This document shows, one piece after another, positions 1 through 64,000 of a stretch of 64,000 bases of DNA (within the stretch, counting starts at the first letter, position 1; the number at the start of each line of letters is the position of its first letter). The notes beneath the pieces are model-generated. The model saw nothing but the letters and a program-made list of their open reading frames with translations. It made no database searches and was not told the DNA's origin. Source of the stretch: Gammaproteobacteria bacterium (lineage in GTDB: Bacteria; Pseudomonadota; Gammaproteobacteria; Steroidobacterales; Woeseiaceae); the NCBI GenBank assembly GCA_022600955.1, contig JAHZJK010000024.1, positions 1 through 64,000 on the forward strand. The letters run 5' to 3'. Both the position numbers and the translations under genes were made by a program.

Positions 1-254
1 AAGTGGCGTTGAAGGACGACTACTTCATTGAGAAAAACCTGTACCCTAATGTTGATTTCTACTCAGGCATTATTTATCGCGCGCTAGGCATTCCGACATC
101 GATGTTCACCGTGATGTTTGCGATGGGCCGTTCAGTCGGCTGGACAGCGCACTGGCGAGAGATGATTGCAGATCCGAAAGGTAAAATTGCACGTCCACGG
201 CAGCTCTATACAGGGCCTGCGGCACGCGACTACGTGCCAGTTGAGCAGCGCTAA
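1..254 (+). CDS. gltA: citrate synthase, C-terminal fragment
   Basis: This is the last ~84 residues of a hexameric-type citrate synthase, which condenses oxaloacetate and acetyl-CoA at the entry to the TCA cycle. The visible part matches the conserved C-terminal region: [19 protein letters not shown] carries the Asp-containing catalytic segment (NVDFYSG), followed by the GWTAHWREM stretch and the typical ending with the small arginine-rich tail. The 'M' reported at base 3 is an internal GTG valine, so the gene is cut by the left edge of the window rather than being a short ORF. It ends four bases before the stop codon of the convergent gene. Identification is firm; everything upstream is outside the window. 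Confidence 0.93.
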
Positions 255-258
255 CGAC

Positions 259-870
259 CTAGACGTGCTGCAGTAGCTCCTGCACGCCGTTGGCGTCGAG
301 TCGCTTCATCGGCTTGCCGTCAATCGGCGACATCGGCGCCTGTCGAATACCGTCGACCGGAAATACGGTTGCCTGGATCATTTCATTCTGATGATTGAAT
401 TCGAAGCCAGCGTACATTTCCGTCTGGCCGCGACGACTCTTGAGGCGACGTTCGTAAGACCGGAAGCGAATTCCCATGTCGCCAATTTCCATGGCGACCA
501 TCTCCGGACTGTCGGCAAAAACGTGCAGGTTTACGGCTGAATTTTCATCGGCTGTGCCGACGAGTACAGGCCCGACCAGCCGCGGCGTAAAGTCGCCAAG
601 CAACTCCATTGCCGATAGGGCGGCTGTGCGCATCAGGCGCAACAGGTCCTGGTGTTCTTCTCGGCCGAAAATCTGCAAATGATCCGCAACAGCCGCTTCA
701 ATTTCCGTGTTGCCTGGCAGCGAGCCGCGGCCGTTGAGGCCGAGCCGCTCAGCCGCCTTTTGTTTTGCAACACGATAGTCGCGGACACCCTGAGTAACGA
801 TGATTCGCGCTGCTTCCTGCGCGACGACGTGCCGAGCACGCTCGGACTCATTGTTTCGCTTCTTCGCCAT
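259..870 (-). CDS. conserved protein, nucleotidyltransferase-like
   Basis: A 203-residue cytosolic protein without signal peptide or membrane segment. The ORF track starts it at 1023, inside mrcA, but the ATG at 870 (MAKKRNNESERA) lies just 4 bases after the mrcA stop and gives the natural start, so the two genes are probably cotranscribed. The N-terminal third is basic and helical. The middle has GPVLVGTADENSAVNLHVFAD, a pattern resembling the substrate-side strands of small nucleotidyltransferase folds. The C-terminus ends in an SPIDGKPMKRLD motif. I recognise this as a conserved proteobacterial family without assigned function; the nucleotidyltransferase link is an inference from that central pattern only. 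Confidence 0.7.
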   Translation of the reverse strand: MAKKRNNESERARHVVAQEAARIIVTQGVRDYRVAKQKAAERLGLNGRGSLPGNTEIEAAVADHLQIFGREEHQDLLRLMRTAALSAMELLGDFTPRLVGPVLVGTADENSAVNLHVFADSPEMVAMEIGDMGIRFRSYERRLKSRRGQTEMYAGFEFNHQNEMIQATVFPVDGIRQAPMSPIDGKPMKRLDANGVQELLQHV

Positions 871-874
871 CAGC

Positions 875-3475
875 CTAGAACAAAGATTCGTCCTGTTCCT
901 CGGTTTCAGACTCGTCGTCCGGTTTCGGGTCGAGGCCAGCCGCATCATTGAAAGGGTCGGCGATCTCCTCCAGGTGTTCACAGTCCGGCACGTGACCTTC
1001 GCGGAACACTTCAAAGCGGGCATTGGACTGTCCTGCTCGGGCAGGGCACCCGGTTGCGCTGTCGATTCGAACGCTGACGATGCCCTCGGGCATTGGCATC
1101 TGATGTTCCGGAACGTCTTTCAGCGCAATGCGCGCAAATTCGACCCAGACCGGTAACGCCGTTCTTGATCCTTCCTCGCCAGGGCCAAGTGGCAAGTCGT
1201 CGTCGTATCCGACCCACGCAATAGCCGCGATGTCGGCGTTGAAGCCGCCGAACCAGGCATCGCGGCGATCATTTGACGTACCGGTTTTGCCTGACAGATC
1301 GGATCGGCCGAGTTCGCGGCGTGCTCGAGCACCCGTGCCGCTGCGCACGACGTCTCGCATCATGTCCTGCACAATAAAAGCGTTCTGTGGCGTGATGACT
1401 TGTGGCGCCAGGTTCAGGCCTTCAAACAGCTCAGGTGCAACACTTGCATCGGGTCGGTAGGTATCGATGACGTCCACCATTTCTTCCAGCGACATATCAG
1501 CGTTCGTATTGTTCCTGGTCGTCCCGGGGACCAAAGACTCTTCTATGACACATTCATCGCATACGAAAGCCGGCTCCGCACGGTACAGCGGTTCGCCATT
1601 GGGCCCGAAGATGGCGTCAATAACATAGGGTTTTACGGCATGCCCGCCATTCGCGAGCGTTGCGTAACCCTGCGCCATGTCCAATGGGGACGCAGCACCA
1701 GCACCGAGCGCCAGGGACCCGTTGCGTGGTAATGCAGCATCGCCAAAACCAAACTTCTCGATGTGTCGAACCGCATTGCTAATTCCGGTTTCAAACAACA
1801 AGAGCCGGACGGACACCAGGTTCATCGATCGTTTCAGCGCTTCGCGCATGCGTGTCGGACCGTAGAACCGACCGCTGTAGTTGATCGGTCGCCACACGGC
1901 CTCAAGCTCTGAAGAGTTGATGACAACGGGCGCATCAAGCACGACGGTTGCAGCGGTATTACCGTGCTCCAGTGCAGCCGAGTAGATGAACGGCTTGAAC
2001 GATGAGCCGGGCTGGCGATACGCCTGGCGGGCGCGGTTAAATTTGCTAACGGTAAAGTCGAAGCCGCCGGTCAGTGCGCTCACGGCACCATCAAACGGAT
2101 CGATCGCGACAACAGCGCCCTGTGCTTCCGGAACTTGCGCCAGCGCCCAGTTATCGTCAGCGGTCGGCATGACAAAGACAACGTCGCCGACAGCAACGAC
2201 CTCGGCAGCAGACTCGGGAGCCGGACCATAGTTTTCCCGATCGATGAACGGATTGGCCCACTTTATCCCCGTCCACGGCAATGTCGACTGCAAACCGTCG
2301 CGGAAAACGATAGACGCCGTGTTGTCCTCGTGCACGGCAGTAATCAGGGCCAGCGACAGTCCACCGGGCGCGTACTGATTCAGTGGCTCGAAGGTTTCTT
2401 CCGGCCAGTCTTCGACGGGTTGCGACAGTAGCGCTGCATCGAGCTCCATTTGGCGATACGGGCCGCGATAGCCGCGGCGGCGCGTGAACTCGAGCAGCCC
2501 GTTTCGCAGCGCGTAGTTGGCCGCCTTCTGCATACGTGAGTCGAGTGAGGTGACGACCTGGTAGCCAGCCGTGTAAGTTTCCTCGCCGTAGCGTCGCAGC
2601 ATTTCGCTGCGCACCATCTCGGCGATGTTCGGCGCATTCAACTCGATGGCAGCGCCGTGCAATCGCGACTCCATCGGCTGTTCGACGGATTCGTCATGTG
2701 TCGCCTGGTCGATGTAGCCGAGATCCAGCATTCGGCTCAACACGTAGCCACGCCGCACAGTGGCGTTTCTCGGGCTTGAAACAGGGTTGTACCGCGATGG
2801 CGCAGGTAACACGCCGGCGAGCGTCGCAGCTTCCGCAACATTGATATCGGCCAGGTCCTTATTGAAGAATACCTGTGCTGATGCAGCGACGCCGTACGCG
2901 CGTTGACCGAAGAACATTTTGTTGAGGAACAGCGCCATGATCTGTTCCTTCGTAAACTCCTGCTCAATCTTCCAGGCGAGGAAGGCCTCCGTCAGTTTGC
3001 GCGCTACAGTCTGCTCGCGGGTCAAAAAGTAATCTCGGGCCAGCTGTTGCGTCAACGTGCTGCCGCCGCCGCCCGATGCGTCGCCGGTCTTGGCGACGCG
3101 GACGAGTGCGCGCAGTACACCTCGATAGTCGATGCCCGAGTGTACGAAGAAGCGTTGATCCTCCGCCGCAACGAAAGCATCGACAACGTGAGTCGGGACG
3201 TCGTCATACGTAATAGGTATGCGGCGGCGTTCGCCCACTTCACTAATAAGGTGCCCATCGCGGCTAAAAATGCGCAACGGCACCTGCAGCGGGATATCGC
3301 GGATCGTTTCAGCCTCCGGGAGGCTTGGCTGCACATAGTAATAAGCGCCAATGACGCCCGCCGTAGCGCCAATTGTGCCGATTACGCCCAATGTGAGGCC
3401 CACAATCGCCACTCTGAGCCATCTTCGGCGTCTTATGTGACGTGGTTTCGCTTTTTTTTGCGCTGGATTATGCAT
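875..3475 (-). CDS. mrcA: penicillin-binding protein 1A (bifunctional murein synthase)
   Basis: An 866-residue class A PBP that polymerises lipid II and cross-links peptidoglycan in the periplasm. It has a short basic cytoplasmic tail, one membrane anchor at about residues 22-48, and a GT51 glycosyltransferase domain (catalytic EDQRFFVHSGID near residue 107; GGSTLTQQLARD downstream). An inserted region follows, then the transpeptidase domain with SxxK (GSSFKPF), SxN (KRSMNLV) and KTG (GKTGTSND). The C-terminus ends in an acidic tail (DDESETEEQDESLF). Length fits the family. It is divergent from pilM, as in Pseudomonas (from memory), with a 357-base intergenic region. The downstream gene starts 4 bases after its stop. 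Confidence 0.96.
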   Translation of the reverse strand: MHNPAQKKAKPRHIRRRRWLRVAIVGLTLGVIGTIGATAGVIGAYYYVQPSLPEAETIRDIPLQVPLRIFSRDGHLISEVGERRRIPITYDDVPTHVVDAFVAAEDQRFFVHSGIDYRGVLRALVRVAKTGDASGGGGSTLTQQLARDYFLTREQTVARKLTEAFLAWKIEQEFTKEQIMALFLNKMFFGQRAYGVAASAQVFFNKDLADINVAEAATLAGVLPAPSRYNPVSSPRNATVRRGYVLSRMLDLGYIDQATHDESVEQPMESRLHGAAIELNAPNIAEMVRSEMLRRYGEETYTAGYQVVTSLDSRMQKAANYALRNGLLEFTRRRGYRGPYRQMELDAALLSQPVEDWPEETFEPLNQYAPGGLSLALITAVHEDNTASIVFRDGLQSTLPWTGIKWANPFIDRENYGPAPESAAEVVAVGDVVFVMPTADDNWALAQVPEAQGAVVAIDPFDGAVSALTGGFDFTVSKFNRARQAYRQPGSSFKPFIYSAALEHGNTAATVVLDAPVVINSSELEAVWRPINYSGRFYGPTRMREALKRSMNLVSVRLLLFETGISNAVRHIEKFGFGDAALPRNGSLALGAGAASPLDMAQGYATLANGGHAVKPYVIDAIFGPNGEPLYRAEPAFVCDECVIEESLVPGTTRNNTNADMSLEEMVDVIDTYRPDASVAPELFEGLNLAPQVITPQNAFIVQDMMRDVVRSGTGARARRELGRSDLSGKTGTSNDRRDAWFGGFNADIAAIAWVGYDDDLPLGPGEEGSRTALPVWVEFARIALKDVPEHQMPMPEGIVSVRIDSATGCPARAGQSNARFEVFREGHVPDCEHLEEIADPFNDAAGLDPKPDDESETEEQDESLF

Positions 3476-3832
3476 AGTTGCTGGCGTTTTCGGCAGAACA
3501 CCCCTGTTTTAAAGGGCGTTTGTCCACCTTATTAGAGGTTACGGTGATGTCCGGTCGATGCAAGGAATGTGGCTTTTTTGGGGCAATTGCTCGGGAGCGG
3601 GCCTAAGGCGGCCGATGATAGTCATTAGTGCCTTGGACCTGCAATAACGAGTCTCACTGGTGAGCGACGACTGGATCACAGAAAGACCTCTTCGGCGGCA
3701 TTACCATAGGGATGTTCGGATCGTGAACAAAGTCACGTTTTATTTAACATTTTATTGATATATAGTTAAATCGCGTTGCTAAGGTTTGCCTTAGTATTGA
3801 CTCGCAACTTACCGACTTAGAAGGAAAAATAC
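3476..3832. other. divergent mrcA/pilM intergenic region
   Basis: 357 bases without a gene. The half near mrcA is GC-balanced and shows nothing I can name. The pilM side (about 3735-3800) is strikingly AT-rich (TTTATTTAACATTTTATTGATATATAG) and is the likely promoter region of the pilus operon. It also holds the perfect 6-bp inverted repeat CTAAGG-TTTG-CCTTAG at 3779-3794, about 40 bases before the pilM start, which could be an operator or a 5'UTR hairpin. No tRNA-like cloverleaf and no intrinsic terminator with a T-run is visible. Confidence 0.6.
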
Positions 3833-4894
3833 GTGCTTTTCGGCAATAAATCACAACCATTGCTGGGCCTCGATATAACGACATCGTCGGTCAAACTGAT
3901 TGAGCTTTCGCAGAGCGGAAAGCGCTATCGGGTCGAGTCCTATTCAGCAGAACCTACCCCCCCAAGTTCGGTGAACGAAAAAGCCATCGTCGATGCGAAA
4001 GCAGTCGGTGAGGCGATTCGCCGCGCGGTGAAACGCGCAGGGGCCAAGGCCACGGATGTAGCCGTCGCAATTAGTGGCGATGCTGCAATTACTAAAGTCA
4101 TTCAAATGCCATCGAGCCTCTCCGCGCGAGATCTCGAGGGGCAGGTCGAAATCCAGGCTGATCAATACATTCCATTTCCAATGGAAGAGGTCAGTTTTGA
4201 TTACGAGATAATCGGCCCAAACGACAAGGACCCGGAGTTAATGGATGTCCTGCTTGTCGCGACGCGAACTGAGAATGTTGAGCAGCGTCAGGCAGCCGTT
4301 GTTGCTGCGGGACTGGAGACGCAAATTGTCGATGTTGAGGCTTTCGCACTTGAGAATGCCTGTCGTCTGCTGAGCCACCAGGTTCCGGACGGCGGTATTG
4401 GTCAGTCGGTCGCCGTTGTCGATATCGGCGCGAGCAGCACGACCTTTAGTGTGTTGCAGGACCTCAAAGTAATCTATACGCGTGATTTCAACTTCGGTGG
4501 TCAACAACTCACCGAGGAAATCATGCGTACTTACGGACTGTCGATGGAAGATGCCGGTCGCGCCAAGAAACAGGGCGGATTGCCGAGTAACTACCAGCCC
4601 GAGGTTCTGGAACCCTTTATTGATGACATGACGCAACAGGTGAGCCGCTCATTGCAGTTCTATCTTGCCTCGGGCGGTGGTCGCGAACAGCCAGACATGA
4701 TCCTGGTCTGCGGTGGCTGCGCGAACATCCCGGGTATTGCGGACGTCATTTCCAGCCGAGTAGGCATACCAACAGAAGTTGGTGACCCACTTGGTCAGAT
4801 GAAAATTTCTTCAAAAGCCAAATCACAGGGCGTCAACCGGGATGCAACAGCATTGCTCACGGCCTGCGGTCTCGCACTCAGGAGTTTTGACTGA
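3833..4894 (+). CDS. pilM: type IV pilus inner-membrane platform protein PilM
   Basis: A 353-residue actin-like ATPase-fold protein that binds the cytoplasmic N-terminus of PilN and links the type IV pilus alignment complex to the motor. The N-terminus LLGLDITTSSVKLIEL is the FtsA/PilM phosphate-1 motif. VAVVDIGASSTTFSVL is the second phosphate loop, and ILVCGGCANIPGI is the adenosine motif. The start is GTG, with AGAAGGA 7 bases upstream. The gene opens the pilMNOPQ operon and its TGA overlaps the pilN ATG by one base. It sits in the standard order behind divergent mrcA. Confidence 0.96.
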   Translation: MLFGNKSQPLLGLDITTSSVKLIELSQSGKRYRVESYSAEPTPPSSVNEKAIVDAKAVGEAIRRAVKRAGAKATDVAVAISGDAAITKVIQMPSSLSARDLEGQVEIQADQYIPFPMEEVSFDYEIIGPNDKDPELMDVLLVATRTENVEQRQAAVVAAGLETQIVDVEAFALENACRLLSHQVPDGGIGQSVAVVDIGASSTTFSVLQDLKVIYTRDFNFGGQQLTEEIMRTYGLSMEDAGRAKKQGGLPSNYQPEVLEPFIDDMTQQVSRSLQFYLASGGGREQPDMILVCGGCANIPGIADVISSRVGIPTEVGDPLGQMKISSKAKSQGVNRDATALLTACGLALRSFD

Positions 4895-5460
4895 TGCCGA
4901 GTATTAATTTACTGCCATGGCGTGAGGCGGAACGTAAACAGCGCCAACGGGATTTCGGAGTCGCCATGGGCGGAGCCGTAGTCGCTGGTATCGCTGTCGT
5001 CGTGCTGACCGTGCTCGCGTATTCGCAAATGATCTCCGGACAGGAGGCGCGCAACGATCGACTCGAAGCCGAGATCGCGGAGCTTGAAAAGAGCATTACC
5101 GAGATCGACGGTCTTGAGCGGCAGAAGGAACGACTGCTGGCGCGTATGGAGATCATTGAACAGCTGCAAAAGAGTCGCCCGGAAATCGTGCATCTTTTTG
5201 ACGAGCTGGTTCGCCAATTGCCGGAAGGGGTCTACCTCACCAGCATGAAGCAGACAGGCTCGCGGGTTGAGATTCGCGGTGTCGCACAGTCAAGCACGCG
5301 AGTGTCTGCGCTGATGCGCCAGATAGACTCGTCAGAATGGTTGACGGACCCGGAAGTTGAGCGTGTTGAAACCACGCAGGCTGGAACATCACGCCAGTCG
5401 CAATTCGTGGTGTACGCAAAGCAAGTGCGTTCAGATGCTGACCTGGAGGATGACGTATGA
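4894..5460 (+). CDS. pilN: type IV pilus assembly protein PilN
   Basis: A 188-residue bitopic inner-membrane protein. The short cytoplasmic N-terminus MPSINLLPWREAERKQRQ contains the INLLPW-R motif that docks into PilM. It is followed by one transmembrane helix (about residues 25-45), a coiled coil rich in E, L and R (NDRLEAEIAELEKSITEIDGL), and a small ferredoxin-like periplasmic domain. It pairs with PilO. The start codon overlaps the pilM stop and the stop overlaps pilO (ATGA), so translation is coupled. Confidence 0.95.
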   Translation: MPSINLLPWREAERKQRQRDFGVAMGGAVVAGIAVVVLTVLAYSQMISGQEARNDRLEAEIAELEKSITEIDGLERQKERLLARMEIIEQLQKSRPEIVHLFDELVRQLPEGVYLTSMKQTGSRVEIRGVAQSSTRVSALMRQIDSSEWLTDPEVERVETTQAGTSRQSQFVVYAKQVRSDADLEDDV

Positions 5461-6056
5461 ATGTCCTCGAAGAACTGCAAAGTCTCGACGCTAATGACGT
5501 TGGCCGGTGGCCGTTCGTTTTTCGTGCCGCGGTTATCGCGATCGTGTTTGCTCTGGTCGTAGGCCTGGGCATTTACTGGTTCATTGTTCAGGACAAGGCA
5601 CCTGCATTGCAGCGCGCCGAAGCCGACGAAGTGTCCTTACGTACGACCTTCGAGAACAAACAGCGTAAAGCGGCCAATTACGACGCTTACAAAGCGCAGC
5701 TGTCCCAGATTGAACAGTCTTTCGGCACGATGTTGCGCCAGTTGCCCGGCAAAACGGAGATTCCGAGCCTGATCGTTGATATCTCGCAAACAGGGCTTGC
5801 AGCGGGTCTGCAGGAAAAACTGTTTGTACCGCAGTCGGAAATTCCGAAAGACTTTTACGCCGAGAAGCCTATTCAGATTCGTCTGTCTGGCGGCTACCAC
5901 GAGATCGGAAACTTCGTCAGTGGCATTGCGGCTTTACCGCGTATCGTGACATTGCACGACATCACCATTACGCCTGAGTCGCAGGATTCGTATGACCAGC
6001 TGAGCATGGAAGTGACTGCCCAGACTTATCGATATCTTGACGAGGAGGCAAACTAA
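5457..6056 (+). CDS. pilO: type IV pilus assembly protein PilO
   Basis: A 199-residue bitopic inner-membrane protein that heterodimerises with PilN and contacts PilP. A hydrophobic helix occupies about residues 20-46 (FRAAVIAIVFALVVGLGIYWFIV). A coiled-coil stretch and the conserved RQLPGKTEIPSLIVDIS segment follow, the latter marking the start of the periplasmic ferredoxin-like fold. The ATG overlaps the pilN stop by four bases. Position and length both match the family. Confidence 0.95.
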   Translation: MNVLEELQSLDANDVGRWPFVFRAAVIAIVFALVVGLGIYWFIVQDKAPALQRAEADEVSLRTTFENKQRKAANYDAYKAQLSQIEQSFGTMLRQLPGKTEIPSLIVDISQTGLAAGLQEKLFVPQSEIPKDFYAEKPIQIRLSGGYHEIGNFVSGIAALPRIVTLHDITITPESQDSYDQLSMEVTAQTYRYLDEEAN

Positions 6057-6058
6057 TC

Positions 6059-6583
6059 ATGCGTACTTCTCTGACAATCAAACACGTTCTGATTTTGGCG
6101 TTAACCAGCTTCGGGCTCAGCGCTTGCGGTCCCGACATGGATGACCTCGATCAGTACATCAATACAATCAAAGCACGGCCAGGTGGTCGGATCGAGGCAT
6201 TGCCCGAGATCACACCGTATGAAGGCTTTACATACATTGCCGACGCGCAGGGACTGCGCTCTCCGTTTCGTCCCGATACGCCGCAGGCTGGCGGCCCAGG
6301 ATCTGGCACACGCCCGGACCCGGAGCGCAGCAGGGAGTATCTTGAAAGTTTCCCGCTGGACACGCTTGGCATGGTCGGCACAATGAACATTGGCGAGACA
6401 GAATTCGGCCTTGTACAAACTTCGGACGGTTTGATTCACCGTGTCGTTCCTGGAAATTTCATGGGACAAAACGACGGACGAATTACACAAATTTCTGACT
6501 CAGAAATTGCCTTGGTAGAAATTATTTCTGACGGAATCGGCGGCTACATCGAAAGAGATGCTGCGGTTAGTCTTTCAGACTGA
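6059..6583 (+). CDS. pilP: type IV pilus lipoprotein PilP
   Basis: A 174-residue inner-membrane lipoprotein that bridges PilN/PilO to the secretin PilQ. The signal peptide ends in a lipobox with the acylated cysteine at residue 23 (FGLSAC-GPD). A flexible Pro/Gly-rich linker (FRPDTPQAGGPGSGTRPDPER) leads to the beta-rich homology-region domain, with SFPLDTLGMVGTM and GLVQTSDGLIHRVVPGNFMG as typical PilP strands. It starts two bases after the pilO stop. Confidence 0.95.
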   Translation: MRTSLTIKHVLILALTSFGLSACGPDMDDLDQYINTIKARPGGRIEALPEITPYEGFTYIADAQGLRSPFRPDTPQAGGPGSGTRPDPERSREYLESFPLDTLGMVGTMNIGETEFGLVQTSDGLIHRVVPGNFMGQNDGRITQISDSEIALVEIISDGIGGYIERDAAVSLSD

Positions 6584-6611
6584 CACCTGAATGGAACTGG
6601 GAGTTAAGGGT

Positions 6612-8801
6612 ATGATCCTTAGAAGCAAATCGACAGTCAGCGGACGCGCTAGGGCGCTTAGCTGGGCTGCACTTACACAAGTAGCTTTGCTGCTTTTCTG
6701 GGGCGCTTCGGCTAGCGCGCAGGAAGGTAACCGGCTGCAGGACATTCAGGTGCAGACTTTGCCCGGTCAACGGGTCGAGTTGAAGCTCATCATGAGTGAC
6801 ACGGCTCCCGAGCCGCTGGCATTCACGATCGAGAATCCTGCGCGTATCGCGCTGGATCTGCCCGCAACGACATTGGGACTGACATCACGTCGCCGTGACG
6901 TCAACCTCGGCCCACTGAATACAGTGCTGACAGCCGAAGCAAATGGTCGCACGCGTGTCGTTCTTAATCTTGGCTCAATGGTTGAGTACCAAACAACCCG
7001 CAGCGGCAATACCGTAACGGTAGTGCTTGGCGACGGAGATGACTACAGCGCAGGCACCACCCAGTTTGCCAGCGCGCCAGCATCAGCTCCCCAGTCATAC
7101 GCGACCGCAGGTAGCCGTTCGATATCCAGCGTTGACTTCCGTCGCACACGCGACGGAGGTGGTCGTGTTGTTGTCAATCTCAGCGATCCTTCGACACCGG
7201 TTGATATTCGTCAGGAAGGCGGCCGTGTAGTTGCAGTATTCAAAGACACGAGCTTGCCAGCAGAGCTCATGCGCCGACTCGACGTCATGGATTTCGCAAC
7301 ACCTGTAACGACCGTTGATACGCTGCGTACCAACCTCGATACGCGCATCGTTATTTCGGCTGACGGCAAATATGAGCAACTCGCTTATCAGTCAGACAAC
7401 GAATTCACAATCGAGATTAATCCGGCGCCGGAATCGTCTGACGCTGAATCAAGCTTGTTCTCGGAGACTAAAGAATACGAAGGACAGCGTCTGACGTTGA
7501 ACTTCCAGGACATCGAGACGCGCGCCGTACTGCAGCTGCTTGCTGAGACCTCCGGCAAAAACATCGTTGTCTCGGATACCGTGCAGGGCAACGTAACTCT
7601 TCGCCTGCGCAACGTGCCGTGGGATCAGGCTCTCGATATCGTAATGACGACCAAAGGTCTGGACATGCGCCAGAATGGCAACGTCATCATGGTTGCGCCG
7701 GCTGAAGAAATTGCGGCCCGGGAGACAGCAGACCTTGAGGCACAGCTGGCGATAAGCGAGTTGGAGCCAGTGTATTCCGAGTTCTTGCAGGTCAACTACG
7801 CGAAGGCGTCTGACCTGTCCATGCTTATCCTCGGCGACGGCGGTGGCAGCAACGCAATGCTGTCTGATCGTGGCAGCCTGGGTGTCGATGAGCGTACTAA
7901 TACACTGCTGGTACAGGATACGGCCGAGCGCCTGCAAGACATCCGCCGCATGGTTCGTACGCTTGATATTCCAATCAAACAGGTACTGATCGAGTCACGC
8001 ATCGTCGTTGTAAACGACGACTTCAGTCGCGACCTCGGTGTTCGTCTGGGTGTAACCGCGTTCAATGAGAGCAACACAGGCGTAACCACGATTAGTGGTA
8101 CCGGTACCGGTACTGACACAATGATCGGTTCGGTTCTCGACAACCTCGCAGATCCGGCAAACGGCACGATTTACCCAATCGAGCTGCCGACTCTGAACAA
8201 CCGTTACAACGTAAGCGTTCCAGTTGCAGAAGCAGCAGGACGCTTCTCACTGGCGGTGTTGGAGAATGACTACCTGGTTGATCTTGAGCTGACCGCACTG
8301 GAAGCTGAAGGCCGCGGCGAGATTGTTTCAACACCGCGCGTCATTACAGCCAACCAGAGCGAGGCGACGATTAAGCAGGGTGTTGAGATTCCTTACCAGC
8401 AATCTGCATCTTCGGGCGCCACGACCATTCAGTTTAAGGAAGCCGTACTGGAGCTCATCGTTACACCGCAAATAACACCGGACAACAACATCATCATGGA
8501 CCTCAAGGTCAGCAAGGATAATGTTGGTGAGATTATTTCGACGGGTGGCCTTGGCGGTACAGTACCAAGTATTGATACTCGCTCGGTTGAGACCCAGGTG
8601 CTGGTTGCCGACGGTCAGACCGTGGTGTTGGGCGGTATCTACGAGACCGAACGCCGCGAAACCGAGACGAAGGTTCCGTTCCTTGGCGACATCCCATTTG
8701 CGGGCAAACTGTTCAAGAGTACGAAGCGCACTGACAACAAGGCAGAACTGCTGATTTTTGTCACGCCGCGAATTCTTGAAGAAGGTTCCAGCATTTACTA
8801 G
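6612..8801 (+). CDS. pilQ: type IV pilus secretin PilQ
   Basis: The outer-membrane secretin through which the pilus fibre exits. The ORF opens at 6591, but the ATG at 6612 (MILRSKSTVSGRARAL) has GGGAG about 9 bases upstream and yields a clean signal peptide ending in ASASAQEG, so I prefer it (729 residues). After the signal come two AMIN-type beta domains that bind peptidoglycan, an STN/secretin N0 domain (LNFQDIETRAVLQLLAE), an N1 repeat and the C-terminal secretin pore with VPFLGDIPFAGKLFKS near the end. A strong terminator follows 24 bases downstream, closing the pilus operon. Confidence 0.95.
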   Translation: MILRSKSTVSGRARALSWAALTQVALLLFWGASASAQEGNRLQDIQVQTLPGQRVELKLIMSDTAPEPLAFTIENPARIALDLPATTLGLTSRRRDVNLGPLNTVLTAEANGRTRVVLNLGSMVEYQTTRSGNTVTVVLGDGDDYSAGTTQFASAPASAPQSYATAGSRSISSVDFRRTRDGGGRVVVNLSDPSTPVDIRQEGGRVVAVFKDTSLPAELMRRLDVMDFATPVTTVDTLRTNLDTRIVISADGKYEQLAYQSDNEFTIEINPAPESSDAESSLFSETKEYEGQRLTLNFQDIETRAVLQLLAETSGKNIVVSDTVQGNVTLRLRNVPWDQALDIVMTTKGLDMRQNGNVIMVAPAEEIAARETADLEAQLAISELEPVYSEFLQVNYAKASDLSMLILGDGGGSNAMLSDRGSLGVDERTNTLLVQDTAERLQDIRRMVRTLDIPIKQVLIESRIVVVNDDFSRDLGVRLGVTAFNESNTGVTTISGTGTGTDTMIGSVLDNLADPANGTIYPIELPTLNNRYNVSVPVAEAAGRFSLAVLENDYLVDLELTALEAEGRGEIVSTPRVITANQSEATIKQGVEIPYQQSASSGATTIQFKEAVLELIVTPQITPDNNIIMDLKVSKDNVGEIISTGGLGGTVPSIDTRSVETQVLVADGQTVVLGGIYETERRETETKVPFLGDIPFAGKLFKSTKRTDNKAELLIFVTPRILEEGSSIY

Positions 8802-8825
8802 AACGCTGGCCGCTGATTAAACTGT

Positions 8826-8854
8826 AAAGCCAACCTTCGGGTTGGCTTTCTTTT
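8826..8854 (+). terminator. intrinsic terminator after pilQ
   Basis: AAAGCCAACC-TTCG-GGTTGGCTTT forms a perfect 10-bp stem with a UUCG tetraloop, followed by CTTTT. This is a textbook rho-independent terminator. It ends 17 bases before the aroK start, so aroK must have its own promoter or receive read-through. Confidence 0.93.
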
Positions 8855-8871
8855 ATGCAAGACTCAATACT

Positions 8872-9384
8872 ATGAAGCATCCGCGCAACATCATTCTCAT
8901 CGGACCCATGGGCGCCGGCAAATCGGCGGTCGGGCGTTCGCTGGCGCGTACGTTGCATCTGACCTTTATCGATAGCGACGATGAGATCGAAGCGCGCACC
9001 GGTGTGGATATTCCTTTCATCTTCGAAAAAGAAGGTGAGGAGGGGTTTCGTAAGCGCGAAGCGGTTGTGATCGATGACCTCAGCAAGATGGACGGCATTG
9101 TGCTTGCGACCGGCGGCGGCGCTATCGTCGATCCCGACAGTCGCAGTCGCCTGGGTGGGCGCGGCTTTGTTGTGTATCTCTTTACATCGGTCGAGCAGCA
9201 GGTTGTGCGTACACAGCGCGGGCGCGAGCGGCCTCTCATAGCGGGTAGCGACCCGCAGGCAACACTGGCGGCACTCCTGGAGCAACGCGACCCGCTGTAT
9301 CGAGAGATTGCGGATATCGTTGTGGACACTGACGGCCGCAGAGTCAACGCTGTTGCGAATGAGATCGTCGAGCAGATCAGCTAA
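8872..9384 (+). CDS. aroK: shikimate kinase
   Basis: A 170-residue kinase that phosphorylates shikimate at O3 in the chorismate pathway. The Walker A loop is LIGPMGAGKSAVGRSLA, the shikimate-binding segment is DSDDEIEARTG, the GGG motif is LATGGGAIVD, and the lid arginine segment is RERPLI. The ORF track extends to 8842, which would place the start inside the pilQ terminator; the ATG at 8872 gives the normal family N-terminus. aroB follows directly, as in other gammaproteobacteria. Confidence 0.95.
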   Translation: MKHPRNIILIGPMGAGKSAVGRSLARTLHLTFIDSDDEIEARTGVDIPFIFEKEGEEGFRKREAVVIDDLSKMDGIVLATGGGAIVDPDSRSRLGGRGFVVYLFTSVEQQVVRTQRGRERPLIAGSDPQATLAALLEQRDPLYREIADIVVDTDGRRVNAVANEIVEQIS

Positions 9385-9393
9385 TCTGTGCTG

Positions 9394-10464
9394 ATGAGCA
9401 CCAATCACACCCTGAAAGTCTCGCTTGGCGAGCGCAGCTACCCAATTACTATCGGCCGGAATTTGCTGCGTGGTGGTTTTGGACTCGCAGATTTCGTTGC
9501 GGGACCGGACTGCCTGGTCGTTAGCAATGAGACCGTGGCGCCGCTGTACCTTGATGCATTGCTCGCCAATCTGGCGGGCAAACAATGCACTTCGGTTGCA
9601 CTGGCTGATGGCGAGGTGCACAAGACCGTTGCGACGATGCACGGTATTCTCGACAAGCTGGTTGAAACCGGCGCCAATCGCGACACGACGTTGATTGCCC
9701 TTGGGGGTGGCGTCGTCGGCGATATCACAGGATTCGCTGCCGCATGCTACATGCGTGGCGTCGCTTTTATCCAGGTTCCCACAACCTTGCTGGCGCAGGT
9801 TGATTCCTCTGTCGGCGGCAAGACTGGCGTGAATCACCCCGGTGGCAAGAACCTCATTGGCGCATTTCATCAGCCGCAAATTGTGCTTATCGATACCGAT
9901 ACGCTGTCGACTCTGCCAGAACGTGAGCTCAAAGCAGGCCTCGCGGAGGTCATCAAGTACGGCGCCATTTGTGATCTGGGATTTTTTGGCTGGCTGGAGC
10001 AGAACATGCAGCTGCTGCTGGACAAAGATCCGGACGCGCTGGCGTTTGCGATCAGACGCTCCTGCGAACTAAAGGCGGAGATTGTTGCTGCCGACGAACG
10101 TGAATCAGGGCGGCGGGCGATCCTGAATTTTGGCCACACTTTCGGGCATGCGATCGAGAACTGCCTTGGCTACGGCGAGTGGCTGCACGGTGAGGCAGTA
10201 GCGGCGGGCATGCTCATGGCTGCGGAACTCAGCGCGATGGACCGCGAAGATATTAATCGTCTGAGCGCTTTGCTCAACGCGGCAGGCCTTCCTACTGCAC
10301 CGCCGCCGCTTCGCGCTGAACAATGGATGCAAACCATGGGGCTGGACAAAAAAGTCCAGGCGAAGCAGTTGAGATTTGTCCTGTTGCGCGAGCTCGGTGA
10401 CGCCTACATTACTGCTGAGTACGACGCGACGCGTCTCGACCAGCTGACGGGTGCCGCAGCCTGA
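9394..10464 (+). CDS. aroB: 3-dehydroquinate synthase
   Basis: An NAD- and metal-dependent enzyme converting DAHP to 3-dehydroquinate, the second step of the shikimate pathway. [17 protein letters not shown] is the NAD-binding segment, [16 protein letters not shown] the substrate site, and GHTFGHAIE with [11 protein letters not shown] the zinc-ligand histidine regions. The track start is a GTG at 9388; the ATG two codons later ([18 protein letters not shown]) looks more natural, though no convincing ribosome site separates the two. It overlaps the downstream dGTPase-like gene by one base. Confidence 0.95.
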
Positions 10465-11594
10465 TGCAAGGCACGCTGGCCCCCTGCGCAGCCAAAGCGT
10501 CGCTTAGTCGCGGCAGAAAATACGCCGAGCCCGCATCGCTGCACCGCAGCGAATACCAGCGAGACCGGGACCGCATTATTCACTCCACTGCGTTTCGTCG
10601 TCTCATGTACAAAACACAAGTGTTTGTTAATCACGAAGGTGACTTGTACCGGACGCGCCTGACTCACTCGCTCGAAGTCTCACAGATCGGTCGCACCGTG
10701 GCCGTTGCGCTGAACCTCAATGAAGCGCTGACCGAGGCGATTTGCCTTGCGCACGATCTGGGTCATACACCGTTCGGCCATGCTGGCCAGGACACTCTGA
10801 ATACCTGCATGCGGGAGTTTGGTGGTTTCGAGCACAATCTGCAGTCGCTGCGCGTGGTCGATGAGCTCGAGTCGAAGTACGCGGAGTTCACCGGCCTGAA
10901 TCTGATGTTCGAGACGCGCGAGGGCATCCTCAAGCACTGCTCGGCGCGCAACGCCCGCGCACTGGGTGATGTAGGCGAACGCTTCCTCACCCGGCAACAG
11001 CCCGGTCTTGAGGCGCAACTGGCGAACATTGCCGATGCAATTGCCTACAATAATCACGATGTCGATGACGGCCTTCGCGCGGGTTTGCTGACAATCGAGC
11101 AAATGCAGCAGCAAGCGTTGTTCGAAATTCCCTTCCGGGAAGTGAGTGACAAATATCCGCAACTCGACGACCGACGCCTCATCTATGAGGTTATACGCCG
11201 CATGGTCGGGACCGTGGTCACCGACCTTATCGAAGAAACGGCACGCCGTATTGAGACGGCAGCGCCGGACTCCATTGACGCAGTTCGCAAGATGCCAAAG
11301 CCGCTTGTCTCGATGTCCGACGAAGTCTACGCGCAGCACAAATCGCTCAAGCGCTTTCTTCACAAACACCTCTACAGCCATGAGCAAAAACTCGCAATGA
11401 CCCACAAAGTGCAGGCGATTGTCGAGGCGCTGTTCCATGCGTACATGAACGACGTAAGCCTGATGCCCGAGGAATTCTCGGCTGTAGCGGAAAACGCCGC
11501 TGACGATGTACGAGCGCGCGTCGTTGCGGACTATATCGCCGGAATGACAGATCGCTTCGCGATCTCCGCACACGAAACGATCAAGGGCTGTTAG
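10464..11594 (+). CDS. dgt: dGTPase-like HD-domain triphosphohydrolase
   Basis: A 376-residue HD-superfamily enzyme of the deoxyguanosinetriphosphate triphosphohydrolase-like family, which removes tripolyphosphate from dNTPs. The N-terminal RSEYQRDRDRIIHSTAFRRL segment is family-typical. The metal-binding motif appears as RTRLTHSLEVSQIG and CLAHDLGHTPFGHAG, with a later Asp in NIADAIAYNNHDVDDGLRAG. The ATG overlaps the aroB stop (TGATG), so it is translationally coupled to the shikimate genes. In the enteric order this position holds damX; the substitution is an observation from memory. Which dNTP it prefers cannot be told from sequence. Confidence 0.9.
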   Translation: MQGTLAPCAAKASLSRGRKYAEPASLHRSEYQRDRDRIIHSTAFRRLMYKTQVFVNHEGDLYRTRLTHSLEVSQIGRTVAVALNLNEALTEAICLAHDLGHTPFGHAGQDTLNTCMREFGGFEHNLQSLRVVDELESKYAEFTGLNLMFETREGILKHCSARNARALGDVGERFLTRQQPGLEAQLANIADAIAYNNHDVDDGLRAGLLTIEQMQQQALFEIPFREVSDKYPQLDDRRLIYEVIRRMVGTVVTDLIEETARRIETAAPDSIDAVRKMPKPLVSMSDEVYAQHKSLKRFLHKHLYSHEQKLAMTHKVQAIVEALFHAYMNDVSLMPEEFSAVAENAADDVRARVVADYIAGMTDRFAISAHETIKGC

Positions 11595-11631
11595 AATTCG
11601 CGGCGCCTGAGCCAAGAACAAAGGACCCGCA

Positions 11632-12348
11632 GTGAAGCATAAAGCCATCCCTAACCGAGATCGCCTGATTTTCGCCATGGACGTGCCGGACGTCGAGCGC
11701 GCGAAACAGCTGGCCGACGAGCTGGGTGACTCAGTGAGATTCTACAAGATTGGGCTTGAGCTCATGATGAGCGGCCAGTACTTCGAACTGCTGGACTGGA
11801 TGCTTGAGCGTGACAAGAAAGTGTTCTGTGACCTCAAGTTCTTCGATATCCCGGCAACGGTAGGCTCTGCGGTGCGACAGCTTAAGGACCGCGGCGCTTC
11901 GTTCGTAACCGTGCACGGCAATCGTTCGATCATGGAGGCAGCAGCAGAGAACAAGGGCGATAGTCTGAAGGTGCTGGGTGTCACTGTACTGACAAGCCTC
12001 GATCGCGGCGACCTTGACGACCTGGGTTTCGACTGTGAGCTTGATGCACTGGTTCTGTCGCGGGCACGCCAGGCGCTTGATTCCGGTTGCGACGGCGTTA
12101 TTTCCTCCGGGCTCGAAATACCGAAACTACGAGAGTTTGTCGACAACAAGTTGCTGGTTATCTCGCCGGGCATTCGGCCTGTGGACAATAAGCCGATGGG
12201 TGATCAAAAGCGTGTTGTGACCGTTGAGACCGCGTTTTCCAATGGCGCGGATTACATTGTTGTAGGCCGGCCTATTCGTGACGCTAATAGCCCGCGCGAA
12301 ATGGCAGAATCCATGCAGGCCTCAATCGAAGCGCAGGTGGGCAGCTAG
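11632..12348 (+). CDS. pyrF: orotidine 5'-phosphate decarboxylase
   Basis: A 238-residue TIM-barrel enzyme that decarboxylates OMP to UMP in pyrimidine synthesis. The active-site tetrad lies in CDLKFFDIPATV. IFAMDVPD forms the first strand and VVGRPIRDA the C-terminal phosphate-binding motif. The start is GTG, with AAAGGA about 9 bases upstream. It begins 37 bases after dgt, and its stop codon directly abuts the hemE ATG. Confidence 0.95.
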   Translation: MKHKAIPNRDRLIFAMDVPDVERAKQLADELGDSVRFYKIGLELMMSGQYFELLDWMLERDKKVFCDLKFFDIPATVGSAVRQLKDRGASFVTVHGNRSIMEAAAENKGDSLKVLGVTVLTSLDRGDLDDLGFDCELDALVLSRARQALDSGCDGVISSGLEIPKLREFVDNKLLVISPGIRPVDNKPMGDQKRVVTVETAFSNGADYIVVGRPIRDANSPREMAESMQASIEAQVGS

Positions 12349-13413
12349 ATGTCAGAGCTCAAGAACGACGTATTCCTGCGCGCATTACTGCGCCAGCCAG
12401 TATCGCGAACGCCGGTCTGGATCATGCGTCAGGCTGGCCGTTATCTGCCCGAGTACCGAGAGGTGCGTGCGCAGGCAGGCGATTTCATGAGCGTCTGCCG
12501 CAATCCCGAGCTGGCCTGCGAAGTGACGATGCAGCCGCTACGGCGATACGAGCTTGATGCCGCAATTCTGTTCTCCGACATTCTGACAGTGCCGGACGCG
12601 ATGGGGCTTGGTTTGTATTTCGAGACGGGCGAAGGTCCAAAGTTCGAACGCCCTGTACAAACAGCGGACGCGATTCGCTCGCTGCGTGTTCCGAACGTCG
12701 AGAAGCAGCTGGGATACGTGTTTGATGCGGTACGCACCATCCGTCGTGAACTCGACGGCAAGGTGCCGTTGATCGGTTTCGCCGGCAGTCCCTTCACCGT
12801 TGGCACCTACATGGTCGAGGGTGGATCGAGCCGCGAATTTCCGACGATCAAGCGCCTGGCGAAAGAGGCACCTGAGGTGCTCGATCACCTGATGGACGTG
12901 GTTGCCGAAACCACGACGGAATACCTGAACGCACAGATTGATGCAGGCGCGCAGGCAGTGCAGATTTTTGACACCTGGGGCGCCGCGCTTGAAGCGGATG
13001 AGTTCCGGCGCTTTTCGCTGGCGAGCATGCAAAAGATCGTTGAGGGGCTGACGCGAGACAATGACGGACGCAAGGTCCCGGTCATCCTGTTCACAAAAGG
13101 TGCGGGCCGCTTGCTGCGGGACCTGGCGCAAGTTGATTGCGATGCGCTTGGGGTGGATTGGACGACCAGCCTCGCCGACGCACGCGGCTATGTGAACGAC
13201 AAGGTCGCGCTACAGGGCAATCTTGACCCGGCGACATTGCGGGAGAGTCCGGAGGTCATTCGCAAGGGTGTTGCCGATACGCTGGCAAGTTATGGCGATG
13301 GGCCAGGCCATGTGTTCAACCTGGGGCATGGCATCACACCGGATATCGACCCGGATCACCTCGGGGCACTGGTTGATGCAGTGCACGAACTCAGTCCGGC
13401 GTACCACTCCTAG
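12349..13413 (+). CDS. hemE: uroporphyrinogen decarboxylase
   Basis: A 354-residue enzyme that removes the four acetate carboxylates of uroporphyrinogen III to give coproporphyrinogen III in haem synthesis. The signature [15 protein letters not shown] is at residues 24-38, and [18 protein letters not shown] is the second signature. [16 protein letters not shown] closes the barrel. No gap separates it from pyrF, so the two are likely coupled. Its 3' end overlaps the convergent MFS gene by 23 bases. hemE lies near the pil-aro cluster in pseudomonads too (from memory). Confidence 0.96.
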
Positions 13414-14521
13414 AGAGCGAGTGGGTTGCCGCCGCGACCAGCAACAGTGAGAGCACAAACAAACCGGTCGCCGCGAACAGCAGCGTATTGAAGCCGTGCC
13501 GTTCGACTAAAACGGCGCCCATCACCGGACCAACGAACCAACCCGCGTTCAGCACTACCGTGCCTGCGGATAGCGCACGACCCGTTTCGTCCAGCTCGGA
13601 TTGCAGGCCCTGAAAATAGGGCATGGTTATCGACATTGCTGATGTAAATAGTGCGATTGAGGCGGCGAATCGCCAAATCGGGGCATCGCCCACAAGTAGC
13701 AGAGTCGCGCCGGCAATGAGCATGATGCCGCCGAGCAATGGCAGATTGCGGCCGAAGCGCAACCCGAGGGTGATAGGGACAATGCTCGCAGCAGCGCCGA
13801 CAAGCATGCCAATAGCCATCGCATTGGCGACGGTCTGGTCGGCAAACTGCATGGCAGAGCCGATCCGTTCGAGGAAGGACCAGATCGATGAGTTGGCAAC
13901 AAAGTGCAGCAGATACGCGGTCAGGCATAAGGCAACCGGGATGCTGAGCCAGGACATGAACGGACTGCGCTGCCGCGGTGATGACGTTGCAATGTTGTGC
14001 CGATCGTTCGGCAATCGCAGGCAGCTCACCAGTACGACGACCCCGAGCAGCATCTGCGCAAGAAAGAAGCCGCGCCAGCCGATTGCTGCGAAAATCGTCG
14101 GCATTGCGAACACGCCCAGTCCGGCGACGACGAACTGGATACCAAAGACCAGGGCGAAATAGCGCTCCTTGTTGGCATCGCGTGACAAGAACAAGAGCAG
14201 GGCCGCGAGCAATATGCCAGCGCCGATGCCGCGCAGACAGAAAGCGGCGAACATGGTGCCGGGTGACGTGGTGCAGGCGACAAGGATTTCGGCCAGGGCA
14301 ATCAGTAATACGCTGCTGATCGCGTATGCGCGAAAGCGCAATCGTGCAACGGTCGCCAGCACGAATACATTGCCGACAGAAGCGCCCAGAGTATTGGCAG
14401 CAATCGCTTCAGCGGCCTCGCCAAGGCCAAAGTCCAGCTGTTCGACCATGCCGCCGACGAGCGATGGCGCGATCAGAATCGTAAGCAGCGAATACAGGAT
14501 TGCGCCTATCGCAATGGCCAC
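13391..14521 (-). CDS. MFS-type transporter, substrate unknown
   Basis: A 376-residue integral membrane protein with about 12 hydrophobic helices in the two-halves arrangement of major facilitator permeases. A degenerate loop 2-3 ([16 protein letters not shown]) and small-residue-rich helices ([17 protein letters not shown]) are visible. The start is GTG, with AAAGGAG about 10 bases upstream on the minus strand. It is the third gene of a tesA-fadD-MFS unit, 24 bases after fadD, so a lipid, fatty-acid or lysolipid related substrate is possible but unproven. The C-terminal codons overlap hemE tail to tail. Confidence 0.75.
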
Positions 14522-14545
14522 AGAAGGTGGGCTCCTTTATTGCAG

Positions 14546-16207
14546 CTATTCGTCGCGCAACGCGCGGCGCAGAATCTTGCCGACGTTTGTCTTCGGCAGG
14601 TCCTCGCGAAACTCAATAACTTTCGGTTGTTTATAGCCGGTCAGGTTCTCGCGGCAGTGATCCTTGATGTGCTGCTCTGTAACGCTGTCGTCTTTGCGCA
14701 CGACGAAAATCTTAACAATCTCGCCTGAACGCTCGTGCGGTAAGCCGATTGCTGCAACCTCGAGAACGCCATCGAGTTCGACCACGATATTCTCGATCTC
14801 GTTCGGGTAAACGTTAAAGCCGGAAACCAGGATCATGTCCTTCTTGCGATCTTCGATGTACAGATAGCCGTCATCGTCCATGCGACCAACGTCACCGGTT
14901 CGCAGCCAGCCACCCGGTAGCATTGTGGCCGCCGTTTCAGCCGGCCGCTGCCAGTAGCCTTCCATGACCTGCGGCCCTTTAATGCAAATCTCACCAACTT
15001 CATTGAGGTCGAGCGGATTGCCGGCATCATCAGCAATCATGACGTCGGTGGAGGGAATCGGCAGACCGATCGTACCGGTGAATTCGTCATCCATTCGGCA
15101 GACAATTGCGGCAGGTGAGGTCTCGGTCAGGCCATAGCCCTGCAAGATGGTATTGCCTGTCTTTTCTTTCCACTCGGCCGCGATCGCAGGTTGTACGGCC
15201 ATGACGCCGCCGATACAGACGCGCAGGTGACTGAAATCGATGTCCTTAAAGCTGGGTGTTGTCATCAGTGCCGCAAACAGCGTATTTACGCCGGTGAACA
15301 TGTTGAACTTGAACCTGGCGATTTCCTTGGCGAAGCCCTCGAAATCACGTGGATTGGTAATCAACACATTCTGGCCGCCCTGAGCCATGACTGTCAGGCA
15401 ATTCCCTTGCAACGAGAAGATGTGATACAGCGGTAGCGCCGTAATCGCGATGATTGGATGCACGCCGTCGTAGGCGTCGTCTTGCCACGTAATCGTCTGT
15501 TGCACGTTGTAGATCATGTTGCGGTGGCTGAGCATCGCGCCTTTCGAAACACCGGTCGTGCCGCCGGTGTACTGCAGGAAAGCGATATCGGCATAGCCGA
15601 TGTCGACCTCATCGAGCGACTGGTTCTTGCCCTGATTGAGTGCCTGGCCAAGCTTGATGCTGTCGGGAAGATTGAAAGCCGGTACAGCCTTGCGTACGTA
15701 TTTCAGTACCGCATTGGTAATCAGGCTCTTGGGCCAGCTCAGCAGGTCTCCAACACCGGTGGTTACGACACTGGTCACGTCGGTTTTGCCGATTACGTTT
15801 TCAAGAATGTGCGCAAAGTTCTCAAGAATGACAATGCATTTGGCACCCGAGTCCGAGAGCTGGTGCTCGAGCTCACGCGCGGTGTATAGCGGGTTTACAT
15901 TGACGACCACGAGCCCGGCCCGAAAAATCCCGCACATGACAACCGGATACTGCAAAATATTGGGCAGCATTATCGCCACGCGCTCGCCGCGGGTCAGCCC
16001 CAGCGTTTTCTGCAGATAGCACGCGAACTGCATCGACAGATGGTCGAGTTCAGCGTAGCTGAGCGTTTTGCCCATGTTGGTGTAAGCCGCGTTCTCTGGG
16101 TGCTTGTCGAAGGTTTGTTCAAACAGGTCGCGAACGGACTTAAACGGTGGCGTGGGCACCTCTGCAGGTATCCCCGGCTTATATGACTTTAGCCAAACCT
16201 TTTCCAA
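14546..16207 (-). CDS. fadD: long-chain acyl-CoA synthetase
   Basis: A 553-residue adenylate-forming ligase that activates free fatty acids to acyl-CoA. Motifs include the P-loop YTGGTTGVSKGAMLSH, GYGLTETSPA, the hinge region GGWLRTGDVGRMDDDGYLYI, and the fatty-acyl signature KDMILVSGFNVYPNEIE with the catalytic lysine near NVGKIL at the end. The start is TTG with GAGGGGAA just upstream on the minus strand; no ATG sits nearby. It lies 33 bases downstream of tesA, which would release the fatty acids it uses. Confidence 0.94.
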   Translation of the reverse strand: MEKVWLKSYKPGIPAEVPTPPFKSVRDLFEQTFDKHPENAAYTNMGKTLSYAELDHLSMQFACYLQKTLGLTRGERVAIMLPNILQYPVVMCGIFRAGLVVVNVNPLYTARELEHQLSDSGAKCIVILENFAHILENVIGKTDVTSVVTTGVGDLLSWPKSLITNAVLKYVRKAVPAFNLPDSIKLGQALNQGKNQSLDEVDIGYADIAFLQYTGGTTGVSKGAMLSHRNMIYNVQQTITWQDDAYDGVHPIIAITALPLYHIFSLQGNCLTVMAQGGQNVLITNPRDFEGFAKEIARFKFNMFTGVNTLFAALMTTPSFKDIDFSHLRVCIGGVMAVQPAIAAEWKEKTGNTILQGYGLTETSPAAIVCRMDDEFTGTIGLPIPSTDVMIADDAGNPLDLNEVGEICIKGPQVMEGYWQRPAETAATMLPGGWLRTGDVGRMDDDGYLYIEDRKKDMILVSGFNVYPNEIENIVVELDGVLEVAAIGLPHERSGEIVKIFVVRKDDSVTEQHIKDHCRENLTGYKQPKVIEFREDLPKTNVGKILRRALRDE

Positions 16208-16240
16208 GCTATTCCCCTCTGGTTTTATTTTTTCTTGATT

Positions 16241-16852
16241 CTATTTCTGTAGTGTAGCGTTAATTATCGGCCAGGCGTTATCCAGCAGGATCGGCTGGGC
16301 GTCTGCGTTCGGGTGAATCCTGTCCTCCTGCAGAAGATTGTCGTTCAAAGCGATTCCTTCCATGAAGAACTCAATCCATTTTACGTCCAGATCTGTAGAA
16401 ACCTGTCGAAACACGTTTTCGAACTGTGCCGAATAGCGAGTGCCGTAGTTGCTCGGTATGCGAATCCCCAACAGCACAACCGCAGCGCCGGAGGCCTTGG
16501 CGCGGGTCACGATGGTTTCGAGGTTGGCTTGCATGCGCTTAGGCGGAAACCCGCGTAGCCCATCATTGCCGCCAAGCTCAAGGATAATGAGATCCGGTGC
16601 GAACTCACTCAATGCGGCGTCGATACGAGTCGCGCCGCCCTCAGTAGTTTCGCCACTGATACTGGCGTTGACGACCTTATGTTCGTACCCTTGCTCGTGG
16701 AGCCGGGTCTGCAACAAACTCGCCCAGGATTGGTCCACTTCTATGCCGTAGCCTGCACTCAGGCTGTCGCCAAAAATCAGAACAGTGGGCTCCTCAGTTG
16801 CCGCCGCAGACGCGGCAACTATTAACATCAACAGAGATAAAAATATTCGCAT
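16241..16852 (-). CDS. tesA: SGNH-type lysophospholipase/thioesterase, TesA-like
   Basis: A 203-residue exported SGNH hydrolase (thioesterase I / lysophospholipase L1 / arylesterase family). The signal peptide spans residues 1-18 (FLSLLMLIVAASAAA). Block I is FGDSLSAGYGI with the catalytic Ser, block II a Gly in NASISGETTEGG, block III LGGNDGLRG, and block V DRIHPNADAQ with the Asp-His pair. Acting in the periplasm, it frees fatty acids from lysophospholipids or acyl thioesters. Its start codon shares two bases with that of divergent ybbA (CATG), and fadD follows on the same strand. Confidence 0.93.
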   Translation of the reverse strand: MRIFLSLLMLIVAASAAATEEPTVLIFGDSLSAGYGIEVDQSWASLLQTRLHEQGYEHKVVNASISGETTEGGATRIDAALSEFAPDLIILELGGNDGLRGFPPKRMQANLETIVTRAKASGAAVVLLGIRIPSNYGTRYSAQFENVFRQVSTDLDVKWIEFFMEGIALNDNLLQEDRIHPNADAQPILLDNAWPIINATLQK

Positions 16853-17552
16853 GTCGGATCAGTCGTCTATCAAGGTTTTGGAGGCCCACCAGCTGGGTAA
16901 ACAGGTTAGCAGTCCCGAAGGGAGTCTGACCATTCTTTCCGCCGTCAGTTTCGACATAATGGCCGGCGAGTCGGTTGCGGTCGTGGGTCCCTCAGGGGCA
17001 GGCAAGTCTACCTTGCTGGCACTGCTTGCCGGTCTCGACTTGCCAACAGAGGGCCATGTCGTGCTGAACGGCGCCAATCTCTCGGAGCTCGATGAAGATG
17101 GCCGCGCGATTCTGCGTGCCGAGAGTGTTGGCTTCGTGTTTCAGTCCTTTCACCTGGTGCCGTCGCTGAATGCGCTGGAGAACGTCATGCTGCCGCTGGA
17201 ACTGGCGGGCCACAACGATGCACGGAAAGCCGCGCGCAAGATCATTGAGAAAGTCGGACTGCAGGAGCGCTGGAGCCACTACCCGGCGCAGCTGTCCGGC
17301 GGCGAAAAACAGCGCGTAGCGATCGCGCGGGCGTTCGCAACCGAGCCGGCAGTGCTGTTCGCCGATGAACCCACTGGAAACCTGGACAGTCGCACCGGTG
17401 AGAACATCATGCAATTGATGTTCGACCTCAATAGGAGCTCTTCAACGACGCTGGTACTGGTCACCCACGACAACAATCTCGCCGCCCGGTGTGATCGGGT
17501 CCTGTCGCTGGACGTTGGCAAACTCGTCAGCGACACCGGAGTGGCTGCGTGA
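16851..17552 (+). CDS. ybbA: ABC transporter ATP-binding protein YbbA
   Basis: A 233-residue MacB/LolD-type ATPase. Walker A is VGPSGAGKSTLLALLAGL, the Q-loop is GFVFQSFHLVPSLNALENVMLP, the signature LSGGEKQRVAIARA, and Walker B AVLFADEPTGNLD, followed by the H-loop VTHD. The track start at 16785 lies within tesA; the ATG at 16851 (MSDQSSIKVLEAHQL) is the sensible start, although only a weak AGAGA lies upstream. It is coupled to the permease by a GTGA overlap. YbbA/YbbP is a mechanotransmission-type ABC pair whose client is not settled. Confidence 0.92.
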   Translation: MSDQSSIKVLEAHQLGKQVSSPEGSLTILSAVSFDIMAGESVAVVGPSGAGKSTLLALLAGLDLPTEGHVVLNGANLSELDEDGRAILRAESVGFVFQSFHLVPSLNALENVMLPLELAGHNDARKAARKIIEKVGLQERWSHYPAQLSGGEKQRVAIARAFATEPAVLFADEPTGNLDSRTGENIMQLMFDLNRSSSTTLVLVTHDNNLAARCDRVLSLDVGKLVSDTGVAA

Positions 17553-20044
17553 GGGCAGTTGTCTACGCATTGCGCAGTTTTGGCCGAGAGCTGCGCTCCG
17601 GCGAAGTGCTGGTGTTGCTGGCCGCAGTAGGACTTGCAGTTGCCGCATTGACCGCAGTTGGGTTCCTGACAGACCGAATCGGCAAAGCCGTCGCGCGACA
17701 GGCAAACGAAGTACTCGCCGCCGACTTGCGGCTACGCTCGCAGGAAAGAGTGCCGGATGAGTGGAGCGAGCTGGCAGCCGGGTATGGGTTGCAGACCGCC
17801 GAAACATTGTCGTTCCCGTCGGTGGTATACGCGGGTGACGAAAGTGCCCTGTCTTCAATCAAGGTGGTCAGTAGCCGTTACCCGTTGCGCGGCGCCGTGC
17901 GAGTTTCAGACTCAATGTTCGGTGAGCAACGGACCGTCGACAATATTCCGGCAACGGGTACGGTATGGGCGGACGGAGCGCTGCTCGCACGCGTGGGTGC
18001 CGATGTTGGCGATACGCTGGCCATTGGCGATCTCGATCTCACCGTGACCGCCGTACTGACGTATCGGCCGGACCAGTCGATCGGGTTTGCGTCGCTGGCG
18101 CCGTCGCTGTTGATGAACATAGACGATATCGATTCGAGTGGCCTGATCGGCGAAGGCAGTCGCGTGAGCTACGCACTGCTGGTTGCCGGTGATGATTCCG
18201 CCGTGGCCGGGTTCAATGAAGCAATTGTTGACGAGTTGCCCGATTCAGTGCGCATTCGCAGCCAGGAAGAAAGCGGTGAGCGGGCATACAACGCGGCGGA
18301 TCGCGCACAACGATTCCTGTCGTTGACGGCCGTGATCAGTTTGCTTCTCAGTGCCGTCGCCGTCGCAATGTCCGCGCGCCGTTTCGCACACAGGCGCATG
18401 GATACAGTTGCACTAATGAAGAGTCTCGGCGCAACTCAGGGATTTGTTATTTCGGTTGCGCTTGTACAGCTGGTCTTGCTGGGTGTCCTGGGCGTATTGC
18501 TCGGCAGCGTGATCGGTTTCGCCGCTGAACGACTGTTGTCGCTGATTCTTGTCGACCTGATTCAGGGTGATCTGCCGTCGCCCGGATTGCAGCCCGTAAT
18601 ACTGGCTTGCAGCAGCGCCTTCGTATTGTTGTTGGGATTTGCGCTGCCTTCCTTGCTGCAACTGCGAAACACGCCGCCATTGCGCGTGCTGCGTCATGAT
18701 GCGATGCCACCGGCGCCGTCACGGTTGCTGGTCGCTGGTTTGTCGCTCGCGGCGGTCGCTGCGTTGCTGTACCGCTCGGTCGGTGACGCACGGATGCTGA
18801 TGATTTTGATTGGCGGAATAATCGTGATTGCTGTGGCGCTGTATCTTGTGGGCCGCGGCATGGTGGCCCTGATAGGCCGGTTCCGTTCCGGTGTCGGCGT
18901 TGCCTGGCGCTACGGATTGGCGAACGTCGCAAGACGCGGTCGTGATAGCGCCGTGCAGGTCGTGGCGTTCGGGCTTGGCATTACCGTGTTGCTGTTGTTG
19001 ACCCTGGTTCGTACCGACCTGCTGGAGGGCTGGCGACAGACCCTCGATGAAGACGCACCCAATCACTTTCTGATTAACGTTCAGCCACAGGAGATCGACT
19101 CGGTCGCCGCGCTGTTTGCAGAGAACAATATTGAGTCGCCTGTGTTCACGCCGCTCGTGCGAGCGCGTATGTCGACGATAAACGGTGAGTCCGTGAAGGA
19201 GCGCGACTACCCTGCTGAGGATGGGCGCTGGTTCACGAGTCGTGAGCACAACCTCTCCTGGACTGCACAAATGAGTTCCAGCAATGAGCTCGTCGCGGGT
19301 GAGTTCTGGGCACCGGACTATACCGGCCAGCCGCTGGTTTCCATCGAGGAAGATGTCGCCCTGGAAACAGGACTGGGGTTGGGCGACGAGTTGATGTTCA
19401 TTGTCGCGGGGCGCGAGGTGGCGGCCGAGATCACCAGTATCCGTAAAATTAACTGGGACTCATTTCAGCCGAACTTTTTCGTCGTGTTCTCGCCGGGCGC
19501 GCTCGATGGGATGCCGACCACGTATATTTCGAGCACGCGCATTCCCGATGACAAAAAGCCCATGCTGGTCACGTTGGCCAGGCAGCACCCGAGCATTTCG
19601 GTGATCGACCTCGGGGCGATTCTGGAGCAGGTCAGAGGCATCATCGAGAAAGCGAGCCTGGCCGTGCAGGCTGTGTTCCTGTTCACAATACTCGCCGGCA
19701 TCGCTGTCTTGTTCGCCGCCGTTCAGTCAACAATTGATGAGCGCCGCTTCGAAAGCGCCATGTTGCGCGCTCTGGGAGCGCGGCGAAGCACGGTATTTGC
19801 CGGCGTCATGACCGAGTTCGCGGCACTTGGCACTGCGGCTGGCGTACTTGCGTCGGCGGGGGCATCGGTGCTCGCCTACCTGGTTGCGACACGCTTGTTC
19901 GAGCTGCCCTATACGTTCAGCCCGACGCTCTGGGTCGCCGGCGTTACTGCGGGCGTTCTTGTCGTTTGCGTTTCGGGCTACTTTGCAGCTCGCGGTGCCG
20001 TCAATGCGCGGCCCGCAGATGTGCTTCGCGGTAGCGGTGCATGA
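17549..20044 (+). CDS. ybbP: FtsX-like ABC permease YbbP
   Basis: An 831-residue inner-membrane permease with two FtsX/MacB-like blocks. An N-terminal helix (residues 20-42) and a large periplasmic domain are followed by a helix bundle from about 250 to 480, a second periplasmic region, and C-terminal helices around 705-825 with the FtsX-type segment RRFESAMLRALGARRSTVF. The start is GTG, overlapping the ybbA stop. The long periplasmic domains suggest coupling ATP hydrolysis to extraction or handling of an envelope substrate; neighbouring tesA is a plausible but unproven partner, as the pair is kept together in enterics. Confidence 0.9.
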   Translation: MRAVVYALRSFGRELRSGEVLVLLAAVGLAVAALTAVGFLTDRIGKAVARQANEVLAADLRLRSQERVPDEWSELAAGYGLQTAETLSFPSVVYAGDESALSSIKVVSSRYPLRGAVRVSDSMFGEQRTVDNIPATGTVWADGALLARVGADVGDTLAIGDLDLTVTAVLTYRPDQSIGFASLAPSLLMNIDDIDSSGLIGEGSRVSYALLVAGDDSAVAGFNEAIVDELPDSVRIRSQEESGERAYNAADRAQRFLSLTAVISLLLSAVAVAMSARRFAHRRMDTVALMKSLGATQGFVISVALVQLVLLGVLGVLLGSVIGFAAERLLSLILVDLIQGDLPSPGLQPVILACSSAFVLLLGFALPSLLQLRNTPPLRVLRHDAMPPAPSRLLVAGLSLAAVAALLYRSVGDARMLMILIGGIIVIAVALYLVGRGMVALIGRFRSGVGVAWRYGLANVARRGRDSAVQVVAFGLGITVLLLLTLVRTDLLEGWRQTLDEDAPNHFLINVQPQEIDSVAALFAENNIESPVFTPLVRARMSTINGESVKERDYPAEDGRWFTSREHNLSWTAQMSSSNELVAGEFWAPDYTGQPLVSIEEDVALETGLGLGDELMFIVAGREVAAEITSIRKINWDSFQPNFFVVFSPGALDGMPTTYISSTRIPDDKKPMLVTLARQHPSISVIDLGAILEQVRGIIEKASLAVQAVFLFTILAGIAVLFAAVQSTIDERRFESAMLRALGARRSTVFAGVMTEFAALGTAAGVLASAGASVLAYLVATRLFELPYTFSPTLWVAGVTAGVLVVCVSGYFAARGAVNARPADVLRGSGA

Positions 20045-20457
20045 GCAACCTGAAACTGTCCTGCGGTGTTGTGCTTGCGAGAGAAGCCGATCAGGGTTGG
20101 CAGACGCTGCTGCTGCGCGCATTCCATCACTGGGATTTTCCGAAGGGCATTCGTGAGGCAGGCGAGGAACCGTTACAGGCGGCATTGCGCGAAGTGGGTG
20201 AAGAAACCGGAATAGTTGATCTGGAGTTCGACTGGGGTGAGCGCTTTTTTGAGACGGGCCCCTATAGCAAGGGCAAGGTTGCGCGCTATTACCTTGCGCG
20301 CACGCAGCAACAGGACGTTGTCATGGGCATATCACCCGAGACTGGCGAGCCTGAGCACCATGAGTGGCGCTGGGTGAGTTTTGATGACGCCTATGACCTG
20401 GGGTCTCCACGTGTAAAACAGATCGTACAGTGGGCGCGGCAGGTGCTGGGCGCCTGA
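20041..20457 (+). CDS. Nudix hydrolase
   Basis: A 138-residue Nudix-fold hydrolase. The Nudix box GIREAGEEPLQAALREVGEETGIV matches GX5EX7REUXEEXGU in full, so the metal-binding catalytic site is intact. The rest resembles bis(5'-nucleosyl)-tetraphosphatase-type members (HHWDFPKGI before the box; KVARYYLAR and EWRWVSFDDA after). The substrate is a nucleoside diphosphate derivative, but which one cannot be read from sequence. Its ATG overlaps the ybbP stop by four bases. Confidence 0.87.
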   Translation: MSNLKLSCGVVLAREADQGWQTLLLRAFHHWDFPKGIREAGEEPLQAALREVGEETGIVDLEFDWGERFFETGPYSKGKVARYYLARTQQQDVVMGISPETGEPEHHEWRWVSFDDAYDLGSPRVKQIVQWARQVLGA

Positions 20458-20461
20458 GCCC

Positions 20462-21415
20462 TTACACCACCCGGTTGCGTCGGTTTCCTTCCAGAAATGC
20501 TTCGATGTTGGCGACAAGTTCGTCAATCGCAGCCTGCCGGGCCTCGTTCGTCGCCCAGGCAATGTGTGGCGTCACGATGAGGTTGGGGCTGGTGTAGTCG
20601 AGCAACGGGTCTCCTTTGACCGGAGGCTCTTGCGGCAGCACGTCGATCGCAGCAGCGGCGATTTGCCCAGTCTCTAATGCTTCCACCAGCGCCACAGAAT
20701 CCACCAGGCCGCCGCGCGCGGTATTGATCAGCAATGCGTCCGCTTTCATGCGCCGAAACTCATTGCCGCCGATAAGCCCTTTGGTTGCGTCGTTCAGGGG
20801 GCAATGCAGAGAGATTACGTCGGCGCGTTCCAGCAGCTCGGAAAATGCGACCCGGCCATCCGGGACCTCGTCATTGCCCGGGCGAGCAGCGACTAAAACC
20901 TGCATGCCAAAGCTCTCGGCAATGCGCGCAACGCCCTTGCCAAGCTCACCCCATCCGACAATGCCGAGAGTCATGGAAGACAATTCGCGTATCGGGTAGG
21001 ACAACAGGCAAAAATCGTCAGAGCGCTGCCACTCGCCCACCCGTACGGCCTCGCCATAAGCGCGCAGGTTATGCGTCAGGTTTAACAGGCAGGCGAAGAC
21101 ATGTTCAGCGACAGACTGCGTGCAGTAGCCGCGGATATTACATACCGCGACGCCATGACTCCTGGCAGCCTCCAGGTCGATGTTGTCGGTACCCGTCGCC
21201 GTCAGGCCGATAAATCGCAAGTCCGGATTCTGAGCCAGCAGTTCATCAGTCAGGCGAAGCTTGTTCGTAAGAACAAATTCAACGTCGCGGATGCGGTCTG
21301 CCACCTGCTCGTCATCGGTGACATCGTATACCTGCAATTCCGGGAGGAGCGCGTGCATAGCGGTCATGTCGAGGCCGGGACCCATGGTGGCATAGTCGAG
21401 AAACACGGCTTTCAT
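20462..21415 (-). CDS. D-2-hydroxyacid dehydrogenase (NAD-binding)
   Basis: A 317-residue member of the D-isomer-specific 2-hydroxyacid dehydrogenase family (hydroxypyruvate/glycerate or phosphoglycerate dehydrogenase-like). The Rossmann motif is GIVGWGELGKGVARIAESFG. The catalytic Arg is in LINTARGGLVD, the Glu in DVLPQEPPV and the His in VTPHIAWAT. It interconverts a 2-oxoacid and the D-2-hydroxyacid with NAD(P)H; glyoxylate/hydroxypyruvate reduction is the commonest role of this length class. It is divergent from the YcgN gene with 38 bases between. Confidence 0.9.
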   Translation of the reverse strand: MKAVFLDYATMGPGLDMTAMHALLPELQVYDVTDDEQVADRIRDVEFVLTNKLRLTDELLAQNPDLRFIGLTATGTDNIDLEAARSHGVAVCNIRGYCTQSVAEHVFACLLNLTHNLRAYGEAVRVGEWQRSDDFCLLSYPIRELSSMTLGIVGWGELGKGVARIAESFGMQVLVAARPGNDEVPDGRVAFSELLERADVISLHCPLNDATKGLIGGNEFRRMKADALLINTARGGLVDSVALVEALETGQIAAAAIDVLPQEPPVKGDPLLDYTSPNLIVTPHIAWATNEARQAAIDELVANIEAFLEGNRRNRVV

Positions 21416-21453
21416 ATGGCTATTCGCTGCTTAGTGTCGCAAAGTACCGCAAC

Positions 21454-21894
21454 ATGAACGATCAATTCTGGAAACGCAAATCACTGGCGGAGATGTCATC
21501 AGACGAGTGGGAGTCTCTGTGTGATGGTTGCGCGCTCTGTTGCATGCACAAGGTCGAGGATGACGAAACCGGCGAGGTGTTCTATACCGATGTTGCCTGT
21601 CGCTTGCTGGACCTGAAGAGCTGCCGTTGCAGTGACTACGCAAATCGTACCCGCGAGGTCACGGAGTGTCTGTCGTTGTCACTGGATGAGCCCGAGGCAT
21701 TTCAGTGGCTGCCAGCGACCTGTGCGTACCGTCGCCTGTCCGAGGGGCGGGGCCTTGCGGCCTGGCACCCGTTGATCAGCGGTGATCCCGAGTCTGTCCA
21801 TGTCGCCGGAATTTCAATGCGGGATTCAGCCGTTTCGGAGAATGAGACTCTCGAATGGAGCGTGCTGCGCAAACTGGGCGAAACCAGCGACTAG
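21454..21894 (+). CDS. ycgN: YcgN family cysteine-cluster protein (UPF0260)
   Basis: A 146-residue small cytosolic protein. It has the family's cysteine arrangement, CDGCALCCMHKVED followed by CRLLDLKSCRCSDY and a later C in PATCAYRRL, which suggests metal or Fe-S binding. It has no experimentally settled function that I know of. The N-terminus FWKRKSLAEMSSDEWESLCDGC is typical of the family, which supports this start. A nitroreductase follows 36 bases downstream. Confidence 0.9.
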   Translation: MNDQFWKRKSLAEMSSDEWESLCDGCALCCMHKVEDDETGEVFYTDVACRLLDLKSCRCSDYANRTREVTECLSLSLDEPEAFQWLPATCAYRRLSEGRGLAAWHPLISGDPESVHVAGISMRDSAVSENETLEWSVLRKLGETSD

Positions 21895-21930
21895 CACAGG
21901 TACAATCGCGGCAAATGAAAAGGGGGGCAT

Positions 21931-22605
21931 GTGAGTAACTATCCGACAATTCCGCTGCAGCAATACCGCGAGTATCCGCTCGTTGAGATGCGGCAACGAC
22001 TCAATGACTTTTATGAAGACATTAACCGCCGGCGTACGGTTCGTGATTTTTCAGATCGCCCCGTCCCGCGTGACCTTATAGAGACGGCGCTGAAGGCGGC
22101 GAACACAGCGCCGAGCGGCGCCAACCTGCAGCCCTGGCACTTTGCGGTTGTCAGCGGACCGAAGACCAAGCGCAAGATTCGCGAGGCCGCCGAGGTTGAA
22201 GAGCGTGAGTTCTATGAGCACCGTGCGTCAGACGAATGGCTGTCCGCACTCGCACCCCTGGGTACTGACGAGCACAAGCCGTTTCTGGAGACGGCGCCCT
22301 ACCTGATTGCTGTTTTTCTGCAGAAGTTCGGCGAGCTTGAGGACGGCCGAAAGGTAAAACACTACTACCCGGCGGAATCGACCGGGCTCGCGACGGGCAT
22401 ACTGATCACTGCTCTGCACCAGGCCGGCCTTGCGACATTGACGCATACGCCAAGTCCGATGAAATTCCTGAACGAAATCCTCGGCCGGCCAAAAAGTGAG
22501 CGACCATTCCTGCTGCTCGTAACGGGCTACCCTGACGAAAGCGCCCGGGTGCCTGATATCCAGCGAAAGCCTCTTGAGGAGTTTGCGAGCTTTATCGAAG
22601 ACTAG
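21931..22605 (+). CDS. nitroreductase-family FMN oxidoreductase
   Basis: A 224-residue FMN-dependent oxidoreductase. The N-terminal FMN-binding [18 protein letters not shown] and the [16 protein letters not shown] segment are diagnostic. A C-terminal [23 protein letters not shown] helix and a final GYPDES motif complete the fold. The closest subgroup by pattern is the BluB/iodotyrosine-deiodinase-like branch, but the sequence does not decide between nitroreduction, dehalogenation and flavin destruction. The GTG start has AAGGGGGG upstream. Confidence 0.87.
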
Positions 22606-22614
22606 GGGTGTGCG

Positions 22615-24099
22615 CTACGGCTCAACGGCGGGCGCCGTGAACTGCAGGAAGCCATCTTCCAGCGCGTCTTCCTGTATCGATTTCTTGTCCACGGTGTAGT
22701 TCTGGGTATTGATCCAGGGAGGCCGATTGCCCTGTTTCGGCAGCAGGTGCGATTTTCGGTGGATATAGCCTGACGAAAAACCTTCAATCCAGTCCTTGCC
22801 GGCGACGTCCTTGTCGCAGTCCTGCAGGCGCGGCGTGCACTGGCGCGTGCCCGTTTCGGCCATGTGCTTAAGCAGGCGGCACGAATACTCGGCTGTCAGA
22901 TCTGCCTTGAGCGTCCAGGATGCATTGATGTAACCAAACGTCGAGATCAGGTTGGGCACATCAGAAAACATCATCGCCTTGTACGAGAAGCTCCTGGAAA
23001 GGTCGAGTGGGCGCTCGTCTATACTGATCTGCACGTCCCCGAGTACGCAAAGATCCAACCCGGTTGCCATAACGACAACGTCGGCCGAAAGCTCTTCGCC
23101 GGAATCGAGACGTATGCCGTCCGGTGTGAATTCGGTGATGGTATCGGTGACAACTGATGCGCGGCCATCGCGGATCGTGTGAAAGAAGTCACCATTGGGG
23201 GCGAGGCAAAGACGCTGGTCCCAGGGGCCGTAGCGCGGCGTGAAGTGTTTGTCGAAATCGATATCGGTGTCTTTCCCGATCTCCTTGCGCGCCATCTTTA
23301 GCAACGTCTTTTGCATTTTCTGCGGGGCTTTCTTGCTGCGCCAGTAGATCCATCTCTGGAACTGAATATTCTTCCAGCGAGTCGCCGAGTACGCGATCTT
23401 GTCTGGCAGCAGCCATTGCAGCAGTCTCGCTATCCAGTCGACATCCGGGACGGCAGCTATGTAGGTGGGTGAGCGCTGCAGCATCACCACGTGCGCGGCT
23501 TTCTCAGCCATTGCCGGGAGCAGCGTCACCGCGGTTGCACCCGAGCCGATGATGACAACCTGCTTGTCACTGTAGTCCATGTCGGCAGGCCAGTGTTGTG
23601 GATGCACAATTTCGCCACGGAAGTCCTCGCGACCTGCAAACTGCGGTTCATATCCCTGCTCGTAGTTGTAGTAGCCGGAGCACATGGATAAGAAGTTGCA
23701 GCGAATCAGTCGGGTGTCGCCCGTGGCTTTGTCCAGGGTCGCGAGGGTCCAGAGCGCGTCCTGGCTCGACCATTTTGCTGAAACGACGGCTTGCTGGTAG
23801 CGAATATTACGGTCGATGCCTGCTTCAGATGCTGTCTCTTGAATGTATTTCAGAATAGAGGGACCGTCGGCAATAGCCTTGCCCTCCTTCCATGGCCTGA
23901 AGCGGTAGCCAAGCGTGTACATGTCGCTGTCCGAACGTATTCCGGGATAGCGAAACAGGTCCCACGTGCCGCCCATCGACTCCCGTCCCTCAAGTACCAG
24001 GTAACTCCTGTCCGGACACTTGTCCTGCAAATGCCAGGCGGCACCGATGCCAGCCAGTCCTGCGCCGACGATGACGACATCAAAATACTCTTCGCTCAT
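22615..24099 (-). CDS. flavin-containing monooxygenase, Baeyer-Villiger type
   Basis: A 494-residue NADPH/FAD monooxygenase. The FAD-binding motif VIVGAGLAGIGAAWHL is at the N-terminus, a second Rossmann motif is VIIGSGATAVTLLPAM, and the BVMO fingerprint FxGxxxHxxxWP appears as FRGEIVHPQHWP near residue 155. Such enzymes insert oxygen into ketones or oxidise soft heteroatoms. The track start (24111) is four codons longer; MSEEYFDVVIVG at 24099 is the normal N-terminus. It is divergent from an SDR, an arrangement suggestive of alcohol-ketone-ester catabolism. Confidence 0.88.
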   Translation of the reverse strand: MSEEYFDVVIVGAGLAGIGAAWHLQDKCPDRSYLVLEGRESMGGTWDLFRYPGIRSDSDMYTLGYRFRPWKEGKAIADGPSILKYIQETASEAGIDRNIRYQQAVVSAKWSSQDALWTLATLDKATGDTRLIRCNFLSMCSGYYNYEQGYEPQFAGREDFRGEIVHPQHWPADMDYSDKQVVIIGSGATAVTLLPAMAEKAAHVVMLQRSPTYIAAVPDVDWIARLLQWLLPDKIAYSATRWKNIQFQRWIYWRSKKAPQKMQKTLLKMARKEIGKDTDIDFDKHFTPRYGPWDQRLCLAPNGDFFHTIRDGRASVVTDTITEFTPDGIRLDSGEELSADVVVMATGLDLCVLGDVQISIDERPLDLSRSFSYKAMMFSDVPNLISTFGYINASWTLKADLTAEYSCRLLKHMAETGTRQCTPRLQDCDKDVAGKDWIEGFSSGYIHRKSHLLPKQGNRPPWINTQNYTVDKKSIQEDALEDGFLQFTAPAVEP

Positions 24100-24185
24100 G
24101 CACGACAGCATCCCACAAATCTACCGGGCAGCGAAGTGTGCGGCGATGCAGTAAGATTGCTGACCGTTTTCCAAAAGCATCAGCC

Positions 24186-24998
24186 ATGACGAATCCAGCA
24201 AACAAGACAGTCCTGATTACCGGTGCCGGCGGCGGCTTCGGGCAACAACTGGTGCGTCAGTTTCGCGCGACAGGTGCGAAGCTGATTCTCACGGATGTTA
24301 CTGACAGTGCTCTTCAAGATGTTATCAGTGCGGCCGGCGATCATCTTGTCGCCTCGGTTGCTGCCGACCTCGCCTCGGAAGAGGGTTGCGATTCGGTTGC
24401 AGCGACGTGCAAAGACCATGGTGTGATACCGGATATCCTGGTCAACAACGCAGGCGTTGGTTTTTCCGGGCGCCTGGACAAGGTGCCTCGAGACAAGTGG
24501 GAAAGCCTCATGCAACTGAACCTGCTGGCACCGATGCGACTCTGCAACGCGTTTCTACCCGAGATGATCGAACGTGGCAGCGGGCATATCCTGAACGTTT
24601 CGTCTCTTGCCGGGTGGGTTGGATCAAGAGGCATGTCCGCCTACTGTGCGTCCAAGTTCGGTCTGCGTGGTTTCGGCATTGCCCTCGCTGCCGATCTCGA
24701 CCGAACCGGCGTCCAGGTGACCAATATCTACCCGTGTTTCAGCCAGACACCGATTCTCGACTCACCACAGTATGGCGAGGAGAAACCACGCAGCGTTCCC
24801 GCCAACCTGATCTCGGATCCCGCCGATGTCGTTGCTCGCATGATAGACGGTGTGCGTCGTAATCGACTGCATGTTTTTCCGGACAAGCATGCGCGTCGAA
24901 TTCATTACGTTACGCGGTTCGCGCCATGGCTACTGCCAATACTTGATCGTCGCTTGCAGGCCCAGGCGACAAAAGCCGGATCAACTTCGTCCGCATAA
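24186..24998 (+). CDS. short-chain dehydrogenase/reductase
   Basis: A 270-residue classical SDR. The cofactor loop is VLITGAGGGFGQQLV, NNAG is present in ILVNNAGVGFSG, the catalytic Ser lies in LNVSSLAGWVG, and the Tyr-Lys pair in SAYCASKFGL. It oxidises or reduces an alcohol/ketone with NAD(P)(H). The ATG at 24186 (MTNPANKTVLITG) is preferred over the longer GTG reading from 24138. It is divergent from the Baeyer-Villiger-type monooxygenase, so a hydroxy/keto substrate shared by the two is a reasonable inference. Confidence 0.88.
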   Translation: MTNPANKTVLITGAGGGFGQQLVRQFRATGAKLILTDVTDSALQDVISAAGDHLVASVAADLASEEGCDSVAATCKDHGVIPDILVNNAGVGFSGRLDKVPRDKWESLMQLNLLAPMRLCNAFLPEMIERGSGHILNVSSLAGWVGSRGMSAYCASKFGLRGFGIALAADLDRTGVQVTNIYPCFSQTPILDSPQYGEEKPRSVPANLISDPADVVARMIDGVRRNRLHVFPDKHARRIHYVTRFAPWLLPILDRRLQAQATKAGSTSSA

Positions 24999-25011
24999 TG
25001 CCGGACGAAGT
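24984..25011. terminator. hairpin between convergent SDR genes
   Basis: ACTTCGTCCG-CATAATGC-CGGACGAAGT is a perfect 10-bp inverted repeat with an 8-base loop that contains the stop codon of the upstream SDR. It lies between two convergent genes and could end transcription from either side. Neither strand has a proper T-run, so a pure intrinsic terminator is doubtful; it may act with Rho or as a 3'-end stabiliser. Confidence 0.5.
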
Positions 25012-25031
25012 CAATCTGGCCAGGTCAGGCG

Positions 25032-25991
25032 TCACTCGGCAGGGGCATCGCCGGCGAGTGCTTCATCCAGCAATTTGATCAGACCGTCGCGATCGTAGCT
25101 ATACGGTCCCCACTGGTTTAGCTGCACGAGCTCATTGACCTTCGTGCGTATGGTGAATTCCTGCTCGCCCATGTTCGGAACAACGACGTAACGACGCAGC
25201 GGCTGGTCATCGAACAATGCATGCATGAAGGCTGTTGAAACTTCATCGGGTTCTTTGAACGACAACTCGCGCGCGGCCGTTTTTTCGTACTGTTCTTTCA
25301 TCTCCGCTGTCATTTCAGCACCGGCCGCTTTTTCCTGTTCCTGAGCGCGTGCAACGCTGCTGCGGCGGATATTGGACTTGTAGTTGCCCGGTTCGACGAC
25401 ACTCACGTGCACACCCAGCGGCGCCATTTCAGTCGCAAACGAGTCCGTGAACGCTTCGATCCAGTGCTTGCTTCCGGAATACGCGCTGAAACCCGGTATT
25501 GACGAGATTGTTCCCGCGATCGATCCGGTCGTCACGATACGACCTTTTGATTCGATAACCAGCGGCGCGAATGCCTGGCTCGTACGGTAAACACCTTCTA
25601 CATTCACGGCGTAAACAAAAGACTGATCTTCAATCGCCCCTTCGACGACATTGTCGCCACCACCGACACCGGCGTTGTTAACGAGTGCGTACAGTCCTGA
25701 GCCATTTTCGCGAATCATCGCGGCTGCCGCATCGACCTGTTCCTGGCTTGTGACATCGAGTTTCACTGCAGTTACGTTGTCGATCGCATTCAGTGCCGCG
25801 AGGTCCTTGTCCTTACGTGCGCCGGCGTAGACGTGATAGCCGTTCTCAGCCAGCGTTTCGGCGAGGTTTCGTCCGATGCCTGTGCTTGCGCCCGTGATCA
25901 GAATGGATTTCTGCTGGTCGGCGGCGCTGGCCTGGGGAAGCGCCAGGAAAAGCGCGGCAAAAACGAGGGTGAACTGAATAAACCTGTGCAT
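25032..25991 (-). CDS. short-chain dehydrogenase with N-terminal signal peptide
   Basis: A 319-residue SDR preceded by a convincing Sec-type signal (MHRFIQFTLVFAALFLALPQASA-ADQQ). The mature part is a classical SDR: SILITGASTGIGRNLAE, NNAG in LVNNAGVGGGD, the catalytic Ser in GSIAGTISS, and the Tyr-Lys pair in SAYSGSKHWIEAF. The C-terminal third has an E/K-rich insertion (RAQEQEKAAGAEMTAEMKEQYEKTAARE). NAD(P)-dependent enzymes are not expected in the periplasm, so either the N-terminus is an anchor holding the enzyme on the cytoplasmic face or the protein uses a bound cofactor. The enzyme class is certain, the location is not. Confidence 0.85.
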   Translation of the reverse strand: MHRFIQFTLVFAALFLALPQASAADQQKSILITGASTGIGRNLAETLAENGYHVYAGARKDKDLAALNAIDNVTAVKLDVTSQEQVDAAAAMIRENGSGLYALVNNAGVGGGDNVVEGAIEDQSFVYAVNVEGVYRTSQAFAPLVIESKGRIVTTGSIAGTISSIPGFSAYSGSKHWIEAFTDSFATEMAPLGVHVSVVEPGNYKSNIRRSSVARAQEQEKAAGAEMTAEMKEQYEKTAARELSFKEPDEVSTAFMHALFDDQPLRRYVVVPNMGEQEFTIRTKVNELVQLNQWGPYSYDRDGLIKLLDEALAGDAPAE

Positions 25992-26077
25992 GACATTGAC
26001 CTTTTTGTTCTTGGTGGGGGCGACACTAGCATATTCGGGTGGGAACCCGGTCTGAATGAGCTGCCTGAGGTATATTT

Positions 26078-26536
26078 GTGGCTATGAGGTTCGCCAATAC
26101 CATTAGAGAGGCAACAGTCATCGTTCGTTCTGTTGCCCTGCCGGTACTATTCATTGCAACACTGTCGCCAGCTGCGCACGCAGAGATATTCACGTGTACT
26201 GATGAGTTTGGCAATGTGGCGTATCTGCAGACGCCGTGTCCGGAAAAAAAGGCGCAAGAGTCTCCAGCCGCGGATGGCAATGATACCCTTGATGTCGATG
26301 AAACCGAGGTTAAGCCTGCGACGGAGTTACCGGTCGAGTTGCGCCCGCCTGAGGTACAGGTTCCGTCATCGCGGCAGCCTGACGAACAGCTGGATGCCTG
26401 CAAGAAACGTTTTCGCGACCAGATCGATGCAATCGATCTTGAAATTCGGGCAGATTTTTCGCCGTCAAAAGGCGAAGAGTACAAGGCCAGGCTCAAGGTG
26501 CTTACCCGACAACTTCGGGCCTGCGGTCAGAGTTAG
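26078..26536 (+). CDS. DUF4124-type exported small protein
   Basis: A 152-residue secreted or periplasmic protein. The signal peptide ends near LSPAAHAEIF and is followed directly by the DUF4124 pattern EIFTCTDEFGNVAYLQTPCPEKK (the W/Y-x-D-x-x-G-x-x-x-Y module). The C-terminal half is helical and charged, with two further cysteines (LDACKKRF, RQLRACGQS) that could pair. No function is established for the domain. A GTG at 26078 has TGAGG 7 bases upstream and is preferred to the ATG two codons on. Its TAG overlaps the ppc stop codon by two bases. Confidence 0.8.
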   Translation: MAMRFANTIREATVIVRSVALPVLFIATLSPAAHAEIFTCTDEFGNVAYLQTPCPEKKAQESPAADGNDTLDVDETEVKPATELPVELRPPEVQVPSSRQPDEQLDACKKRFRDQIDAIDLEIRADFSPSKGEEYKARLKVLTRQLRACGQS

Positions 26537-29274
26537 CCTGTATTCTGAAGTGCCTGGGCGATGCCGTTTACCGAAGCGAGCAGCGCATTGAACATTTCTT
26601 CGTCCTGGCCACCCGATTCGCGCCAGCGTGCGAGCAGGTCCACCTGCATCAGGCTCATCGGGTCGACATACGGGTTGCGCAGCATGATGGCGCGTTGCAG
26701 CGTCACATCGCCCTCGAGCAGCGCATCGTGGTCCGAGTACTCGAGGATCAGGTCACGCGTCAGGTCGTATTCGGACTCAATAATCGGGAAGAACTCGTCG
26801 TGCAGATCGCCGGCCAGCTTCGAGTACAGCTTCGCGATACCGAGATCTGACTTCGCGAGCACCATTTCGGTGTCGGCGGTCAGTGATCTGAAGAAATACC
26901 ATTCGCGTACCATTTCTCCAACCGGTTCTTCACCAAACTGATCAAGTGCTTTCTTCAGGCCCGAGCCGATACCGTACCAGCCCGGCAATACAAAGCGTGC
27001 TTGCGTCCAGGAAAACACCCACGGAATTGCACGCAGGTCTTCGATACCCGACTGTGCGCGCCGCGACGACGGGCGTGAGCCAATACGCATTCGTTCTATC
27101 AGGTCAATCGGCGTTGCATTGCGGAAGTACTCATAGAAGTTGGGTGTCTTGTAGACGAGTTTTCGGTACGCACGACGGCTTTCGGCTGCGATTACATCCA
27201 TGATGTCGTGCCACTCGGGCTGGTCGTTGCCGCGATGTCTTGGCATCGCCGTCGCGAGTGCGACGGAACCGGTTGTTTGTTCCAGCGTACGCAGTGCAAT
27301 GCCACGCAAGCCGTATTTTTCATTGATGATCTCGCCTTGCTCGGTTACGCGCAGGCGACCGTTGACGGTTCCGGGTGGGGCGCCAAGAACGGCGGAGTGG
27401 GTCTTGCTGCCACCGCGACTGATGGTGCCGCCGCGGCCATGGAACAGTGTCAGCTCGATGTCGTGGGCTTCGGCAGCTTTGACGATAATTTCCTGCGCGT
27501 TTTGCAGCGCCCAGCGCGCCGAGGCGAGACCACCGTCCTTGTTGCTGTCCGAATAGCCAATCATCACCATCTGCCGGTCTTTGCGGCGCTTCAGGTGCTC
27601 ACGATAAAGATCCGTGCTGATCAGGGCTTCAAGGATGTCGGGGCCGTTGTTCAGATCATCAACCGTTTCGAGCAACGGCGTTACGTCGAGCGGTACGTGA
27701 CCACGCTTGGTGTGCAGCTCGCCCCACTGCGCCAACAGCAACACGGACAGAATATCGTCCGTTCCACGTGTCATGCTGATAATGAAGGGGCCGATGGCGG
27801 CAGCGCCGTATTTGCGCCGGCAGAAAGCGATTGCCTGGAAAACGGCTATTGTCTTGCGCGCCTGCGTGCTCAGGTTCATCGGCGCGCTTTCTCGAGATTC
27901 GATCGCCTCAACGATGCGTGCCGATCGATCCTCAACCGACATTTCGTCCCAGTCGTCTTCACCCAGGCATTCGCCAACGACGTTGCGGTGGACTTCGGCG
28001 TGCTGGCGGACGTCCAGCGTAACCATGTGAAAGCCGAACGTCTTGATGCGGCGCAACAAGCGGGTCACTGAAAACAGACCGGCGTTCGCACCTTTATTCG
28101 CTGCCAGGCTGTCAGCGATCAACTGAATATCTTCGATCAGCTGCGAGACTTTTTCGTACGGGAAGATATCGTCGTCGTAGGTTGACTGCAGGCGTTGCTG
28201 CACAAGCCGCAGGAATACGCGATAAGGCATGTCCCGGTGTCGTGCGGGCACTGCGTGGTACGCCGTCGGGAATACGCCGCGGTATTCATCCAGCTTGCGG
28301 AGCAATGCATCGCTGAACTTGGCGCGCTCCATCGACTGGCTGAGTTTTGCTGCAATCTGTGCACATTCCTTGTAATACAGATCGAGAATCAATGAGCGCT
28401 GTCGCGCGAGTGTGGCACGGATAGTCTTGGCATTGACGTTCGGATTGCCATCCATGTCGCCGCCAACCCAGGAACCGAAATGCAGCAGGTTCGGAACCTC
28501 TATCGAATTGCCTTCGTCGCCATAGATGCGCGCTATTGCCGAATCAAGGTCTTCATAAAAAGGCGGGATGGCGCGGTACAGAACATCCGTGACGAAAAAC
28601 AACACGTGCTCAAGCTCGTCCGAGACGGTCATCTGTTCGGATGGGTGTTCGTCAGTTTGCCAGCCGGTCGTCGCGAGCAGTCGAATGTTCTGTAGTGCAG
28701 CGTCTTTTTCCTGCGGCGTCATTGTCGGATTCAGGAGATTGACGAGATGCCTGACGATGTTTTGCTCTTTGCGCAGTATCGTCCGCCGTGTTGGTTCTGT
28801 TGGATGGGCGGTAAAAATGGGCTCGATCGACAGCGTGTTGATCAGCGCCTGCAGGCGCTCGGCATCGACGCCTGATGCCTTGAGCTTAATGAACGTGTCT
28901 TCAAGCCCACCAGGCTGGTAGTGCACGACGTCACGCAGATACTCACGGCGACGGCGAATCCGATGCACTTTCTCAGCGGTGTTCACCATCTGAAAGTAGG
29001 TGGAGAAACTGCGGATAACCTCAAGTGCCTGCTGCGGCTCCAGCCCACCCACGAGTTCTGCGAGCTCCTCACCGGGCTTCTCATTGTTTTCGCGTCGCCG
29101 GATGGCGCGCAGTCGCGCATTCTCGACAAACTCGAACAGTGCGTCGCCGCTTTGTTCGCGTATCAGGTCGCCCAGCATTGCACCCAGTGTGCGAACGTCG
29201 TCGCGCAGTGCCTGATCCTTGTCCTCGAACGTGATGTCCTGACGTCGAGGTGATTTATGAATCCCGTTACTCAT
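26533..29274 (-). CDS. ppc: phosphoenolpyruvate carboxylase
   Basis: A 913-residue anaplerotic enzyme that carboxylates PEP to oxaloacetate. It has the catalytic histidine motif FTAHPTEPTRRTIL near residue 155, the PEP site FHGRGGTISRGGSKTHSAVLG, and the Arg-rich RIGSRPSSRRAQSGIEDLRAIPWVFSWTQ. The conserved terminus is LQNTG. The glycine loop reads GGTISRGGSKTHSA rather than the commoner GGTVGRGGGPTHLA, a subfamily variant with the essential residues kept. It is monocistronic by appearance and convergent with the DUF4124 gene. Confidence 0.95.
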   Translation of the reverse strand: MSNGIHKSPRRQDITFEDKDQALRDDVRTLGAMLGDLIREQSGDALFEFVENARLRAIRRRENNEKPGEELAELVGGLEPQQALEVIRSFSTYFQMVNTAEKVHRIRRRREYLRDVVHYQPGGLEDTFIKLKASGVDAERLQALINTLSIEPIFTAHPTEPTRRTILRKEQNIVRHLVNLLNPTMTPQEKDAALQNIRLLATTGWQTDEHPSEQMTVSDELEHVLFFVTDVLYRAIPPFYEDLDSAIARIYGDEGNSIEVPNLLHFGSWVGGDMDGNPNVNAKTIRATLARQRSLILDLYYKECAQIAAKLSQSMERAKFSDALLRKLDEYRGVFPTAYHAVPARHRDMPYRVFLRLVQQRLQSTYDDDIFPYEKVSQLIEDIQLIADSLAANKGANAGLFSVTRLLRRIKTFGFHMVTLDVRQHAEVHRNVVGECLGEDDWDEMSVEDRSARIVEAIESRESAPMNLSTQARKTIAVFQAIAFCRRKYGAAAIGPFIISMTRGTDDILSVLLLAQWGELHTKRGHVPLDVTPLLETVDDLNNGPDILEALISTDLYREHLKRRKDRQMVMIGYSDSNKDGGLASARWALQNAQEIIVKAAEAHDIELTLFHGRGGTISRGGSKTHSAVLGAPPGTVNGRLRVTEQGEIINEKYGLRGIALRTLEQTTGSVALATAMPRHRGNDQPEWHDIMDVIAAESRRAYRKLVYKTPNFYEYFRNATPIDLIERMRIGSRPSSRRAQSGIEDLRAIPWVFSWTQARFVLPGWYGIGSGLKKALDQFGEEPVGEMVREWYFFRSLTADTEMVLAKSDLGIAKLYSKLAGDLHDEFFPIIESEYDLTRDLILEYSDHDALLEGDVTLQRAIMLRNPYVDPMSLMQVDLLARWRESGGQDEEMFNALLASVNGIAQALQNTG

Positions 29275-29303
29275 CTTATTATTCTTCTTGTTAGACGGTA
29301 TCG

Positions 29304-29786
29304 CTAGTCGCGGAAGTTCTCGTACTGCAGTGGCAGGTCGAGGTCGGTTTCCTTGAGCATTGCGATAACACTCTGCAGGTCATCGCGCTTTTTGCCGGTC
29401 ACCCGTAGCTTTTCACCCTGTATGGCGGCCTGTACCTTGAGCTTGGCATTCTTGATCTGCTTGACGAGTTTGCGTGCCCGGTCCGCGTCGATTCCGCGCC
29501 GCAGTACGATACGTTGCCGGGCTTCGTTGCCAGTGGTTTCCGGGTCCTGTTCCTCGAGGCAGGCGACGTCAATGCCGCGCCTGGCAAGTTTCTGGTGCAG
29601 GATGTCGAGCATCTGCTTGAGCTGAAAGTCCGATTGCGAAGTCATTGTAATGACGGGGTCGTCGAGCTCATATTTTGAGCCGGTACCCTTGAAATCAAAA
29701 CGTGTCGTTACTTCACGGTTCGCCTGGTCAACGCCGTTGCGAGCCTCGTGGGAATCGAAGTCACTAACTACATCAAATGAGGGCAT
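29304..29786 (-). CDS. yajQ: YajQ family nucleotide/c-di-GMP-binding protein
   Basis: A 160-residue UPF0234 protein. The N-terminus MPSFDVVSDFDSHEARNGVDQANREV fixes the start at 29786; the longer track version adds 23 unrelated residues. Other family motifs are FDFKGTGSKYEL, GIDADRARKLVKQIKNAKLKVQAAIQGEKLRVTGKKRDDLQ, and the ending LPLQYENFRD. Homologues bind nucleotides, and in Xanthomonas and Pseudomonas one binds cyclic di-GMP. That is of interest given the GGDEF protein later in this window, though no link is shown. Confidence 0.95.
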   Translation of the reverse strand: MPSFDVVSDFDSHEARNGVDQANREVTTRFDFKGTGSKYELDDPVITMTSQSDFQLKQMLDILHQKLARRGIDVACLEEQDPETTGNEARQRIVLRRGIDADRARKLVKQIKNAKLKVQAAIQGEKLRVTGKKRDDLQSVIAMLKETDLDLPLQYENFRD

Positions 29787-29941
29787 CGTTGTGTCCCGCC
29801 TGTCCTTCGTTATTGCCTGCTGCGAAAGGTACACCTCAGCATCGTCCGGCGCCAACTTAGCGCGTCATAATGCACAGAAAGCCGCCGACTTGCCGACTAA
29901 TGCGCGCAGCTGCTCGTCGCGGCGCATAGCACTATGGGTTC

Positions 29942-30715
29942 ATGCTCATCGACTTGCGTCCCAGTTTCGTCAGTTCCCGGTGTCCGCTGCTCGCGCAGGA
30001 AGAGGCAGTCGGTTTTCTGCCGTCCGTGCACATGCCAGTGCCCAGGGACTCCGCCTGGGTGCCGATGCAGGTCGACCTGTACGGCTTTCTGTCACACAAC
30101 GGTGACATCGATCTTCCCGCCCTGGAGCAGGCAGTGGCCAGCGCTGTCGACAACGGCGATGCGCTGCACGACGTCACTGAGTGGCGTGAGCCGCTGATCG
30201 AATACGACAGCTGGCTGAATCGTCGCCTCGCCATAGTGATTCGCGGCTGGGGCGATATCGTCGCGGCGCGCGGCGCCGATCCACGTGCGCTAGCGACATT
30301 GCGGGACATGGAGCAACTCGCCGAACACGTCTGTCTGTCCGCACACACGCGGTCGATGCAACTGGCGATTTCGGACGAATGGTGCCCGGCGCTCGACGAG
30401 GCGGGCGCGGAAGTTCTGCACAAGCGGCAATCTCATGACTGGAATTTGCGCTGGCGAGAGGCTGTCGCTGCAGTGGCCGTTCGTCACCGAAACCTTACGA
30501 CGATGTCCCCGTGGGACGTATTTCCACGAGGAAAAAGGGCAGATCTGAGCTATCAGGACCTGTTGCCGCTGATGCGTTTCGCGGATTCGCTGTCATTTCA
30601 GTGCGATGTTTCGATTAGCCACTGGAATGCTAATGAATTCAAGGGCTTCCGACGCCGCGCCGAGGCGGTTCTGCAGTGTAATAGCGGGGCCGGATTCGTT
30701 GCTAAACAGGTATGA
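29942..30715 (+). CDS. hypothetical protein, unrecognised
   Basis: A 257-residue soluble-looking protein I do not recognise. It has no signal peptide or transmembrane segment, and is tryptophan- and arginine-rich (DAWVPMQVDLYGFL, WREPLIEYDSWLNRRLAIVIRGWG, SHWNANEFKGFRRR). A helical middle region contains several His and Cys residues (LAEHVCLSAHTRSMQLAI). Codon use looks like that of its neighbours and the reading frame is clean, so it is a real gene. Only a weak ribosome site precedes the ATG. It is divergent from yajQ (155-base gap) and 55 bases before the transporter gene. Confidence 0.6.
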   Translation: MLIDLRPSFVSSRCPLLAQEEAVGFLPSVHMPVPRDSAWVPMQVDLYGFLSHNGDIDLPALEQAVASAVDNGDALHDVTEWREPLIEYDSWLNRRLAIVIRGWGDIVAARGADPRALATLRDMEQLAEHVCLSAHTRSMQLAISDEWCPALDEAGAEVLHKRQSHDWNLRWREAVAAVAVRHRNLTTMSPWDVFPRGKRADLSYQDLLPLMRFADSLSFQCDVSISHWNANEFKGFRRRAEAVLQCNSGAGFVAKQV

Positions 30716-30770
30716 ACTAGGATACGGTCTATTGCCGCCCATTTGGGTGAAGGATCTTTGAGAGGCACTG

Positions 30771-32609
30771 TTGCAACCGATCACTCCTGACGCCCACGGA
30801 CTAGCCGTTCTGGTTCTGACAGCCGTCGCGCTGTTCCTGTTTACGCGCGACAATATTCCGCTTGAGTCATCGTCACTCGCGATCCTTATTCTTCTCGTCG
30901 CCGGCTTCCAGCTGGTGCCCTACGAGAAAGCGGGCGAACTTGTGCTGCGCCCGACAGATTTCTTCCTGGGGTTTGGTAACGAGGCGCTCGTCGCGATCTG
31001 TGCGCTGATGATGGTCGGCAAAGCGCTGGAAACAACAGGCGCCTTGCAGCCGCTGGCGAATGTCGTCAGTCGCGCGTGGTCGAAGAACCCGGCACTCGCC
31101 CTTGTAACAACACTGGTCGCCGGAGCGATCCTGAGTGCGTTCATGAACAACACGCCGATCGTCGTGTTGCTGATGCCGATACTCGTCGGCGCGTCCTTGC
31201 GCGCCAAGTTTCCGGTCTCCGGTGTCATGCTGCCCATGGGACTTGCGACGATTGTCGGCGGCATGTCGACAACCATCGGAACATCGACCAACCTGCTGGT
31301 CGTTGGTATCTCACGCGATATGGGCATGCACGAGTTCAGCCTGTTTGAGTGGGTGCTGCCGGTCGCGATTGTTGGTGGTGTCGGTTTGCTGTTTCTGTGG
31401 TTGGTCGCGCCGTGGCTGCTACCTGACAGGACGCCGCCAATGGCGGACACAACGCCAAGGATCTTTACGGCACAGCTGCACGTGAAGGAGGATGGCTTCG
31501 CGGATGGCAAGACCCTCTCCGAGGTGCTCGCCAAAGCGGGCGGGAACCTGCGTATCGACAAGATCCAGCGCACCGAGTCCCTGTTTCTGGCCAAATTGCC
31601 GTCAGTTAAAATCCAGGCTGGAGACCGCCTCTTTATCAAGGACTCCCCGGAAAATCTCAAACACTATGAGAGCCTGCTGGGCGCAACGCTTTTCAATATT
31701 TCGGACAACGAACACCCAATTGATGAAGAGACGCCGCTGAAAGCGGAAGGCCAGCAACTCGCCGAGGTTGTCGTGACGCGTGGTTCGCCATTGCATTTAC
31801 GCAGCCTTGCCGCGGCCCGCTTCAGCAATAGCTACGGCTTGCTGCCGCTCGCGCTGCATCGGGCTCGGGCGCAGAGCTCCCAGGTCGCTGGAGATCTGAA
31901 CCTGATTCGCCTGCGTGCCGGTGATGTGTTGTTGGTGCAGGGTACGAGCGAAGCGATCGCCAACCTCAAGGACAGCGGTAGCATGCTGGTGCTTGATGGC
32001 ACGACAGACTTGCCACAAACGCATCACGCGAAACGCGCGCTGTTCATTATGGGTGGTGTTGTCCTCGCTGCCGCGCTTGGCATCATGCCGATTGCCGTCA
32101 GCGCACTGGTCGGGCTGGGACTGATGATCGCAACAGGCTGCCTCGGCTGGCGGGACGCGACGACGGCGTTGTCCATTCCCGTCATTATGATCATCGTTAC
32201 GTCGCTGGCGCTGGGCACAGCATTGTTAAAGACCGGTATGGCCGCTTATCTCGCGCTGACATTCGTCAACATGGCATCGGGATTGCCCCCGCCCATGATT
32301 CTGAGTGCATTCCTGCTGCTTATGACGATCATGACAAATGTGGTTTCCAACAATGCCGCCGCGGCGATTGGAACGCCGATCGCGATCAGTATTGCGCAGC
32401 AATTGGACGTTAGTGCAGAACCCTTCGTTCTGGCCGTGCTGTTTGGCGCCAATATGAGTTTTGCGACGCCCTACGGTTACCAGACGAATTTGCTGGTCAT
32501 GAGTGCCGGCGGCTACAAATTTGCAGACTTCCTGAGGGTGGGAATCCCGCTGACGCTGATCATGTGGCTCGGCTTTTCGCTTATATTGCCGGTTCTGTAT
32601 CAGCTGTAA
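30771..32609 (+). CDS. DASS/SLC13-type transporter with two TrkA_C domains
   Basis: A 612-residue membrane protein of the divalent anion:sodium symporter type. An N-terminal helix block contains the MMVGKALETTGAL and AFMNNTPIVVLLMP motifs and the STTIGTSTNLLVVG signature. A cytosolic middle part (about 210-405) carries two RCK_C/TrkA_C domains (LSEVLAKAGGNLRIDKIQR; GDVLLVQGTSEAIANLKDSG), and a second helix block repeats the pattern (NVVSNNAAAAIGTPIAI, YGYQTNLLVMSAGGYK). Sulfate or a dicarboxylate is the usual substrate; the sequence does not decide. The start is TTG with AGAGG five bases upstream. Confidence 0.87.
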   Translation: MQPITPDAHGLAVLVLTAVALFLFTRDNIPLESSSLAILILLVAGFQLVPYEKAGELVLRPTDFFLGFGNEALVAICALMMVGKALETTGALQPLANVVSRAWSKNPALALVTTLVAGAILSAFMNNTPIVVLLMPILVGASLRAKFPVSGVMLPMGLATIVGGMSTTIGTSTNLLVVGISRDMGMHEFSLFEWVLPVAIVGGVGLLFLWLVAPWLLPDRTPPMADTTPRIFTAQLHVKEDGFADGKTLSEVLAKAGGNLRIDKIQRTESLFLAKLPSVKIQAGDRLFIKDSPENLKHYESLLGATLFNISDNEHPIDEETPLKAEGQQLAEVVVTRGSPLHLRSLAAARFSNSYGLLPLALHRARAQSSQVAGDLNLIRLRAGDVLLVQGTSEAIANLKDSGSMLVLDGTTDLPQTHHAKRALFIMGGVVLAAALGIMPIAVSALVGLGLMIATGCLGWRDATTALSIPVIMIIVTSLALGTALLKTGMAAYLALTFVNMASGLPPPMILSAFLLLMTIMTNVVSNNAAAAIGTPIAISIAQQLDVSAEPFVLAVLFGANMSFATPYGYQTNLLVMSAGGYKFADFLRVGIPLTLIMWLGFSLILPVLYQL

Positions 32610-32621
32610 CTGAAACGCGGC

Positions 32622-32650
32622 TTGACGGGGGGTGGCGGCATGGTAATACT
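32622..32650 (+). promoter_or_regulatory. putative trp operon promoter
   Basis: TTGACG (5 of 6 to the sigma-70 -35 box), a 17-base spacer, then AATACT (4 of 6 to the -10 box, overlapping an extended-10-like TGGTAATAC). It lies immediately upstream of the tryptophan leader peptide. Predicted initiation would fall around 32656-32658, at or next to one candidate ATG of the leader peptide. Confidence 0.6.
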
Positions 32651-32657
32651 CAGCCGC

Positions 32658-32714
32658 ATGAATGCTTCACTCATCAACAACTGGTGGTGGCAGTCCACAG
32701 GGGCTGCTCGCTGA
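32658..32714 (+). CDS. trpL: trp operon leader peptide
   Basis: An 18-codon ORF reading MNASLINNWWWQSTGAAR with three tandem UGG codons and a UGA stop, too short for the ORF track. Ribosomes stalling at the Trp codons when charged tRNA-Trp is scarce would favour antitermination into trpE. An in-frame ATG at 32640 (MVILSR extension) preceded by a G-rich SD-like stretch (GGGGGGTGG) is an alternative start. If the promoter called here is right, the 32658 ATG would be nearly leaderless, so the true start is open. Confidence 0.85.
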   Translation: MNASLINNWWWQSTGAAR

Positions 32715-32740
32715 CTATTAGCTGAGCGAATACATATTCA

Positions 32741-32777
32741 AAGCCCATCTCTGACAAAACAGGGATGGGCTTTTTTC
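32741..32777 (+). terminator. trp attenuator terminator
   Basis: AAGCCCATCTCT-GACAAAAC-AGGGATGGGCTT forms a 12-bp stem with one G-U pair and an 8-base loop, followed by TTTTC. It is a strong rho-independent terminator placed 16-17 bases before trpE and after the Trp-rich leader peptide, the position required for attenuation. Confidence 0.92.
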
Positions 32778-32793
32778 GTTTTAGGAATGACTT

Positions 32794-34176
32794 ATGCAGG
32801 CACCATTCGACATTGCCGCGGATCTGGACACACCGGTCTCCGCGTACCTCAAGCTGGATTCGCTGCGCCCCCGGTTTTTGCTCGAGAGCGTCGAGGGTGG
32901 AGAGCGTCTCGCGCGCTATTCGTTCCTAGGCTTTGGCGATGCTGTCGAGGTGCGCATGGATAGCGACGCTTTGACCATTAATGGTCAGCGGGAGTCGCGG
33001 CCGAAAAACCAGCAGCAGTACCTGGACGCGCTGCGACGTGCTATCGAGCTGGCACCACGGCCGCAACCCGACGACGGCCTGCCGTTTTCGGGTGGCCTGG
33101 TGGGCGTCTCGGGCTATGACGTCGTGCGCCTGTTCGAACGCCTCCCGGAAGACACTCAGAAACAGACCGGCGTTCCCGATGCCGCGTTTGTTGCACCCGT
33201 CTCACTGCTGGTATTCGATCACCTGACGCGGCGCGTCGCACTGTTACACGACGGTCCTGAAGCTGAGCGCCAGGTTTTGAGGGATGAAGTGATCAAGCTG
33301 TTGCACGGGGCGATCCCGGCGCGGCCCGAGCAGGTTTCCATTTCGCCCGCCGAGGCGAGCCTGACGGAACAGGAATTTTCGGAGCGGGTCGAGGCGTGCA
33401 AGGACTACATCGCATCGGGCGACATCTATCAAATTGTTCTGTCTGTATTGTTTCGCGGAAAGACCGACGTGGCTCCATTCGAGGTCTACCGTGCACTGCG
33501 CTTGTTGAACCCGTCCCCGTACATGTTCTTCTTCGATTTTGACGATCTGCAGGTGGTCGGCTCTTCGCCGGAGGCGCTCGTCAAACTAAACGGCGCGACG
33601 GCATCGTTGCGGCCGATCGCAGGCACGCTGCCCAGAGGTGCGGACGAAGCCGGTGACGTTGCCAACGAAGCAGCGCTGCTGGCGGACCCTAAAGAAGCGG
33701 CCGAGCATGTGATGCTGGTCGACCTTGCTCGCAATGATCTTGGACGTGTGGCCAGTGCGGGCAGCGTATTTGTCGATCCGTATCGGGCGATTGAGCGCTA
33801 CAGTCATGTGATGCACATTGTGAGTGGCGTGCAAGGTGAGCTGCACGCCAGCTTCGATCAATTCGATCTGTTCGCCGCGAGTTTTCCGGCAGGCACACTG
33901 GTCGGTGCGCCGAAGGTGCGCGCCATGCAGATCATCGAGGAGATGGAGCAGGTTGGGCGCGGTCTGTATGCCGGGACAGCCGGTTACTTTGGGCTTAGTG
34001 GAGACATGGACCAGGCCATTACGATTCGAACGCTGGTGTTCTCCGGTGATGAGTACAGTTTTCAGGCGGGTGCAGGTATCGTTGCCGACTCTGTTCCGGC
34101 CAGGGAGTACCAGGAAGTGCTGGCAAAAAGTGCCATCTTGCGACGTGCGCTCGAAATTGCTGAGGAGGGTTTGTAA
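32794..34176 (+). CDS. trpE: anthranilate synthase component I
   Basis: A 460-residue chorismate-utilising enzyme that makes anthranilate using ammonia supplied by TrpG. The feedback site for tryptophan is visible as FLLESVEGGERLARYSFLG near residue 28. Catalytic-domain motifs are SGDIYQIVLS, RPIAGTLPRGAD, LVDLARNDLGRVA, HIVSGVQGEL and FPAGTLVGAPKVRAM. It is slightly shorter than most TrpE proteins through compact loops. AGGAA precedes the ATG, and the gene begins about 17 bases after the attenuator terminator. The stop overlaps the trpG start. Confidence 0.96.
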   Translation: MQAPFDIAADLDTPVSAYLKLDSLRPRFLLESVEGGERLARYSFLGFGDAVEVRMDSDALTINGQRESRPKNQQQYLDALRRAIELAPRPQPDDGLPFSGGLVGVSGYDVVRLFERLPEDTQKQTGVPDAAFVAPVSLLVFDHLTRRVALLHDGPEAERQVLRDEVIKLLHGAIPARPEQVSISPAEASLTEQEFSERVEACKDYIASGDIYQIVLSVLFRGKTDVAPFEVYRALRLLNPSPYMFFFDFDDLQVVGSSPEALVKLNGATASLRPIAGTLPRGADEAGDVANEAALLADPKEAAEHVMLVDLARNDLGRVASAGSVFVDPYRAIERYSHVMHIVSGVQGELHASFDQFDLFAASFPAGTLVGAPKVRAMQIIEEMEQVGRGLYAGTAGYFGLSGDMDQAITIRTLVFSGDEYSFQAGAGIVADSVPAREYQEVLAKSAILRRALEIAEEGL

Positions 34177-34778
34177 TGCCAGCGTCAACTGACTTCGCAC
34201 ATGTTCGCATGCTGTTGATTGATAACTACGACTCATTCACCTACAACCTTGTGCAGGCGTTTGCGGCGAATGGTGCGAACGTGATGGTCTACCGCAATGA
34301 CGTGATTACGGTGCAAGAAGGCGTCGCGCTGGAACCGACACATCTTGTGATCTCACCCGGACCGGGACGACCGGAAGGCGCCGGCATTTCGCTGGACATG
34401 ATCGCTGCGTTTGCCGGCAAGCTTCCGATACTTGGCGTCTGTCTCGGGCACCAGAGTATTGTGCAACAACTCGGTGGCAAAATCGTTCGGGCAGAACGAC
34501 TGATGCATGGCAAGACATCGCACATCAAGCACGATGGCAAGACTATCTTCGACGGTATTTCACAACCGTTCGAGGTGGGCCGGTACCACTCGCTCTGCGC
34601 AGAGCAGGAGACTCTGCCTGATGCACTGGAGGTCACCGCTGAGACTGACCGCGGCGAGATTATGGGCGTACGTCACAGAACGCTGCAGATTGAAGGTGTG
34701 CAGTTTCACCCGGAGAGCGTCCTGACACCCGAGGGCGAAACCCTGATGAACAACTTCATGCGCATGGGGACATCATGA
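34176..34778 (+). CDS. trpG: anthranilate synthase component II (glutamine amidotransferase)
   Basis: A 200-residue class I glutamine amidotransferase that feeds ammonia to TrpE. LLIDNYDSFTYNLVQAF is the N-terminal signature, the nucleophile Cys lies in LGVCLGHQSIVQ, and the His/Glu pair in VQFHPESVLTPEG. The ATG overlaps the trpE TAA (TAATG) with GAGGAGGGT upstream; an internal ATG at 34209 (MLLIDNYDSF) is a possible shorter start. The gene is free-standing, not fused to trpD as in E. coli. It may also serve folate synthesis if no separate pabA exists. Confidence 0.95.
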   Translation: MPASTDFAHVRMLLIDNYDSFTYNLVQAFAANGANVMVYRNDVITVQEGVALEPTHLVISPGPGRPEGAGISLDMIAAFAGKLPILGVCLGHQSIVQQLGGKIVRAERLMHGKTSHIKHDGKTIFDGISQPFEVGRYHSLCAEQETLPDALEVTAETDRGEIMGVRHRTLQIEGVQFHPESVLTPEGETLMNNFMRMGTS

Positions 34779-35800
34779 GCAAGCAGTACAGCCAGCAGCT
34801 GGACAAGCTGCTCAATGGCGAGTCACTCGAAGAGCAACAGGCCTACGAGCTCATGCACGCCCTCGCGGAGGGAGAGTTGCCGGGGGCATTGGCAGGCGCG
34901 CTGCTTGCAGGACTTCGTGCGAAAGGTGAAACGGCGGATGAGATACGCGGCTTCGCCACGGCGATGCGAGAGCTCGCTGTGCGTCCGGGTATTCCTGCGG
35001 GCGCACCGACGGTCGATACCGTAGGCACAGGCGGCGATGGTTCGGGCAGTCTGAACATTTCCACGGGGACGGGATTGCTGGCAGCGGCCTGCGGCTCGCG
35101 CGTTGTCAAACACGGCAATCGATCCGTATCGAGTCGTTCCGGCAGCGCCGACATGCTCGAGTGCCTGGGCATGCCGTTACCGCTGCACGAAGACCGGGCG
35201 ATCGATTGCCTGCAGGCAACCGGGTTTACGTTTCTGTTCGCGCCGGCATACCATCCGGCGATGAAAGCCGTCATGCCAATTCGTGGTGCGCTTTCGGTGC
35301 GTACCGTGTTCAACGTGCTGGGGCCGCTGACCAATCCAGCCGCACCGCCGTTTCAGTTAATCGGGGCGTACAGCAAGGATGCGGCAAAACTCATGGCCGA
35401 TGCGCTTGCGGGCATGCCGCTGGAAAGGGCCTTCGTTGTGCACGGTGAGCCAGGCTGGGACGAGGCGACGCCGGCGGGCGACTTTTATCTGTTCGACGTT
35501 ACACCCGGCAACGTGACCGAGACGCTGCGCTCGCCGGAAGATTACGGTCTGCAGCGATGCGCACCCAAAGATCTTGAAGGTGGCGATGCGGACCACAATG
35601 CGCAGGAGCTGACTCGCGTGTTCACGGGTGAGGACAAAGGCGCACATCGCGATGCATTGCTGATGGGCACGTCGCTGGTGCTTGAAGTACAGGGCGTGGC
35701 GAAGAGTGCAAAAGAAGGCGTCGAACAGGCGGCAGCCGCGATTGATGACGGACGCGCCGCAGCATTCCTGGCCGCAATGCGGGCGCACTTCGAAGACTGA
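34775..35800 (+). CDS. trpD: anthranilate phosphoribosyltransferase
   Basis: A 341-residue enzyme transferring phosphoribose from PRPP to anthranilate. The PRPP-binding GTGGDGSGSLNIST loop, KHGNRSVSSRSGSADML and the anthranilate-site FAPAYHPAMKAVMPIRGAL segment are all intact. The ATG overlaps the trpG stop by four bases. The C-terminal half carries the variable helix with LTRVFTGEDKGAHRDALLM. Confidence 0.96.
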   Translation: MSKQYSQQLDKLLNGESLEEQQAYELMHALAEGELPGALAGALLAGLRAKGETADEIRGFATAMRELAVRPGIPAGAPTVDTVGTGGDGSGSLNISTGTGLLAAACGSRVVKHGNRSVSSRSGSADMLECLGMPLPLHEDRAIDCLQATGFTFLFAPAYHPAMKAVMPIRGALSVRTVFNVLGPLTNPAAPPFQLIGAYSKDAAKLMADALAGMPLERAFVVHGEPGWDEATPAGDFYLFDVTPGNVTETLRSPEDYGLQRCAPKDLEGGDADHNAQELTRVFTGEDKGAHRDALLMGTSLVLEVQGVAKSAKEGVEQAAAAIDDGRAAAFLAAMRAHFED

Positions 35801-36594
35801 TGAGCGATTTCCTGCAAACGATGGCAACGAGCAGTGCAGCGCGAGCGGCAGCTGCGGGTTCGTTCAGCGCGAGCGACTTTGACAAGCCGGTCGTGCCGCT
35901 ATCGCTGGGAAGCTTTGATGTCATCGCCGAGATCAAAGACCGTTCGCCTGCAGTAGGTGAGCTCAGCGTCGCAGGTGACGACCGCGCCAGCCGTGCGGCG
36001 AAGTACGCAGCTGGCGGGGCGGCGGCGGTCTCGGTCCTGACCGAGCCCAGTCGTTTCGACGGAAGCTTGCAACACCTCGCCGACGTTGCCGCGGCCGTTC
36101 CTGACACACCGGTCATGCGCAAGGACTTTCTCGTTGAGCCTGTGCAGATACTCGAAGCCCGCAAGGCAGGCGCCAGCGGCGTACTGCTGATTGCGGCCAT
36201 GCTGTCAGACGACAAATTGCGAACGATGCTGGATTGCGCCTGGGAGTACGGTCTGTTCGTGCTGCTGGAGTCTTTCGACGAAGACGACCTGCGTCGCTCG
36301 TCAGCACTGCTCGACGAGAGCGTTGATGCAGACCGCGCGGAGCAGGGACAGTTACTGTTTGGCGTCAACACACGCAACCTGCGCACGCTCGAGGTCGACT
36401 CGGACCGATTGCGGAATCTGGCAGCACGACTTCCTCGAGGCCGCTGTGTCGCCGAAAGCGGCTTGCTCGTTCCTGCCGACGCGGAACGCGTTGCCGGCTG
36501 GGGCTACACGATGGCACTTGTGGGTACAGCGTTGATGCGCAGCGAAGACCCGGAGTCTCTCGTTGCTGCGATGCGCAAGGCGGGGTCGCGGTGA
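35800..36594 (+). CDS. trpC: indole-3-glycerol phosphate synthase
   Basis: A 264-residue TIM-barrel enzyme that closes the indole ring from CdRP. The catalytic Lys lies in VIAEIKDRSPAVGEL, the second Lys in MRKDFLVEPVQI, and the phosphate-binding end in CVAESGLLVPADAERVAGWG. EPSRFDGSLQHL is the substrate loop. The gene is monofunctional, not fused to trpF. Its ATG shares a base with the trpD TGA. Confidence 0.96.
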   Translation: MSDFLQTMATSSAARAAAAGSFSASDFDKPVVPLSLGSFDVIAEIKDRSPAVGELSVAGDDRASRAAKYAAGGAAAVSVLTEPSRFDGSLQHLADVAAAVPDTPVMRKDFLVEPVQILEARKAGASGVLLIAAMLSDDKLRTMLDCAWEYGLFVLLESFDEDDLRRSSALLDESVDADRAEQGQLLFGVNTRNLRTLEVDSDRLRNLAARLPRGRCVAESGLLVPADAERVAGWGYTMALVGTALMRSEDPESLVAAMRKAGSR

Positions 36595-37184
36595 GCATGT
36601 TCGTGAAAATCTGTGGGCTGCGAGAGCAGCAGCACGTTGATGCCGCGCTGGATGCGGGCGCCGACGCACTGGGCTTTGTGTTCGCCAGATCGCCGCGTGA
36701 GGTGACGCCGGCGCACGCCGCCGAAGTAAGCGCCCATGTGGATGCCGGCGTCTTGAGAGTGGCTGTCATGCTGCATCCGAGCAACGATGAGTGGCAGGCG
36801 GTATTGAACGGCTTCGCGCCGGACGTCCTGCAGACCGATGCAGGGGATTTCGCGAGTCTCGACGTGCCGAATTCAGTCGCTCGCTGGCCGGTCTACCGCG
36901 AAGGTGGCCTGGCGCCAGACTACAGCGGCGCGTTTCTTTACGAAGGTGCGCGCAGCGGTCACGGTGAAACAGTGGATTGGTCACGCGCTGCTGCACATGC
37001 GGCCGGCGGACGCATGTTACTCGCCGGTGGCCTGACGAGCGGGAACGTTGCTGAGGCAATCGCAACGGTTCGACCGTGGGGCGTTGATGTGTCGAGTGCG
37101 GTCGAGTCCGCGCCCGGGGTAAAGGATTCAGCAATGATCGTGGAATTTATCAATGCGGCGAAAGCTGCGGGGAAGCAACTATGA
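36591..37184 (+). CDS. trpF: phosphoribosylanthranilate isomerase
   Basis: A 197-residue TIM-barrel isomerase performing the Amadori rearrangement of PRA to CdRP. The catalytic Cys is in VKICGLREQQHVDAAL and the Asp near DVLQTDAGDF. GADALGFVFARSPREV and LLAGGLTSGNVAEAI are family motifs, and VDVSSAVESAPGVKD ends the phosphate site. The GTG start overlaps the trpC stop; an ATG two codons on (MFVKICGL) is an alternative. Confidence 0.95.
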   Translation: MSMFVKICGLREQQHVDAALDAGADALGFVFARSPREVTPAHAAEVSAHVDAGVLRVAVMLHPSNDEWQAVLNGFAPDVLQTDAGDFASLDVPNSVARWPVYREGGLAPDYSGAFLYEGARSGHGETVDWSRAAAHAAGGRMLLAGGLTSGNVAEAIATVRPWGVDVSSAVESAPGVKDSAMIVEFINAAKAAGKQL

Positions 37185-38422
37185 GCACATTGTTTGCGGC
37201 GGACGAAGCGAAAGCGCTGCTCGACGCCGCTATCAGGGGTGAAATGCCCGATGACCGCGGCCGCTTCGGCCCGTTTGGCGGTCGATACGTACCCGAAACC
37301 CTGGTACCGGCATTCGAACGCCTCGAACAGGGCATGAAAGAGCATCTGCACGAGCCGGGGTTTCAGCAGGAGTTTCAAAGAGAGCTGCGCGAATGGGTGG
37401 GCCGGCCCACGGCATTGTCCTTTGCACCGCAGTTAAGCAAGCACTGGGGCGCCGAAGTCTGGATCAAGCGTGAGGATCTCGCTCACACAGGTGCGCACAA
37501 AATCAACAATGCGATCGGCCAGGCGTTGCTTGCCAAGCGGCTCGGGGCAAAACGCGTGATTGCAGAGACAGGTGCGGGGCAACACGGCGTTGCCTCTGCG
37601 GCGGCGTGCGCGCGGGTTGGTCTGTCCTGCAGTGTTTACATGGGCGCAGTCGACATGCAGCGGCAAGCACCCAATGTGGATCGAATTCGGCGCCTGGGCG
37701 CCGAGGTTGTTGCGGTTGAGTCAGGCGACAAGACGCTGCGGGCGGCCATCGACGAAGCGCTGCGTGCATGGGTAACGGATCCCGAAGGCATCTACTACCT
37801 GCTTGGGTCGGCTGTGGGCGCGCACCCCTATCCGTATCTTGTCCGCGAGCTGCAATCTGTCATTGGCGTGGAAGCGCGGCAACAGATGATCGACCAGGCG
37901 GGTGGATTACCGGATGCAGCTTTTGCCTGCGTCGGCGGAGGCTCGAATGCGATCGGTCTGTTTTACCCGCTGCTCGGCGACGACATCGAACTGATCGGCG
38001 TTGAAGCGGGCGGCATAGGCAGCGGGCTGGGCGAAAACGCGGCAACGCTGGCGACGGGAACGCCCGGTGTGTTGCAGGGGTCTTACACGATCATCCTGCA
38101 GGACGACGACGGCCAGGTGCAGGAGACCCAGTCTATCTCGGCAGGGCTGGATTATTCCGGCGTGGGACCGGAGCATGCCTTGTTGCAGGCGACCGGTCGC
38201 GTTAAGTACATTTCTGCGAAAGACGACGAAGCGCTGGAGGCGCTTGAAGAGCTGTGCGCCGCCGAAGGTATCCTGACAGCACTCGAAACGTCGCACGCGT
38301 TTGCTGCAGCAAGTGATTACGCCAGGCGGAACCCGGGTAGCCGGATTCTGGTCGGCAACTCGGGTCGCGGGGACAAAGACATGCCGACCCTGACCCAGTA
38401 TCCGGCGAGGGTTCGAACATGA
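37181..38422 (+). CDS. trpB: tryptophan synthase beta subunit
   Basis: A 413-residue PLP enzyme joining indole to serine. The PLP lysine is in HTGAHKINNAIGQALLAKRLG, AETGAGQHGVASA is the substrate Glu loop, and CVGGGSNAIGLFYPL the phosphate cradle. The N-terminus RFGPFGGRYVPETL is typical of the TrpB1 class that pairs with TrpA. The ATG overlaps trpF and the stop overlaps trpA. Confidence 0.97.
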   Translation: MSTLFAADEAKALLDAAIRGEMPDDRGRFGPFGGRYVPETLVPAFERLEQGMKEHLHEPGFQQEFQRELREWVGRPTALSFAPQLSKHWGAEVWIKREDLAHTGAHKINNAIGQALLAKRLGAKRVIAETGAGQHGVASAAACARVGLSCSVYMGAVDMQRQAPNVDRIRRLGAEVVAVESGDKTLRAAIDEALRAWVTDPEGIYYLLGSAVGAHPYPYLVRELQSVIGVEARQQMIDQAGGLPDAAFACVGGGSNAIGLFYPLLGDDIELIGVEAGGIGSGLGENAATLATGTPGVLQGSYTIILQDDDGQVQETQSISAGLDYSGVGPEHALLQATGRVKYISAKDDEALEALEELCAAEGILTALETSHAFAAASDYARRNPGSRILVGNSGRGDKDMPTLTQYPARVRT

Positions 38423-39222
38423 TGGCACATCAAAAGCTGAGCGCTGCGATCACCGCGGCCAATGACGCCGGTCGCCCGGCACTGATTCCGTTTATTACGG
38501 CGGGTTACCCGGATCCCGCAGACTTCATCGAGACGCTCAAGGCCATTGCCGCTGTCGGCGATGCTGTTGAGCTCGGTATTCCATTCTCGGATCCGATGGC
38601 AGACGGCATGACGATTCAGCGTTCGAGTTTCGAAGCGCTCAAGAATGGCGTCAGCCTGAAATGGATATTCGAGCAACTCGATTCCGCACAGGGTGAGATC
38701 GGGGCACCACTCGTGATGATGTCCTACCTGAACCCGTTGCTCGCCTTCGGATACGACGAATTGGCCGAGCGTTCTCTGGCCGCAGGCGTTTGCGGCTTCA
38801 TCGTGCCCGATCTTCCATTTGAGGAAAGCGCGGAGATTCGTGCGGCACTGGAAGCAAAGGGGCTGGGACTGATCCAGCTCGTGACGCCGGCGACGCCAAC
38901 TGATCGGCTGAAAATCTTGTGCGATGCTTCGAGGGGCTTCGTCTATGCGGTAACGATTACCGGTATCACGGGCGGAGACACGGGATTGCCAGCAGACCTG
39001 ACCGACTATCTTGGCCAGGTCGCTGAAATCTCTGCGCTGCCCGTGTGTGCGGGATTTGGCATACGCAGCGCGGCTGATGTTGCTTCCGTTGGGCAGCATG
39101 CTGCGGGTGCAATAGTGGGTTCGGCACTGGTAGAAGTGCTCGAAAAAGGCGATGATCCAAAGTCATACTTGCAGTCACTTTTGGGGACTCGGGATGACAG
39201 ACAGTCAGGCGGCGCCGGCTAA
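38419..39222 (+). CDS. trpA: tryptophan synthase alpha subunit
   Basis: A 267-residue TIM-barrel lyase that releases indole from indoleglycerol phosphate. The catalytic Glu is in AVELGIPFSDPMADG with the Asp eleven residues on; ITGITGGDTGLPADL and VCAGFGIRSAADV are the phosphate-binding loops. Two adjacent ATGs open the gene in the trpB stop. The last 29 bases overlap the start of a DUF2157 membrane gene, so the pathway operon does not end here. Confidence 0.96.
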   Translation: MMAHQKLSAAITAANDAGRPALIPFITAGYPDPADFIETLKAIAAVGDAVELGIPFSDPMADGMTIQRSSFEALKNGVSLKWIFEQLDSAQGEIGAPLVMMSYLNPLLAFGYDELAERSLAAGVCGFIVPDLPFEESAEIRAALEAKGLGLIQLVTPATPTDRLKILCDASRGFVYAVTITGITGGDTGLPADLTDYLGQVAEISALPVCAGFGIRSAADVASVGQHAAGAIVGSALVEVLEKGDDPKSYLQSLLGTRDDRQSGGAG

Positions 39223-40201
39223 TCTCGCCGAGGTCAACGAACTTCGCCATGCAGGTGAGATAACGGCGTCCCAATACCTGGGCGCGGTACGGCAATGTCG
39301 CGATAGCGACTACTGGCATCGCTGGGCCATGCGTGCTCTTCTCGTACTCGGTGCGGTTCATCTTCTCGCCGGCGTTATCTTTTTCTTTGCTTATAACTGG
39401 GACGAGCTTTCGTCTTTCAGTAAGTTCGGCCTGCTGCAGTCAGGCCTTGTTCTGTCTTTCGTGGCCGCAATTGTGCTGCGACTCGAAACTGTCTCGGGAC
39501 AGGGCATGCTAATAGCGTCGTCCGTTTTCACAGGCGTGTTGCTGGCTGTAATCGGGCAGGTCTATCAAACGGGCGCAGACGCCTGGGAGTTATTCGCGGC
39601 ATGGACAGTGCTGACCCTGCCCTGGGCGCTGGTCTCAAAAAGCAGCGCGCACTGGATGTTCTGGATCGTGATCTGTCTGACCGCTGTGAGTCTTTACGGC
39701 GCGCAGGTCATGGTTGCACTCGGTCACCTGGAACCCACGGAACTCGCGATCGTGACAGGCGTATTGCCGATTGTTTTCCTCGCGTGCCGCGAAGCCGCTT
39801 TGCGGTTGGGTGCCGAGTGGCTTGACGACGGCTGGTTCCGACGGGGTCTGGTCGTGTTTGCGATGGGTTCGCTGTTCTTTCCCGCCATCGCCTTCGTCTT
39901 TAGTAACGACTCGGACTTGCCGGGCTTTGTCGTGTTCCTGCTTGTGACCGCGGCGCTTGCCTATACCTACATGCAGGTGCTGCCGGACTTTTCGATTCTC
40001 GCGATTATCACGGCGTTCGTTACGGTGCTTGGTATGGCGATAGGTGGTCGCCTGATACACGAAACGATATCGTTCGATGGCTCGGGCCAACTGGTTGTTG
40101 GGCTTTTCCTGCTCGGTGGCTGGTGCGCCGCAATGACGACAGGGGCGGTTCGTTTTCTCAGGTACCTGCATAAAGAAGTGTCGCCGGAGGTGCAGCAATG
40201 A
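39194..40201 (+). CDS. DUF2157 membrane protein
   Basis: A 335-residue integral membrane protein. A cytosolic N-terminus (AAPANLAEVNELRHAGEITASQYLGAVRQ) with the DUF2157 helix pair leads to about ten hydrophobic helices starting with ALLVLGAVHLLAGVIFFFAYNWDEL. The start at ATG 39194 (MTDSQAAPANLAEV) lies inside trpA with GGGGACTCGGG upstream, so translation is probably coupled to trpA. It forms a set with the next two genes (DUF4401, GDYXXLXY), a combination found together in many bacteria. No biochemical role is known to me. Confidence 0.85.
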   Translation: MTDSQAAPANLAEVNELRHAGEITASQYLGAVRQCRDSDYWHRWAMRALLVLGAVHLLAGVIFFFAYNWDELSSFSKFGLLQSGLVLSFVAAIVLRLETVSGQGMLIASSVFTGVLLAVIGQVYQTGADAWELFAAWTVLTLPWALVSKSSAHWMFWIVICLTAVSLYGAQVMVALGHLEPTELAIVTGVLPIVFLACREAALRLGAEWLDDGWFRRGLVVFAMGSLFFPAIAFVFSNDSDLPGFVVFLLVTAALAYTYMQVLPDFSILAIITAFVTVLGMAIGGRLIHETISFDGSGQLVVGLFLLGGWCAAMTTGAVRFLRYLHKEVSPEVQQ

Positions 40202-41160
40202 GTAACGCTGCCATGCCATGGTACGTGCGCGGTGTTATCGGTATCGGTGCATGGATCACTGCGCTCGTGCTGGTTGCGCTCGGCGGCGCAATCGTTTTTT
40301 CCCTGCTCGACCTGAATGATCCCGGCGCCGTGGCGGTCGTCGGAATCGGCTACCTCGCACTCGGTATTTCGTTGCTGCGAAAAGAGCAGAGCGGTGTGTT
40401 CGCACAACAGCTCGGTATCGCGACGTCGGCGGCTGGTGCCGCGCTGGTCTCGGGTGGCCTCGCCGCAGAGGCGGAGACGTTCTGGGTCGGCTGCCTTGTC
40501 GCGGGATTGCTCACCGTTATAGTCATAGCGTTGTCCAAAGACAAGATTCTGCAGTTCCTGGTCGCCGCATTGACGGCGGGATTTTACGTCGGCGCATTGA
40601 TCGACCATCGCACTCCGTACTTTATCGACCTGGTGGCACTTGCAACGCCAGTCGGGCTATACCTTTTATTGCGACCAACAGAGCGGGACCTGATGCCCAC
40701 GGCGGTGGCGCTACTGGGTGTCTTCCCGGTCGTGAGCCTGATGCTGGCGGACAGCTCCAGTGCCTGGTGGGCTCGTGACCTGGAGCAGGGCGGTACGTTC
40801 GCTCAGGCACTGCATATTGTCCTGTTCCTGACGCTTGTGTTCTTGCACTGGAGGAACAGCACCGACTCAAAAGTAAAGCTGCAGGTCACTGCGTTTGCTG
40901 TGGTTGCAGCGTTGGTGTGCGTGTTGCTGCCTCCGGGCGGTTCTGCCGCGATGCTGATATTGATGCTCGCATTTGTTATCGGATCCCGACCGTTCGCGGT
41001 CATCGGTGCCGCATTGCAGGCGCAATTCATCGCGCGCTACTACTACAGCCTCGACATGAACCTGTTCGACAAGTCGTTGTTGCTCATGGCGGTTGGTGCA
41101 TTGTTGCTGGCGGCATGGTGGGTGGTGCAGCGCGCTGACGCGAGAGGAGAGTCGCGATGA
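40198..41160 (+). CDS. DUF4401 membrane protein
   Basis: A 320-residue polytopic membrane protein with around ten hydrophobic segments (VIGIGAWITALVLVALGGAIVFSLL at the N-terminus; LLLMAVGALLLAAWWVV at the end). Its place between a DUF2157 protein and a GDYXXLXY protein, plus its length and layout, identify the DUF4401 family. The ATG overlaps the previous stop by four bases, as does its own stop with the next gene, so the three proteins are likely made in fixed ratio and act as a complex. Confidence 0.85.
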   Translation: MSNAAMPWYVRGVIGIGAWITALVLVALGGAIVFSLLDLNDPGAVAVVGIGYLALGISLLRKEQSGVFAQQLGIATSAAGAALVSGGLAAEAETFWVGCLVAGLLTVIVIALSKDKILQFLVAALTAGFYVGALIDHRTPYFIDLVALATPVGLYLLLRPTERDLMPTAVALLGVFPVVSLMLADSSSAWWARDLEQGGTFAQALHIVLFLTLVFLHWRNSTDSKVKLQVTAFAVVAALVCVLLPPGGSAAMLILMLAFVIGSRPFAVIGAALQAQFIARYYYSLDMNLFDKSLLLMAVGALLLAAWWVVQRADARGESR

Positions 41161-41678
41161 TGACATCAAGAGCGTGGCTTGCGCTGGCGGGACTCATCAT
41201 TGTGCTGGGCGCAACGAACTACACGATCATGCAGCGTCAACAGGTCGTCGACAACGGCCAGCCGATGCTACTCGGACTCCGGCCTGTCGACCCACGGTCC
41301 CTGATGCAGGGAGATTACATGGTCTTGCGTTATGCGGAGACGGTGTTTCCGGATCGCGGCGGTCGCAGCGACTTGCCACGCAAGGGCGTTTTCGTGGTCA
41401 CGCTGGACAGCAATAATGTCGCGACGTTTGCACGCATGCATGACGGCGAGGCGCTTGCGGACAACGAGGCGCTGCTGCAGTACAAGCAGGTTGATGCCCG
41501 TGGCAATGTGCGGCTCGGAGCCGAGAGTTTCTTTTTTCAGGAAGGACAGGCGGCACTATTCGATCCCGCCCGTTTCGGTGTTTTGCATGTCGATGACTCG
41601 GGCAAGAGTGTCCTGGTTGGACTCGCCGATGAGGGGTGGCAGATGATCAGCGCTCCGGACGCAACAACACCGGAGTAA
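41157..41678 (+). CDS. GDYXXLXY domain protein
   Basis: A 173-residue bitopic protein with one N-terminal membrane helix (residues 6-22, WLALAGLIIVLGATNYTIM) and an extracytoplasmic beta-rich domain. The naming motif is present as MQGDYMVLRY, preceded by the LRPVDPRSLMQ turn. A second strand set includes ESFFFQEGQAALFDPARFG. It is the last gene of the trp-DUF2157-DUF4401 chain and converges on the GGDEF gene 13 bases further on. Function is unknown; the domain resembles a substrate- or peptide-presenting module only by guess. Confidence 0.87.
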   Translation: MMTSRAWLALAGLIIVLGATNYTIMQRQQVVDNGQPMLLGLRPVDPRSLMQGDYMVLRYAETVFPDRGGRSDLPRKGVFVVTLDSNNVATFARMHDGEALADNEALLQYKQVDARGNVRLGAESFFFQEGQAALFDPARFGVLHVDDSGKSVLVGLADEGWQMISAPDATTPE

Positions 41679-41691
41679 CAGGTGCCGCGTT

Positions 41692-43800
41692 CTACGGCAT
41701 GCCGCGAGCCAGCAAGCTGGTGCCCGCTATCTCGGAGCGAAGAATCGCTGATACTTTGTCTGCCTGCATTGGCCGGCTTATCAAAAAGCCCTGCGCGAGG
41801 TCACAATTGCAGCTCTTGAGGAATTCGAGTTGCCTGACTGTCTCAACACCCTCGGCGGCAACTTCAATGTCCAGACCCTGCGCCATGGCGATGGCTGCGC
41901 GCACGATGCGCTGGTGGCTGTTGTTTTCTTCCACGTCCGCGATCAACGACTGGTCGAGTACAAAGCTGTCGATGAAACCGTTGTCGAGCGACTCGAACGA
42001 TACGTCGCGTGTTCCAAAGTGGTCCAGCGAAAGTCGCACGCCAAGTTTGCGCAGACGCTTCAATGTCTGCTGCTCTGCAGTGCGCTGGTGAACTGAATGA
42101 CCGTCGCAAATCTCCAGTTCGATGCAGCCGGGATCGAGCGTTGTGTCATCGAGAGACTTCTTGATAACCTCGGCGATACGCTTGTGCACGAGCTGTTGCG
42201 GCGACAGGTTAATTGCGATCGACAGATCGGGTAACTCAAAGCGTTGTTGCCATGACGCGAGCTGCCGGCACGCTGTCGCGATGACCCACTCGCCAGCGGA
42301 ATGAATCAGGCCGCTGCTCTCAAGGATAGGCAGGAATCGGTCCGGTGGCAGCAAGCCAAAGCGTGGGTGCTGCCAGCGCAACAGGGCTTCAAGGCCAATC
42401 AGGCGTCCGGTAGCAAGATCAATGCGCGGCTGGTAGTGCAGGACAAACTCGTTACGCACCAGCGCGTGCCGCAGGCCGACCTCAAGCTCTTCGCGCTGGG
42501 CGAGCTTGGTGTTCAGTGCGCTTGAGTAATACTGGAAGCGTCCGCCGCCACGCTTCTTCGCCTCAAACATCGCGATGTCCGCGGCCTTGATCAGGCGTTC
42601 GGCAGTTTCGCCGGACTCGGGGTACATGGCGATGCCGATACTGGGCGTTGCGTAGACCTCGCTGTTTCCGACTTCGTATTTTTCCGACAGGACCAGCATG
42701 AGTTTCTGTGCGGCAGCCGCTGCGTTGCCGGCCTCACCAAAGTCCTCAAGACAAACGACGAACTCGTCGCCGCCCCAGCGACCCGTAAAGTCACCAATAC
42801 GAAGGTTGTTCTTCAGTCGCGTTGCTACCTGCCGCAGCAGTTGATCGCCAACGTCGTGGCCGAGCGTGTCGTTGACAGACTTGAAACGGTCGAGGTCGAT
42901 GAACAGCGCCGCAAGCGGTGCTGATTTGCGCTGGCTGCGACCGACCGCACGAGCGAGCTGTTCGGTGAACAGGCTGCGATTGGCGAGCCCGGTAAGCTCA
43001 TCAAACTGGGCGCGTCGCTCGAGTTCCGTCGTGCGATGCTGTGCTTCCGTAATATCGCGAAACGTGATCACGCCGCCAACAAGCTCGCGTTTTGCATCAA
43101 ACAGGCCCTGGCCGTTCAGGCTTAGATAGATATCGGGTTGTTCAGGGGTGCGATAAATAGCGGTCTGGCCGGAAAACTTCTCGCCATTGCGCGCACGCAT
43201 CAGTGGCAAATCGGCCGAGTTGCGGTAGCTGTCACCGTTTTCATCGATGCAGCAAAAGGTCTGTTCCCATTCGGGGTCGGGCTGCATTCGCGGCCCAAGC
43301 CCCAGAATCGAGCGCGCGGCCGGATTGATTTCGAGCACATGCCCGGCATGGTCGACTACAACAACGCCGTCATTAATATTCTTGAGTATCGATAACACTG
43401 TGTCATCAGTCGCGGAGAGTTTGGACTGCAGCTTGTTGCGCTGTACGGCGTGGTCGAACGCAGCTTCCTGGTCTTCAACCGTAATATCGTCGACGCAGAT
43501 ATAGCCCTGTGCGCCAGCCTGAATCGCAGATATGCCGCGGTGTTCGTTTTTCTTTTGTGTAATAGCGACCACCGGATACGGTGCGAGGCCATGTATCAGG
43601 TCTGCGATGGACTGGCCGGACTCGGTCAGCGCGGGGCCTGCCTCAAGCAGGATCAGATCGACGATATAGGGCGCATCTTCTGGTAACTCGTACGAAGATG
43701 AGCGCGTGAGGTAAGTGCAACAGGGAAGGGTTTCCAGCTCACCGAGATAATCTGCGGCAAATTCACCTCGTCCGATATAAAGAATGGAATGTCCGGACAT
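41692..43800 (-). CDS. diguanylate cyclase with pseudo-receiver, PAS and degenerate EAL domains
   Basis: A 702-residue cytosolic signalling protein. Residues 1-125 form a receiver-like domain in which the expected phospho-Asp strand reads VDLILLEAG (Glu, not Asp). A PAS domain follows at about 135-250 (NINDGVVVVDHAGHVLEIN), then GGDEF at 262-420 with an intact active site RWGGDEFVV and an intact inhibitory RxxD site (RIGD, five residues before GGDEF). The EAL domain (about 440-690) keeps GLEALLRW and AEGVE, but DDFGTG reads DHFGTR and the KID lysine is replaced (FVLDQS), so phosphodiesterase activity is unlikely. It therefore probably makes c-di-GMP and may sense it or another signal through the EAL shell. 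Confidence 0.9.
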   Translation of the reverse strand: MSGHSILYIGRGEFAADYLGELETLPCCTYLTRSSSYELPEDAPYIVDLILLEAGPALTESGQSIADLIHGLAPYPVVAITQKKNEHRGISAIQAGAQGYICVDDITVEDQEAAFDHAVQRNKLQSKLSATDDTVLSILKNINDGVVVVDHAGHVLEINPAARSILGLGPRMQPDPEWEQTFCCIDENGDSYRNSADLPLMRARNGEKFSGQTAIYRTPEQPDIYLSLNGQGLFDAKRELVGGVITFRDITEAQHRTTELERRAQFDELTGLANRSLFTEQLARAVGRSQRKSAPLAALFIDLDRFKSVNDTLGHDVGDQLLRQVATRLKNNLRIGDFTGRWGGDEFVVCLEDFGEAGNAAAAAQKLMLVLSEKYEVGNSEVYATPSIGIAMYPESGETAERLIKAADIAMFEAKKRGGGRFQYYSSALNTKLAQREELEVGLRHALVRNEFVLHYQPRIDLATGRLIGLEALLRWQHPRFGLLPPDRFLPILESSGLIHSAGEWVIATACRQLASWQQRFELPDLSIAINLSPQQLVHKRIAEVIKKSLDDTTLDPGCIELEICDGHSVHQRTAEQQTLKRLRKLGVRLSLDHFGTRDVSFESLDNGFIDSFVLDQSLIADVEENNSHQRIVRAAIAMAQGLDIEVAAEGVETVRQLEFLKSCNCDLAQGFLISRPMQADKVSAILRSEIAGTSLLARGMP

Positions 43801-44014
43801 CAGTTTTCCCTAACCGGTACAGCTACTGTCTTCCCCATGGGTGCGAATCATATGTAAACACAGGCGCTTACGCCACTTTTTGGGCTCGAAACTGGCCATT
43901 CCCGGGCCATTTTCAAACCATTTGGACAATCAGGGCATCCAAATAACACTAGATACGGAGAAAAGACTGTTGGCAGCGCTTTTGACCGCGGAAACCAGCG
44001 ACTATAGTCGGGCT

Positions 44015-44572
44015 ATGGCAACCGCAAGCACAAATGCATTCGCAGACGAAGCGACCTGGATTCAGCAGGCGCAACAGAGCGATGCACGTGCGTTCGAAGC
44101 ACTTTACCGCATGCATATCGACCGGGTTTACGGACTGTGTCTGCGTATGACAGGCAATGTGAGCGAGGCTGAAGATTGTGCGCAGGAAGCATTTATCCAG
44201 GCCTGGAACAAGCTGGACAAGTTTCGAGGCGATAGCGCGTTTTCCACCTGGCTGCATCGCATAGCGGTTAACTCGGTGCTTGGCCGGATGCGCAAATCGA
44301 AGCGCGAACATGATCGCATCATGGCCGTTGCAGAGGACGCACCACCGCCAATAGAAACAGGCGACACTGGCGACATGCGGGATTTATCGGAGGCTGTAGA
44401 CCGACTTCCGGAAGGCGCCAGGCACGTATTCGTACTGCACGCCGTTTATGGTTACAGCCACGATGAGGCCGGCAAGATGCTCGGCATCGCGACCGGCACC
44501 AGCAAAGCACAGCTGCATCGCGCGAAGAGATTACTGGCGCAGCAATTGAAGCAACAGGGATTTAGAGAATGA
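44015..44572 (+). CDS. ECF-family RNA polymerase sigma factor
   Basis: A 185-residue sigma-70 group 4 factor. Region 2 appears as DARAFEALYRMHIDRVYGLCLRMTG followed by DCAQEAFIQAWNKLDKFRGDSAFSTWLHRIAVN. Region 4 is DLSEAVDRLPEGARHVFVLHAVYGYSHDEAGKMLGIATGTSKAQLHRAKRLL, a complete helix-turn-helix. The ATG at 44015 gives the usual N-terminus but lacks a ribosome site. A TTG at 43970 in the same frame has GGAG nine bases upstream, so a 15-residue longer form is possible. The next gene overlaps by ATGA and is the likely cognate regulator. Confidence 0.9.
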   Translation: MATASTNAFADEATWIQQAQQSDARAFEALYRMHIDRVYGLCLRMTGNVSEAEDCAQEAFIQAWNKLDKFRGDSAFSTWLHRIAVNSVLGRMRKSKREHDRIMAVAEDAPPPIETGDTGDMRDLSEAVDRLPEGARHVFVLHAVYGYSHDEAGKMLGIATGTSKAQLHRAKRLLAQQLKQQGFRE

Positions 44573-45123
44573 CCGACTACAACGATGAAAAACTGATGCA
44601 GGCAGCGAACGCGCTGGCGACGGATATCGCACCGCGACGAGACCTGTGGCCGGGCGTTGCCGAAGCCATTGCCGTGCCCGCTCGCAGGCGCTGGTCTCCG
44701 ATGCTGGCGCAGGCGGCAGCGGTCATTATGCTGGTCGGCGCATCATCCGCGGTCACTTATACGGTGATGAAAGACGAGTCGGCTACGGTGGCGACCACAA
44801 TCGCGACACCGGGAATGGTGTTTGAGCAAGCCTCGTTTGGCAGTCGCTATACATTGGGGCCGGGCTTTCAGGATGCGCGCAATTCACTGGTGTCCGAGCT
44901 GGATGTCGAGCTCCAGAAACTCTCAACGGATGATCGTGCCAACATTGAAACGAATCTGCAGCTGATTCACGAGGCGATCTTCGAGATGAATGAAGCGCTT
45001 GAGGCAGACCCGGATAACACCTTGCTGCAGGAGCAGCTGTTACGGACTTACCGTGATGAGCTGGCGCTGCTGCGCCGGGTCGGCGGTCTGACGCGTAATG
45101 TCATGATGAGAAACGATATCTAG
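44569..45123 (+). CDS. putative membrane-anchored anti-sigma factor
   Basis: A 184-residue single-pass protein. The short cytosolic part (residues 1-45) includes RRDLWPGVAEAIAVP, a pattern seen in sigma-binding helices of some anti-sigma proteins. One membrane helix is at about 46-66 (LAQAAAVIMLVGASSAVTYTV), and a long helical extracytoplasmic part rich in E, L and Q follows. There is no HxxxCxxC zinc motif, so it is not a ZAS-type anti-sigma. The anti-sigma call rests on the ATGA overlap with the ECF gene and the topology. A heavy-metal-resistance-like periplasmic sensor is another option. Confidence 0.65.
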   Translation: MTDYNDEKLMQAANALATDIAPRRDLWPGVAEAIAVPARRRWSPMLAQAAAVIMLVGASSAVTYTVMKDESATVATTIATPGMVFEQASFGSRYTLGPGFQDARNSLVSELDVELQKLSTDDRANIETNLQLIHEAIFEMNEALEADPDNTLLQEQLLRTYRDELALLRRVGGLTRNVMMRNDI

Positions 45124-45157
45124 GCGGCGCTGTCCGCTTGGCAGAGAAGTGAGAAAG

Positions 45158-46039
45158 ATGATGAATAAGTATATGACGATGGCTTTGGCCACCCTGGTAA
45201 GTCTGCCGGTCATGGCAGACGACATCAACGAGACGATTAATGCAGAAGATGACGGCCATGTTCACGTGTCCAACATCGCCGGCTCGGTCACAGTCACGGG
45301 CTGGGACCGGGAGATGGTTTCGGTCACAGGAACCCTGGGTCGCAATGTCGATGAGCTGATCATCGAGCGCCATGGCGACAAGGTCGTAATCAAAGTCAAA
45401 GTGCCTCGTCATGGTGGTCGCGGAATTGATAGCGACCTCAATATCAGTGTGCCAAGAGACAGTTCGCTGGATGTTGGCACAGTCAGTGCCGATATCGAGG
45501 TTACCGAGGTGACCGGTGAGCAGGGACTGCAGGCTGTCAGCGGTAATATCTCAACAGAATATTTTGGGGAAGATGTTGAAGTCGGCGCGGTGAGCGGCGA
45601 TGTCGAAGTGTCAGGTAACGGGGCAGACGGTGACGTTAGCGCGAGCACGGTATCCGGCAGTGTGACGGTGTTCAGAGCATCGGGAAGAATCGACGCCGAG
45701 TCGGTAAGCGGCAGGGTGACAGTCGATGAGGGCTCGTTCGATCGCGCTGAACTGGGTTCTGTAAATGGCCGGGTAACGTTTGAAGGTGAATTGCAAGATG
45801 GCGGCAAGATGGAGGTCGAAACGGTCAACGGCTCGGTCAACATCGACATCACGAATAGAGTTTCCGGCCGCTTTGACATCGATACTTTGAATGGGTCTAT
45901 TCGCAGCTGTAACGGCCCGAAAGCGCAACGCACCAGCAAATACGGACCGGGCTGGGAGCTGGAGTACGAAATTGGCGACGGCGACAGCCGGGTTGAGGTC
46001 TCCACAGTTAACGGCAGCGTTTCGGTCTGCAGTAAGTAG
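45158..46039 (+). CDS. exported DUF4097-type beta-repeat protein
   Basis: A 293-residue exported protein, signal peptide cleaved around LPVMA-DDINE. The body is a run of short beta-strand repeats with VSG/VNG turns (AVSGNISTEYFG, AVSGDVEVSG, TVSGSVTVFRA, SVSGRVTVDEG, SVNGRVTFEG, TVNGSVNIDI), the pattern of DUF4097/adhesin-like right-handed beta helices. Two cysteines near the end (IRSCNGP, SVSVCSK) may cap the solenoid. The start lies 34 bases after the putative anti-sigma gene; ATG 45158 and 45161 are equally good. It is probably a target or sensor of the ECF system. Confidence 0.85.
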   Translation: MMNKYMTMALATLVSLPVMADDINETINAEDDGHVHVSNIAGSVTVTGWDREMVSVTGTLGRNVDELIIERHGDKVVIKVKVPRHGGRGIDSDLNISVPRDSSLDVGTVSADIEVTEVTGEQGLQAVSGNISTEYFGEDVEVGAVSGDVEVSGNGADGDVSASTVSGSVTVFRASGRIDAESVSGRVTVDEGSFDRAELGSVNGRVTFEGELQDGGKMEVETVNGSVNIDITNRVSGRFDIDTLNGSIRSCNGPKAQRTSKYGPGWELEYEIGDGDSRVEVSTVNGSVSVCSK

Positions 46040-46058
46040 ACATACTTCATTCGCATAA

Positions 46059-46092
46059 GAGGCCGGACTGCGACTGCAGTCCGGTCTTTTTT
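46059..46092 (+). terminator. intrinsic terminator after the DUF4097 gene
   Basis: GGCCGGACTGC-GACT-GCAGTCCGGTC gives an 11-12-bp GC-rich stem (one G-T pair) with a 4-base loop, followed by eight T residues. It closes the sigma/anti-sigma/DUF4097 unit and separates it from asmA, which therefore has its own promoter. Confidence 0.93.
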
Positions 46093-46138
46093 TTGTCTCA
46101 ATTTGATACCCTAGGCGGTCTGTTATTGAGGTGGCGCA

Positions 46139-48178
46139 ATGGGCCGATTCGTAAAATATTTTTTCTGGGCTGCTGGCGGCCTGCTGGTCGTCTTCGTGCT
46201 GGCTGCAACCGCGCTGTATCTGTTCTTCGATCCCAACGACTTTCGCGAAGATATTTCGGCCGCCGTCAAGAACCAGACGGGTCGCGAGCTGCAGATAGAA
46301 GGCGATATCGAACTGGATCTCTTCCCGTGGCTCGCCGTTGAGGTTGGTCAGGTGAGCCTGGGCAATGCGCCGGGTTTTGGTGATGAGCCGATGTTGAGTC
46401 TCGAGTCGGCCAGGCTCAGCGTGCGCCTGTTGCCCATTCTGTTGCGTCAGCATATCGAGGTGGGTAGCGCTGATGTCAATGCACTGCGCCTGAACCTGCA
46501 AACCAGCGACAGCGGCAACAACTGGGATGACCTGCTCGCGGGCGGCTCGGAATCGAGTGACGCCGGCGGCTCCGAGTCCTCAGGCGGATTGAATGTTGGT
46601 GGTATCAACATCATTGATGCCGCGGTGCAGGTTACTGATACGAAGAGTGGCGCAACGTCCGTCTTCGATGCGGTCAACCTGCAGGTGGGCCAGTTGTCCG
46701 ACGACGGTTCGCCGGTACCGGTTGACGGCAGCCTGAGTTTTGACATTCAGCCAGACGGAATCAAGGGTGATGTATCACTCGACACCGTGATCGCATTCGA
46801 CGTTGAAAGTGGCAAGTTCCTGATCGACGGCTTGTCTCTGGAAGGGGTTATCGAAGGTATAGCGGCAATTCCATCGAGCGTGAGTGTAACAACCGCAGGT
46901 CTCGAAGTTTCGACGCGTGAAAACATGCTCGCGATGCAGCCGGCACAGATTTCTGCGTTCGGTATCGACGTGCATGCGGACGTGGAGCCGTTCTCATATG
47001 ACGGCAGCATTACGCCAAAGGCTGTCGTCCAGATCGATAGCTTCTCACCGCGCAGCCTCATGACGCTGTTTGATGTCGAGCCACCGCAGACTGCGGACGA
47101 AGCCGTGCTGAGCCAGGTGTCGCTGCAAGCGGCAGTGCAATTTACCAGTGCAGCCGTCGATATGACCGAGGTCGTTATGCGGCTCGACGATACGACCTTC
47201 AAAGGCTCGTTGTCGGTACCTCGCAGCAGTAGCGGCGCCTATCAGTTCGATCTCAGTGGCGACAGAATTGAGCTGGCACGTTACATGGCACCGGCCGATG
47301 AGTCGGCAAGTGGTGGCGCGGCGGACGCTGAAGCGGTCGAGATCCCGGCCGATCTGATTCGGCCATTAAACGCACGTGGCAAACTGCAAATCGCCGAGGC
47401 GACGCTGGGCAATATTGAATTCGACGATATTCAGCTTGGGCTTAACGCGCGCAATGGTCGCCTGCGTCTGTTTCCGGCCAGCGCCAGTCTGTTTGGCGGG
47501 CGCTACACCGGTGATGTGCAGGTGGACGTATCGGGTTCGACGCCCGCACTGTCGGTCGATGAGAAAATCACTGGCGTCGATCTTGGCAAACTCGCAACGG
47601 CAATGTTCGAGCAGCAAAACGTGACGGGCGAAATAAAAGGTTCGTTTCGGCTCTCGGGACGAGGTGCGGACACGGCAGCGTTGCAACGCAGTCTTTCCGG
47701 AAGCATGGATTTCGAGTTGACAGACGGTACCTTCGAAGGCACTGATGTCTGGTACGAGCTGCGGCGTGCCCGCGCATTGCTGAAAGGCGAGCCTCCACCC
47801 GCAGCCGAACTGCCCGCGAAGACGGATTTCAGCACCGTTCGAGCAACCGGCGTCGTCTCAGGTGGCGTGATGCGAAACGACGATTTCTATGCGGAGCTTC
47901 CGTTCATGCGTCTGACCGGCAGGGGCAGCGTCGATCTCGCCGCCGCGAGTGTCGACTATGGACTGACCGCTCGAATACTTGAGCGCCCCGAGTTTCTTCC
48001 CGACGCAACGCCCGAAGAACTCGAGGAATTCACGGAGGCCGTTATTCCGGTGAAAATTACCGGTCCGCTGGCGTCACCGAAACTCGCACCCGACGTCGAG
48101 GAGCTGTTGAAGCAGCGCGTCGAGGAAGAAGTCAAAGATCTGCTTGAGGACAAGCTGAAGGATTTGTTTGGGCGATGA
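46139..48178 (+). CDS. asmA: AsmA family protein
   Basis: A 679-residue envelope protein. An N-terminal membrane anchor (residues 8-32, FFWAAGGLLVVFVLAATALYLFF) is followed by the AsmA start motif FDPNDFREDISAAVKNQTGRELQIEGDIELDLFPWLAVEVG. The long beta-rich groove region and the C-terminal AsmA-like conserved block (LSGSMDFELTDGTFEGTDVWYELRRAR) follow. Members are thought to move phospholipids between the membranes. Its C-terminal tail is helical and charged (EEVKDLLEDKLKDLFGR). GAGGTGG precedes the ATG, and the next gene overlaps by ATGA. Confidence 0.92.
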   Translation: MGRFVKYFFWAAGGLLVVFVLAATALYLFFDPNDFREDISAAVKNQTGRELQIEGDIELDLFPWLAVEVGQVSLGNAPGFGDEPMLSLESARLSVRLLPILLRQHIEVGSADVNALRLNLQTSDSGNNWDDLLAGGSESSDAGGSESSGGLNVGGINIIDAAVQVTDTKSGATSVFDAVNLQVGQLSDDGSPVPVDGSLSFDIQPDGIKGDVSLDTVIAFDVESGKFLIDGLSLEGVIEGIAAIPSSVSVTTAGLEVSTRENMLAMQPAQISAFGIDVHADVEPFSYDGSITPKAVVQIDSFSPRSLMTLFDVEPPQTADEAVLSQVSLQAAVQFTSAAVDMTEVVMRLDDTTFKGSLSVPRSSSGAYQFDLSGDRIELARYMAPADESASGGAADAEAVEIPADLIRPLNARGKLQIAEATLGNIEFDDIQLGLNARNGRLRLFPASASLFGGRYTGDVQVDVSGSTPALSVDEKITGVDLGKLATAMFEQQNVTGEIKGSFRLSGRGADTAALQRSLSGSMDFELTDGTFEGTDVWYELRRARALLKGEPPPAAELPAKTDFSTVRATGVVSGGVMRNDDFYAELPFMRLTGRGSVDLAAASVDYGLTARILERPEFLPDATPEELEEFTEAVIPVKITGPLASPKLAPDVEELLKQRVEEEVKDLLEDKLKDLFGR

Positions 48179-48738
48179 TCAGAGTTGCCGCCATCTGCAT
48201 CGCGAGCTGGGCCCTGGCCCTGCCTGCAGGTGCGGCCGAGATGTTGAGTATCAAGGTCGATCACGTGGAAGGCAGGTACCTCATGAACTCCGAGGTATGG
48301 TTCGATGCGCCTATCGAGAGCGTCTTCGAGGTATTTCGGCGGTGGGATTATTCTGCTGAGTTTTCCAGTGCGATCGTAGAGGCGAAGGATGTCGAACCGG
48401 ACGAGTTGGGGCGGCCGCAGTTCTACGTACAAAACAAAGGATGCGTTTTGTTCTTCTGCAAGTCATTTGAGCGACGCGGCTATGTTGAGCTGGAACTGAA
48501 CACGTTCGTGCTTGCGTTTACGGATCCGGAGACAAGTGATTTTCATTTAAGCGATGAACGCTGGGATTTCGAGACGCGTGACGGCGGCACAGTGGTTACT
48601 TACGATCTCATGATGACGCCCAAGTTCTGGATCCCGCCCGCTATCGGTCCTTACCTGATCAAGCGCAAGCTGCGTAATGACGGCGGCAATGCGATCGACC
48701 GCATAGAGGTTATTGCGCGAGGGCTTTCCGATGACTGA
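48175..48738 (+). CDS. exported SRPBCC/START-like protein
   Basis: A 187-residue protein with a signal peptide (WALALPAGAAEML) and a domain whose pattern fits the SRPBCC/polyketide cyclase fold: an N-terminal strand with VWFDAPIESVFEVFRRWDYSAEFSS, a middle sheet, and a C-terminal helix PAIGPYLIKRKLRNDGGNAIDRIEVIA. Such folds bind hydrophobic ligands. The gene lies between asmA (overlap ATGA) and mutY (8-base overlap). Position next to AsmA makes a periplasmic lipid-binding role conceivable. Fold assignment is moderate, function unknown. Confidence 0.7.
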   Translation: MIRVAAICIASWALALPAGAAEMLSIKVDHVEGRYLMNSEVWFDAPIESVFEVFRRWDYSAEFSSAIVEAKDVEPDELGRPQFYVQNKGCVLFFCKSFERRGYVELELNTFVLAFTDPETSDFHLSDERWDFETRDGGTVVTYDLMMTPKFWIPPAIGPYLIKRKLRNDGGNAIDRIEVIARGLSDD

Positions 48739-49789
48739 TTTTTCGGGTCGACTGCTCGCATGGTTTGACGAGCACGGGCGCAAGGATCTTCCCTGGCAAG
48801 AGGACACGACGCCGTACCGGGTCTGGGTTTCCGAGATCATGTTGCAGCAGACGCAGGTGCAGACGGTAGTACCCTATTTCGAGCGCTTCATGATCCGTTT
48901 TCCGGATGTCGCGGCACTCGCCGCTGCGGGACAGGATGCCGTTCTGCAGCACTGGTCCGGGCTCGGCTACTACGCACGCGCACGCAATATGCACAAGGCG
49001 GCGCAGATTATCCGCAGTGAATTTGGCGGTGAGTTTCCGACTCGATTTGAGGATGTCGTCAGCCTGCCGGGTGTCGGGCGCTCAACGGCTGGCGCCATAT
49101 TGTCTATTGCGTGCGGACAACGGCACGCCATACTCGATGGCAATGTGAAGCGCGTGCTCGCGAGGCACGGCGCCGTGGAAGGCTGGCCGGGCAAGAGTGA
49201 CGTTGCGGCGATCCTTTGGGACATGGCGGAGACAAACACGCCCGACGAGCGCGGCGCCGACTATACCCAGGCAATCATGGACCTCGGTGCGACACTGTGT
49301 ACGCGCAGCAAACCCGATTGCGACCGTTGTCCTGTCGCCGCTGATTGCGAGGCCCGGCTCGCGGACGCGACGGCAGACTACCCGGAACGCAAACCAAGGC
49401 AGGTGAAACCGCTCAGGAAGACGACGATGATTCTTGCCAGCGCAGCGGGCAAGGTCTACCTTGTGCGGCGGCCGGAGGCCGGAATCTGGGGAGGGCTCTG
49501 GAGCCTGCCCGAGCTCGGCGATACCTCGGTCGACGACTGGTGTGCCGACAAGCTTGCATCGATTCGTCCAAACACCCGCGCGTGGGAGGTGCTGCGGCAC
49601 AGCTTCAGCCACTACGACCTCGATATCTTGCCGATTGTTGTGCAGCTCGAGTCGGCGCCGAGTAAAGTAGCCGACACCAGCAACGAAACCTGGCATTCGC
49701 TGCAAGATGAACTGCCGGGCGGCATCGCGGCGCCCGTGCAACGACTGATAGATCAACTGAAGAGTACGTTAGATGTCACGCACTATTAA
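48731..49789 (+). CDS. mutY: A/G-specific adenine DNA glycosylase
   Basis: A 352-residue base-excision enzyme that removes A mispaired with 8-oxoG. The catalytic Glu is in [12 protein letters not shown], the helix-hairpin-helix is [12 protein letters not shown], and the catalytic Asp is in [13 protein letters not shown]. The 4Fe-4S cluster cysteines are in [17 protein letters not shown] (C-x6-C-x2-C-x5-C). A C-terminal MutT-like domain recognises 8-oxoG ([21 protein letters not shown]). The ATG at 48731 is favoured over the longer track start. It overlaps yggX, an order shared with E. coli. Confidence 0.96.
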
Positions 49790-50045
49790 CTGTGTCATGT
49801 TGGGAGAGGGAGCCGAAGGCCTCGACTACCTGCCGTATCCGGGCGACCTCGGCCAGCGAATTTTTGACAACGTGTCGAAAGCGGCGTGGCAACGCTGGCT
49901 TGGCCACCAGACCATGCTGATCAATGAGTATCGTCTTACACCGATCGAACCGGATGCACGCCAGTTTCTCGAAACCGAGATGGAGAAGTTTTTCTTCGGC
50001 GAAGGTTCGGAGGCACCCAAAGAGTTCGTGCCGCCCAGCGCGTAA
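49773..50045 (+). CDS. yggX: YggX, Fe(2+)-trafficking / oxidative damage protection protein
   Basis: A 90-residue small acidic protein. [18 protein letters not shown] keeps the conserved Cys7, and [35 protein letters not shown] is the family core. It protects Fe-S clusters such as that of MutY against oxidants. It overlaps mutY by 17 bases. The stop codon lies in a perfect 20-bp palindrome shared with the end of egtD. Confidence 0.96.
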
Positions 50046-50059
50046 GGCCGGCCTTACGC
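50040..50059. repeat. perfect 20-bp palindrome joining yggX and egtD stops
   Basis: GCGTAAGGCC-GGCCTTACGC is a perfect palindrome. The TAA of yggX and the (reverse) TAA of egtD sit symmetrically in its two arms. It could act as a bidirectional 3'-end hairpin (8-bp stem, 4-base loop), but it has no T-run on either strand. Confidence 0.75.
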
Positions 50060-50986
50060 CCGAACCAGGAACTGCACGCTGAACAGTTGTTCCTTGTCCG
50101 TCCAGACTTTCTCAACGACGAATCCCGCTTCCGCGGCCATCGCTGCAAAGCCATCCAGTGTGTACTTGTGCGAGTACTCAGTCAGGATCGCCTCGCCGTC
50201 TGCGATGTCGAAGGCTTTGTCGCCCACCTCAAAGGTCTGATTCGTCTGGCTGATCAGTTTGATCTCCACGCGGCCTTTGTCCGGATCGTAGTTGGCACTG
50301 TGGGCGAACTCGTCGACGTCGAAGTTGGCTCCGTAGTCACAGTTCAGATGTCGCAGCATGTTGAGATTGAACTCGGCCGTGACACCTGCTGAGTCGTTGT
50401 ACGCGCTCTCTATTACCTCCGGGTCTTTTTGCAGATCGACGCCGATCAACAATGCACCGCCCTTGCCGGCTTCGTGGTGCATGACTCGCAGTAGCTCCAT
50501 GGCCACGGCGTGTTCGAAGTTGCCGATCGTGGAGCCCGGGAAATACACGACATTGCGCACGGGCATAACCATTGGCCTGGGTAGCTGGAACAGCTTCGTG
50601 AAGTCTGCGACGACCGGCAATACATCGATGTGCGGAAATTCGGCGCGGATCTCGTCGGCGGATGTGTGCAGGTGCTCGGCAGAGATGTCGACGGGGACAT
50701 ACGCCGCAAGCTCCGACAGGTGTTCCAGCAAGACGCGGGTCTTGAGGCTTGAGCCGCTGCCGAACTCGATCAGGCTCGCCTGCTTACCCACTTTCTCCGT
50801 GATCTCGGCAATGTTGTCGCGCATGATGCCGAGCTCTGTGTTTGTCAGGTAGTACTCCGGCAGGCGCGTGATCGCGTCAAACAACTGTGAGCCACGCTCA
50901 TCATAAAAGTACTTCGGTGAAATCTGTTTTTGTTTCGCCGACAGGCCATCTACGATTTCAGAAATTTCGGTACTGCTAACTGGCAT
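50054..50986 (-). CDS. egtD: L-histidine N-alpha-methyltransferase
   Basis: A 310-residue SAM-dependent enzyme that trimethylates histidine to hercynine. QISPKYFYDERGSQLFDAITRLPEYYLTNTE is the family N-terminal signature, LIEFGSGSSLKTRVLLEHL the SAM-binding loop, and GSTIGNFEHAVAMELL the second motif. The start at 50986 (MPVSSTEISEIV) overlaps the egtB stop by 11 bases, so the two are coupled. Together they form the short ergothioneine route. Confidence 0.95.
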   Translation of the reverse strand: MPVSSTEISEIVDGLSAKQKQISPKYFYDERGSQLFDAITRLPEYYLTNTELGIMRDNIAEITEKVGKQASLIEFGSGSSLKTRVLLEHLSELAAYVPVDISAEHLHTSADEIRAEFPHIDVLPVVADFTKLFQLPRPMVMPVRNVVYFPGSTIGNFEHAVAMELLRVMHHEAGKGGALLIGVDLQKDPEVIESAYNDSAGVTAEFNLNMLRHLNCDYGANFDVDEFAHSANYDPDKGRVEIKLISQTNQTFEVGDKAFDIADGEAILTEYSHKYTLDGFAAMAAEAGFVVEKVWTDKEQLFSVQFLVRA

Positions 50987-52235
50987 GATCGTCCTTTGCG
51001 AGTCGCACGCCCAGGAACTGCCAGCGGGCGTCCGGGTAAAAGAAGCTGCGGTAAGTCGGTCGAATATGGTCACTCGCTGTTACGCAGGAACCGCCGCGAA
51101 CCGTCATTTGATTGCACATGAATTTGCCGTTGTACTCACCCAGCGAACCGGCCAGGGGTTTGAAGCCGGGGTAGGGTGCGTAGGGCGACGACGTCCATTC
51201 CCAGACATCGCCAAAATACTGCTGGCCGGTGGATGCCATCGGGTGCCAGTGCCGTGATTCCAGAAGATTGCCGTGGCTATTGTGGTTGCGGGCCGCCAGC
51301 TCCCATTCAAACTCGGTTGGCAGGCGCGCGCCGGCCCATCGCGCAAATGCGTCGGCCTCATAGTAACTGACGTGACAGACAGGCGCGTTGTCATCGATGT
51401 CGCGTTCGCCGCCCAGCGTGAATTCAGAGTCGCGTGACTTGCTCCAGTATAGCGGGCGATTCCATTGTCGTGCGTTGACGACGGCCCAGCCATCGGACAG
51501 CCACAGCGCCGCACTCTCGTAACCGCCGTCTTCGATGAAAGCACGGTACTCGGCGTTCGTGACGAGGCGGTTACCGATCTGATGTTCGTGTATCAGTGCG
51601 TCATGGCGCGGCGTCTCATTGTCGAAAGCGAAACCTTCACCGTCGGCACCTATCCGATGAATACCCGCGCAGCCGTCCGTAAACGAATACGGCGCCACAG
51701 CCTGGCTCGGAACAATCTCGAGTGTCGTGGATACGGGCGGTTTGATCGGGTTGCAGGAAAACACGTGTTTGATATCGGTCAGCAACAATTCCTGGTGTTG
51801 CTGCTCGTGTTGCAGTCCGAGCGTAACGACGTGCATCACCTGTTCATCGGCTGCGACTTCCGTCTGCAGCAACTGTTGCATGGCCGTGTCGACGTAGGAG
51901 CGATAGTCGAGAACCTGTGTGAGCGTCGGGCGTGACAACAGACCGCGCTGCGGTCGGGCGTGCATTTGGCCGGCCGTGTAGTAATAGGAGTTGAACAGGA
52001 AGTGGTACTGATCGTCGAAGCGCGTGTAGTCAGGCAGGTGTGATTCGAGCACGAAGCGCTCGAAAAACCAGGTGACGTGCGCCAGGTGCCACTTGCTGGG
52101 GCTCACATCCGGCATCGATTGAACGACGGTGTCCTCGGGCCGCAGCTCACTGATCAGCCTGAGCGAGCATTCCCGAACGCTGCGGTAGCGATCAGACAGT
52201 GCGGTAGCGCTGACTTGTGCCAAAGGTATGGCCAT
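50976..52235 (-). CDS. egtB: ergothioneine biosynthesis protein EgtB (sulfoxide synthase)
   Basis: A 419-residue non-haem iron enzyme that joins hercynine to a thiol with oxygen. An N-terminal DinB-like part carries the iron ligands (KWHLAHVTWFFERF; the HxxxH motif within HEQQHQELLLTDIKH). A C-terminal formylglycine-generating-enzyme-like domain follows (RLPTEFEWELAARNH, FGDVWEWTSSPYAPYPGF). The ATG at 52235 (MAIPLAQVSATALSDRY) is preferred to the longer track start. No egtA, egtC or egtE is visible nearby, as is usual outside actinobacteria; whether cysteine or gamma-glutamylcysteine is the thiol is not clear from sequence. Confidence 0.94.
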   Translation of the reverse strand: MAIPLAQVSATALSDRYRSVRECSLRLISELRPEDTVVQSMPDVSPSKWHLAHVTWFFERFVLESHLPDYTRFDDQYHFLFNSYYYTAGQMHARPQRGLLSRPTLTQVLDYRSYVDTAMQQLLQTEVAADEQVMHVVTLGLQHEQQHQELLLTDIKHVFSCNPIKPPVSTTLEIVPSQAVAPYSFTDGCAGIHRIGADGEGFAFDNETPRHDALIHEHQIGNRLVTNAEYRAFIEDGGYESAALWLSDGWAVVNARQWNRPLYWSKSRDSEFTLGGERDIDDNAPVCHVSYYEADAFARWAGARLPTEFEWELAARNHNSHGNLLESRHWHPMASTGQQYFGDVWEWTSSPYAPYPGFKPLAGSLGEYNGKFMCNQMTVRGGSCVTASDHIRPTYRSFFYPDARWQFLGVRLAKDDHAS

Positions 52236-52336
52236 CCGGATCCTCAAGGGCTTGCTTGGAAGCGACACGTAGCACCGTACCGCAATCAGTAAGACCGCTC
52301 CAGCCCGCAGATTGTTTCACTTCGTGCAGTTTTGTG

Positions 52337-52798
52337 TCAGTGGAGTGGCAGCTCGGTCTTCTTCTGCACGGTGCGAATGGCAACGCTGGAATTGACACGC
52401 GCCACGCCTGGCAAGCGTGTCAATGAGTCTCTGTGCAGGCGCTCAAAATCTGCCATGTCGGACACAACCACCCGGAGCAGGTAATCGAACTCGCCTGTCA
52501 TGAGGTAGCACTCCATCACCTCGGGAATGTCACGTACGGCATCCTCGAAGGCGGCCAGCTCGCTCTCTTCCTCACGGTGCAGGCCGATGTGCACAAACAC
52601 GTTGCCCGACAATCCGACCTTGGGCTGGCTGATCAGCGCCGCATAGCGGTCGATCATGCCAGATTCCTCGAGGGCCCGGACCCGTCGCAAGCATGCCGAC
52701 TCGGACAGGCTGACTGCCGCAGCCAGCTGCACATTGCTGATGCGGCCGTCCTTCTGCAGGGCTTCGAGGATCAATTTGTCGTATCTGTCTATCGCCAT
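52337..52798 (-). CDS. Lrp/AsnC family transcriptional regulator
   Basis: A 153-residue regulator. The N-terminal HTH is DRYDKLILEALQKDGRISNVQLAAAVSLSESACLRRVRALEESG, and the C-terminal RAM ligand-binding domain is VFVHIGLHREEESELAAFEDAVRDIPEVMECYLMTGEFDYLLRVVVSDMADFERL. The start at 52798 (MAIDRYDKL) is standard. It is divergent from alanine dehydrogenase over 145 bases, so it probably controls that gene in response to an amino acid, most likely alanine. Confidence 0.93.
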   Translation of the reverse strand: MAIDRYDKLILEALQKDGRISNVQLAAAVSLSESACLRRVRALEESGMIDRYAALISQPKVGLSGNVFVHIGLHREEESELAAFEDAVRDIPEVMECYLMTGEFDYLLRVVVSDMADFERLHRDSLTRLPGVARVNSSVAIRTVQKKTELPLH

Positions 52799-52943
52799 AG
52801 CAGAAAATTGCTTCAAATTGCCATCAGACGACAGAAACTGCCACAAAGATCGCCTGATGTCACTGGATTTGCAAGCGAATGCCGCGATTGCCGCGCTATT
52901 CTGTGGAAAATCACAGGCGATTTAAGGTTCCGGGAGAGAAACC
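52799..52943. promoter_or_regulatory. lrp-like / ald divergent control region
   Basis: 145 bases between the two start codons. CAGAAAATTG (52801) and CAGAAACTG (52832) form a near-direct repeat 31 bases apart, about three helical turns, which would suit a multimeric Lrp-type regulator bound on one DNA face. CGGGAGAG lies before the ald ATG. Exact promoter boxes are not clear. Confidence 0.45.
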
Positions 52944-54065
52944 ATGAAGATCGGTGTACCAAAAGAAATCAAAACCCTCGAGTTTCGTGTCGGCATGACA
53001 CCGGCCGGTGTGCACGAGGTCGTGCATGACGGTCACGATGTTGTCGTCGAAACAAACGCCGGCTCGGGCATCGGCGTGACTGATGCCGACTACGAGCAGG
53101 CGGGCGCCACAGTCGTTGCGAGCGCGCAGGAAGTCTTCGACGCGGCTGACATGATCGTCAAGGTCAAAGAACCGCAACTCAATGAGTGCGAGATGCTGCG
53201 TGACGACCAGGTGTTGTTCACCTACCTGCACCTGGCGGCTGACCCTGCACAGACCGAAGCGCTGGTAAAGTCGGGCACGACAGCGATCGCTTATGAAACG
53301 GTTACCGCGAATGATGGCTCGCTGCCGCTGCTGACACCGATGTCAGAAGTTGCCGGGCGCTTGTCGATCCAATGCGGAGCATTTGCGTTGCACAAGGCAA
53401 ATGGCGGCTGCGGCAAATTGCTCGGTGGTGTGCCGGGTGTACAGCCGGCGAACGTTCTTGTTATCGGCGGTGGCGTCTCTGGCGCCAATGCGGCCGATAT
53501 GGCGGTTGGCCTTGGTGCGAACGTGACGATTCTCGATCGTTCCTTGCCGCGCTTGCGTGAGCTTGACGATGTCTGGGGCGGGCGCGTGCATACGGTGTAT
53601 TCAACCGGACACGCAATCAGTGAACTGGCACCGCAGTCAGACCTGATCATTGGTGCGGTATTGATCGCGGGTGCAGCGGCGCCGAAGCTGGTAACGGCAG
53701 AGCACATCAAGACTATGCGGGCGGGATCCGTTGTGGTTGATATCTCTATCGACCAGGGCGGTTGTTTCGAAACCAGTCACGCAACGACACACGCTGATCC
53801 GACGTACGTGGTCGACGACGTTGTGCACTACTGTGTTGCCAACATGCCCGGTGCCGTGCCACGCACGAGTACTTACGCACTCACCAATGCGACATTGCCG
53901 TTTGTGAAGTCGCTTGCCAATCTCGGTTGGAAAGAGGCGTTAACGCGCGATCCGCATCTTGCCAACGGACTCAATGTACACGCAGGCCACGTCAACCATG
54001 AGGCTGTTGCACAGGACCTCGGCTACAAATACTTGTCAGCTGCGGATGCTTTGAAAGCTGCCTGA
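52944..54065 (+). CDS. ald: alanine dehydrogenase
   Basis: A 373-residue NAD-dependent enzyme converting L-alanine to pyruvate and ammonia and back. The N-terminal MKIGVPKEIKTLEFRVGMTPAGV is typical, the active-site Lys lies in IVKVKEPQLNE, and the His in VLFTYLHLAAD. The NAD loop is VLVIGGGVSGANAADMAVGLG. A strong terminator follows. It is probably controlled by the divergent Lrp-like gene, allowing use of alanine as carbon and nitrogen source. Confidence 0.96.
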   Translation: MKIGVPKEIKTLEFRVGMTPAGVHEVVHDGHDVVVETNAGSGIGVTDADYEQAGATVVASAQEVFDAADMIVKVKEPQLNECEMLRDDQVLFTYLHLAADPAQTEALVKSGTTAIAYETVTANDGSLPLLTPMSEVAGRLSIQCGAFALHKANGGCGKLLGGVPGVQPANVLVIGGGVSGANAADMAVGLGANVTILDRSLPRLRELDDVWGGRVHTVYSTGHAISELAPQSDLIIGAVLIAGAAAPKLVTAEHIKTMRAGSVVVDISIDQGGCFETSHATTHADPTYVVDDVVHYCVANMPGAVPRTSTYALTNATLPFVKSLANLGWKEALTRDPHLANGLNVHAGHVNHEAVAQDLGYKYLSAADALKAA

Positions 54066-54098
54066 CCCTTTATCCCCCTTCAGGAATCAGGCAATTTG

Positions 54099-54127
54099 AG
54101 GCCGGGCTTTTGCCCGGCCTTTTTTAT
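54099..54127 (+). terminator. intrinsic terminator after ald
   Basis: AGGCCGGGC-TTTT-GCCCGGCCT is a perfect 9-bp stem followed by TTTTTTA. It serves ald; the T-run overlaps the stop codon of the convergent aldehyde dehydrogenase gene. On the other strand there is no T-run after the stem. Confidence 0.93.
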
Positions 54128-55548
54128 AGCGTCTTCAATACCATCATCTTGTCAATCTGCATATCGCTGATCGTGTGCGGAATCCCGCCGACGCCCAGTC
54201 CGGACTGGCGCAACCCTGCAAACGGCATGACATCGTCGCGGAATGCCGAGTGATCGTTAATCATCACTGCGGACGCATCGAGCAGACGATACAGCTCAGT
54301 CGCGGTATTGATATCGTCGCAGTAAACGGCCGCCTGGAACGCGACCGGCAGGCTGTTTGCCTGTTCGATGGCGTCGGCAACATGGTCGTAGCCGTAAACG
54401 CATACGACGGGCCCGAATATCTCCAGAGAGCTGACCTTGGCATCTGCCGGCGGGTTTAGCAGTACGGTCGGTGCGTAGCAGCTGGCGGAGATTTTTCTTC
54501 CGCCGCAAAGCAGCGTTGCACCCGCGGCGACCGCGTCGTCGACCCACCCGGAAACACGCGTAAGCTCGGCGTGGCGAATAAGCGGCCCGACCTGGGTTGC
54601 TTCGTCCTCAGGAGCGCCGACGACAAGTTCTTCAGCCTCCGCCGCGAGGCCTTTCGCAAAATCTTCCGCGATTTCGTTCGGTGCGAACACCCGTTGCACG
54701 GATACACAAACTTGGCCTGCATGATAAAAGCCGCCCTTGGCCACTGACGCGAGTGCCATGCCGGGATCGAACGGTTCGGCGAGAATAGCCGGAGCGGCGC
54801 CGCCGTGTTCCAGTGCGCAGCGCGTACCAGGCGCAAGTTTCGAGCGCAGCATCCAGCCAACTTTGGCGCTGCCAATAAAACTGAAAAACCCGACGCGCGA
54901 ATCCGTTACAAGTTTTTCCGCAGTTTCAAGATCATTGGCGACCAGCACCTGTGCCCAGCTATCCGGCAGGCCTGCCTCGCGCAGAATCTCGACGAAGCGG
55001 ATGCATGATAATGGCGTGTCGTCGGCGGGTTTGACGATGACAGGGCAACCGGCCGCGACGGCCGGCCCGACCTGGTGCACGATGAGGTTGAGCGGATGGT
55101 TGAAAGCGCTGACGGCGACGACCACGCCAATCGGCTCTTTCTGCGTGAACGCCTTTCGGCCCGTCGTTGCCGGTGTGGTACCGAGTGGTACGACGTAGCC
55201 GGCCTCGGCGCGCAGTGATTCGATGCACAAGCGCACGCCGTCAATAGCCCGAATCACCTCCACCCTTGAGTCGACACAGGGCTTTCCGCCTTCGCTCGCG
55301 GCCAGCAGGGTGAGCTCATCGACCTCTGATTCCATGATTGCAGCGGCACGAGAGAGGATTTCGATTCGCGCCGGAACGCTCAACCATCCGTCGCGATTGC
55401 GAAACAATGCTCGAGCCGCCGTCAGCGCATCTTCGACGTGATCAACATTCGCGGTCGCCACGTGGCCGAGTTCGCGGCCGTCGTACGGCGACGTAACAGT
55501 CAGCATGCCGGCTGCCGGTCGATCGCTGGCAAGCATCAGATCGCGCAT
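54124..55548 (-). CDS. aldehyde dehydrogenase family protein
   Basis: A 474-residue NAD(P)-dependent aldehyde dehydrogenase. The cofactor-side VVVAVSAFNHPLNLIVHQVGPA and VIVKPADDTPLSC are present, the catalytic Glu lies in ALEHGGAAPAI and the nucleophile Cys in HAGQVCVSVQRVF. The C-terminus PFAGLRQSGLGVGG is normal. The N-terminus overlaps the upstream ThDP-enzyme gene by 13 bases, indicating translational coupling. The likely substrate is whatever aldehyde or semialdehyde that enzyme produces; the sequence alone resembles succinate-semialdehyde / glyceraldehyde-3-phosphate-type members only loosely. Confidence 0.9.
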   Translation of the reverse strand: MRDLMLASDRPAAGMLTVTSPYDGRELGHVATANVDHVEDALTAARALFRNRDGWLSVPARIEILSRAAAIMESEVDELTLLAASEGGKPCVDSRVEVIRAIDGVRLCIESLRAEAGYVVPLGTTPATTGRKAFTQKEPIGVVVAVSAFNHPLNLIVHQVGPAVAAGCPVIVKPADDTPLSCIRFVEILREAGLPDSWAQVLVANDLETAEKLVTDSRVGFFSFIGSAKVGWMLRSKLAPGTRCALEHGGAAPAILAEPFDPGMALASVAKGGFYHAGQVCVSVQRVFAPNEIAEDFAKGLAAEAEELVVGAPEDEATQVGPLIRHAELTRVSGWVDDAVAAGATLLCGGRKISASCYAPTVLLNPPADAKVSSLEIFGPVVCVYGYDHVADAIEQANSLPVAFQAAVYCDDINTATELYRLLDASAVMINDHSAFRDDVMPFAGLRQSGLGVGGIPHTISDMQIDKMMVLKTL

Positions 55549-57188
55549 GTGATCTCACCGAGCTTTTTCGTCAGCAGTGCATTTTCGCGATAGTCGATTG
55601 GGATAACGACAAGGCTGGGGCCATCCTCCGCGAGGGCCGCATCCAGCGTGCCTTCGAGATCACGGGCATTGCTAACATAGTGACCTTGCCAGCCGAATGC
55701 TGCAGCAAGCCCGTTCCAGTCCGGGTTGCCGAACGCGAGATCCGTATGCCTGCCGTAGTGTGACTCCTGCTTCCAGGCGATCAGGCCGTACTCGTTATCC
55801 TCCCAGACCATCGCGACAATGTTGCTGTTAAGCCGCTTCGCCGTCTCCATCTCCTGCACATTCATCAGGAAGCCGGCATCGCCGCAAATGGCCAGGACGC
55901 GACGTTCCGGACTAACAATGCTGGCGGCGATCGCACCCGGCAATGCGAAACCCATCGAACAAAAACCGTTTGGTATCAGGCAGGTGTTGGGCTCGTGGCA
56001 CTGGTAGTGACGCGCAATCCACATCTTGTGTGCACCGACATCCGACAACAGCACGTCCTGCGGTCCCATTACCTGGCGAGCATCCCAGAGTGCTTTCTGC
56101 GGACGGATGGAGCCCTCGGTGTCATCGTCCTTGTGCTCTGCAAAGTCTGCCGCCATGTCCGCGCGTACTTTGCGTTGCAGCTCCAGGTCGAAGTTTGGCA
56201 GCCCGTGCTCGGCGACCCGTTCATTCAGCATCCACAAGGTGTGTGCGAGGTCGCCGATCAGCTCCGTTTCGGGGTGGTAGTGTTCGTCGATTTCGGCTGG
56301 CAAGAAGTCTGCGTGCAGTATTTTTTTGTCTTTGTGACTGTTCCACAGTTGTGGGTGGTATTCGACCATGTCGAACCCAAGCGTGATGACGAGATCGGCG
56401 TCGTCGATCGCCTGCGAGACACGGTCTTTGCTGCCCAGCCCCACGGTATACAGACAGTAGTCGGCGTCCATATCGACCGAGCCTTTCGCCATGAAAGTGC
56501 TGATCACGCCGATGCCGGTTTTTTCGCAGAGCTCCCTGAGCTGAGCGCTGGCGCGACGCCGTATGCAACCGTTGCCCGCGATGATGATCGGCCGCTGTGC
56601 GCTGGTCAGCATTTCGAATGCCTGGTTGACGATCTTGTCGTCGGGCACCGAACGACGGAAGCGGCGCGGCAACATCGGCGTTCCGGATGCTGGCATCGAG
56701 GCGATGTCTTCCGGAAGTTCGATATGGACCGCGCCGGGCTTCTCTGTGCGGGCAAGTCGCACGGCCTTGCGAATGATCTCCGGAATCGTCTCCGGATTAA
56801 GAATCGTGGTGGCCCACTTTGTCACCGGCTTGAACATGGCGACAACATCCATGATCTGGTGCGACTCCTTGTGCAGCCGGTCGGTTGAGCCTTGTCCGGT
56901 CAGCACGAGCATTGGTGCACGATCCATATTGGAATCTGCAACACCCGTAATCAGGTTGGTGGCGCCCGGGCCGAGCGTGCCGAGCGCACCCGCGGGATTG
57001 CCCGTGAGCCGGCCGTAAATCTCGGCCATGAACGCAGCGCCCTGCTCGTGGCGCGTCAGGATGAATCGGATCTTCTTCGATTTCTCCAGCGCCATCATGA
57101 AGTCAGCATTCTCTTCGCCGGGTACGCCAAAAATATACTCGATCCCTTCCTCTTCCAGGCACTTCACCATCAGATCAGACGCGTTCAT
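55536..57188 (-). CDS. acetolactate synthase-like ThDP enzyme
   Basis: A 550-residue ThDP-dependent enzyme of the acetolactate synthase large-subunit superfamily, closest by pattern to catabolic AlsS/IlvB proteins. The ThDP-activating Glu is in LTRHEQGAAFMAEIYGRLTG, GTLGPGATNLITGVADSNMDRAPML is the AHAS signature, and the Mg/ThDP motif starts as CGDAGFLMNVQEMETAKRL (GDA where GDG is usual) and ends near WEDNEYG. No small regulatory subunit is encoded nearby. With the coupled aldehyde dehydrogenase, a 2-oxoacid decarboxylase role is as plausible as acetolactate formation. Confidence 0.85.
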   Translation of the reverse strand: MNASDLMVKCLEEEGIEYIFGVPGEENADFMMALEKSKKIRFILTRHEQGAAFMAEIYGRLTGNPAGALGTLGPGATNLITGVADSNMDRAPMLVLTGQGSTDRLHKESHQIMDVVAMFKPVTKWATTILNPETIPEIIRKAVRLARTEKPGAVHIELPEDIASMPASGTPMLPRRFRRSVPDDKIVNQAFEMLTSAQRPIIIAGNGCIRRRASAQLRELCEKTGIGVISTFMAKGSVDMDADYCLYTVGLGSKDRVSQAIDDADLVITLGFDMVEYHPQLWNSHKDKKILHADFLPAEIDEHYHPETELIGDLAHTLWMLNERVAEHGLPNFDLELQRKVRADMAADFAEHKDDDTEGSIRPQKALWDARQVMGPQDVLLSDVGAHKMWIARHYQCHEPNTCLIPNGFCSMGFALPGAIAASIVSPERRVLAICGDAGFLMNVQEMETAKRLNSNIVAMVWEDNEYGLIAWKQESHYGRHTDLAFGNPDWNGLAAAFGWQGHYVSNARDLEGTLDAALAEDGPSLVVIPIDYRENALLTKKLGEITCAI

Positions 57189-57393
57189 ATGATTTCCTGT
57201 GTGATTTATCGCTTCGTGGTTTTATTTGCTTATGGCTCTTAGGACCGGTGCGCAACCAACAATATTTCGCGCCGTTGTCGAATGCTGACTGCTCGAGACT
57301 CAATCACGTCGTCACGAGCGTTCGTAATAATCTGTAACTCGCATGGGTCATCTTGTGTAGCTCAGGTAGCGAGTCAGGGACACCGGTTTGTCG

Positions 57394-57432
57394 GGCAGTC
57401 TCCGTATGCACCCACTAACTAAGGAGACTGCC
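57394..57432 (+). promoter_or_regulatory. SD-sequestering hairpin before the YHS gene
   Basis: GGCAGTCTCC (57394-57403) and GGAGACTGCC (57423-57432) are perfect 10-bp inverted complements with a 19-base loop. The 3' arm contains the GGAG of the Shine-Dalgarno sequence and ends exactly at the ATG (57433). In RNA this would hide the ribosome site, so translation should depend on opening the stem. A protein operator with the same symmetry is an alternative reading. Confidence 0.75.
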
Positions 57433-57885
57433 ATGAAATACTGGAAACGAGTAATGCTTCTGCCGATCACGATGTCGATCCTGTTAGCCGCAACTACAGC
57501 ACAGGCCGAACAGACGCGACCCGCCGCCATTGGTGGTTATAGCCCGGTGTCGTATTTCACTAAGAATACCGCAGAACTCGGCAGTGCCGAGTTTGCCGTC
57601 GAGCACGATGGCAGCGTCTATCACCTGACCTCGCAGGAGCAGGTTAGAATTTTTGCTGAACATCCCGACAAGTATCGCCCGCGACATCGTGCCTGCACCT
57701 ATAGCCTCGCGTACGGCATGGTTTTGCCGCTGGACCCGACCAACTTCAAAATAATCGGCAATACGCTGCTCTTGTTTCACCGCTCCGAAGAAAAGGATGC
57801 GTTGCTGGAGTGGAATAGTTCGGAACTGAGCGAGGAAGAGTTGCTGGAGCGGGCGGACGCGAACCTGTTCCTGGTGACTTTTTAG
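57433..57885 (+). CDS. exported YHS-domain protein
   Basis: A 150-residue periplasmic protein with a signal peptide ending ATTAQA-EQT. A YHS-like domain follows: AAIGGYSPVSYFTKN, FAVEHDGSVYHLTSQEQVRIFAEHPDKYRPRH, and CTYSLAYGMVLPLDPTNFKI. The cysteine often found after the first Gly-Tyr (GYCPV) is Ser here, and a single Cys follows the KYRPRHRA stretch. Exported members of this group are often annotated as YHS domain proteins without known role; metal binding is a guess. The ATG at 57433 with AAGGAG is certain. The leader holds a strong SD-blocking hairpin. Confidence 0.85.
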   Translation: MKYWKRVMLLPITMSILLAATTAQAEQTRPAAIGGYSPVSYFTKNTAELGSAEFAVEHDGSVYHLTSQEQVRIFAEHPDKYRPRHRACTYSLAYGMVLPLDPTNFKIIGNTLLLFHRSEEKDALLEWNSSELSEEELLERADANLFLVTF

Positions 57886-57900
57886 GGCCGAACGCTCTAC

Positions 57901-59184
57901 TCAAAACCGGATCTCCGCGCAGTCTATCGCGAGTAGCAATTCAGTTAGCGCGTTGTAGCTAAGCGGGTTGCGGGCGGTTATGTCATCGATCTTTTGCATG
58001 CGTGCGTAAATAGTATTGGGGTGTAGAGTCAGTGCCTTAGCGGTTCTCTGCGCATTCATGTCGGCGTCGGCATAAGCACGCAGAGTTTCTGACAGTGCGC
58101 CGCGAGCCCTTGCATCGGCCGCGTTGAACGCGCCAATCCATTCGGGCAAGGTTGAACGCACCTGGTCGGCCGCGGCGCGTACCAGAACGTCGCGAAACGG
58201 AATGCCTGAGTAGGATACAACACGATTGCCGACGCTGGCACAGTCCAGCGCGAAACGTGCCTCGCTCAACGCGCGGGGGATGTGCGCCGTTGATGGCTTG
58301 TCGGTACTGACGCCGATCAACGCTGCGGTTCCGACTGTGCGCAATGCCGGGTAAACGCGGTCCGCCAACAAGGACTGCGGTGCGGTCCAGCCAGACAGGC
58401 GACGCGTTCCCGAGAGGATAAGCATTACCTGGGCGTCGCTGATTCCGATCAGCGCGCGGTAGGGCAGGTTGCGTATGGCGTGACTGAGTGCATCCACCAT
58501 GCGTTGCGCGCGAGCGGTGTTTTCCATCTCTTTCGGGTCGACGGAGCGTGCAACGGCAACGCAGTACGACTGGCGATGTTCGAGATAGCCTGCGCGACGC
58601 AGTAGTTGTGCCGCCCGGCTGTCGGACTCGTCGTAGCCGCGCAGCAATATGTTGAGCAACTCGGAGCGTCGGTCACCTTCTGCCTCGGCGAGGACGCGTG
58701 TCTGCAACACGTACTCCGAGGTGATGATGTTGGTGATCTCGCCCGCATACTGATTAACGAAGTCACCGGCGGCGGCAACCACGCGGCGCAATTGCGCGGA
58801 ATCGTCGGCGGCCTGTGTGGCGGCGTCTCGAATAGCGCTCGCGAAGCCTCGATGGAGCCCCCGATAGGCAGCCAGTTCGGCGTCCAGCGGAAACTTCTGG
58901 TTAGCGCGCTGGCGGGCGTGATGACGGACAAAGCTGAACTCGCCGGGCTGCTGTCCGCTGAGCAGTCGGCAGACTTCGCTGGCGTGGTCGTGGAGATGCG
59001 CCTTGAGCTCTGGAATGACGTCCGGATTGCCCGATGCCGTGAAGGCCGGCACCTGTTCCAGTATTGATTCCAGAACGGACCGCGTGAGCGCGCTGGCCCG
59101 TGCCTCCAGCACGTTGCCGCAATCCGGAATCACGCGCAGCTGGCGCAGACCCTGGAGTGAAGTTGGCAGAGAGCTTGAGGCCAT
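57901..59184 (-). CDS. PucR-type transcriptional regulator
   Basis: A 427-residue regulator of the PucR/CdaR kind. An N-terminal helical domain and a GGDEF-like-fold middle part (residues ~200-330, AALIGVSTDKPSTAHIPRALSEARFAL) are followed by the C-terminal HTH_30: LRAYADADMNAQRTAKALTLHPNTIYARMQKIDDITARNPLSYNALTELLLAI. Members respond to small molecules and often control nearby catabolic genes. The start at 59184 has no visible ribosome site and lies 3 bases from a palindrome that could be an autoregulatory operator. It is divergent from the YCII-like gene. Confidence 0.9.
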   Translation of the reverse strand: MASSSLPTSLQGLRQLRVIPDCGNVLEARASALTRSVLESILEQVPAFTASGNPDVIPELKAHLHDHASEVCRLLSGQQPGEFSFVRHHARQRANQKFPLDAELAAYRGLHRGFASAIRDAATQAADDSAQLRRVVAAAGDFVNQYAGEITNIITSEYVLQTRVLAEAEGDRRSELLNILLRGYDESDSRAAQLLRRAGYLEHRQSYCVAVARSVDPKEMENTARAQRMVDALSHAIRNLPYRALIGISDAQVMLILSGTRRLSGWTAPQSLLADRVYPALRTVGTAALIGVSTDKPSTAHIPRALSEARFALDCASVGNRVVSYSGIPFRDVLVRAAADQVRSTLPEWIGAFNAADARARGALSETLRAYADADMNAQRTAKALTLHPNTIYARMQKIDDITARNPLSYNALTELLLAIDCAEIRF

Positions 59185-59186
59185 AG

Positions 59187-59205
59187 ATTGTGCATTCTAC
59201 ACAAT
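59187..59205. promoter_or_regulatory. palindromic operator candidate near the PucR-type gene
   Basis: ATTGTG-CATTCTA-CACAAT is a perfect 6-bp inverted repeat with a 7-base spacer, placed 2 bases upstream of the regulator's start codon and inside the divergent promoter region. Autorepression and control of the YCII-like gene are the natural reading. Confidence 0.5.
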
Positions 59206-59299
59206 AGATTCATGCAAAACCGTCATAAATACCCGATGACTGAGAGATCAGATGTGAATAATCTCTACAAACACTCACCAATCCAATATGGAGAAAGAC

Positions 59300-59614
59300 A
59301 TGTCTAAATACCTGTTTGTTTACCACGGCGGCAGCCACCCGGAGACGGACGATGAAGTAGCGGCGGTTATGGATGCCTGGGGCAGCTGGATGGGCGGCAT
59401 GGGTGCCGCGGTCATTGACGGCGGCAACCCGGTGGGGATGTCCACGACCGTGAACCCCGATGGGTCGGCAAGCGACGACGGAGGTTCCAATCCGGCAAGT
59501 GGCTACGGCATATTCGAGGCAACTGACAAGGACGATGCCATTGCGAAGGCCCGCGGCTGCCCGATTCTTGAGGCTGGCGGAAGCGTGGAACTGGCAGAAA
59601 TTATCGATATGTAG
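59300..59614 (+). CDS. YCII-related domain protein
   Basis: A 104-residue small dimeric-type ferredoxin-fold protein of the YCII/DGPF family: KYLFVYHGGSHPETDDEVAAVMDAWGSWMGGMGAAVIDGGNPVG, then SGYGIFEATDKDDAIAKARGCPIL. Related proteins are of uncertain function. The ATG at 59300 has GGAG six bases upstream; the track start at 59288 is four codons too early. It is divergent from the PucR-like gene and probably its target. Confidence 0.85.
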   Translation: MSKYLFVYHGGSHPETDDEVAAVMDAWGSWMGGMGAAVIDGGNPVGMSTTVNPDGSASDDGGSNPASGYGIFEATDKDDAIAKARGCPILEAGGSVELAEIIDM

Positions 59615-59848
59615 CCCAGCCAGAGGACCCTCACCCGGACACAACAGGCTTGACCGGGTGCTGTTGCTCAAACCGGCGCGGTATTGGCGATTTAGATCGC
59701 ATTCTTATACCCAGCCGATTTGAGCAGCAGTTCACAGATTGTCTATCGCACTTCCTTGAGACTGGTTCGTGCCGCGGGACGTGGTGTTAGCGTCGTACGC
59801 CGCGGTTTACAACATACGGATTATGTTAAGACCACAAGGAATCGTACG

Positions 59849-60376
59849 ATGTCTAACCTATTGCGCAATGCGTTATTGCTCGTAATTGCCGCTAGTCCAT
59901 TGCCAGGTGTCGCACAGGATTTATCCGGCGACAACATCCGCAGCCTTGACGGCCAGGTGCAGGAAATCAAATCAGATGTGCTGAGTATCGCCTCTGAACT
60001 GAATACGCTTGAAGAGCGCCTGCTGTTTCCGTCACACACCCAGGTCTCATTGTTCGTCTCAATTGCCGAAGACGAAGAGTTTCGTCTGGATGCTGTGCAG
60101 CTCGAAATCAACGGTGAGCTTGCGACACATCACATCTACAGTTTCAAAGAACTCGACGCACTGCAGAACGGCGGCGTGCAGAAAATATACACCGGGAATC
60201 TGACAACCGGCGATCATCAGCTCAACGTGACGATGATCGGCAAGCTGAAAAACGGCAAAGACTTTAACGAGTCAGGAAGCTTCACGTTCAGCAAGGGCGT
60301 CAAGCCAAAGGCGCTCGGTATTACGCTCGCAGGGCCGGGCTTCGGAAGTGACAGGATTCAAGTCGGAGACTGGTAA
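59849..60376 (+). CDS. exported coiled-coil/beta protein of the TPR operon
   Basis: A 175-residue exported protein. The signal peptide ends near SPLPGVAQD, then a heptad-like helix SLDGQVQEIKSDVLSIASELNTLEERLL. A beta domain follows with paired segments HTQVSLFVSIAEDEEFRLDAVQLEING and IYTGNLTTGDHQLNVTMIGKLKNGKDF, and it ends GPGFGSDRIQVGDW. No DNA-binding motif is present. It starts at 59849 (AAGGA upstream; the track start at 59720 is too long) and is the first gene of a three-gene operon with two TPR proteins. I know no function for it. Confidence 0.75.
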   Translation: MSNLLRNALLLVIAASPLPGVAQDLSGDNIRSLDGQVQEIKSDVLSIASELNTLEERLLFPSHTQVSLFVSIAEDEEFRLDAVQLEINGELATHHIYSFKELDALQNGGVQKIYTGNLTTGDHQLNVTMIGKLKNGKDFNESGSFTFSKGVKPKALGITLAGPGFGSDRIQVGDW

Positions 60377-60379
60377 GCC

Positions 60380-62254
60380 ATGTTTCGGACATCATTTTCG
60401 ATAGTCGGACTGCTGCTGGCGCTTGCGGCGCCGGTTCAGGCGCAGCAGCTTAATGACCTCTACTATGGAGAGGCTCTCTACCATGCGCGCCAGGGACAGT
60501 TTTTCGAAGCGATTGAACGTCTTGATACCGAGGTTTGGCAACACGACCAGATCGACGAGCCGCAACTGGACTCGCTGTACACACATATCAATGATGCTGA
60601 ATTTTCAATTGGCGACTTCGAGCTTCGCTACCGCATGCATCACCGCGCAGGTCGCGCGATTGCAGCCGTGCTCGAAGGTGCCGTAGACGAGGCCGTTCGC
60701 AATGACGCCGCGTACCGACTGGCACGCATTCACTTTCAAAAACAGCAGATGGATGATGCTCTGCTGGCGCTGGATAGAATCGACGGCGACATACCGCATG
60801 CGATTCGCGATGACATCGAGTTTCTGCGTGCCAATGTTTACCTGGCGCAAGGCAAGCAACTCGAGTCGGCTGACGTTCTGAAGAAACTGCAGAACTCTGA
60901 CGAATACGGCGGGTTCGCTTCCTACAATCTGGGTATCGCGTACTTTCAAAACGGCCAGCGGACCGCCGCGCTCGAGCAACTCGATCGCGCCGGGCAAATC
61001 AGCACGAGCGATCCTGGCGAACTGGCGATACGCGATAAGTCGAACCTCATCATGGGAACAATCCTCCTCGAGGATGGCGAATACCAGGCCTCGTTGCCCC
61101 CATTGAATCGTGTGCGCCTCGATGGGCCGTTTTCGAACCAGGCCTTGCTCAGTGCCGGCTGGGCCAGCATGTCGATAGAAGACTATGAGCGGGCGGTGGT
61201 GCCATGGAGCATTCTCGCCGAGCGTGAAGTCACGGACAGCGCCACCCAGGAAGCCATGCTTGCGCTGCCGTATGCCTATGGCAAGTTGAATATTCACGGC
61301 CGTGCCGCCATTCACTACGGACGCGCTCTTGATTCATTCGGTGCCGAGATACAGAAGCTCAACACGTCGATAGAAAGTATCCGCGACGGGCATTTTCTCG
61401 AGGCGCTCATCCGCGAAGAGATTCGCCAGAACAAGGACTGGGTGATTCGTCTCAGAACAATGCCCGAGTCGCCAGAGACGTTTTACCTGATGGAGTTGCT
61501 GGCATCGCATGACTTCCAGACCGGCCTGCAGAACTACCTCGATCTTGCCGACCTGCGCCGCAAACTGACGACCTGGAGCGGTGGTTTCGATTCCTTCGAT
61601 CAAATGGTCGTCATTCGCCAACAACATTATGAGCCGTTGCTGCCGGACGTCGACGAGAAATTCCGCAAGCTGGACTCGCGCATGCGTTTGCGGGCAGAAC
61701 AGCACAGGATGCTGATCAAGCGTCGAGACGATATGTTGACAATGCCGCGTCCGGAGTTTCTGGCCACACCGGAAGAGCAGGCGATTCTCGCGCGCATCGA
61801 GACGCTCGAAGCGATGGCCGCCCTCAACTTTGACAGCAACGGACCGACCCTGGAACGCCTCGAGCGTCTGAAGGGCATCCTCAGTTACACCTTGCGTACG
61901 GAGTACCACGAACGCTTCACCCGCTTCGACCAAAATGTGCGCAGCCTCGATCAGGCGATGGCCATGGTCCAGGATGAGTACGACGAATACGTGCGCAATC
62001 GACAGGCGGTGACACACAGCTTTGTAGGCTACGACAAACCGATGAAGCGATTGCGGGCAGACGTGCAGCAATCGGTCGAGAAGATCGACCAGCTCATGGC
62101 CCGCCAGGGTCACCTGCTGGAAATACTCGCGATCGAGCAACTGGTCGCCCGTCGTGATCATCTTGAAAACTATGGCGACAAGGCACGCTTCGCGCTGGCC
62201 GATAGCTATGATCGGGCCACGCAGGCCCAGGCTAACCTGGACGTGTCCGAATGA
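60380..62254 (+). CDS. exported TPR-repeat protein
   Basis: A 624-residue protein with a signal peptide (IVGLLLALAAPVQAQQ). The first half has TPR-like helix pairs (LYYGEALYHARQGQFFEAIERLD; YRLARIHFQKQQMDDALLALDRI; SYNLGIAYFQNGQRTAALEQLDRA; QALLSAGWASMSIEDYERAVVPW). The second half (about 350-620) is predicted long coiled coils rich in R, E, L and D. It starts three bases after the preceding gene and overlaps the next by ATGA. The architecture suits a periplasmic scaffold connecting membrane components. The function is not known to me. Confidence 0.8.
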   Translation: MFRTSFSIVGLLLALAAPVQAQQLNDLYYGEALYHARQGQFFEAIERLDTEVWQHDQIDEPQLDSLYTHINDAEFSIGDFELRYRMHHRAGRAIAAVLEGAVDEAVRNDAAYRLARIHFQKQQMDDALLALDRIDGDIPHAIRDDIEFLRANVYLAQGKQLESADVLKKLQNSDEYGGFASYNLGIAYFQNGQRTAALEQLDRAGQISTSDPGELAIRDKSNLIMGTILLEDGEYQASLPPLNRVRLDGPFSNQALLSAGWASMSIEDYERAVVPWSILAEREVTDSATQEAMLALPYAYGKLNIHGRAAIHYGRALDSFGAEIQKLNTSIESIRDGHFLEALIREEIRQNKDWVIRLRTMPESPETFYLMELLASHDFQTGLQNYLDLADLRRKLTTWSGGFDSFDQMVVIRQQHYEPLLPDVDEKFRKLDSRMRLRAEQHRMLIKRRDDMLTMPRPEFLATPEEQAILARIETLEAMAALNFDSNGPTLERLERLKGILSYTLRTEYHERFTRFDQNVRSLDQAMAMVQDEYDEYVRNRQAVTHSFVGYDKPMKRLRADVQQSVEKIDQLMARQGHLLEILAIEQLVARRDHLENYGDKARFALADSYDRATQAQANLDVSE

Positions 62255-64000
62255 GCCGAAATATCTTTCTGTCTGCGTCCATTGCCGTTCTGCTGGCAGG
62301 CTGCGGTACCTCGGCGGTTAAAACCGGAACGCTCGCTGAACTCAGCGCGGTCGATGCCGACCTCAATGATGTCTATCTGGATGACAGCCTGGAGCGGGCG
62401 GCGCAGAGCTACCGTCGCTATCTTGCTGAAACGTCCGAAAGTGCACGCACACCCGAAGCCATGCGACGTCTTGCCGATCTGCAGATCGAGCAAGCCTACG
62501 GGCTGATTGGCGAGGCACCGGCGCGCACGATGGCTGCACCGGAAATTGCGAAGCACGACAGCGACACCGTGGAGACCACGGCGTCCGGCGTTGGCGTCGA
62601 ACTGTCAGAGTCAGATAAAGACTTCGAAGAGCGGGCATCGCAACGCGACGAGTTCTTCGCATCAGAGGCGGGCGATGACACTGAGCTTCTCGCCGTTGAA
62701 GGTGGCTCTGTTCCCTCCGGCCCGCGTGAGGCAATCAAGACTTACAAACAGATTCTCGAGACCTATCCAAACTACGAACGCAACGACAAGGTGCTCTACC
62801 AGATGTCGCGCGCGTATGACGAAATCGGTCAGCCCGATGAAGCAATGGACGTGATGAACCGTTTCGTTAGCGAGTACCCGCATTCGAAATACGTCGACGA
62901 GGTGCAGTTTCGCCGCGGTGAGTACCACTTCGTCCGGCGCGGTTATCGCGAGGCCGAGGCTGCCTACGACACGGTTATCCGAATGGGCAGTGACTCGTCC
63001 TACTATGAGTTGTCGCTCTACAAGATGGGCTGGGCACTCTACAAGCAGCAATTCTACGAAGAGGCGCTGGACCGGTTCGTCGCGTTACTCGATTACCAGA
63101 AATCGATTGGCTATGACTTCGATCAACACCAGGATGACAACGAAGAGCACCGCGTAACGGACACGTTCCGCGTTATCAGCCTGAGCTTTTCCAACCTCGG
63201 CGAGCCACAGTTCGTCGATGAGTACTTTTCGGAGAAAGGTCATCGCAGCTATGGCGACAAGATCTACAGCAATCTTGCAGAGTTCTACTTCGCGAAGCTG
63301 CGTTACGACGATGCGGCCTCGGTGTACCGCTCCTTTATCGAACTGAATGCGTATCACCACAGGTCACCGCACTTCAGTATGCGTGTCGCCGAAATATTCG
63401 AAGAGGCCGACTTTCCGCTACTCGTCGTTGAGGCGAAGCAGGAGTTTGCGACTCGCTATGCACTGTCATCGGAATTCTGGAACCGGCATGAGGTCGCAAG
63501 CGCGCCTGAGGTTGTCGGTTTTCTTAAAACCAACCTGACAGACCTGGCGGGTCATTATCATGCGCTCTACCAGGAAGAAGCCCTGGCTGCGGACAAAGCA
63601 CAGAATTTTCACGCCGCACATGACTGGTACCGGCAACTGCTCGGCTCCTTCCCGAATGACGAAGCATCGCCGACCGTTAACTACCGGCTCGCCGATCTGT
63701 TGCTGGAGAATGAGGATTTCAGCGGTGCCGCATTCGAATACGAGCGTACCGCGTATCAATACGCCGAGCACGATCAGGCCGCAGCCGCCGGTTATGCCGC
63801 CGTATTTGCGTACCGCCAGGAGCTCGAGCGAGCGACCGGCGCGCGCCAGCTTGAAGTGAAGGAAGCGACGGTCGAAAGCTCATTGCGATTCGCGGAAACG
63901 TTCACGGCACATGAGCAAGCCCCCGTTGTGCTTGGCGCGGCCGCTGATGATCTCTACGAGATGAAAGACTTCGTGCGTGCGATCGACTCGGCCAGCAAGC
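62251..64000 (+). CDS. TPR-repeat lipoprotein, partial
   Basis: This gene is missing from the ORF track because it runs off the window: 583 open codons from ATG 62251, which overlaps the previous stop. The signal ends in the lipobox AVLLAGC-GTS, so it is a lipoprotein, probably outer-membrane. After a low-complexity acidic linker it has TPR-like repeats (AIKTYKQILETYPNYERNDKVLYQMSRAYDEIGQPDEAMDVMNRF; VQFRRGEYHFVRRGYREAEAAYDTVI; AEFYFAKLRYDDAASVYRSFI). Related large TPR lipoproteins occur in envelope machines such as AglT/GltE-type gliding systems; that link is inference only. Confidence 0.82.
   Translation, partial: MSRNIFLSASIAVLLAGCGTSAVKTGTLAELSAVDADLNDVYLDDSLERAAQSYRRYLAETSESARTPEAMRRLADLQIEQAYGLIGEAPARTMAAPEIAKHDSDTVETTASGVGVELSESDKDFEERASQRDEFFASEAGDDTELLAVEGGSVPSGPREAIKTYKQILETYPNYERNDKVLYQMSRAYDEIGQPDEAMDVMNRFVSEYPHSKYVDEVQFRRGEYHFVRRGYREAEAAYDTVIRMGSDSSYYELSLYKMGWALYKQQFYEEALDRFVALLDYQKSIGYDFDQHQDDNEEHRVTDTFRVISLSFSNLGEPQFVDEYFSEKGHRSYGDKIYSNLAEFYFAKLRYDDAASVYRSFIELNAYHHRSPHFSMRVAEIFEEADFPLLVVEAKQEFATRYALSSEFWNRHEVASAPEVVGFLKTNLTDLAGHYHALYQEEALAADKAQNFHAAHDWYRQLLGSFPNDEASPTVNYRLADLLLENEDFSGAAFEYERTAYQYAEHDQAAAAGYAAVFAYRQELERATGARQLEVKEATVESSLRFAETFTAHEQAPVVLGAAADDLYEMKDFVRAIDSASK

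Follow-up and report, generated by a model that had tools for sequence, protein, structure and literature searches.

Leader hairpins that sequester the Shine–Dalgarno (SD) sequence, and so occlude the ribosome-binding site (RBS) in cis, are single stems that pair the whole SD and end at the start codon. RNA thermometers of the ROSE and FourU types, in the outline given for example in PMC3669281 and PMC10639063, likewise have their SD base-paired within a hairpin immediately upstream of the AUG. A hairpin of this shape precedes the gene of a YHS-like protein in the window (the whole stretch of DNA analysed, 64,000 nucleotides). A first-pass annotation had described it as a perfect 10-bp hairpin at 57394–57432, and this is exact to the base in the arms, the loop length and the position. 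On the plus strand, the 5′ arm, GGCAGTCTCC (57394–57403), is followed by a 19-nt loop (57404–57422), predicted to be unpaired, and by the 3′ arm, GGAGACTGCC (57423–57432). The 3′ arm contains the GGAG of the SD and its last base is position −1 of the start codon; the full pairing of GGAG that had been claimed is confirmed by ten perfect pairs. The SD as a whole reads AAGGAG, with 6 nt between it and the ATG at 57433. The stem is GC-rich and is free of mismatches, bulges and G-U pairs, and the SD bases are paired in the most stable predicted fold, as expected of an SD-sequestering leader hairpin. This minimum free energy (MFE) fold has −28.7 kcal/mol (z −3.9); in it a second, outer helix extends the stem into the coding region, with its 5′ strand at 57383–57387 and its partner at 57441–57445, a pairing seen in the MFE fold only. 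The loop also holds an in-frame ATG (57406–57408) that lacks an SD and is predicted to be open. Starting there could add nine residues (MHPLTKETA) ahead of the likely start at 57433, and the signal sequence of the longer protein would still look normal.

The gene (57433–57885, plus strand) is solitary and encodes a protein of 150 residues with an N-terminus that, by eye, resembles a signal peptide, and with a YHS_seleno-like domain. Its description as a YHS protein was broadly right, although the score against the NCBIfam model YHS_seleno_dom (NF041384; 66.2 bits, E 2.9e-18) falls just under the curated cut-off of 70 bits and the match to Pfam YHS is weak. All 14 relatives in the alignment keep the family's cysteine. 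The structure model of the product is confident (pLDDT 89.6), and no PDB entry matched it at E below 0.001. Two chains of cilia or axoneme complexes came closest; by sequence they match adenylate kinase 9 and cilia- and flagella-associated protein 276. Ranked below them were hydroxylases of phenol and toluene monooxygenases, matched locally over short stretches. On one side of the YHS gene is an acetolactate-synthase-like gene in divergent orientation, and on the other a PucR-type regulator that converges with it. Beside this regulator the window has genes of acetolactate-synthase-like and of aldehyde dehydrogenase type (54124–57188 and 57901–59184, minus strand), probably a catabolic unit, and the YHS gene runs between them in the opposite direction. 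In the literature that we found, the function and regulation of exported YHS proteins appear to have been little studied; if the hairpin acts as predicted, it would be a case of simple translational control in this exported family.

How unusual the hairpin is was judged against a single contig of 459,654 bases that contains the window. A simple gene caller placed 326 genes on it (89% coverage), the starts of which are guesses; 55 starts lie in the window. The predicted cost of opening the SD of the YHS gene is 12.6 kcal/mol, second among 325 starts (median 3.4), and that of opening the RBS from −13 to +3 is 17.0 kcal/mol, third among the same starts (median 7.0). The z-score of its leader ranks fourth of 325, and over a wider footprint (−20 to +15) the opening cost ranks only 30th. 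The most structured leader among the 325 starts belongs to another gene (G000:C35, 0-based position 212432, reverse-complement strand; z −6.2). Within the window, a perfect 10-bp terminator-like stem (AAAGCCCATC/GATGGGCTTT with a T run; 32740–32793) stands directly upstream of a predicted start whose leader has a z of −4.2.

The contig itself is enriched in perfect inverted repeats (10 bp or longer, loops of 3–30 nt): it has 34, five of them in the window, whereas twelve Markov shuffles gave 12 ± 3. Nineteen of the 34 have loops of at least 10 nt (about nine expected), and terminator-like stems account for part of the excess. One start in 325, that of the YHS gene itself, has its SD covered by the 3′ arm of a perfect stem of 10 or more pairs, compared with 2 of 975 control positions; with 55 starts in the window, about 0.1 such stems are thus expected there and several per genome. 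The annotation had considered so exact a match unlikely by chance. Among some 325 genes it is indeed extreme, but an extreme of this kind is to be expected somewhere in a genome, and the frequency of such stems is compatible with pure chance over a genome. Perfect 10-bp hairpins abutting start codons, expected a few times per genome, should be read with corresponding caution.

The protein is rare and patchily distributed; it or a close relative is carried by 4 of 107 genomes of the family (the window's own included), and two further carriers came from the order, sampled in two draws of some 396 genomes. Nine orthologs were examined, in G106 (68% identity), the congener G014 (66% identity), G069, G627, G503 and G471 and at L021, L022 and L023; searches of the families of G627 and G503, the second order draw, plasmids and viral contigs gave none further at comparable similarity. 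Conservation of the arms as a pair had been proposed as one test of a riboregulatory role for the hairpin, and it went against such a role: the arms are kept in none of the nine, the leaders are not alignable, and local alignments of the window leader with those of all orthologs score near shuffled controls. Pairing preserved by covariation was accordingly not seen among the nine homologous leaders, an analogous stem being present only in G014. The nearest ortholog, in G106, can form only a weak alternative of 8 pairs, and its opening cost is median, and paralogs and more distant members of the family have no comparable stem. Nor do the orthologs share flanking genes that would mark a conserved neighbourhood. 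In G471 the YHS gene adjoins genes of the DUF2063 and MbnB/TglH/ChrH families and a small signal-peptide-like ORF (L061:8052–10612), a neighbourhood reminiscent of metal-linked bufferin-type operons.

Whether the hairpin matters at all depends on where the mRNA begins. The stem has a pair probability of 1.0 with every 5′ end tried from 57200 through 57394, and for those up to 57397 the probability that GGAG is unpaired is about 0, the stem being weaker when the transcript starts at 57397 itself. SD occlusion is therefore strongly predicted for any transcript that contains the 5′ arm. Once the 5′ end lies at 57400 or beyond, the predicted cost of opening the SD falls to 2–3 kcal/mol, below the median. 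On these models, a start before about 57397 should give low translation and a start after about 57400 should leave the hairpin absent. It is conceivable, though rather unlikely, that the second case applies and that this is a chance inverted repeat of no consequence for the RNA, with transcription beginning in or after the 5′ arm and leaving a short open leader. Similar perfect repeats occur about once per 14 kb of the contig, and the control positions yield stems like this one; against such a start, a promoter scan of the region found no sigma-70-like site that would place it there, which is weak evidence either way. The same perfect symmetry, in a divergent intergenic region of 244 bp, could instead serve a dimeric transcription factor that binds both arms as DNA and blocks or aids transcription. 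We regard such an operator as very unlikely, in that the repeat is unique (the genome has no other copy, even with three mismatches allowed) and its arms are not conserved in the orthologs. The DNA helix has 10.5 bp per turn, and by our own reasoning the 29 bp between the centres of the arms are wide and do not make a whole number of turns. Single half-sites in the window, considered as a possible regulon, occur in a chance number and were rejected as such.

The annotation itself favoured a riboregulator. The strong predicted occlusion of the SD, near the top among all starts of the contig, bears this out in part, but the absence of the arms from nine orthologs does not, and control by temperature is disfavoured: the predicted probability that GGAG is unpaired is at most 0.004 at 55 °C, and a stem without mismatches or G-U pairs that stays shut to that temperature is unlikely to be a simple thermometer. 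Searches of Rfam gave no riboswitch or leader family, either at the gathering score or at E up to 5, and no terminator was found at the hairpin site. Nothing observed pointed to the metal, small-RNA or protein dependence that the annotation had also named. Under some condition the stem might nevertheless be opened, and the gene switched on, by a small RNA or a protein, by nuclease cleavage or by refolding of the leader. We consider a conditional switch of this kind unlikely, given that the eight orthologs other than G014 show no conservation and that G106 has so little in its place; it stays in consideration mainly because of G014. There, an unrelated stem, non-homologous in sequence (TGGTCTTGTCC, a 23-nt loop, GGGCGGGATCA), forms 11 pairs, four of them G-U, and likewise ends exactly at −1. 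Its SD-opening cost of 11.2 kcal/mol is higher than at any of the 293 other starts examined across 400 kb of the G014 genome, although the likely SD, AGAGGGG (−16 to −10), lies only partly within the stem. Corrected for nine orthologs, this extremity amounts to about 0.03 on its own background or 0.08 on that of the window's contig, where 3 of 325 starts, the YHS start included, reach at least the G014 value. The G014 stem is thus a suggestive lead for selected occlusion rather than proof of it; as an independent stem at the same place, it would fit selection for occlusion and, perhaps, genuine regulation. It would be quite unlikely, on our assessment, that this patchy gene has repeatedly gained start-abutting, SD-closing hairpins of unrelated sequence in the genus (G000, G014), with selection acting on the occlusion as the sequence itself is replaced, and that these hairpins belong to a switch by which conditions control the exported protein.

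The best single reading of the hairpin, to which we give a probability of roughly 0.4, is a lineage-specific leader element that would keep translation constitutively low, provided that the mRNA begins 5′ of about 57397, and that would need no dedicated sensor. Such an mRNA would contain the 5′ arm, which would pair with the whole GGAG and close the ribosome site. Residual entry of ribosomes might come from transient opening, from binding during transcription or from the in-frame ATG in the open loop. With an apparent Boltzmann factor of 0.45 mol/kcal (PMC3936740), from a model fitted on other mRNAs, our arithmetic turns an excess of about 10 kcal/mol over the median into roughly 90-fold less translation than from a median start. 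We count in favour of static damping the high costs of opening the SD and RBS, the dominance of the stem with every 5′ end tried up to 57394, the absence of the arms from orthologs, the lack of an Rfam match and the lack of a conserved neighbourhood that might point to a circuit. Counted against it are the empty promoter scan, as the 5′ arm may lie outside the transcript, the G014 stem and the chance-level frequency of such stems. A conditional switch is less likely than this reading; restricted to one genome and about as frequent as expected by chance, the hairpin is, at best, a weak candidate for a switch controlling the gene.

Set beside the described systems, the YHS-gene stem has the architecture of SD-sequestering leader hairpins but differs from them in its lack of conservation. 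From the RNA thermometers, as far as PMC3669281 and PMC10639063 outline them, it differs in being perfect, GC-rich and predicted to stay closed to 55 °C, and in preceding a gene that is not a heat-shock gene. In type I toxin mRNAs, as outlined in PMC11228461, the primary transcript likewise has strong structure that shuts the SD until the RNA is processed; the product there is a small toxin, whereas here it is an exported YHS-like protein.
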